This document shows, piece by piece, positions 1-25,029 of a stretch of DNA of 25,029 bases (its first letter is position 1; each line of letters opens with the position of its first letter). The translations under genes and the position numbers were made by a program. Under the pieces are notes generated by a model. The model saw nothing but the letters and a program-made list of their open reading frames with translations, did no database searches and was not told where the DNA came from. Source of the stretch: a virus; the IMG/VR virus record IMGVR_UViG_3300032731_001196, positions 1 to 25,029 of that record; one strand, written 5' to 3'.

Positions 1-15
1 CCACAGATCCGGCGC

Positions 16-36
16 CTTTCTTATAAGATAAGAAAG
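16..36. repeat. Perfect 9-bp inverted repeat
   Basis: CTTTCTTAT, spacer AAG, then ATAAGAAAG: a perfect 9-bp dyad with a 3-nt centre. As DNA it could be an operator for a dimeric repressor; as RNA it is a hairpin, with no U-tract after it on either strand. It directly follows a GATCCGG word at position 6. Confidence 0.55.
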
Positions 37-98
37 TAAACCACTGAAAACAAACTCTTTACGTGTCGCATAAGGTTTATTATGTCAACTATTCCAGG

Positions 99-146
99 GA
101 TCCGGCCAGAATCGCCGAGATCCGGCCACATCCGGCCACATCCGGC
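99..146. repeat. 10-bp phased TCCGGCC repeats
   Basis: TCCGGCCAGA at 101-110, TCCGGCCACA at 121-130 and 131-140, and a partial TCCGGC at 141-146. All lie in one 10-bp register, with one degenerate unit (ATCGCCGAGA) at 111-120. The spacing puts every copy on the same face of the helix, as in iteron or multi-operator sites. The first and second copies extend to GATCCGG at 99 and 119. Confidence 0.6.
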
Positions 147-243
147 AGCCGGCGCCACACGTGGGCTCTCCTTCAATCGAAAGGGGTCTATGGGGCTTAT
201 CAAACGATCCCCCCCTTATATATACATTACATGGTTCTGGTAT

Positions 244-267
244 AAAAAAAATTTCTATAGATATAGA
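244..267 (-). terminator. Possible intrinsic terminator of leftward operon
   Basis: Read leftward, TCTAT-ATCT-ATAGA forms a 5-bp stem with a 4-nt loop. It is followed by AA and eight U (A-run 244-251 on the plus strand). It sits about 40 bases past the stop of the last leftward gene. The stem is short and A/U-rich, so termination would be weak unless the longer flanking sequence helps. Confidence 0.4.
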
Positions 268-302
268 GTTCCTCTCTCAGTCCTCAAAAAGTTTCTTCCC
301 CC

Positions 303-551
303 TCAGTTCTTAGGATTTTTCTTTTTCCACTTCGTAAAAGGTCCGGAGTAGAAGTCTTTGAATCTTTGTTTTCTCATTTCATGGTAGGACAGGGGAGGAT
401 CCGGAGGCTTAAATTTTTCTTCTGGAGGCTCTGGAAAGGCGATCCATTTTTCATCAAATTCCTTTTCCCACTTCTTAAAAACCTTATCTCCTTTTCTTTG
501 TAGGCGCCAGACTTTGTAAGTGATCCGGATCCAGTTTTTCCAGTTTCTCAT
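303..551 (-). CDS. Small basic hypothetical protein
   Basis: 82 residues, not recognised. The protein is strongly basic and aromatic, with many Lys, Trp and Phe residues, a proline-rich centre (FPEPPEEKFKPPDPP around residues 39-53) and a Lys-rich C-terminus. No membrane segment, Cys motif or catalytic signature is visible. The start overlaps the stop of the upstream gene by four bases (ATGA), which favours this start and translational coupling. It is the last gene of the leftward operon, followed by a possible terminator. The Lys/Trp/Pro composition would suit nucleic-acid binding, but that is only a guess. Confidence 0.65.
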   Translation of the reverse strand: MRNWKNWIRITYKVWRLQRKGDKVFKKWEKEFDEKWIAFPEPPEEKFKPPDPPLSYHEMRKQRFKDFYSGPFTKWKKKNPKN

Positions 552-733
552 TTTTCATCCTTATCGACAAAGCCGATCGCGTTTGCTGGATCTGAGTATC
601 CTTTGATATTGGATGCTTCGGTTTCTTTAATGGCCAGGAGAAATTTCTTGGTTGCGTTTTTCGATTTAGATAGTGGAGTGGAGACGGTGATCGAGATGGA
701 TCCCTCATAGGTTAGGGTTATAAACTGTCTCAT
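548..733 (-). CDS. Small hypothetical protein
   Basis: 61 residues, not recognised. The N-terminal half looks like a beta hairpin (RQFITLTYEGSISITVST), followed by a Lys-rich helix (KSKNATKKFLLAIKETEAS) and a short Asp/Lys tail. This may be a compact alpha/beta fold. It is joined to the genes on both sides by four-base ATGA overlaps, the operon's usual junction, which supports both its start and its reality. No enzymatic motif is seen. Confidence 0.65.
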   Translation of the reverse strand: MRQFITLTYEGSISITVSTPLSKSKNATKKFLLAIKETEASNIKGYSDPANAIGFVDKDEK

Positions 734-939
734 CTTGGTCTCGGGAATTCTACTTCCTGGATCCTGGCTGAGAGATCGAAGACGATTTTTTTTGCCTCTA
801 TGCAGCTCAATAAGATTTCCATCGATTTATGAGGTCTGGATTCGACGATCGACAGAGTGATGCAGTCCTGGCCGTGTTCTAGGCAAACGAACTTGGCTTT
901 CTCGATCTTTGTTAAAGCGAATGTTTTTGCGTTACTCAT
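730..939 (-). CDS. Small hypothetical protein
   Basis: 69 residues from the start chosen here (MSNAKTFALT). An in-frame ATG four codons upstream exists. The inner ATG is preferred because it gives the ATGA overlap with the upstream stop seen at other junctions of this operon, and a GGA lies seven bases before it. The protein has Cys at residues 19, 26 and 46 in a mixed alpha/beta context (KAKFVCLEHGQDCITLSI) and ends PRPR. No known family was recognised, and the cysteines do not form a clear zinc motif. Confidence 0.6.
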   Translation of the reverse strand: MSNAKTFALTKIEKAKFVCLEHGQDCITLSIVESRPHKSMEILLSCIEAKKIVFDLSARIQEVEFPRPR

Positions 940-1145
940 GGCCTGTTCCATCCTATCCCTTCGTAGTAATCGAGCTCATCCTTGCAAACCCAATATGACA
1001 TCGGGACGAGATCGACGCGTATGAGAAATATGAGGCCGTCGAAATCAGCCAGGTAGATATTATTGTCCAGTTTGATTTTTCCGGCTCTTACCCTTCGTAT
1101 GATCAGCCGGCGATTTTTTTCCCAGGGTGTTAGTTTTTTAGTCAT
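936..1145 (-). CDS. Small basic hypothetical protein
   Basis: 69 residues from the inner start MTKKLTPWEK. A longer frame begins ten codons earlier, but the inner ATG gives the ATGA overlap with the upstream stop. The N-terminus is very basic (KNRRLIIRRVRAGKIK); then comes a beta-rich middle (IYLADFDGLIFLIRVDLV) and an aromatic acidic C-terminus (YWVCKDELDYYEG). A basic arm plus a beta core would fit a small nucleic-acid-binding protein, but no family was recognised. Confidence 0.6.
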   Translation of the reverse strand: MTKKLTPWEKNRRLIIRRVRAGKIKLDNNIYLADFDGLIFLIRVDLVPMSYWVCKDELDYYEGIGWNRP

Positions 1146-1489
1146 TTTACTTGGTATGGCCAGAGGCGCTTGCATTTAGAGCCGTAGAGTTTTAATTTCT
1201 GGATCCCAGGGAAGTGTGGATCTTCTATAAGAGTGACGCAATTTCTATGTTTACACTTTGGGCAGCTCCGGTTATACAGGACCCACTCAGGTTCCGGCTG
1301 GCGCAGTTTTTCGGCAAATGTTGTTCCCTTTTTTTGTGCCGGCATCTCGTTTTTTTCACTGGCCTCGATGAGGAGGTTGATTTTTTTTACGACTTCGAGC
1401 TGATCCTCCAGACAGTTACTAGGATAGGTGTGATCAATGACGATCACTTTTCCGTCTGTCATTATTTTTCTTACATTAATTGTGCTCAT
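1142..1489 (-). CDS. Hypothetical protein with C-terminal Cys cluster
   Basis: 115 residues. The N-terminal part (residues 1-50) looks alpha/beta, with the strand KVIVIDHTYPSN and a Leu/Lys-rich helix. The C-terminal part carries CPKCKHRNC followed about 20 residues later by SKCKR, giving four cysteines that could bind one zinc in a ribbon-like fold. A good Shine-Dalgarno site (AAGGAG, five bases before ATG) and the ATGA overlap with the upstream gene fix the start. The neighbouring upstream gene also carries a CxxC motif. Function unknown; a small zinc-containing regulator is possible. Confidence 0.65.
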   Translation of the reverse strand: MSTINVRKIMTDGKVIVIDHTYPSNCLEDQLEVVKKINLLIEASEKNEMPAQKKGTTFAEKLRQPEPEWVLYNRSCPKCKHRNCVTLIEDPHFPGIQKLKLYGSKCKRLWPYQVK

Positions 1490-1782
1490 GTTTTCTCCTT
1501 CTTGAAGTTAAATTTCATCACTCTTCTTTTATAGACGATCGGCTTGGAGAAGAGCTCTCCTTCCCGAGGAATGATTTGGACTTCCTTGGACCAGGGGAGA
1601 GTGGTTGTCATTTTCTCTGCCAGGATCCGGACTTCCCATCCATATTCTTTGCAGTAGTGAGACCCCTTAATTGTCTGTGCCGGCCCAGGGCAGCTCGGGC
1701 CAGCTCCGCGTGTGATGGTCAGTAGGATGAGATCCTTACACAGTGGACACGTTGTAAATCGTGGTATTGGATATGTGCTCAT
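1486..1782 (-). CDS. Hypothetical protein with N-terminal Cys motif
   Basis: 98 residues. The N-terminus has CPLC (residues 12-15), then a Cys-Pro-Gly-Pro and one more Cys by residue 45, a possible four-Cys zinc site. The C-terminal half is basic, ending RRVMKFNFKKEKT, with a Trp/Pro centre (TTTLPWSKEVQIIPR). The ATG lies one base after the TAA of the upstream nuclease-like gene in that gene's intact frame. If the upstream gene is read in the -1 frame, it overlaps its stop by the standard ATGA. No family recognised. Confidence 0.6.
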   Translation of the reverse strand: MSTYPIPRFTTCPLCKDLILLTITRGAGPSCPGPAQTIKGSHYCKEYGWEVRILAEKMTTTLPWSKEVQIIPREGELFSKPIVYKRRVMKFNFKKEKT

Positions 1783-1867
1783 TTTATGCCCAGGAGCTGC
1801 CGGAGCTCGGAGAGGTTCTTGTGGAGATCATCACAGTGGAGGACACAGTTGCCTTTCGAAATGTTTT
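1779..1867 (-). other. -1-frame C-terminal segment of the nuclease-like gene
   Basis: In the frame one base back from the nuclease-like gene, the sequence downstream of the A-run reads as a mixed-charge amphipathic protein end: NISKGNCVLHC, then DDLHKNLSELRQLLGIK. It stops with a TGA sharing four bases with the ATG of the following gene. The intact 0-frame end instead leaves a one-base gap. Composition and junction type both mark this as the original C-terminus. Confidence 0.6.
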
Positions 1868-2299
1868 CTGGCTCATCAGCTCTCCGTGGAAAGCCCATCC
1901 CATTATCCCATGGCGCTGATAAATACTGTGAGTGGATCCGGCCACCAGGATATAAACGTCGGCATGATATTCAGCTCCAATCTTGTAGGCTGGATTTGAG
2001 AGTTTTGGATTCGAGGTGTTTTCCGTATGCTTGACATCGATGGTGACTCCAGTGGGTGCCACAAAATCGATCCCTCCCTTTCGTGGAGTTGTGTCTTTGT
2101 CCATCGGCCAGCCTGTCCAAATGGAAACAACCATTTCTCCTACAGCTCCCTGGACATTGATCCCTTTAGGATCCTTTCTGGAGTAGATCTTTTCTTTGGC
2201 TCCTGCAGCAAGATCTCTCTTTCGCCGTTCCTCGCCGATCTCCTCAGCCTCTTGGAATTGCTCCGGAGTAAGTTCGATGACAATGATCGGGTAACTCAT
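1784..2299 (-). CDS. PD-(D/E)XK nuclease-like protein, C-terminus frame-disrupted
   Basis: 171 residues as read. The core resembles small PD-(D/E)XK nuclease-fold proteins: a helix with GEMVVSIWTG (Glu55), then GGIDFVAPTG (Asp78), the strand TIDVKHTE (Asp88, Lys90), the strand ADVYILVAG, and GIMGWAFHGELM. After residue 145 the frame becomes a Ser/Thr-rich tail that does not look like a folded protein. The -1 frame instead encodes NISKGNCVLHCDDLHKNLSE and runs to a TGA that overlaps the next ATG as ATGA. One extra A in the A4 run (plus-strand T-run 1864-1867) would join the two parts into about 173 residues. A sequencing error or a real one-base deletion is likelier than programmed slippage. 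Possible roles are DNA processing or host-DNA attack, not shown. Confidence 0.65.
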   Translation of the reverse strand: MSYPIIVIELTPEQFQEAEEIGEERRKRDLAAGAKEKIYSRKDPKGINVQGAVGEMVVSIWTGWPMDKDTTPRKGGIDFVAPTGVTIDVKHTENTSNPKLSNPAYKIGAEYHADVYILVAGSTHSIYQRHGIMGWAFHGELMSQKTFRKATVSSTVMISTRTSPSSGSSWA

Positions 2300-2580
2300 A
2301 GGACCTGATCTTTAGTTGGATTCTCATCGGACGCCAGCAGCCAGGCGTGGAGTCCTACGGCTCGGTTCCTGGAATTTGCGCTGACCTCTTCAAACTGATT
2401 TCCGAGACAATGTATGCAGCTTTCGTGTGGGACGTCTGTGATTTTCTCGATCGTTCCGAGGCCTTTTTTTCTAACTGAGTCCCGAGCTTTTATGAAATGA
2501 TCCATACAGTTGAAGAAGATGGTCTTATCATTACCAGGCATTGTTATGATACATAGATAGACGGCTTGTTTGGATGGCAT
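2296..2580 (-). CDS. Small hypothetical protein with CxxC
   Basis: 94 residues, not recognised. It starts with a beta-like strand (QAVYLCIITM), followed by a helix rich in Asp and Lys (NCMDHFIKARDSVRKKG), a CIHC pair at residues 55-58, and a C-terminal helix AVGLHAWLLASDE. GGAGG lies five bases before the ATG, and the ATG overlaps the upstream TAA by one base (TAATG). Cys10, Cys25, Cys55 and Cys58 could form a metal site, but the spacing matches no family I know. Confidence 0.6.
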   Translation of the reverse strand: MPSKQAVYLCIITMPGNDKTIFFNCMDHFIKARDSVRKKGLGTIEKITDVPHESCIHCLGNQFEEVSANSRNRAVGLHAWLLASDENPTKDQVL

Positions 2581-2876
2581 TATTTCCTCCGTTTTTTTGG
2601 GATCTTATAGTTGAAGATTTTCGTATTCTCTTTTGGCTTAGGGACCTTTTTAAACAAGGTCCGTTCACAGGACATGGAAACTGGATACTGGAATTTTGTG
2701 TCGTAGGTGTAGATCCATACGTGGCCGAAGATCACGGCGCGGATCCTGTCCATAAAACTGAGCTTCCAGCAGGAGATCCAGCCTTTGTCTGTTTTGCAGA
2801 CAGGGAGCTTCCCTTGCTTGGTTCCTTTGACCGGCATGAGAGTGGCGTTTTTTTCCGGAAACTCAATCGGACGCAT
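2580..2876 (-). CDS. Conserved small phage protein (ISCWKLS family)
   Basis: 98 residues. The layout matches a small hypothetical protein seen in many unrelated tailed phages, by my memory of such sequences: an N-terminal MRPIEFPEKNATL, then WISCWKLSFMDRIRAVIFG, VWIYTY and a PVSM segment. The usual core reads roughly CISCWKLSxxERxxxLxFGxVW and is followed by QPPV; here QPPV is QYPV. The C-terminus here is extended by a basic tail (KENTKIFNYKIPKKRRK). The molecular role of the family is not known to me. It is coupled to the next gene by a TAATG overlap. Confidence 0.7.
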   Translation of the reverse strand: MRPIEFPEKNATLMPVKGTKQGKLPVCKTDKGWISCWKLSFMDRIRAVIFGHVWIYTYDTKFQYPVSMSCERTLFKKVPKPKENTKIFNYKIPKKRRK

Positions 2877-3132
2877 CGAGGATCCCCTTGAGTCTTTTCA
2901 GCTTATTGATCTTATGTAGTTTTACCATGTCCCTACAGCCGAAAACTATCTCGAGCTGCTCAATCATGATCTCGACATCGGCCATCTCTTCGAAGATGTG
3001 CTGCTGATCAGTGTGGAGAAGGGCAAGAGTGAGCTCACACAGATCCTCTATGGCCTTTAAGATCTGTGAGTCAGCTCCCCACTTCTCAAGAGATTTTTTG
3101 TAAAGCCGTATTTTGTGTTTTGGATCTTGCAT
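2863..3132 (-). CDS. MazG-type nucleotide pyrophosphohydrolase
   Basis: 89 residues from the ATG with the best ribosome site (GGGAG, six bases before); an in-frame ATG 13 codons earlier lacks one. The all-alpha MazG/NTP-PPase metal-binding pattern is visible: EDLCE (residues 29-33) and EEMAD (48-52), inside helices QILKAIEDLCELTLALLH and HIFEEMADVEIMIEQLEIVF. This family hydrolyses nucleoside triphosphates to monophosphate and pyrophosphate. In phages it is thought to adjust nucleotide or alarmone pools. The usual EExxE first motif is EDxxE here. It overlaps the upstream gene by 47 bases, an exception in this operon. Confidence 0.85.
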   Translation of the reverse strand: MQDPKHKIRLYKKSLEKWGADSQILKAIEDLCELTLALLHTDQQHIFEEMADVEIMIEQLEIVFGCRDMVKLHKINKLKRLKGILDASD

Positions 3133-3376
3133 TTTTACTCCCTGATAAAATTGGCAATTTGGCATAGGCATATCTGCCTTTATATTTTTGTTCGATATAC
3201 ATCTTCTCGAGTTCCAGGATGATCTCCTGGAAGTCTTTGTTCATCTGCTCGATGAAAGCAGCTCCAGGATCCTTTCCTGCCTCCAGCTCGAGCCCATCAA
3301 GGCGCACGTCGATCTCGATTTTATATTGGTACCTGGCAGGATCTTGTGTGATTGTAAATTTAATATCGTCTTTCAC
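3086..3376 (-). CDS. Hypothetical protein
   Basis: 96 residues, not recognised. The N-terminal half is beta-rich (DIKFTITQDPARYQYKIEID, then VRLDGLELEAG). The middle is a long acidic helix (NKDFQEIILELEKMYIEQK). The last 30 residues are basic and lie over the start of the MazG gene. The ATG makes the usual four-base overlap with the upstream stop. The long downstream overlap is odd: one extra A in the CAAAAA run near 3166-3170 would end the protein soon after MYIEQK, so the last stretch may be an artefact of an indel. Confidence 0.6.
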   Translation of the reverse strand: MKDDIKFTITQDPARYQYKIEIDVRLDGLELEAGKDPGAAFIEQMNKDFQEIILELEKMYIEQKYKGRYAYAKLPILSGSKNARSKTQNTALQKIS

Positions 3377-3711
3377 CGGATAAGGCCCCTCCTTCTGGAT
3401 TCTTCCTCGATTGCATCCTGGTCCAGGATCTTATTGACCTGAATTTGCATCATCTCTCCATGGCGCTTGAGAAAGGCTTTGAGTTCAAAAGGATCCGGAC
3501 ACTCCATCTCGAGGAGATATTTGCCCATGGCGTCCATCATCTTCTGCCCCATGACTATTGAGGCGCCCATGATCTTTGCCTCCAGGAGCCTATTGTGCCG
3601 AGGCATGCCGGTTGTGTCAGGGAAGTGAAGGAAGAACAGGTCAAACAATTCCTCTTTCAGCTCCGGATCCCAAAGAGCACTCACCATGCGATCGTAATTT
3701 ATTTTATACAT
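3373..3711 (-). CDS. Helical hypothetical protein
   Basis: 112 residues, predicted mostly helical: ELKEELFDLFFLHF, then NRLLEAKIMGASIVMGQKMM, then PFELKAFLKRHGEMMQIQVN, ending in RRRGLIR. It is Met-rich in the centre. No motif for catalysis or DNA binding was identified. A GGAGG sits ten bases before the ATG, and the start shares one base with the upstream stop (TGATG). The stop forms ATGA with the next gene. Function unknown. Confidence 0.65.
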   Translation of the reverse strand: MYKINYDRMVSALWDPELKEELFDLFFLHFPDTTGMPRHNRLLEAKIMGASIVMGQKMMDAMGKYLLEMECPDPFELKAFLKRHGEMMQIQVNKILDQDAIEEESRRRGLIR

Positions 3712-3896
3712 CAGTGTCGTACCTCCGGTTTCAATTTGTAGATTTCTTTCTCTGCCAGGTAGAGTTCATGTTCTGTGGATCTCACAGACATTACTCCGAG
3801 AGTATAGATCATCCAGTTCACAAGGACCTGCTGGTCCGGAAGTCGCCTAACTGCATCTCGGAAGATCCCCAGGAATTTCTCTGCATTTTCACTCAT
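3711..3896 (-). CDS. Small helical hypothetical protein
   Basis: 61 residues from MSENAEKFLG. A longer frame starts 15 codons upstream, but the inner ATG is preceded by a GA-rich ribosome site (AGAGAGAG, about six bases before) and overlaps the upstream stop as ATGAGTGA. Helices are likely over ENAEKFLGIFRDAVRRLP and TEHELYLAEKEIYKLK, linked by VLVNWMIYTLGVMSV. No family recognised. The alternation of charged and aliphatic residues suggests a small helical protein or a subunit of an oligomer. Confidence 0.65.
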   Translation of the reverse strand: MSENAEKFLGIFRDAVRRLPDQQVLVNWMIYTLGVMSVRSTEHELYLAEKEIYKLKPEVRH

Positions 3897-4377
3897 GCTT
3901 ATCTCTCTCTTGTTGAGCCCTGAGGTTGGCCAGGAGAGCATCCATGGTCATGCTGTCGAATCCACTTCCACCCAATCCAGCCCTATCCATCATTGTTCCA
4001 TAAAGATCTCCATGGGCTCTCCCGAGTCCGGATCCCATGTTTCCAAACATTCCCTGCATCTGAGAGTTCCTTTCGTTCATGGCCTGCTGGATGAGAGCAT
4101 CGATCTTTGACTTTTTTTTCAGCTCCTCATCTTCTCTCGCTTTGAATTCTCCCCAATTCTTTGTTTCGATAAGATCCTTTTTGAACTTCGCGTAGGCCGC
4201 ATAAAAGACATTGTTTGCCTGTCTGAACCCTTCGAGCCGGCAGAGATCCTTTTTGATTCGGTCTCGTTTCTCAGACTCTTTGAATCCAGCTTTCATTCCC
4301 TGCTGCAGGCCCATCTTAAAAACCAGGTTGACAAGATAGACGAGAGCTCCTATGGCGATAAGATATAGAAAAGCCAT
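3889..4377 (-). CDS. Membrane-anchored coiled-coil protein
   Basis: 162 residues. Residues 2-22 (AFLYLIAIGALVYLVNLVF) form one N-terminal membrane segment. A highly charged helical region follows (residues 30-105, rich in Lys, Glu and Asp), then a Met/Gly-rich part (QGMFGNMGSGLGRAHGDLY) and a final helix. The likely topology is an inner-membrane anchor with the charged part in the cytoplasm. It has the strongest ribosome site of the left arm, AAGGAGGTGA four bases before ATG. Upstream is a 9-bp inverted repeat whose right arm can also pair with that site, so translation may be structurally controlled. Function unknown. Confidence 0.7.
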   Translation of the reverse strand: MAFLYLIAIGALVYLVNLVFKMGLQQGMKAGFKESEKRDRIKKDLCRLEGFRQANNVFYAAYAKFKKDLIETKNWGEFKAREDEELKKKSKIDALIQQAMNERNSQMQGMFGNMGSGLGRAHGDLYGTMMDRAGLGGSGFDSMTMDALLANLRAQQERDKHE

Positions 4378-4395
4378 TGTTCACCTCCTTGTAAG

Positions 4396-4429
4396 GTGGA
4401 GGCCGGACAGATTCGAGAGAGGGATCCCA
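4396..4429. repeat. Composite repeat, copy 1
   Basis: GTGGAG (4396-4401), 13 unrelated bases, then GAGAGAGGGATCCCA (4415-4429). The same two blocks with the same 13-base gap recur at 4916-4949. The long block lies in the loop of an AGGCC/GGCCT hairpin in both places. Confidence 0.65.
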
Positions 4430-4452
4430 AAGTCTGTTTTAGACCGGCCTCC
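4398..4452 (-). promoter_or_regulatory. Hairpin with alternative pairing to Shine-Dalgarno site
   Basis: In the leftward transcript GGAGGCCGG (4452-4444) pairs perfectly with CCGGCCUCC (4406-4398). An inner ACAGA/UCUGU stem and a GGGAUCCC palindrome lie in the loop. The CCUCC end of the right arm can instead pair with GGAGG of the next gene's ribosome site (4388-4384), and CACCU with AGGUG. The two folds exclude each other, as in attenuators and riboswitch expression platforms. No U-tract follows, so it is not an ordinary terminator. Confidence 0.5.
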
Positions 4453-4769
4453 TAATGTGCAATTTTGGATCCAGGTCCAGCCTTCAACGGTTCTTTCCTG
4501 ACGATGATCTTCCGGATAACACCTGGGGGATAGAAGACCTCAACCTCTATTCCCTTGTCCTTCATGTTTAGATTGATCCCTTCTTTGATGATAGTGTCTC
4601 TCATCTTTTTCGATTGTTCTTTGTTCTCGTACTGGAAGATAACCGTTTCCTGGTCTTTTGGATCCTTATGATCGGATAAAATCACGATCATATTATAGAT
4701 AAATTTACCTATTTCGATAACTGATCCACCGATAATTGGAAGGCCTTTACTTTCATTTATTTTTTTCAT
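4452..4769 (-). CDS. Hypothetical protein, first gene of leftward operon
   Basis: 105 residues, not recognised. It is mixed alpha/beta: GGSVIEIGKFIYNMIVILSD, VIFQYENKEQSKKMRDTIIK, GIEVEVFYPPGVIRKIIVRK. There is no Shine-Dalgarno site. A consensus promoter ends seven bases before the ATG, so the transcript would begin at or next to the start codon (leaderless). Being first under a consensus promoter suggests early, strong expression. If the true start were a later ATG (residue 27), the N-terminal strand would be lost, so the first ATG is kept. The stop codon lies just inside the left arm of the downstream hairpin. Confidence 0.65.
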   Translation of the reverse strand: MKKINESKGLPIIGGSVIEIGKFIYNMIVILSDHKDPKDQETVIFQYENKEQSKKMRDTIIKEGINLNMKDKGIEVEVFYPPGVIRKIIVRKEPLKAGPGSKIAH

Positions 4770-4776
4770 ACTTACT

Positions 4777-4804
4777 ATAATACAAACTGTGCAAGATCTG
4801 TCAA
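4777..4804 (-). promoter_or_regulatory. Sigma70-type leftward promoter
   Basis: On the minus strand TTGACA (4804-4799), a 16-base spacer, and TATTAT (4782-4777): a perfect -35 and five of six matches at -10. The initiator falls within a base or so of the ATG at 4769, giving a leaderless or nearly leaderless mRNA for the first leftward gene. Confidence 0.7.
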
Positions 4805-4872
4805 GTATTATTTTAAATTTCGCAGTATATATCTCAATCTGAAAATAAATCGCACATTTGGTACATTAATCC

Positions 4873-4901
4873 TTGACAAATACAAAATATCGTGTATTCC
4901 T
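4873..4901 (+). promoter_or_regulatory. Possible rightward promoter
   Basis: TTGACA (4873-4878) is a perfect -35 facing right. The best -10 is weak: TATTCC (4895-4900, 16-base spacer) or ATTCCT with an upstream TG. It could drive the small basic gene and the terminase genes. The weak -10 would suit an activator-dependent or late promoter, but no activator site is evident. Confidence 0.4.
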
Positions 4902-4915
4902 TAAATAGACAGAGC

Positions 4916-4949
4916 GTGGAGTAAGGCCATGTAAGAGAGAGGGATCCCA
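4916..4949. repeat. Composite repeat, copy 2
   Basis: GTGGAG (4916-4921), 13 bases, then GAGAGAGGGATCCCA (4935-4949), matching copy 1 at 4396-4429 block for block. Here the GAGAGG also serves as the ribosome site of the gene whose ATG is at 4949. The block is flanked by AGGCC (4924-4928) and GGCCT (4957-4961), which can pair. A shorter inverted relative (GAGAGGGAT on the minus strand) occurs at 5150-5158. Confidence 0.65.
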
Positions 4950-5137
4950 TGATATCGGCCTATAAGAAGTGGCTCTTAAAAAGAAGAGTCAACAAACTCA
5001 AATATTTTCTGCTGAAGATTAACTACAGCACACAATCCTGGCCAAGACAAAAAAGAAAACGGTTTTGGCACGACTTCATTAAGTCTGATAAGTTCCGGAA
5101 GGATTGTTTTGAGTTCTTCCCTGAGGTCTTCAAGTGA
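4949..5137 (+). CDS. Small basic hypothetical protein
   Basis: 62 residues, rich in Lys, Arg, Phe and Trp (KKWLLKRRVNKLKYF, then RQKRKRFWHDFIKSDKFRK), mostly helical, with predicted net charge strongly positive. No known domain recognised. It is the first rightward gene, downstream of a TTGACA box, and its ribosome site lies inside composite repeat copy 2. The composition suits a small DNA- or RNA-binding protein or a host-takeover peptide; neither is shown. The reading frame is short, so the call rests mainly on ribosome site and position. Confidence 0.55.
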   Translation: MISAYKKWLLKRRVNKLKYFLLKINYSTQSWPRQKRKRFWHDFIKSDKFRKDCFEFFPEVFK

Positions 5138-5159
5138 CCTACCTAAGAGAATCCCTCTC

Positions 5160-5175
5160 GAGAAAATGGTTTCTC
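5160..5175 (+). other. Perfect 6-bp hairpin in terminase leader
   Basis: GAGAAA-ATGG-TTTCTC: a perfect 6-bp stem with a 4-nt loop between the small basic gene and the terminase small-subunit gene. No U-run follows, so termination is doubtful; it may shape the leader RNA. It adjoins the inverted GAGAGGGAT relative at 5150-5158. Confidence 0.45.
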
Positions 5176-5225
5176 CTCCAATTTAGACTTTGGACTTGTA
5201 TCTACAATTTTAGTCGGAGGAAACA

Positions 5226-5777
5226 TTGTCCCGAGAAGACGGACTAATTCCTGAGGTTGAGACGTTCATTCCCTGGAAGGAGCCAAGGAGTCCGGATAAA
5301 TATCGGATAACTCCAAAGCCAAGGAAGATCTCAGACCTGGGGATCCAGAGTCTTTCACCTAAACATCGGGCAGCTCTGCAGAAGATCGCAGAGAATCCTG
5401 CCAATCCTAGACAGGCCGTGATCGATGCCGGCTTCTCTCCATCAAACGCCACGGCGGTCGCCAGGAACCTCCTGCAGAGAAAGCCGATCGCCCATGCCCT
5501 GGAAAAGAAAGGCGCCACCGATGAAAAGATCGCTGAAGCTCTGATCGAAGGAATGAATAAGGCAGAGAATCCTTTTCGCCCTGGTCTTCCGGATCACGTC
5601 GCCAGGCTTGGATTCATTAAAGAAATCAATCACGTTAAAGACAACTACCCTCCAAAACAGGTCTCTGTCGAGACGAAGTCTAAGGTAATGCACGTCGTCT
5701 TTACGGCTGAGAATGTCAAACAGTTTGAAAAATATAATTCGATAAGAACAGGATCCAGACAGGAGCAGGATGGATAA
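5226..5777 (+). CDS. terS: Terminase small subunit
   Basis: 183 residues, TTG start with GGAGG six bases before it. After an extended N-terminal arm (1-40), residues 43-75 form the helical DNA-binding part: LSPKHRAALQKIAENPANPR, then QAVIDAGFSPSNATAVARNL, a helix-turn-helix with the AG[FY]S turn typical of phage small terminases. Next comes a helical region (EKIAEALIEGMNKA) and DHVARLGFIKEINHV, and then a beta-rich tail (VSVETKSKVMHVVFT) that probably contacts the large subunit. The protein recognises viral DNA to start packaging. It overlaps the large-subunit gene by eight bases, which supports the pairing. Confidence 0.85.
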   Translation: MSREDGLIPEVETFIPWKEPRSPDKYRITPKPRKISDLGIQSLSPKHRAALQKIAENPANPRQAVIDAGFSPSNATAVARNLLQRKPIAHALEKKGATDEKIAEALIEGMNKAENPFRPGLPDHVARLGFIKEINHVKDNYPPKQVSVETKSKVMHVVFTAENVKQFEKYNSIRTGSRQEQDG

Positions 5778-7341
5778 CGTCACTGTTCAAAACCTGGAGA
5801 TCCCTCCTCTTCTCACAGATGTAAATTTTTGGAAAAAGAAGATCCTCACGGATCTGTGGTTCCATGCCTCCAACGTCCTCTCTCACGGAAAGAAGCAAGA
5901 GTATCGAGATCTTAATTGGGCCCATGCCAAGCTCTGTGATTTTCTCGACATGGACAAAAATCCAATCCCTCAGAAACTTGTCCTCATGTCCAGAGATTGT
6001 TTAAAGAGTACGATCTCTAGGGCCTTCGTCAATCAATGGTTCATAAAGAAAGCTGTCTCCGGCCTTCCAGGAAAGATCGGGATCTACTGTGGAGTCTACG
6101 AGCTGGCCGAGGATAATCTCGATCGCATCATGAAAGAGATTATGTCCAACGAGATCCTCCAGGCAGTCTTCTATAAATATCTTCCTAGTAAAAAAACTGA
6201 CTTCGAAACAAAATCGAAAGAAAGGATCCGGTACAAAGGGATCGAGATCGAGATAGGATCCCCCGAACGTCCTCTCACCGGTTTTCACTTTGAGGGAGTC
6301 GTAAACGACAACCTGGTCAATGAAGTCAATTCTGCCACACATGAACAATGTAAGAAGATAAACAAGAGATGGCAGCAGCAGGAATCAGTCCTGGCCATGG
6401 ACGCATGGGAGATCGTTTGGGAGACAACCTGGGAGAACTATGATCTATCTGGAACGATCCTGGATCCTGATGGTAAGTTTGATTACAGTGAGCTCTACAG
6501 GAGACCGGCACATACCTTTGTGTCTAAAACCGGATATCATGTTTTCTCTTGTCCAGCCAGGGATCAAAATGGGGATCCTGTTTTCCCCAAGAAATGTGAT
6601 AACGCATATCTCGAGAGGAAGAGAACTAAACAGGGCCCATACATTTTCTCTCGCATGTATGAGCTCAAGCCTGTCCCCGATGAGGAAGTGGTCCTGAGAG
6701 GTGATTGGCTGCTGCCCATGGAGGAGCTGCCTTACGATTTTATCCGGAACATCTCAGTTGATTGTGCCGGCACAAAAAAAGTAGAGAGCTCTTTCTCTGC
6801 TGTCACTATCTGTGATTGGGATCCACTTGGCCGGATGAATTTTTCCTATGCAGAAAAACGGAAGCTCACTCCCATGGAACTTTATGATTGGATCGTCGAG
6901 CTGGTTGAGGCCTCAATCAAAGAGGGCCGGCCGGTGACGTTCGTCGGCATAGAAAAAGAGAAGTATGGGATCTTCCTTGCCTCTTACATTGAACGCGAGA
7001 ATCCACTCTTTAATGTCTGGCTGATCGATATCCGTGGACGGACTCGTAACAGCAGGATCCAATCTATGGCTCCTTATGCAGAACAGGGGAAGATCCTCGT
7101 AAGAAGAGGGCTCCGGCAATTCGATGATGAGTGGGAGTCCTACCATAAAGATAAAAAGATAGGTGTTGATATTTTGGATTCAGCAGCTTACCAACTGGAT
7201 ATGAAGGTTATTCCGAAGAAGACTGAAAGGGTGGCCTGGGTTCCTGAAGGAGCAGAAGACTTCAAAGATCAGTTCCGGAAAGAAATGCAGGTTGTGAGAT
7301 CCGGACAAAGAAATAGAGCACAAATAAATGCGACGTTTTAG
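5770..7341 (+). CDS. terL: Terminase large subunit
   Basis: 523 residues, full length for the family. The N-terminal ATPase has a deviant Walker A (SRDCLKST, about residues 74-81), of the sort seen in many phage terminases, and a Walker B region at HFEGVVNDNLVNE where the usual DD/DE pair reads DN. The C-terminal RNase-H-like nuclease has its three acidic sites in order: SVDCAGTKK, VGIEKEKYG and VDILDSAAYQLD. The enzyme cuts concatemers and pumps DNA into the procapsid through the portal, which is encoded downstream. A start eight bases inside the small-subunit gene suggests coupled translation. The identity is firm; the Walker B change is the oddity. Confidence 0.93.
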   Translation: MDNVTVQNLEIPPLLTDVNFWKKKILTDLWFHASNVLSHGKKQEYRDLNWAHAKLCDFLDMDKNPIPQKLVLMSRDCLKSTISRAFVNQWFIKKAVSGLPGKIGIYCGVYELAEDNLDRIMKEIMSNEILQAVFYKYLPSKKTDFETKSKERIRYKGIEIEIGSPERPLTGFHFEGVVNDNLVNEVNSATHEQCKKINKRWQQQESVLAMDAWEIVWETTWENYDLSGTILDPDGKFDYSELYRRPAHTFVSKTGYHVFSCPARDQNGDPVFPKKCDNAYLERKRTKQGPYIFSRMYELKPVPDEEVVLRGDWLLPMEELPYDFIRNISVDCAGTKKVESSFSAVTICDWDPLGRMNFSYAEKRKLTPMELYDWIVELVEASIKEGRPVTFVGIEKEKYGIFLASYIERENPLFNVWLIDIRGRTRNSRIQSMAPYAEQGKILVRRGLRQFDDEWESYHKDKKIGVDILDSAAYQLDMKVIPKKTERVAWVPEGAEDFKDQFRKEMQVVRSGQRNRAQINATF

Positions 7342-7350
7342 GAGGATACA

Positions 7351-7563
7351 ATGGCAGCCATGAGACAAAGGTCTTCTATCATGATTGACGGAAATGCCGA
7401 TAAATTAGATAAAGCCGGCAAGGATCCTCAGGCCGTCAACATGGGGATCGTTGTGGAGCTCATGTTAGATGTCCGGCAGATCGCAGCAGCGCAGTTTGTT
7501 ATCGCCAACGGTGGAGCGCTCGTCACTCCTGCCTGGCTGTTGAAGATCGCAAAGGGAGAATAG
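7351..7563 (+). CDS. Small hypothetical protein
   Basis: 70 residues; AGGAGG stands five bases before the ATG. An alternative start is the ATG three codons in. It has a polar N-terminus, then an aliphatic helix (NMGIVVELMLDVRQIAAAQF) and VIANGGALVTPAWLLKIAKGE. Not recognised. Between terminase and portal genes phages often carry small virion or assembly proteins. The hydrophobic helix could be an oligomerisation surface rather than a membrane span, because it contains Glu, Asp and Arg. Confidence 0.65.
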   Translation: MAAMRQRSSIMIDGNADKLDKAGKDPQAVNMGIVVELMLDVRQIAAAQFVIANGGALVTPAWLLKIAKGE

Positions 7564-7564
7564 T

Positions 7565-7717
7565 ATGGCACAAAGAACAAGAGAGGTTATCATGGCCGAG
7601 GTCGCAGCAGCCGAGGGTGAGATCGCCTGTGTCGTGGCCATGGATACACTGGAGATCCTGCTTGATTGCAGAGATATCCTAACCGACATTAAAACGAATA
7701 CGCAGCCATCACCATGA
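7565..7717 (+). CDS. Very small hypothetical protein
   Basis: 50 residues: MAQRTREVIMAEVAAAEG, then EIACVVAMDTLEILLDCRD and ILTDIKTNTQPSP. GGGAG lies seven bases before the ATG. The stop overlaps the next ATG as ATGA, and the start follows the previous stop by one base. The context therefore supports it as a real gene despite its length. It is almost entirely helical with hydrophobic i/i+3/i+4 positions, so it is probably a short coiled coil; function unknown. Confidence 0.6.
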   Translation: MAQRTREVIMAEVAAAEGEIACVVAMDTLEILLDCRDILTDIKTNTQPSP

Positions 7718-8097
7718 GACAATACAGCCAAGCAGATCTTCGAAAGTATGGAGGGATCACCATTCCTCTTTTTGAAAGCCAGCTCGTCACTGTCTCCGGA
7801 AATTCAAATGCCGACCCTGTCAATGTTCTTCCATTCTCCAAGGGCCTGTTCTTCCTTCGCTGCACCCAAATGGCCGGCGGTGGATCTGAGGAGCTTGACG
7901 TCGTTATCCAAACAAAGGATCCGGAAGGAGAGTATTGGTTCAACCTTACAGCATTTTGGCCTATCCTCACTGGAACCGGAGGAAGGATTAAGACGCCGTT
8001 TATGATACCTATCCTTGGGGAGAAATTAAGTATTGCCTACGACTTGACGGATATCACCTCAGTTACATTTTCCGTCCAAGCGGTGTTGAAGATATAG
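7714..8097 (+). CDS. Beta-rich virion protein, paralogue A
   Basis: 127 residues, paralogous to the protein at 13721-14101. Shared landmarks in order are M-x-QY...L-KYGG at the N-terminus, SGN, an FFL strand followed by GG, DV, P-x-G-x-Y, a late LS-A strand, S-V-x-F-x-V and a final KI. The pattern of alternating hydrophobics suggests a beta sandwich. Its twin lies just after the major capsid gene, so both are probably capsid decoration, head-completion or neck proteins. No clear Shine-Dalgarno site; translation is likely coupled through the ATGA overlap with the upstream small gene. Confidence 0.7.
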   Translation: MRQYSQADLRKYGGITIPLFESQLVTVSGNSNADPVNVLPFSKGLFFLRCTQMAGGGSEELDVVIQTKDPEGEYWFNLTAFWPILTGTGGRIKTPFMIPILGEKLSIAYDLTDITSVTFSVQAVLKI

Positions 8098-8106
8098 GAG
8101 AATATT

Positions 8107-8370
8107 ATGGAACTTGCAGTCATTATCATTCTAGGACTCGCGCTCCTGGCGTCTCTTGCCCTAAATGGATACATCATCCATAAGACTCAGGAAGAGAAAA
8201 AGGATCTTCATAACCGGCTTATGTCCAGGGAATATCCTGAATATCTCCACGGAGAACATACCCTGCAGCTCCTGGAGGACGAAAAGGAAAAGGACAAAAA
8301 TATACCTAAAGAGAATGAAAGGCTCTCTAGGGAATTCCTTGATCATAAGAAGAAAGCGAGTACATTTTAA
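8107..8370 (+). CDS. Small membrane protein with charged coiled coil
   Basis: 87 residues. Residues 3-24 (LAVIIILGLALLASLALNGY) form one membrane helix. The rest is very charged (EKKDLHNRLMSREYPEYLHG, EDEKEKDKNIPKENERLSRE) and probably helical. GGAG precedes the ATG; the stop overlaps the portal start as TAATG. The topology resembles i-spanin-like proteins and also small virion-associated membrane proteins. There is no nearby endolysin, holin or o-spanin, so a lysis role is not claimed. Confidence 0.65.
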   Translation: MELAVIIILGLALLASLALNGYIIHKTQEEKKDLHNRLMSREYPEYLHGEHTLQLLEDEKEKDKNIPKENERLSREFLDHKKKASTF

Positions 8371-10415
8371 TGGCAAAGAAAGAGTTTACGCCAACACTCC
8401 TGAAGGATCTCGATAAAGACCGGAAGCGTAAACTCACAGGGATCAATTCCACCTGGATCGACCATCCTTTCGTTGAGCATTTCTTTGGTCTGTGGGAAGA
8501 GTATATTGCCTGGTTCGAAGGAGATCAATATAAATATTACAATCAGTCTCTCGCAGCTTTAACCGACGTCACGGAGCTGGTCGATCGTGAGATCAAAAAT
8601 GTCTATAACCGGATCATGCCGACTGTCCGGCAACAGTGGGGTGAGCTGAGATATCCACATGAATTCCATGTGATCCCGAATACTTCTGAGTATGAAGACA
8701 TAAAGGCAGCCATGGTAGGATCCAAGACGCTGGAGTTCCTTCATAACGAAAGAAAATTCATAAAGAAGATCAACAGGGCCAAGCTGTGGTCTCTTATTTG
8801 TGGAATTAGTTATTGGAAAGTTTGGTGGGATTCGTCTCTCACTGGCCTTGCCGTCACTACTGGAGAGAAAAACTCGGTAGTAAAAGGTGATGTCAATTAT
8901 AACTATGTGAATCCATTTAACTGCCGGCCGGATCCGATCAGTATGGATCGAGAGGGATGGAGATACTTCCTGGAGGGCAAGAGAGTTCCTACTTCCATGG
9001 TTGAGCGCGAATTTAAACTCAATCCAGGATCGATCCCTTCAGAGGTGTCGAAGGATAAGGCAATCACCGAGACCGGAATATTTGAAAGGGATGATTTCGA
9101 CTTTGGATCTGAGCCGACTTGTATCCGGATGGAGTGGTATGAGAATGAGAAGTTTGAGGGAAAGGATAAGGGTCGCTTCATTGTGGCCACAAAAGACATG
9201 ATGCTTTATGATGATGTCAATCCTAATCCTAATGATCAACTCGGATACTTCCCTGTTCCTGGCCTGGTCCCCAAACTTAATACTCCGATATATGATTCTG
9301 CTGTCCGGATCATGCAGCACTCTCAGCGCCAATTCAACCGGTACTGCAGCCAGATCGATGAGCACATAGAGAACTGGAAGATCAAAGCCATGATCCCATG
9401 GGGATCCCTTCTTCCAGGAGAGAAAGAAGCCTTTACTCGAAAGGGTGTGGATTACGTCACATACAATGCCAGGATGGGGACTCCATACTATCAGGCCCCT
9501 CCGTCCCTTCCGGAGTTCCTTGGATTTTGGGTCCAGTTTATGGAGAACGAGATGGAGACCGAATCCTCAGTCCGGAAGACTTCTTTAGGTCAGATCCCAA
9601 AGTACGCACAGAGGGCCTCAGGAGTTCTTTTCGACAGCATTAAGCGCCAGGATGACATCGTCCTTGTTCCTGCTGTTGAGGATCTCGATATCACTCTGGC
9701 AGATGCAGCAAAGTTTGAATTGCAGCTCGTCCAGGACAACTATACGGAAGAGAGGATAATCAAAACTGTCGGCCGGCACAGGACAGTGTCAGTCGCCTAC
9801 TTCAAAGGATCTGATCTTCGAGACAACACAGACGTTCGTGTCCGGCCAGGTATCGATATCATGACCAATAGGAATAAAAAGGAAGAGGTCGTCATGGCCT
9901 TGATAGAGAAAGGTATGATCGCAGAACCGCGCCAGGCCATGGAGATGATGGGATATGTAGATCTCGAGGACTTCATGGAAGATGAGTTCATCGATGAGAG
10001 GTTTGCACAACGGCAGCTCGAGATCATGAAGGAAGGAAAAGTCTATATTAAGCCATACCGTGACGATAATCACCAGGTCATGTATGACACATTCAATAAC
10101 TTCCGGAAGTCCGGAGACTGGGAATCCACGTCTGAAAAGGCACAGGAAAATATAGAGATGAGGATCGAGGAAGAAAGAGCGTGGATCCCTGAACTAGAAA
10201 ACGCTCCTGTGCCTGGCGAAGAACCGGAGCCAACGGCAGAGCCAGTACCAGGAGAGGAATTGCCAGGTGAAGGTGGAGCAATCCAGCTTCCTGAAATGGC
10301 AGCAGCCGGCGCCGGTCTCCCTGAGATCCCTGCAGGCGGTGGTGGTGGAGGACAGAATCCTCCAGTAACTGCCCAAGAAATATTACAAGCAATCGCAGCC
10401 AAAGGAGGCATGTAA
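8370..10415 (+). CDS. Portal protein
   Basis: 681 residues, in the range of podovirus portals. The N-terminal part has WEEYIAWFEGDQYKYYNQ and NRIMPTVRQQWGELRYPHEF, followed by AKLWSLICGISYWKVWWD and the clip-side segment VNPFNCRPDPISMDREGWRY, a pattern common to P22-type and related portals. The middle carries QRQFNRYCSQIDEHIENWKI. The C-terminal tail (from about residue 610) is Pro/Glu/Gly-rich and ends in a short helix. Twelve copies should form the DNA-entry ring that terminase docks on. Order terminase-portal-scaffold-capsid supports the call. There is no strong ribosome site; the start overlaps the previous stop. Confidence 0.88.
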   Translation: MAKKEFTPTLLKDLDKDRKRKLTGINSTWIDHPFVEHFFGLWEEYIAWFEGDQYKYYNQSLAALTDVTELVDREIKNVYNRIMPTVRQQWGELRYPHEFHVIPNTSEYEDIKAAMVGSKTLEFLHNERKFIKKINRAKLWSLICGISYWKVWWDSSLTGLAVTTGEKNSVVKGDVNYNYVNPFNCRPDPISMDREGWRYFLEGKRVPTSMVEREFKLNPGSIPSEVSKDKAITETGIFERDDFDFGSEPTCIRMEWYENEKFEGKDKGRFIVATKDMMLYDDVNPNPNDQLGYFPVPGLVPKLNTPIYDSAVRIMQHSQRQFNRYCSQIDEHIENWKIKAMIPWGSLLPGEKEAFTRKGVDYVTYNARMGTPYYQAPPSLPEFLGFWVQFMENEMETESSVRKTSLGQIPKYAQRASGVLFDSIKRQDDIVLVPAVEDLDITLADAAKFELQLVQDNYTEERIIKTVGRHRTVSVAYFKGSDLRDNTDVRVRPGIDIMTNRNKKEEVVMALIEKGMIAEPRQAMEMMGYVDLEDFMEDEFIDERFAQRQLEIMKEGKVYIKPYRDDNHQVMYDTFNNFRKSGDWESTSEKAQENIEMRIEEERAWIPELENAPVPGEEPEPTAEPVPGEELPGEGGAIQLPEMAAAGAGLPEIPAGGGGGGQNPPVTAQEILQAIAAKGGM

Positions 10416-10416
10416 A

Positions 10417-10860
10417 ATGTTAAAAGACAAAACACTACTTGACGTCGCTGGAGTCAGCAAACTCTTAAACATGACTGAAGAAGAGATCTTGTATCTCGTC
10501 AGGACAAGAGGAATTCCCCACAGGGTAGAGTCCGGTGGACGCCTGACGTTTACAAAATGGGAAGTCACGGCAAGAATAATTGCTGCTCCCCATAAAGACG
10601 CCATGCCGAAAATGGAGATCGATGTCTCCAAAATGACCAAGGATGAAATCATGCAGGTCTTCTCCAGGATCCTCCAGGACAAGGCTGCTGAGGAAACTCA
10701 GGCAGTTGATACGGAAGAGGAAGATGAAGAGGAAGATGAACCTACAGAGACTGTCCGGCCGGAACCAAGGAACGAAGAGGTCCCAACTGTAGATCCGGAA
10801 CCTAAGAAAAAGAAGGCACCGGCAAAACCAAAAAAGACGGCTGCAAAGCCAAAAAAATAA
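10417..10860 (+). CDS. HTH protein with acidic linker and lysine-rich tail
   Basis: 147 residues in three parts. Residues 6-54 are an excisionase/MerR-like helix-turn-helix: LLDVAGVSKLLNMTEEEILY, VRTRGIPHRVESGGRLTFTK and W-E. Residues 66-95 form a helix. Residues 92-128 are Glu/Asp-rich with a run of EEEDEEEDE. Residues 129-147 are histone-H1-like (KKKKAPAKPKKTAAKPKK). The place between portal and scaffold is unusual for a regulator. It may bind DNA during packaging or head assembly, or bind the terminase substrate. GGAGG lies ten bases before the ATG. Confidence 0.75.
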   Translation: MLKDKTLLDVAGVSKLLNMTEEEILYLVRTRGIPHRVESGGRLTFTKWEVTARIIAAPHKDAMPKMEIDVSKMTKDEIMQVFSRILQDKAAEETQAVDTEEEDEEEDEPTETVRPEPRNEEVPTVDPEPKKKKAPAKPKKTAAKPKK

Positions 10861-10863
10861 ACA

Positions 10864-10888
10864 GTGTAAAAATAGTTAATTATTACAC
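10864..10888 (+). other. AT-rich hairpin before scaffold gene
   Basis: GTGTAA (10864-10869) and TTACAC (10883-10888) pair across a 13-base AT-rich interval, with three more weak pairs inside. It falls in the 43-base gap before the scaffold ribosome site (AAGGAG). It may protect or process the transcript; no U-tract argues against a terminator. Confidence 0.35.
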
Positions 10889-10903
10889 ACAAGGAGTTTT
10901 CAA

Positions 10904-12028
10904 ATGGCACTCGAAGGAACAGAACAGGTACCGGAAGTCAAAAAAGAACCGGCACCCTCTAACCCCCAAGACGCCTACAATAGGTTTCTAAAGGTCAGGC
11001 AGGAAAAGGCCGATGCTGCAAAGCTCGACCCTCCAGCGCCTGAAATTAAAGATGGGCAAAAGGTAGAACCTGAGAAAAAGGTTGCTGCACCGAATCCCTG
11101 GGAGGGCTTTAGGATAGTGGACAAGGATGGAAATCCGGCGAAACTCCCTCTCTCAGTCGATGGCGAGACCATAGAACTTGACGATATCAACAAACTGGCG
11201 ACATCGGCTCAGTTTGGTTTCCACCACGATAAACGTGGCCAGGCCTTAACAGCCAAGGAAGAGGAAATTAATAAGAAGATCCAAGAGTTCGAGGTTGAGT
11301 CCAGCAATTTTAAAAAAGGTATGCCATTTCTACAGAAACTACAAACCGCAATCGAGGAAGGCAAACTTCATATTGCTGATGACGGATCCGTGACTCGTCC
11401 TGACGGTAGTAAAGCAGCGATCGATCCCGATCACATACCACTGTCAGCAGACGATGAAGACATGGGTGATACTCAGTATATTGACCTTGCAAAACGATTC
11501 AATAAGATGGTGGATATGAACAAAAAGCTGTCCACGGATCTTAATGCCCTAAAACAACTATCACTCTCGCAGATGTTCAAAGAGAAAAAGATCGAGATCA
11601 CAGGCGAGATCGATCGACTTAAACCAAACTATCCATTGGCCACAGACAAAGAGATCTACGATTTCCTTGCCGAGCTGGACAAAAACGATAGGCCCAAGTA
11701 CACAATAGAGGAAGCCATGGCGTTGTCTCAGGAAGGAGAAAAGAAGAAGTTCGATAGTTACATAAAGGCAGATCCGGATTTCGTGAGTAAGTCTCAGGAA
11801 CAGAAAGATAAAATCATCAAGGATTATCTTGCAACGGTCGAAGCGAAGAACAAGCCTCCGGTGAGTGGACCACAGGGGACCGGTGCTGCAGGAGCAGGTC
11901 TTAATAAAAAAGACATTGATCCTAACAAACCGATGACTCCGGTGGAACGCAAAGCAGAGGCCAGCGCCACATTCTCGAAAGCGACGGCGTTTCTCAATGA
12001 AAAAATTGCCCAAGGTAAAAAAGCGTAA
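10904..12028 (+). CDS. Capsid scaffolding protein (predicted)
   Basis: 374 residues, very rich in Lys, Glu, Asp and Ala, with few aromatic residues. The N-terminal third is Pro/Lys-rich (KKEPAPSNPQDAYNRFLKVR). A short ordered region follows (PLSVDGETIELDDINKLATS), and then helices (AKEEEINKKIQEFEVESSNF, KRFNKMVDMNKKLSTDLNAL). The C-terminus ends in a basic helix (KATAFLNEKIAQGKKA), like the coat-binding helix of many scaffolds. It lies immediately before the major capsid gene, 24 bases away, which is the classical scaffold position. No protease motif is seen, so scaffold exit is probably P22-like rather than proteolytic. Confidence 0.8.
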   Translation: MALEGTEQVPEVKKEPAPSNPQDAYNRFLKVRQEKADAAKLDPPAPEIKDGQKVEPEKKVAAPNPWEGFRIVDKDGNPAKLPLSVDGETIELDDINKLATSAQFGFHHDKRGQALTAKEEEINKKIQEFEVESSNFKKGMPFLQKLQTAIEEGKLHIADDGSVTRPDGSKAAIDPDHIPLSADDEDMGDTQYIDLAKRFNKMVDMNKKLSTDLNALKQLSLSQMFKEKKIEITGEIDRLKPNYPLATDKEIYDFLAELDKNDRPKYTIEEAMALSQEGEKKKFDSYIKADPDFVSKSQEQKDKIIKDYLATVEAKNKPPVSGPQGTGAAGAGLNKKDIDPNKPMTPVERKAEASATFSKATAFLNEKIAQGKKA

Positions 12029-12037
12029 AAATTTTAC
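12025..12037 (+). other. Small palindrome over scaffold stop
   Basis: GTAAAA-A-TTTTAC, a perfect 6-bp dyad that includes the scaffold stop codon and lies directly before AGGAGG of the major capsid gene. It resembles the palindrome before the scaffold gene at 10864. It may influence translation of the capsid gene; this is weak evidence. Confidence 0.3.
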
Positions 12038-12052
12038 AGGAGGTAATTAACG

Positions 12053-13294
12053 ATGTTTGACGTACAAACACAATCGGATCTATTCAATGAATATATCAGC
12101 GACGGAGTAGTCTCGCAGATCCGAGCACTCTCCAAGATGTTCGATAACATCAGGAAGGAATGGAAGCAGATCGATGTCAGTGGCGCGTTCGCAACTCAGA
12201 AACTCATGATGGGCGCCTCACAAAGTTCAAGGGCAGCGTCGAATTCGACGTATCCCACAGCAGCCGAAGGCGACGTTGCGAAGACAACCGTCTTCATTAA
12301 AAGAGCTCAGATGTTCACCATCAAGTTCGATGGATTGGCTCTTGAAGCTGCTGAACAGAATGGCACCCCAGTTAGTCCTATTGAATTTGAAAAGAAGGGG
12401 ATCTGGCAGACAATCTCGAATGATATGAGTCGTCAACTTATTGGAGACGGATCCGGAAGGATTGCTCAAGCAAACGGCGCAGGCGTCGCCACACAAACTC
12501 TAGTCGTTGATAGTCCAAACTACGCCAGCCTCAAAAAATTCTTCAAGGCCAAAAGGGTGATCGACATCTATACGGCCGGAGGAGTCAAAGAGGTCGATTC
12601 TGTGGAGATCGAATCTGTAGATAGTGATACACAACTCACATTGAAAAATGCAGTCAGCTGGTCCAACGATTCTTGGATCTACAATGAAGATGTCTACTCA
12701 GGATCTGAAGGATGTGGCCTTGGTGAAATGATGGGTATCGGAGGAATTATTTCCGAAGATGATCCACCTGTTCCTAATGCTGCAGCCGGACTACAGGGTC
12801 TTCTCGTCGCGTCCTATCCAGAATGGACATCACACGTCTTCGCCAATGGTGGAGTAGGCAGAGATCTCGTTGAGGATCTTATAACAGAGATGCTCGATGA
12901 TGTTGAGGATTACTCTCAGGTCGATGTCATGCTTTACACCAAAGGTATTCGGCGTGTCTGGCTGTCTCTCCTCACGTCCTTTAAATCACTACCGAATCAA
13001 AAGGTGATGTGGGGTGGCTGGTCCGGACTTCCCTTTTACTATGACGGTCGGGAGATCCCGATGGTCACGGATAAGTATATTGCCGATGGTCACATCGAGG
13101 CAATCTCAAACGACAGTCTGATCATGCACGTTCTCAATCCAAAGATTGTCACATGGGAAAAGGGAGACGCACAGAATATCCTTCAAAAGGTTTCACAAAA
13201 GAATGAATTTCAGGCAGAGGGCCACATCTTCGCAAACCTGGCCACTGATCTGAGAAAAGCCTTTGGGAGTCTTCAGGATATAAATGAACCCTAA
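12053..13294 (+). CDS. Major capsid protein (HK97 fold)
   Basis: 413 residues. Features expected of a HK97-fold capsid protein: an N-terminal helical arm (DLFNEYISDGVVSQIRALSK), the E-loop region about residues 50-100, a spine helix (GIWQTISNDMSRQLIGDGSG), the P-domain strand (SQVDVMLYTKGIRRVWLS), and the closing A-domain segment GLPFYYDGREIPMVTDKYIA. About residues 145-220 look like a beta-rich insertion. The strong ribosome site (AGGAGGT, eight bases before ATG) fits a highly made protein. It follows the scaffold and overlaps the next gene by 11 bases. The exact capsid family is not resolved from sequence alone. Confidence 0.85.
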   Translation: MFDVQTQSDLFNEYISDGVVSQIRALSKMFDNIRKEWKQIDVSGAFATQKLMMGASQSSRAASNSTYPTAAEGDVAKTTVFIKRAQMFTIKFDGLALEAAEQNGTPVSPIEFEKKGIWQTISNDMSRQLIGDGSGRIAQANGAGVATQTLVVDSPNYASLKKFFKAKRVIDIYTAGGVKEVDSVEIESVDSDTQLTLKNAVSWSNDSWIYNEDVYSGSEGCGLGEMMGIGGIISEDDPPVPNAAAGLQGLLVASYPEWTSHVFANGGVGRDLVEDLITEMLDDVEDYSQVDVMLYTKGIRRVWLSLLTSFKSLPNQKVMWGGWSGLPFYYDGREIPMVTDKYIADGHIEAISNDSLIMHVLNPKIVTWEKGDAQNILQKVSQKNEFQAEGHIFANLATDLRKAFGSLQDINEP

Positions 13295-13724
13295 TAAAGG
13301 TACGCTCGGAGAAAAAACGGCCGAGAAGCCAACTGTGCCCAGGTATTTCCTGGATGAGCTGGTCTTGGTCGATCCCAGGCTTAAAGTCCTGTGGCATCCA
13401 AAGGCAAAAAGGTTTCTGATCGTCAGCCCTGCTCCTCAGAAGATGTTCAAAAAAGGATATGTGGTTGAGATGGTTGTGGATGACGGTGCCGGAAACTATG
13501 CGCCTTGTGATCGCAGGGCCCTGGGAAAGCTCCTTGAGCTCAAGTATGACAGAGACAAAAACTTCAAACCGGAAAGGTTCCTTAGGGAAATGGATGGTGA
13601 GGAGACCGACAAGGCTGTAAAAGCTGAAGTCAAAAAACGTCTCATGACAAGAGAATTCATGCTCAAGGTAAACAAATTTCTTCGAACAAAGACTTTTGTA
13701 TTGAACGGAGGTAAAAACAAATGA
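13284..13724 (+). CDS. Hypothetical head-module protein
   Basis: 146 residues; the start lies 11 bases inside the capsid gene. The core is beta-rich: YFLDELVLVDPRLKVLWHPK, AKRFLIVSP, GYVVEMVVDDGAGNYAPCD, then a Lys-rich helical C-terminus (DRDKNFKPERFLREMDGEET, AEVKKRLMTREFMLKVN). It is not recognised with certainty. Its place between capsid and decoration-type genes, and the overlaps on both sides (11 bases and ATGA), argue for a role in the head or connector. Confidence 0.65.
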   Translation: MNPNKGTLGEKTAEKPTVPRYFLDELVLVDPRLKVLWHPKAKRFLIVSPAPQKMFKKGYVVEMVVDDGAGNYAPCDRRALGKLLELKYDRDKNFKPERFLREMDGEETDKAVKAEVKKRLMTREFMLKVNKFLRTKTFVLNGGKNK

Positions 13725-14101
13725 CTCAATACAACTCGAAAGAACTGGAAAAATATGGGGGAAAAAAGATCCTGATGTTTAGTGGGACGGTAACTGCCTC
13801 AGGCAACAATCGAACCAATACATCGTACCCTATCATTAACGCCATGCAGTTTAAGGAAGCATCATTCTTCCTGAACGCGTCGGCCGTTGGTGGGGCAGGG
13901 ACCTTTGATCTCGACGTGGAAAGCAAAAATCCAGCAGGGGATTATTATTCAACCCTTGCGTCCTTTACGCAGCTTGCAGCGATCGGTCATGAAAAGATTA
14001 ACGTCGCTGCCAATCTCGGATCGGACCTCTCTCTTGCTTGGACCGTTGTCACTTTCACGTCTGTTGTTTTCACGGTCTACGGAATTTTCAAAATTAGATA
14101 A
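13721..14101 (+). CDS. Beta-rich virion protein, paralogue B
   Basis: 126 residues, twin of the protein at 7714-8097. It has the same N-terminal M-x-QY and KYGG, an early SGN, the FFL strand followed by GG, DLDVESKNPAGDYY matching LDVVIQTKDPEGEYW, and the end S-V-x-F-T-V then KI. GGAGG stands nine bases before ATG. Being directly after the capsid gene, it is a good candidate for capsid decoration or a neck collar. A hairpin follows the stop, so the MCP group may end here in some transcripts. Confidence 0.7.
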   Translation: MTQYNSKELEKYGGKKILMFSGTVTASGNNRTNTSYPIINAMQFKEASFFLNASAVGGAGTFDLDVESKNPAGDYYSTLASFTQLAAIGHEKINVAANLGSDLSLAWTVVTFTSVVFTVYGIFKIR

Positions 14102-14121
14102 GGGGGGAATTGTCTCCCCTT
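14100..14121 (+). terminator. GC-rich hairpin after capsid gene group
   Basis: AAGGGGGGA-ATTG-TCTCCCCTT: nine pairs including one G-U, closed by a 4-nt loop, starting at the stop codon of paralogue B. There is no U-tract behind it (TCAACTGG), so it is better seen as a transcript stabiliser or a weak terminator than a strong one. Confidence 0.45.
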
Positions 14122-14140
14122 CAACTGGAGGTAAAAAACT

Positions 14141-15214
14141 ATGTATGTAAGACACGTTGGTCAAATAAACAAAGTGCTGATGGTCTCTGATTCATACCTT
14201 CAAGTCCACGATAACTACGACAATTATGCTGCTCAAACAGGACTGAACGCTCCTCTAACCTATGAGGAGTTTGCGACTGCTCTCGCTGCAGCCAGTACCT
14301 ATGATACTACCCTTATTGTGGATAAGGCGGTTGCCATCACAGATGATACTACGATCCCTGCCACCGTACACCTGGTTGTCAGGATAGGGGGATCTTTTAC
14401 GGTCGCCACTGGAAAAACACTGACGATTAGTGGAACAGTGGATCTTAGTGGACAGGAAGGTGGTAACATCTTTCTCGGTGCCGGAACTACCACTTATACT
14501 ACAGAGCAGTTTTTCTTAGGAAAGTACACCTTTGAAGCGGACATTGTTGACGGAAATTCTTCGATGATCAACATCGAAGCCACGCCGATACACGTCTCTC
14601 AGGGTGCCAGACAAGGAGCTCTGAAAGTATCGATGACTAGATATGTCGCCATGACAGGAACCGATGGTAACTCAGACATCGGTTTTAAATGTACTGTCAC
14701 GAACAGGGCTGCCGGAGCAGGATTTAACAGGGTGCGCGCCATGGAGGTCACTGGAGATCTCAGAGACGCTGGATCCTCCTCTCAATTCGTTGAGGGAGCC
14801 CAGTTTTGTGCAAAAACTCGATCTGGAACCGTTGTCGTCGATGTAACAGTCGCACGTTTTCTTATCGATCATGGAGCCAATGGATCCGGAAATATCATCG
14901 GTATTCATGTGCAGGACGTTTCGCAGTCTGCCACAGGAATAATGTATGGGATATTGCTCAATACCTCGAACTACAATATCGCCAGAGAATTTGGGATCTT
15001 CATCGATTCCGGAGCCGGCTCCTGGGCCAATGCCATCTCCCTTAATGGAGTTATCACAAACGTGCTGGACTTCGAAGCTGTCGATGGTACAAATGGATTC
15101 TATGTCGGGGCCTACACCAACACGATCGTCACAACTGATCCCGACGCCTATATCGAGATGGATGGGGCTGGAACGCCTTACTTCATTCCGGTGTACGCAA
15201 CACGGCCGGCTTAG
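14141..15214 (+). CDS. Beta-helical virion surface protein
   Basis: 357 residues. After a short head (YVRHVGQINKVLMVSDSY) and a helix (LTYEEFATALAAAS), residues 55-130 are a run of short beta strands (TVATGKTLTISGTVDLSGQE) as in phage tailspike or fibre shoulder regions. Later parts are also beta-rich (GIHVQDVSQSATGIMYGILL, FGIFIDSGAGSWANAISLNG). It ends AGTPYFIPVYAT, an ending common in phage fibre and collar proteins. No catalytic residues for glycan hydrolysis were recognised. A collar, whisker or fibre protein near the neck is likely. GGAGG lies ten bases before ATG. Confidence 0.65.
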   Translation: MYVRHVGQINKVLMVSDSYLQVHDNYDNYAAQTGLNAPLTYEEFATALAAASTYDTTLIVDKAVAITDDTTIPATVHLVVRIGGSFTVATGKTLTISGTVDLSGQEGGNIFLGAGTTTYTTEQFFLGKYTFEADIVDGNSSMINIEATPIHVSQGARQGALKVSMTRYVAMTGTDGNSDIGFKCTVTNRAAGAGFNRVRAMEVTGDLRDAGSSSQFVEGAQFCAKTRSGTVVVDVTVARFLIDHGANGSGNIIGIHVQDVSQSATGIMYGILLNTSNYNIAREFGIFIDSGAGSWANAISLNGVITNVLDFEAVDGTNGFYVGAYTNTIVTTDPDAYIEMDGAGTPYFIPVYATRPA

Positions 15215-15273
15215 ACTGCCGGTAGGATCTGAGGCAAGAGCCCAATAGGGTAATTTATATATCTGGAGGAAAG

Positions 15274-15633
15274 ATGAAAGTTTCATTTCATGAGCGCCTG
15301 GGGATGGCATTTTTGTTCCCTCAGTTTTCGGATCTATTAACTCTCGACATTTGTCATGAGATCAAGGAAAAAAGTAAGCTGTCGATAGAGGAGATGCAAT
15401 CCGTAGATTGGAAGAGTACCGGTCCTGGGATGGCCTGGTTTGACGAAAGCAAAGAAGGGCCACAAAAGGACATTAAGCTCTCAGACGCCGAAATCTACCT
15501 CATGCAGGATCTTCTCCGAGAGAAGGTTACTGCAAAGCAGGTCCCTGTAGAATCCCGAACGGTCTGTCACAAGATCCAAGATTTAGTTCCAAAGGAAAAG
15601 AGACCTGAAGTTAAGAAACCCAAACCAAAATAG
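15274..15633 (+). CDS. Conserved small phage protein, tail module
   Basis: 119 residues. It begins with HERLGMAFLFPQFSDLLTLD, followed by ICHEIKEKSKLSIEEMQSVD; a similar N-terminus (ERL-x-L..LP..G...TL....EL...L...EE) is known to me from small phage proteins. The second half is helical (SDAEIYLMQDLLREKVTAKQ) and ends in a Lys/Pro-rich tail. GGAGG precedes the ATG. A strong UUCG hairpin follows. Role unknown; a chaperone or regulator is conceivable. Confidence 0.6.
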   Translation: MKVSFHERLGMAFLFPQFSDLLTLDICHEIKEKSKLSIEEMQSVDWKSTGPGMAWFDESKEGPQKDIKLSDAEIYLMQDLLREKVTAKQVPVESRTVCHKIQDLVPKEKRPEVKKPKPK

Positions 15634-15642
15634 GGTTAGAGA

Positions 15643-15672
15643 CATGGGGGGCCCTTCGGGGCCCCTTCCATG
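15643..15672 (+). terminator. UUCG-tetraloop hairpin
   Basis: CATGG-GGGGCCC-TTCG-GGGCCCC-TT-CCATG: a 7-bp GC stem with the very stable UUCG loop, extended by a 5-bp outer stem past a two-base bulge. It lies between the small tail-module gene and the adaptor gene. No U-run follows, so it may stop or pause transcription or block exonucleases. Its 3' arm contains the ATG at 15670, which argues against that ATG as a translation start. Confidence 0.6.
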
Positions 15673-15687
15673 CTCCTGGAGGATCAC

Positions 15688-16701
15688 ATGAATAGACTAG
15701 AAATTAGAGATCAGATCCGGATCCTTGCAGACGAGCTCACACAAGCTCCTCTCGGACTCTGGACTGACACACAGCTTAATAATATTATCAACCGCGCTCA
15801 GGAAAAACTTATGATGGCGCTGATTGATACAGTCCCATGGTACTTCCGGAAAGAAGTTGACATCTCTCTTGTTATTAACCAGAGGGAATACAATATCTCT
15901 TCGGATCTTGGCCTCGATGGAAACATCGTCATTACCACAGCAAACCAAAATCTCGACTTTGATGAGGGAGGTGGGGCGCTTTTGGCCACGATCGTTGCCG
16001 GCACCTATACTCCAACGACACTCTGCACAGAGATTAAAACCCGACTGGATGCTGCCGGCGCTCTCACCTATACGGTCACATACTCCGGAAAGGTCTTCAG
16101 GATTTCATCCACCGCAGGGACGATGAATCTCGATTGCCTTACTGGGGCAAATATCGCCACTGGAATTTGGGCAACAATCGGATTTGCAGCAGTAGACAGG
16201 ACCGGTTTTATAAATTATGCCGGCGACTATTCCATCGATGTGCAGAACTTTCTCATGTTCGAATCAATCCTGCAGCAGAACGCTGGAGACAAACCGGTTC
16301 CCTTAATCTACCTGAATCCAACAGACAATTTCCTTCATGAAACAATGGGTCAAACTGCAGCTCCGGCCGACGTGAGAATGTGGGGATACAAAGACTTCGA
16401 TGAGATCTATGTTGTTCCTACGCCGAACGCCAACGCAGCAAGCCAGCTCCTGGGATACTACTTCCGGAAGACGGCAAACCTCACAGTGGATACAGACTCG
16501 CCGGCGCTGCCTTGGTCAGCCCATGATCTGCTCTGTTACTATGTGCTGAAGTATTGGTACCTGAGAGATGGAGATAAAGGCGCAGCCACAGTGAATACTC
16601 TTTACACTGAAGAGTTGACAAATGTTGCCATGAAAATGAGTAATCCACAGGGACCAACACCTGGGAAGAGGCCGTCAGTTAGAACACTCGCACAGTCATA
16701 G
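15688..16701 (+). CDS. Head-tail adaptor / neck protein with inserted domain
   Basis: 337 residues from MNRLEIRD, preceded by GGAGG; an upstream ATG at 15670 is inside the UUCG hairpin. The ends resemble T7 gp11/P22 gp4-type adaptors: an N-terminal helical part (IRILADELTQAPLGLWTDTQ, LNNIINRAQEKLMMALID), a beta part (VPWYFRKEVDISLVINQREY) and late segments (MWGYKDFDEIYVVPTPN, LPWSAHDLLCYYVLKYWYLR). Residues 80-173 are an insertion that closely matches residues 509-613 of the next gene. The protein should sit under the portal ring and receive the tail hub encoded downstream. Confidence 0.75.
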   Translation: MNRLEIRDQIRILADELTQAPLGLWTDTQLNNIINRAQEKLMMALIDTVPWYFRKEVDISLVINQREYNISSDLGLDGNIVITTANQNLDFDEGGGALLATIVAGTYTPTTLCTEIKTRLDAAGALTYTVTYSGKVFRISSTAGTMNLDCLTGANIATGIWATIGFAAVDRTGFINYAGDYSIDVQNFLMFESILQQNAGDKPVPLIYLNPTDNFLHETMGQTAAPADVRMWGYKDFDEIYVVPTPNANAASQLLGYYFRKTANLTVDTDSPALPWSAHDLLCYYVLKYWYLRDGDKGAATVNTLYTEELTNVAMKMSNPQGPTPGKRPSVRTLAQS

Positions 16702-16717
16702 GTAGAGGGGTAGACTC

Positions 16718-19700
16718 ATGGCATTTGAGAAGAACAAACTACCCATCTGGAATCTGGCCGGCACGTTAAACGAGCTGGATCCTCCATCCGAAGTCCCTCT
16801 TCCGGATGTGATCAGCGTCAATAATTGGAAGCCAGACAGGGATGGGAAATCCAGAATAAAAAGACCTGGTTATGACAAGCTGGACGCTGCCTATGCGTCC
16901 TTCAATGAGCCTATCCGTGGGATCTTTAAGTATGTGGATCCGGATGGCACTGAGGTTATAGTCATTGTCACCAGAACTGGAGTTGTTGTTCGTAAAGATG
17001 TCTATACCTGGACGAGGGTGCTGCATGATGAGGACACGTTTTATGACATAAGGTTTAATGGGTTTCTTTATCAGGGGGATATGTGTCACTTTCATGAAGC
17101 ATCGGCGACTACAGTCGGGCTCATGAAGACCAGCGACGGAGTGACGTGGTCAACTCTGGCCACATACACCCCAACGGTTCCTCCAAATACAACCATGAAC
17201 TGCCCGACTCCGATTGTCTATGCCGACGAGATTTTTACTGGACTTCGGGCAACCAATATCGGGGATCCTCTTGTTACTAGATATGATGGAACTTTTCATG
17301 AGGAGCTTGTTTCTCCGATCGCTGGTGGATATTGTGTGGCCTTTCATTTGTGGGACGGAAAGCTCTGGATCCTCTTATATGGCACTACTACATATCGGGT
17401 TTACAGTTATGATGGAAATGCCTATAGTTTGATTGCAAATTATGATGGGGCTGGAACTATTCCCACAAATTCCATCAATGTTTACGCCTCAGCATGCCGT
17501 GGTAGAGTGGCGCATTTCATTACGAAGGACAATAATCTTCACCTCGCTGTGACCCTAAAGGACGGAGGAGGAAAACATACCTGGGAGATGTATCAATTTA
17601 ACCCGACTCTTTATGACAGGTTTAATAAAATCTACGATAGTTCAGGGATCGATGATTATGGAATATGTGGGATATATAACTACAATGGAAAATGGTGGGC
17701 CCTTACGACAAAACTAACAGTGGCTGCAGATTACGCTCCAGACGGAAACGACAATGAGCTTTATTCCTCTACGGATCTAATTACTTGGACTTTAGAGAAA
17801 ACGGGATTGGCCATGGGATTGACAGAGGGCGTGAATTCTTATGATGGGAAGCTCTTTGTTTCCTCTTACTTTGATTACGCTGCAGCAAGGACTTATAAGA
17901 TTTGGTATTGGGATTCTTCGCTTGAAAATTTTGTCAATGAAATAAATATCGCCACCAATATTGCAAACCCACCATCTACACACGGAAACCTTCTTGAGTT
18001 CAATGGAGAGCTTTATGCTTTCAAGTACAGGGAGATCCACGTAAGAGAGATCACGACAAATTCCTACACGACAATCTATTCAACAAGTGAAGAGATCCTC
18101 ATGTCTGTCGCTGCAGGATCTGTAGATGACGGCCGGCTGACGCTGGCCCTGGATGAGATGGTGACACTGGAGGGGGATACCGTCTACAGCCTTGGTCTTC
18201 ATGCACCGGTACAAGCTCCGGATCTGGCCCCCTATGCCAGCATTGTCATAGGTGCGACAAATAACAAGATCGACTTCGAAGAGACGGCCGGCGTACAACT
18301 GACGGCCACTCTCACAAACGCCACATATCTTCCTGCAGCCATGGCAGCAGAGATAAAAATTCAGCTCGATGCAACCGGCGCCTCCGTTTACACGGTGACT
18401 TATGAAGACGACTATACCTTTAAGATCGTCTCTGATGGTCTTGGTGGTGGGGGAATCTTCAGTCTTCTTTGTGCCTCCGGTACCACTTCAAGCGGAGCGT
18501 ACGCAATCTTGGGATTTTCTGTAAACTTTGATCTGACAGGATCCTTGACGGTCATCTCAGAGCCATGGGGCCTCATAGGTCTTCGTAAATACGTTGTTAC
18601 CTTCCAGAGATCCGGAAACTATCCTGTAGAAAGCAATCCATCTCCAGAATCTATACAAGTAAATCCTCTTGGAGGGATAATTGACATATCGAATATCCCT
18701 GTTTCTCCGGATCCGAAGGTAAATGCCAGGAGGATCTACGCGACGACGGCCGGAGGAGAAAGATTTTACTGGATGGCCGATATCGCCGACAACGCCACAA
18801 CTACATATCGAGACGAGATCGATGACAACACCCTACTCGGTGGAACTGAGGTGAGTTACGATCGAGGCGTTCCTCCGATTGGTCCATACATGGAAGTTTG
18901 GGACAATAGAATGTGGATCGCCGGTGTTGAAGGATTTGAAAATTATCTCTACCGTACAAATTTAGGCACTTCCGAAGAGATGGCCGATGCAAATTTCATA
19001 CCGGTAAAAGCCAGGGAAAGCGACAAGATAAAACAGATCAAAGCCTTTGGTGATAAGCTCTACGTTTGGAAAGCAAATTCTTTATTTGGCCTATCAAAGG
19101 TGGGGGGCTCCCTCTATGAGCTGGAGCAGATCCCTCAAAACATCGGGACCGATTCTCCATGGTCCGTCCAGGTCTGTGATAAGTTCTTGATATGGAAGTC
19201 AGCTTTCGGAGTTGAGGTTTTTAACGGCAATTCCTGTTTCCGGCCGATAGTATCAGATCTCGTTCAAGTGACATTGGCCACAATAAATCCGGAAGCTCTT
19301 AATAAAATTGTCGGTGGCCATAACTTTGATGATGGTGAGTATTGGATGGCCATTCCAACAGGATCTAACACAGAGCCGGACACAGTTGTGGTTTATAACT
19401 ACATGAAACGGTGGTTTACCATTTACACATTTCCGGAAGATCTTACTTTCCTCATGAGCACAAAGACAAAGGTAGAGGGCCTGATGTTTCTCACCGGTAC
19501 GGCCGAAGGAAATGTTTATATTCAAGGATCCGGATTCGATGATGATGGTGCAGCGATCAGCTCTCACTTCCAAATGGGCTGGTTTAATATGATCTCACAA
19601 AAAGAGCTGGCCAATGTGATCCGGAGAATGTTTATCAAATATCAGCTCCCCACTGGGATGACTTTGACTTGTGATATATTCGCAGACATGGCAAAAACAG

Positions 19701-19915
19701 CGATTGCGACGTGTACTTTCACTGGAATGACTCCTACTACAATCCCTACTCTTCGAAATGATATTGTTGCCAGGCAGAATCTCAGGATCCCTGGTACCTA
19801 TGCGAGTTTTAAATTCACAAACAATGAGATCACAGGTGGAGAGGTCAAGGTCGTTGGCTTTGATCTTTATTTTAATCGAGATCTTAAATGGAATTACGGT
19901 GTTAAGGCAGACTAA
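16718..19915 (+). CDS. Tail hub / stabiliser protein (gp12- or gp10-like)
   Basis: 1065 residues. The protein is beta-rich throughout, with repeated W/Y-containing strands like a beta propeller: DGVTWSTLATYTP, YDGKLFVSSYFDYA, EVWDNRMWIAGVEG, FGDKLYVWKANSLFGLS, FDDGEYWMAIPTGS, YNYMKRWFTIYTF. Such architecture is typical of podovirus tail tube B/stabiliser proteins (T7 gp12, P22 gp10), and the position after the adaptor agrees. The N-terminus (PDVISVNNWKPDRDGKSRIK, RPGY) is characteristic. Residues 509-613 carry the domain also found in the adaptor. No signal peptide or membrane helix. The stop overlaps the next start as TAATG. Confidence 0.78.
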   Translation: MAFEKNKLPIWNLAGTLNELDPPSEVPLPDVISVNNWKPDRDGKSRIKRPGYDKLDAAYASFNEPIRGIFKYVDPDGTEVIVIVTRTGVVVRKDVYTWTRVLHDEDTFYDIRFNGFLYQGDMCHFHEASATTVGLMKTSDGVTWSTLATYTPTVPPNTTMNCPTPIVYADEIFTGLRATNIGDPLVTRYDGTFHEELVSPIAGGYCVAFHLWDGKLWILLYGTTTYRVYSYDGNAYSLIANYDGAGTIPTNSINVYASACRGRVAHFITKDNNLHLAVTLKDGGGKHTWEMYQFNPTLYDRFNKIYDSSGIDDYGICGIYNYNGKWWALTTKLTVAADYAPDGNDNELYSSTDLITWTLEKTGLAMGLTEGVNSYDGKLFVSSYFDYAAARTYKIWYWDSSLENFVNEINIATNIANPPSTHGNLLEFNGELYAFKYREIHVREITTNSYTTIYSTSEEILMSVAAGSVDDGRLTLALDEMVTLEGDTVYSLGLHAPVQAPDLAPYASIVIGATNNKIDFEETAGVQLTATLTNATYLPAAMAAEIKIQLDATGASVYTVTYEDDYTFKIVSDGLGGGGIFSLLCASGTTSSGAYAILGFSVNFDLTGSLTVISEPWGLIGLRKYVVTFQRSGNYPVESNPSPESIQVNPLGGIIDISNIPVSPDPKVNARRIYATTAGGERFYWMADIADNATTTYRDEIDDNTLLGGTEVSYDRGVPPIGPYMEVWDNRMWIAGVEGFENYLYRTNLGTSEEMADANFIPVKARESDKIKQIKAFGDKLYVWKANSLFGLSKVGGSLYELEQIPQNIGTDSPWSVQVCDKFLIWKSAFGVEVFNGNSCFRPIVSDLVQVTLATINPEALNKIVGGHNFDDGEYWMAIPTGSNTEPDTVVVYNYMKRWFTIYTFPEDLTFLMSTKTKVEGLMFLTGTAEGNVYIQGSGFDDDGAAISSHFQMGWFNMISQKELANVIRRMFIKYQLPTGMTLTCDIFADMAKTAIATCTFTGMTPTTIPTLRNDIVARQNLRIPGTYASFKFTNNEITGGEVKVVGFDLYFNRDLKWNYGVKAD

Positions 19916-20325
19916 TGGGAGATAAAGAAAAAAAAGCGATCGCATACAGAGAGTTCTTAGATGAACCAAATAAGGAAAAAGAATTCCGAGATGTAGTGCT
20001 GAAGCCAGGAGTTGTAAAGGCAATCCATCTTTATGAAGGAGCCGGAGGGACCGATGTAGACCTTAGTAATTATTACACAAAGGCACAGATAGATGCGATT
20101 ATCGCTGCCCTTGGGGTCCTTGATACCTGTATCTCCACTCCTATCCGGCATGACTTTCTTATGTATGATGAGGTCAACCTATGTTGGAAAAATCAGTTTT
20201 TGGAAATGGACTTTGAAGATACGATTGATTACACCTGCACAAATCTCTGGATGGCCCTCAACGCCCTCATCCGGTTTGAGGACTCATATACAGGAGATGG
20301 AATAACTATAGAGGATGCATTATAG
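19915..20325 (+). CDS. Tail fibre-associated small protein
   Basis: 136 residues. A charged N-terminus (KEKKAIAYREFLDEPNKEKE) is followed by VVLKPGVVKAIHLYEGAG and the fibre-linker motif NYYTKAQIDAII, which recurs as HYYTQQEIDDLL in the protein at 21175. The rest is acidic and ends GDGITIEDAL. The YYT-x2-x-ID motif is common in trimeric phage fibre proteins just before an alpha-helical bundle. It probably connects the tail hub to fibre proteins downstream. Coupled by TAATG to the tail hub gene. Confidence 0.6.
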   Translation: MGDKEKKAIAYREFLDEPNKEKEFRDVVLKPGVVKAIHLYEGAGGTDVDLSNYYTKAQIDAIIAALGVLDTCISTPIRHDFLMYDEVNLCWKNQFLEMDFEDTIDYTCTNLWMALNALIRFEDSYTGDGITIEDAL

Positions 20326-20334
20326 GAGAAAACC

Positions 20335-21165
20335 ATGGGAATGATTAGAGTCGTAAGATGCACGAACGCCGAAAGATTGGCCTATGGTGGGATAGAAGAG
20401 GGCAGGTTTTTCTATTGCACAGACACAGAACTAATGTGGATGGGAACTGGATCCGGAGACACGCAGGTCGGAGCTGCACCAAGTACATATACATTTTGGG
20501 ATCCCGACGCGCTTCCTGCTGTACCGTCTGCCCAGGACGATCACTTTGATGATGCTGCCGTGGACGTAAAATGGACAGAATGGGACTTAGGTGTTCCACA
20601 GTTGGTAATTACTGAAGCTGGTCATCATGCAATTCTTACCCACTCAACTGAAGCAGCAGGAAGATGGAGAGGTATGTATCAGACTTTGCCGGCTGGTAAT
20701 TTTACTATTGCAACAAAAGCCTCACTAATAGGAACGCACAGTGGAGACAACGCTGTTGCTTTGGCGCTTTTTGAAGATGCCACGGCAGCAGCTGGTGATA
20801 TTTTGATATGGATGCTTTATTCCAGAACATCAGGGAATAAGTATAGAGATTTATTTGCACAAAGATGGTCAGCCTATGATACTTTTAGTTCAAATTATGG
20901 TGGCGGAACTATGTATCCAAACACGACTACATATCTTAGAATAAGAAGAGTAACTACCGATTTGTATTGGGAGTATAGTTGCGATGGAGTGAGTTGGACC
21001 AGGCTCTATACAGCAGTCCAGCCGTTTGCTCCAGCCCACATGGGGATCATCACGATGAACAACAACATTGGCATTGACGTTTATGGTTATTTTGATTTTT
21101 TTAGATATATTGCGAGTGATCAAATCGGACCACTAGGAAAAGTCAGGACGGCCCATGTAGACTAG
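20335..21165 (+). CDS. Tail fibre with ConA-like jelly-roll domain
   Basis: 276 residues. The head (residues 1-45) has RVVRCTNAERLAYGGIEEGR and FFYCTDTELMWMGTGS, a module seen at the start of many phage fibre proteins. Residues 70-262 look like a concanavalin-A/laminin-G jelly roll: DDHFDDAAVDVKWTEWDLG, TYLRIRRVTTDLYWEYSCDG, VSWTRLY and GYFDFFRYIAS, the last being the conserved closing strand. Such domains bind glycans, so this may be the receptor-binding part. The domain region is AT-richer than its neighbours and lacks the GATCCGG words common elsewhere, suggesting acquired DNA. GGAG precedes the ATG. Confidence 0.68.
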   Translation: MGMIRVVRCTNAERLAYGGIEEGRFFYCTDTELMWMGTGSGDTQVGAAPSTYTFWDPDALPAVPSAQDDHFDDAAVDVKWTEWDLGVPQLVITEAGHHAILTHSTEAAGRWRGMYQTLPAGNFTIATKASLIGTHSGDNAVALALFEDATAAAGDILIWMLYSRTSGNKYRDLFAQRWSAYDTFSSNYGGGTMYPNTTTYLRIRRVTTDLYWEYSCDGVSWTRLYTAVQPFAPAHMGIITMNNNIGIDVYGYFDFFRYIASDQIGPLGKVRTAHVD

Positions 21166-21174
21166 AGGAAATAA

Positions 21175-21804
21175 ATGTTAAAAGATTTTCATTATTATAC
21201 GCAGCAAGAGATCGATGATCTTCTCCATCGGTGGGATGATCTTAGGGTGCCTCTTTCATCCGTCAAAGCCGGTGGGGTAAAGGATCCAACTTTTTTAAAC
21301 TGGAAAACAGACGGTGCCGGATCCCGAGGCGTTTATGATTGGCATTTTGCTCACCAGGCTGTCGCTGCAAACGAAGAGGAAGTATTTTTTAATGCTCAAT
21401 TACCACACAGTTACGAAGAGGGCACCGATCTTCACTTTCACCTTCATTGGACACCGCTTGTAAGTGGCGCTGCTGGTCAGTTTGTTAAGTTTGGATTGGA
21501 GTATGTTTGGGTAAATATAAATGGTACCTTTCCAGCCAATACAACGATCATTACTTCAGATGCCTCAGCAGCAGCAGCAGCAACCACATCAGGAGATGGG
21601 ACTCTAGTACACGGAAAACATTACAAGACAGCGTTTCCTGATATTTCAGGAGCAGGAAAGACAATCTCCAGTATGTTATCATGTAGATTTTTTAGGAATT
21701 CGTCACACGCGAATGATACTTTAATTCAAGACGCGATTGTCTTTGAAGTAGATTTCCACTTTAGGAAAGATTCGATAGGATCAAGAGAAGAACTTGTAAA
21801 ATAA
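21175..21804 (+). CDS. Conserved tail-fibre-type protein
   Basis: 209 residues. It starts with HYYTQQEIDDLLHRWDDLRV, the fibre-linker motif shared with the protein at 19915. Next comes a beta-rich body with landmarks of a phage protein family I recall from several podovirus and siphovirus tail modules: EEVFFNAQLPHSYEEGTDLH, FHLHWTP, a FGLEYVWVN strand and ISSMLSCRFFR. An Ala/Ser-rich stretch (TSDASAAAAATTSGDG) may be a flexible loop. It ends GSREELVK. Role probably virion surface; no enzyme motif. AGGAAATAA precedes the ATG. Confidence 0.62.
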   Translation: MLKDFHYYTQQEIDDLLHRWDDLRVPLSSVKAGGVKDPTFLNWKTDGAGSRGVYDWHFAHQAVAANEEEVFFNAQLPHSYEEGTDLHFHLHWTPLVSGAAGQFVKFGLEYVWVNINGTFPANTTIITSDASAAAAATTSGDGTLVHGKHYKTAFPDISGAGKTISSMLSCRFFRNSSHANDTLIQDAIVFEVDFHFRKDSIGSREELVK

Positions 21805-21815
21805 CGGAGGATAAT

Positions 21816-22214
21816 ATGTCACCATTACCAGCATTAGGATTAGGAGCAGGAACGGCTGCTGCAGGGATAGGCTCGTCTATCGCAACCGGAGGTATTCCGC
21901 TTCCCATCATCCTTGCGATCGTTGGGTCTTTGTTTGGAGATATCTTTGGAAAAAAAGAGGATCCCCTTTCAGATGCCCTGGATCTCAAGTCTCAGATGAA
22001 CACATTGGGCATGAAGCCACCATTCCAAAGTCCCTACATGCCCATGATGGACAAGACTATGGTCCAGGCCCTATTGAATCAGATGGGCAGGTCTGCAAAT
22101 TTTGGATGGCCCGAGGGAGCACAGATGGATACGAGCTTCATAGACAACGCCCTGGCACAGAGTTTTCCGCAGCCAGGCGCTGGAGGTATGAGGAGAATAG
22201 TAAGACAAGGATAG
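21816..22214 (+). CDS. Glycine-rich membrane-active virion protein
   Basis: 132 residues. Residues 5-45 are hydrophobic with small residues at regular spacing (LGAGTAAAGIGSSIATGG, then IPLPIILAIVGSLFGDIFG), a glycine-zipper type membrane-inserting segment. The C-terminal part is Met/Pro/Gln-rich (MKPPFQSPYMPMMD) with a short helix, and ends RRIVRQG. The location in the internal-protein cluster suggests a DNA-ejection or membrane-penetration protein. A holin is the main alternative, but no endolysin is next to it. GGAGG precedes the ATG. Confidence 0.6.
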   Translation: MSPLPALGLGAGTAAAGIGSSIATGGIPLPIILAIVGSLFGDIFGKKEDPLSDALDLKSQMNTLGMKPPFQSPYMPMMDKTMVQALLNQMGRSANFGWPEGAQMDTSFIDNALAQSFPQPGAGGMRRIVRQG

Positions 22215-22223
22215 GAGGCTTTT

Positions 22224-23732
22224 ATGGCCGATGATGTAACCAAAGTATATTGTTGTAAAAAATGGGAGAATGGAGTGCTGAAGAAGTACATGTCTCCACG
22301 GATGTGTAAGGGAGATGCTGTCTTATGCTCTGCTGCAGATCCCCCGAATCCAGACGAGGAGGGTGGTGGTGATGGTCAAGTCCACTGTTGCAAGAAATGG
22401 ATCAATGGGGTACTGAAGAAATTTAACAGCCCGACTCCATGCTCCGGAACTGCAGTTAAGTGCAGCGATCCGGATCCTCCAAAACCTCCGATCGTTGACC
22501 AAAAAGACTGTGAAGAGAAGTGTCATAGTAACCAGCAGTATCTTCTTCTGAAGGGACCAAAACCTGCAGAGGCAGCAGCCATGCTGAAGGCATGTCTCGA
22601 TAAATGTCAAGGGATTGAGACAACAGCTCCGTGTACCGGAGGAGTAAAGAGAGTAGACGCCACCTGTCCAACAGGATTTCATTCGAAAAAAGATGAGGCA
22701 AGTGGGGTGTGGTATTGCTGTCCAGACTCAGATCCCCTGAAACCTTGTGGTGAGAAGGAAGGGTACGAGCTGCAGGGAACCGGACTCCAGAAATGTAATG
22801 AAGGGTACACTCTGACAAGATCTTCTGATGGGAAAAATTGGTGCTGTAAGGACGATACCGTAACTCCTGGTGGTAATCCCTGTGACGAAGGTGGATATCA
22901 ACTCACCCAGGAAAATGGGTTTGCTGGTGGAGTCGGAGAAGGACAGTCGCCATGGGCAGAGATCCCAGGCACAACCAGGTCCGGAGATTGGGAAGGCCAC
23001 TATGTATGGAACGCGGAGAAGGGTAAATATGTAAACATCCAGACTCCGGACATCGGAGTAGACCTTGTCTGTAAAAAAGGATGGTTAAGAAAATCAGACA
23101 GCGAAGGTGGAATATGGTGCTGTCCCGATCCAAATGGTGACGACGATGGTGATGGAGATGATCTCGGGGAATTCAAATGGGATGAAGGACTTCAGGCACT
23201 ACTTGGCAGGATCCAGGATAGAGCAAACGAGCTGCTTGATTATCCCAGGGGCCTGAGACCTGAGGAGCGCCAGGCTGTAATAAATTATGCGATCGAGGGG
23301 GTTAAGGCTGGAGAGGCTGGAGAGAAACAACAATCGAGAGATGAGCTTGCAAGAATGGGAATGTTAGGATCCGGATTCGAGGCAAGTGAAAGCGCCAGGA
23401 TCACAAGAGAAACCAGGCAGGAGTCCGGAGATGTCCGTCGTGAGTTGGCCATCGATGAGCTCAACAGGAGATTCGCGGAGCTCATGGGAACCACCGGCAT
23501 GGCCCAGGGATTAACCGGCACACTTATGGAAAGCCAGCAGATCCCCGAGATCCTGAGCGCCGGCCGAAGATCTGAAGGCAGCGCAGCCATGAACGCTTTT
23601 CTCCAATACCTGGGGATGGGCAATCAAGGTAGTAGTGGATATAACGAGGCAATCATGGCTCAACTCTTTCGCGGAGGCGACAAAGGTGGCGACATGAGCT
23701 GGCTCTACTATCTCCCCTACCTAATTAAATAG
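22224..23732 (+). CDS. Cys-rich repeat protein with helical C-terminus
   Basis: 502 residues in three parts. Residues 1-300 contain 24 cysteines; residues 301-502 contain none. Two tandem repeats share exact spacing (residues 8-41, VYCCKKWENGVLKKYMSP, and 53-86, VHCCKKWINGVLKKFNSP), each CC-x16-C-x6-C. A twin CX3C pair lies at 96-100 and 124-128. Then follow three units C-x2-G-[FYW]...W-x-CC at 148-166, 191-208 and 283-300. Residues 302-313 (PDPNGDDDGDGDD) resemble a calcium loop. The C-terminal helices (QDRANELLDYPRGLRPEERQ, RRELAIDELNRRFAELMGT) look like internal or tail proteins of podoviruses. Extracellular disulfide knots or metal sites seem likely. Confidence 0.72.
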   Translation: MADDVTKVYCCKKWENGVLKKYMSPRMCKGDAVLCSAADPPNPDEEGGGDGQVHCCKKWINGVLKKFNSPTPCSGTAVKCSDPDPPKPPIVDQKDCEEKCHSNQQYLLLKGPKPAEAAAMLKACLDKCQGIETTAPCTGGVKRVDATCPTGFHSKKDEASGVWYCCPDSDPLKPCGEKEGYELQGTGLQKCNEGYTLTRSSDGKNWCCKDDTVTPGGNPCDEGGYQLTQENGFAGGVGEGQSPWAEIPGTTRSGDWEGHYVWNAEKGKYVNIQTPDIGVDLVCKKGWLRKSDSEGGIWCCPDPNGDDDGDGDDLGEFKWDEGLQALLGRIQDRANELLDYPRGLRPEERQAVINYAIEGVKAGEAGEKQQSRDELARMGMLGSGFEASESARITRETRQESGDVRRELAIDELNRRFAELMGTTGMAQGLTGTLMESQQIPEILSAGRRSEGSAAMNAFLQYLGMGNQGSSGYNEAIMAQLFRGGDKGGDMSWLYYLPYLIK

Positions 23733-23741
23733 GAGACAACA

Positions 23742-24710
23742 ATGCCAATAGATCTTAAAAGCATCGGGCAGGGAGCGCAGAAATTTCTCGCACAAATGCT
23801 GCCATACATAACGCAGCAAAAGTTCCAGAAAGAAATGCTGGACTATCAGACAAAAGCATGGCTCGAGAAGTCTCTGAAAGAATATGAAGCCTATGGTGGG
23901 ATCCAGGAGAAACTTCAAAGGCAATCGCAATTAAATGCGATCTTCGGAGATCTCAGTGGAGTGATATCAAAGGGAGTGGAAGACTCTCCATATCCTGGCA
24001 TTGAATATGTCAAGAGAGGCCAGCAGCTTGGAATTCCAATGGGTGACATCCAGGCGCCGACTCCAGAAATAGAGGGAGATATGACGGCGCAATACCAGGC
24101 GGTGGCTCTGCCATTGATCATGGCCAGGCTGAGTAACCAGCAGCCGACTGAAGAGCAAGTATCAAAAGCCATCGGCATGTTTGGCCAGGACGCTGTCTAC
24201 TCGATGATAGGTGACTTCGCCGGCGACGTGACCAAGAGGAAAGAGCAGGGACTCAGAGGCAGAGAGATTGGTGTTCAAGAGCAGACTGTCCCGATCCGGA
24301 GGAAAGAGGCCGAGACTTCTGCTGGCAACCTAGACTTAGAAAGCAAGGGAGGAAAGTCATTGAAGGAAATCCAGGCAGAGATCACCAAACTTTCTAACGA
24401 ACGAGACACACAGGTCCAGAAGTCTACCGGAATAGGATCTCCATTCGGAGCTCTCACTTCTTCACAAGGGAAAGTTGTTGCAGCGAAGATCGCAAAGATC
24501 GATATGAGACTAAGGCAAATTGAAGAGCTGACCGGCCAGAAGATCCTACCTGGACAAGAAGAGTATGCCATGTTTCAGAAGATGGCCCAGGAAAACATGC
24601 AAAGAGGATTAGAAATAAATTGGGAGCAGGCCCTCATCCTTGGGTATGATATCTATTGGCTTAAAGAATTACAGGACTCTATCGGAGCACCTGGCCAGAA
24701 GAAAAAATAA
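23742..24710 (+). CDS. Helical internal virion / ejection protein (predicted)
   Basis: 322 residues, almost all helical and charged. The N-terminus has amphipathic segments (IGQGAQKFLAQMLPYITQQK, FQKEMLDYQTKAWLEKSLKE). The middle has PIRRKEAETSAGNLDLESKG and coiled-coil-like EIQAEITKLSNERDTQ. The end is EINWEQALILGYDIYWLKEL and a Lys tail. No recognised family. It follows other probable ejection proteins and overlaps the next gene as TAATG. Composition (Gln, Lys, Glu, Ala) is like T7-type internal core proteins, which enter the host with the DNA. Confidence 0.6.
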   Translation: MPIDLKSIGQGAQKFLAQMLPYITQQKFQKEMLDYQTKAWLEKSLKEYEAYGGIQEKLQRQSQLNAIFGDLSGVISKGVEDSPYPGIEYVKRGQQLGIPMGDIQAPTPEIEGDMTAQYQAVALPLIMARLSNQQPTEEQVSKAIGMFGQDAVYSMIGDFAGDVTKRKEQGLRGREIGVQEQTVPIRRKEAETSAGNLDLESKGGKSLKEIQAEITKLSNERDTQVQKSTGIGSPFGALTSSQGKVVAAKIAKIDMRLRQIEELTGQKILPGQEEYAMFQKMAQENMQRGLEINWEQALILGYDIYWLKELQDSIGAPGQKKK

Positions 24711-25029
24711 TGGCGAACGGACAGGATTATTGGCAACAGATATTCGGGAGACCTCCAGGTGAATCACTCTTGGGCCCTGAAACTTCTCCAGCTCTAGGAA
24801 GCACACTTCAGGATCCACTAAAGTTGGGACCCGAGGATCCCCAGGGACCTATTCCAAGTAGTATGCCATGGGGAAATATCTTCGGCCGAGATCCTGGCCA
24901 GGAATTAGAGCCGGTAAAGGAGCCGGATACTTTTTTACAGAAAGCCAAAAAGGTCCTTGGCCAAGTCGGAGGGTTCATTAAGAAAGAGGCCCCGGCATTT
25001 GTGCTGCAGGATCCTGGACGCAGAGGAGC
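24710..25029 (+). CDS. Proline-rich virion protein, N-terminal fragment
   Basis: Open to the right edge; 106 residues are visible. It begins MANGQDYWQQIFGRPPGESL and is Pro/Gly-rich, with an internal near-repeat of W-x2-IFGR-x-PG-x: WQQIFGRPPGE near residue 8 and WGNIFGRDPGQE near residue 56. A helical, Lys-rich segment follows (FLQKAKKVLGQVGGFIKKEA). The start overlaps the upstream stop as TAATG. In podoviruses the largest ejection protein often occupies this place, sometimes with a lytic transglycosylase domain further on, but the visible part cannot confirm that. Confidence 0.6.
   Translation, partial: MANGQDYWQQIFGRPPGESLLGPETSPALGSTLQDPLKLGPEDPQGPIPSSMPWGNIFGRDPGQELEPVKEPDTFLQKAKKVLGQVGGFIKKEAPAFVLQDPGRRG

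Follow-up and report, generated by a model that had tools for sequence, protein, structure and literature searches.

The stretch of DNA analysed here, which we call the window, comprises a 25-kb IMG/VR virus record and encodes a large terminase, a portal, and a major capsid protein. None of its structural proteins that were scanned was recognised as the product of a tail-tube, sheath, or tape-measure gene, so the window reads as a podovirus. Its nearest sequenced phages are remote (Arthrobacter phage Jasmine, Microbacterium phage Shocker, and Cellulosimicrobium phage DS1), with capsid and portal identities of 21–27%. Near the end of the window, downstream of a likely tail nozzle gene, a GGAGG ribosome-binding site precedes the ATG of a gene encoding a 502-residue protein rich in Cys, which is flanked by two genes that are its conserved partners in relatives. 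The features discussed below are as follows.

16718..19915, + strand: 1065-residue protein, likely tail nozzle (PHROG 511 "internal virion protein" and PHROG 3287 "virion structural protein")
21816..22214, + strand: upstream 132-residue protein bearing a single strongly hydrophobic segment, a partner conserved across relatives
22224..23732, + strand: open reading frame for the 502-residue protein, an N-terminal array of four-Cys modules followed by a Cys-free helical C-terminal domain
22245..22337, + strand: module A1, CC-x16-C-x6-C, residues 8–38, predicted beta hairpin (pLDDT about 81)
22380..22472, + strand: module A2, CC-x16-C-x6-C, residues 53–83, predicted beta hairpin (pLDDT 60–75)
22500..22610, + strand: module B, CX3C-x23-CX3C, putative helical hairpin, residues 93–129, predicted helices 93–110 and 114–128 (pLDDT about 55)
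22629..22727, + strand: module C1, C-x10-C-x16-CC, residues 136–168
22743..22853, + strand: module C2, C-x15-C-x15-CC, residues 174–210
22878..23129, + strand: module C3, residues 219–302, its first two Cys separated by an insert of 62 residues
23130..23165, + strand: acidic/Gly linker, residues 303–314, variable among relatives
23166..23729, + strand: conserved Cys-free C-terminal domain of 188 residues, predicted helical with low confidence
23742..24710, + strand: downstream 322-residue Cys-free protein in the position of T7 gp15, conserved partner

Elsewhere in the window, two proteins of 126–127 residues encoded at 7714–8097 and 13721–14101 start, as judged by eye, with MRQYSQADLRKYGG and MTQYNSKELEKYGG, and look like diverged paralogs, one lying before the portal gene and the other after the capsid gene. 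Two adjacent virion proteins, of 343 residues (15670–16701) and 1065 residues (16718–19915), also seem by eye to have in common an inserted domain (NQNLDFDEGGGALLATIVAGTYTPTTLCTEIKTRLDAAGA... and NNKIDFEETAGVQLTATLTNATYLPAAMAAEIKIQLDATGA...), which seems to be duplicated or mobile.

The 502-residue protein contains 24 Cys (4.8%), all confined to residues 10–300, whereas the other counted proteins of the structural cluster contain at most 1.6%. These Cys fall into six groups, at positions 10, 11, 28, and 35; 55, 56, 73, and 80; 96, 100, 124, and 128; 137, 148, 165, and 166; 175, 191, 207, and 208; and 220, 283, 299, and 300. All 24 are thereby assigned to four-Cys modules with none left over: two CC-x16-C-x6-C (A), one CX3C-x23-CX3C (B), and three C..C-x15/16-CC (C). 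When 24 Cys were placed at random in 310 positions, two A repeats were not obtained in any of 20,000 placements. An earlier note made from the sequence alone had already described this layout correctly, including the coordinates of the protein, its 24 Cys, and the two exact A repeats, which we find to begin at residues 10 and 55. The twin CX3C pairs it reported are found at 96 and 124, and the three C...W-CC units take the forms W-Y-CC, W-CC, and W-CC. A2 is 57–59% identical to A1, and synonymous sites are saturated between the two copies, which indicates that the duplication is old. This saturation, together with a second IMG/VR contig that is 99.9% identical across 6,988 bases including the gene, rules out an assembly duplication as the source of the repeats. 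Within C3, the insert contains a conserved WAEIPGTxRSGxWEGHxVW stretch, and the module is 70% identical to its counterpart in the relative G002, above the remaining B and C modules. The proposal that the acidic DPNGDDDGDGDD after the array is a calcium-type loop had to be abandoned since relatives carry GGGGGGGGS, GDEDGNGDGNGG, EVGTEETKQG, and others there; this stretch is a flexible variable linker and no conserved loop.

Structure prediction, which the earlier note had proposed for this region, was run on residues 1–312 and gave low AlphaFold confidence, with a pLDDT of 57 (45 for the full-length protein) and with the A hairpins and B helices predicted as listed above. The C-terminal domain was modelled as helices throughout, at a pLDDT of 30–45, and the Cys-free, mostly helical domain expected after the array thus matches both sequence and model, with the helix prediction of low confidence. 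Foldseek found no significant match in the PDB (best E 0.48), and its matches to a spider toxin, an avian defensin, and follistatin (E 0.6–4.7) carry no weight. Likewise, the repeat-by-repeat profile search that had been proposed, run for each module against PDB profiles, returned matches at chance level only. Searches of Pfam, PHROGs, and NCBIfam with the whole protein gave zero matches. A known Cys-rich family accounting for all units would have spoken against the earlier reading, and no confident match of this kind was found.

How widespread and variable is this architecture? The family comprises 11 proteins, the window protein and ten IMG/VR relatives. No real relative of the window protein was found by tblastn against 50,697 phage records, and two scans of bacterial and archaeal genomes with capsid and C-terminal profiles found none either, hence there is no prophage or host link. 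Nine members bear Cys, with counts of 24, 20, 20, 12, 20, 24, 12, 10, and 14 (the last in a partial protein). The number is even in 9/9, which parity alone would produce about once in 500, a figure to be read in the light of the members being related and one being cut short. Strict module counting covered four proteins: the window protein (2A+1B+3C, 24 Cys), G002 (1A+2B+2C, 20 Cys), G006 (1A+1B+3C, 20 Cys), and G007 (1B+2C, 12 Cys). Among the farther members, G012 has 20 Cys, G010 has 24, L071 has 12, L074 has 10, and G013 has 14 in a contig-end fragment reaching into the C-terminal domain; not all of these Cys are assigned to modules. The CX3C-xn-CX3C motif is found in 11 copies across the nine proteins, at least one in every Cys-bearing member, and G010 carries in the array slot two C-x5-C-x5-C-x4-C modules that are DUF7107/Dickkopf-like. 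The two Cys-free members, G004 (199 residues) and G009 (223 residues), consist of the C-terminal domain almost alone. The tree of this core domain places G009 beside G007, which bears Cys, with 96/95 support, and loss of the array is therefore the simplest account of G009, while the placement of G004 is unsure and does not distinguish loss from never having had an array.

The modules and the core have diverged to different extents. Core-domain identity is 78% with G002 and 34–43% with many far members. The B and C1/C2 modules are far more diverged than the core (34–45% versus 69–80%), and module B is only 21% identical to that of G006; the Cys of these modules are nonetheless kept. For the C-terminal domain, and for each module with an estimable dS, the dN/dS ratio lies below 0.5. 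On these comparisons, the N terminus is an optional, reshuffled array whose modules have been duplicated, swapped, or lost among relatives.

The neighbourhood of the gene is conserved. In relatives, the order is a 132-residue protein, the array protein, a protein of about 320 residues, a giant protein of 1,485–1,946 residues (seen in G002, G004, G006, G007, and G009; the window ends before it), and an endolysin, with Amidase_3 following the giant gene in G007 and Amidase_2 in G004. In T7, the corresponding stretch reads genes 13 (138 residues), 14 (196 residues), 15 (747 residues), and 16 (1318 residues). Clustering of gp14-like, gp15-like, and larger gp16-like genes is a feature of podoviruses, in which gp14/gp7-like ejection proteins range from 181 to 240 residues (PMC8954989), and T7 gp14 exits the head to build a channel across the outer membrane (PMC11784390). 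The array protein lies after the likely tail nozzle and ahead of the gp15-like and giant gp16-like genes, and its 188-residue domain falls within this size range, as do G004 and G009. It thus resembles T7 gp14 and P22 gp7 in operon place and in a predicted helical core of about 190–220 residues, but differs in showing no detectable homology, in a core without transmembrane segments, and in the Cys-rich N-terminal extension of 9 of the 11 family members. The earlier assignment to a virion or ejection module is therefore supported by gene order, core size, and the giant downstream gene in relatives, and the C-terminal domain of about 190 residues is probably the conserved, virion-borne part.

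Direct tests of homology for the core were negative. With hhalign, T7 gp14 (2.2%), P22 gp7 (0.3%), and the syntenic Jasmine gp26 and Shocker gp35 all gave probabilities of at most 2.2%. The profile score of T7 gp14 was 21.0, compared to a maximum of 18.4 for 200 gp14 shuffles, but Jasmine gp27, a control from an unrelated position, scored 25.7, so the gp14 score is no evidence of homology. The core of one relative matches PHROG 4287 "DNA ejection protein" (E 0.006), which is a hint only. By hydropathy, the sole basis of this prediction, the core has no transmembrane segment, unlike gp14-like proteins, and a transmembrane core was rejected: the Kyte–Doolittle maximum is 0.72 for the window protein and 1.08 for G004, compared to 1.31 for T7 gp14 and 2.03 for the upstream 132-residue protein. 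Since the hydrophobic segment to be expected of an outer-membrane gp14, the strongest in the module, is in the latter and not in the array protein, the two genes may divide the role of gp14 between them, and the 132-residue protein (21816–22214) may be the actual membrane-channel component.

Taken together, these findings show a real, strongly modular Cys array on a conserved ejection-operon protein from an uncultured podovirus lineage. As to its function, we tentatively favour, at somewhat short of an even chance, the reading that the protein belongs to the ejection module and that its N-terminal array, stapled by disulfides, works within the envelope of the host. The N-terminal 300 residues would be an accessory string of independent mini-domains with four Cys and two disulfides each, A and C being beta-hairpin modules and B an alpha-hairpinin-like helical hairpin. 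The protein would be synthesised in reduced form, become part of the virion by packaging or attachment, and be oxidised once outside the cytoplasm, either in the free particle or in the host periplasm. The stapled modules could then form a protease-resistant chain contacting the envelope, which might hold or shield the ejection channel while DNA enters, and the number and kind of modules would change by duplication, swap, and loss, as would suit a component adapted to the envelope of its host. Some relatives, however, come from partly or wholly anoxic habitats, where the array might not become oxidised outside the cell: G002 comes from an Ace Lake (Antarctica) co-assembly (3300035698; PMC8542988) and G007 from an assembly of the sulfate–methane transition zone of an estuary sediment (3300002052; PMC4411801).

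An external location is the next reading to weigh. The C-terminal domain could be anchored at the nozzle or portal, with the array projecting outside as a receptor-binding or plugging element, an adhesin or tail-tip plug that we regard as unlikely. An array that is optional and variable, like receptor-binding parts, would suit such a role, as would the C3 insert being best conserved within the array, the variable adsorption-type genes directly upstream, and the comparable modules on a cyanophage baseplate hub (see below). The place ahead of the genes for the ~320-residue and giant proteins and the small helical core nevertheless better fit an ejection protein, and no match to a fibre, collar, or beta-helix family turned up. 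The adhesin or plug and the cell-wall-penetrating spike suggested in the earlier note are thus possible roles that rank second to the ejection-module role; the window protein matched no spike or lytic family or fold in Pfam, PHROGs, NCBIfam, or Foldseek searches. Separately, we observed that the genes just 5' of the conserved 132-residue gene vary between phages (L008 3293–4243, L017 2653–3969, and window 20335–21804), much like a variable region of adsorption genes.

The usual view is that phage structural proteins fold in the reducing cytoplasm without disulfides, and the earlier note had left the array as either disulfide- or metal-rich. The first option is favoured by the even Cys counts, CC doublets, CX3C hairpins, and Gly/Pro/Asp-rich composition of the array, by the presence of only four His in residues 1–312, by the near absence of CX2C, and by two module types that resemble extracellular disulfide modules. 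We therefore infer that the array is of disulfide rather than metal nature. That the modules instead bind zinc in the cytoplasm, as a scaffold or nucleic-acid contact, strikes us as quite improbable: four Cys suit tetrahedral zinc, the protein is synthesised in a reducing compartment, and G012 and G010 have one CX2C apiece, but this motif is missing from the window protein and the six other Cys-bearing relatives, CC doublets make poor zinc knuckles, His is scarce, and family searches of the array matched no zinc-finger family. An Fe–S cluster or zinc ribbon was rejected for want of any CX2C in the window protein.

Two of the module types recall known disulfide modules. Module B has the Cys motif of alpha-hairpinins (PF14861; vicilin-buried peptides), in which the outer Cys pair with each other and the inner Cys do likewise (PMC7191063), and its two helices, predicted at a pLDDT of about 55, would give a comparable hairpin. 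It differs in being embedded in a phage protein, and the matches are below significance, with PF14861 matching the G012 copy only (E 0.044, below the cut-off) and the PDB profile search yielding an alpha-hairpinin at E 4. The two modules of G010 resemble DUF7107 (PF23416)/Dickkopf-like C-x5-C-x5-C-x4-C (E 0.0011, 19.7 bits, below the curated cut-off of 24.6), of which the window protein has none. A periplasmic effector, whose modules after ejection would inhibit proteases or target the host's envelope, its defences, or rival phages, is very improbable. In its favour, canonical trypsin inhibitors are found among alpha-hairpinins (PMC7191063), a record note has P22 gp7 cleaved by host OpdA, and the modules turn over; against it, module B is tied to alpha-hairpinins by its Cys pattern and weak sub-threshold matches only, and its inter-helix loop differs between copies. 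A bolder form of the ejection-module reading, which we consider improbable, is that a podovirus lineage fused a shuffling array of alpha-hairpinin-like and Dickkopf-like disulfide mini-domains to an ejected protein, so that oxidised modules, resistant to proteases and possibly inhibiting them, reach the host envelope along with the DNA channel.

Modules of this likely disulfide-bonded kind are unusual in phage particles. The claim that such arrays are rare in phage structural proteins needs qualifying, since the baseplate hub/tail lysozyme of Synechococcus phage S-SCSM2R (SSCSM2R_30; L067 668–3091), with 25 Cys, has three tandem C-x5-C..C-x4-C modules of disulfide type. This hub, a cell-puncturing structural protein, likewise has tandem four-Cys modules, but it belongs to another phage type, has other modules, and resembles the G010 variant only (E 0.04). 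Similar four-Cys module arrays were also seen in Cyanophage PSS2 gp084 (L068) and in an Altiarchaeum virus protein (L069 1160–2788) of 542 residues with 43 Cys and a hydrophobic segment at each end. A literature search brought up no relevant work on virion or ejection proteins of phages that are rich in Cys. The principle of Cys modules in phage cell-puncturing proteins is thus not wholly new; what is new is their combination and turnover. If the ejection-module reading is true, the array would point to a whole uncultured podovirus lineage that exploits disulfide chemistry outside the cell while delivering its DNA, and the modules that relatives have gained or lost would offer ready-made variants for comparison.
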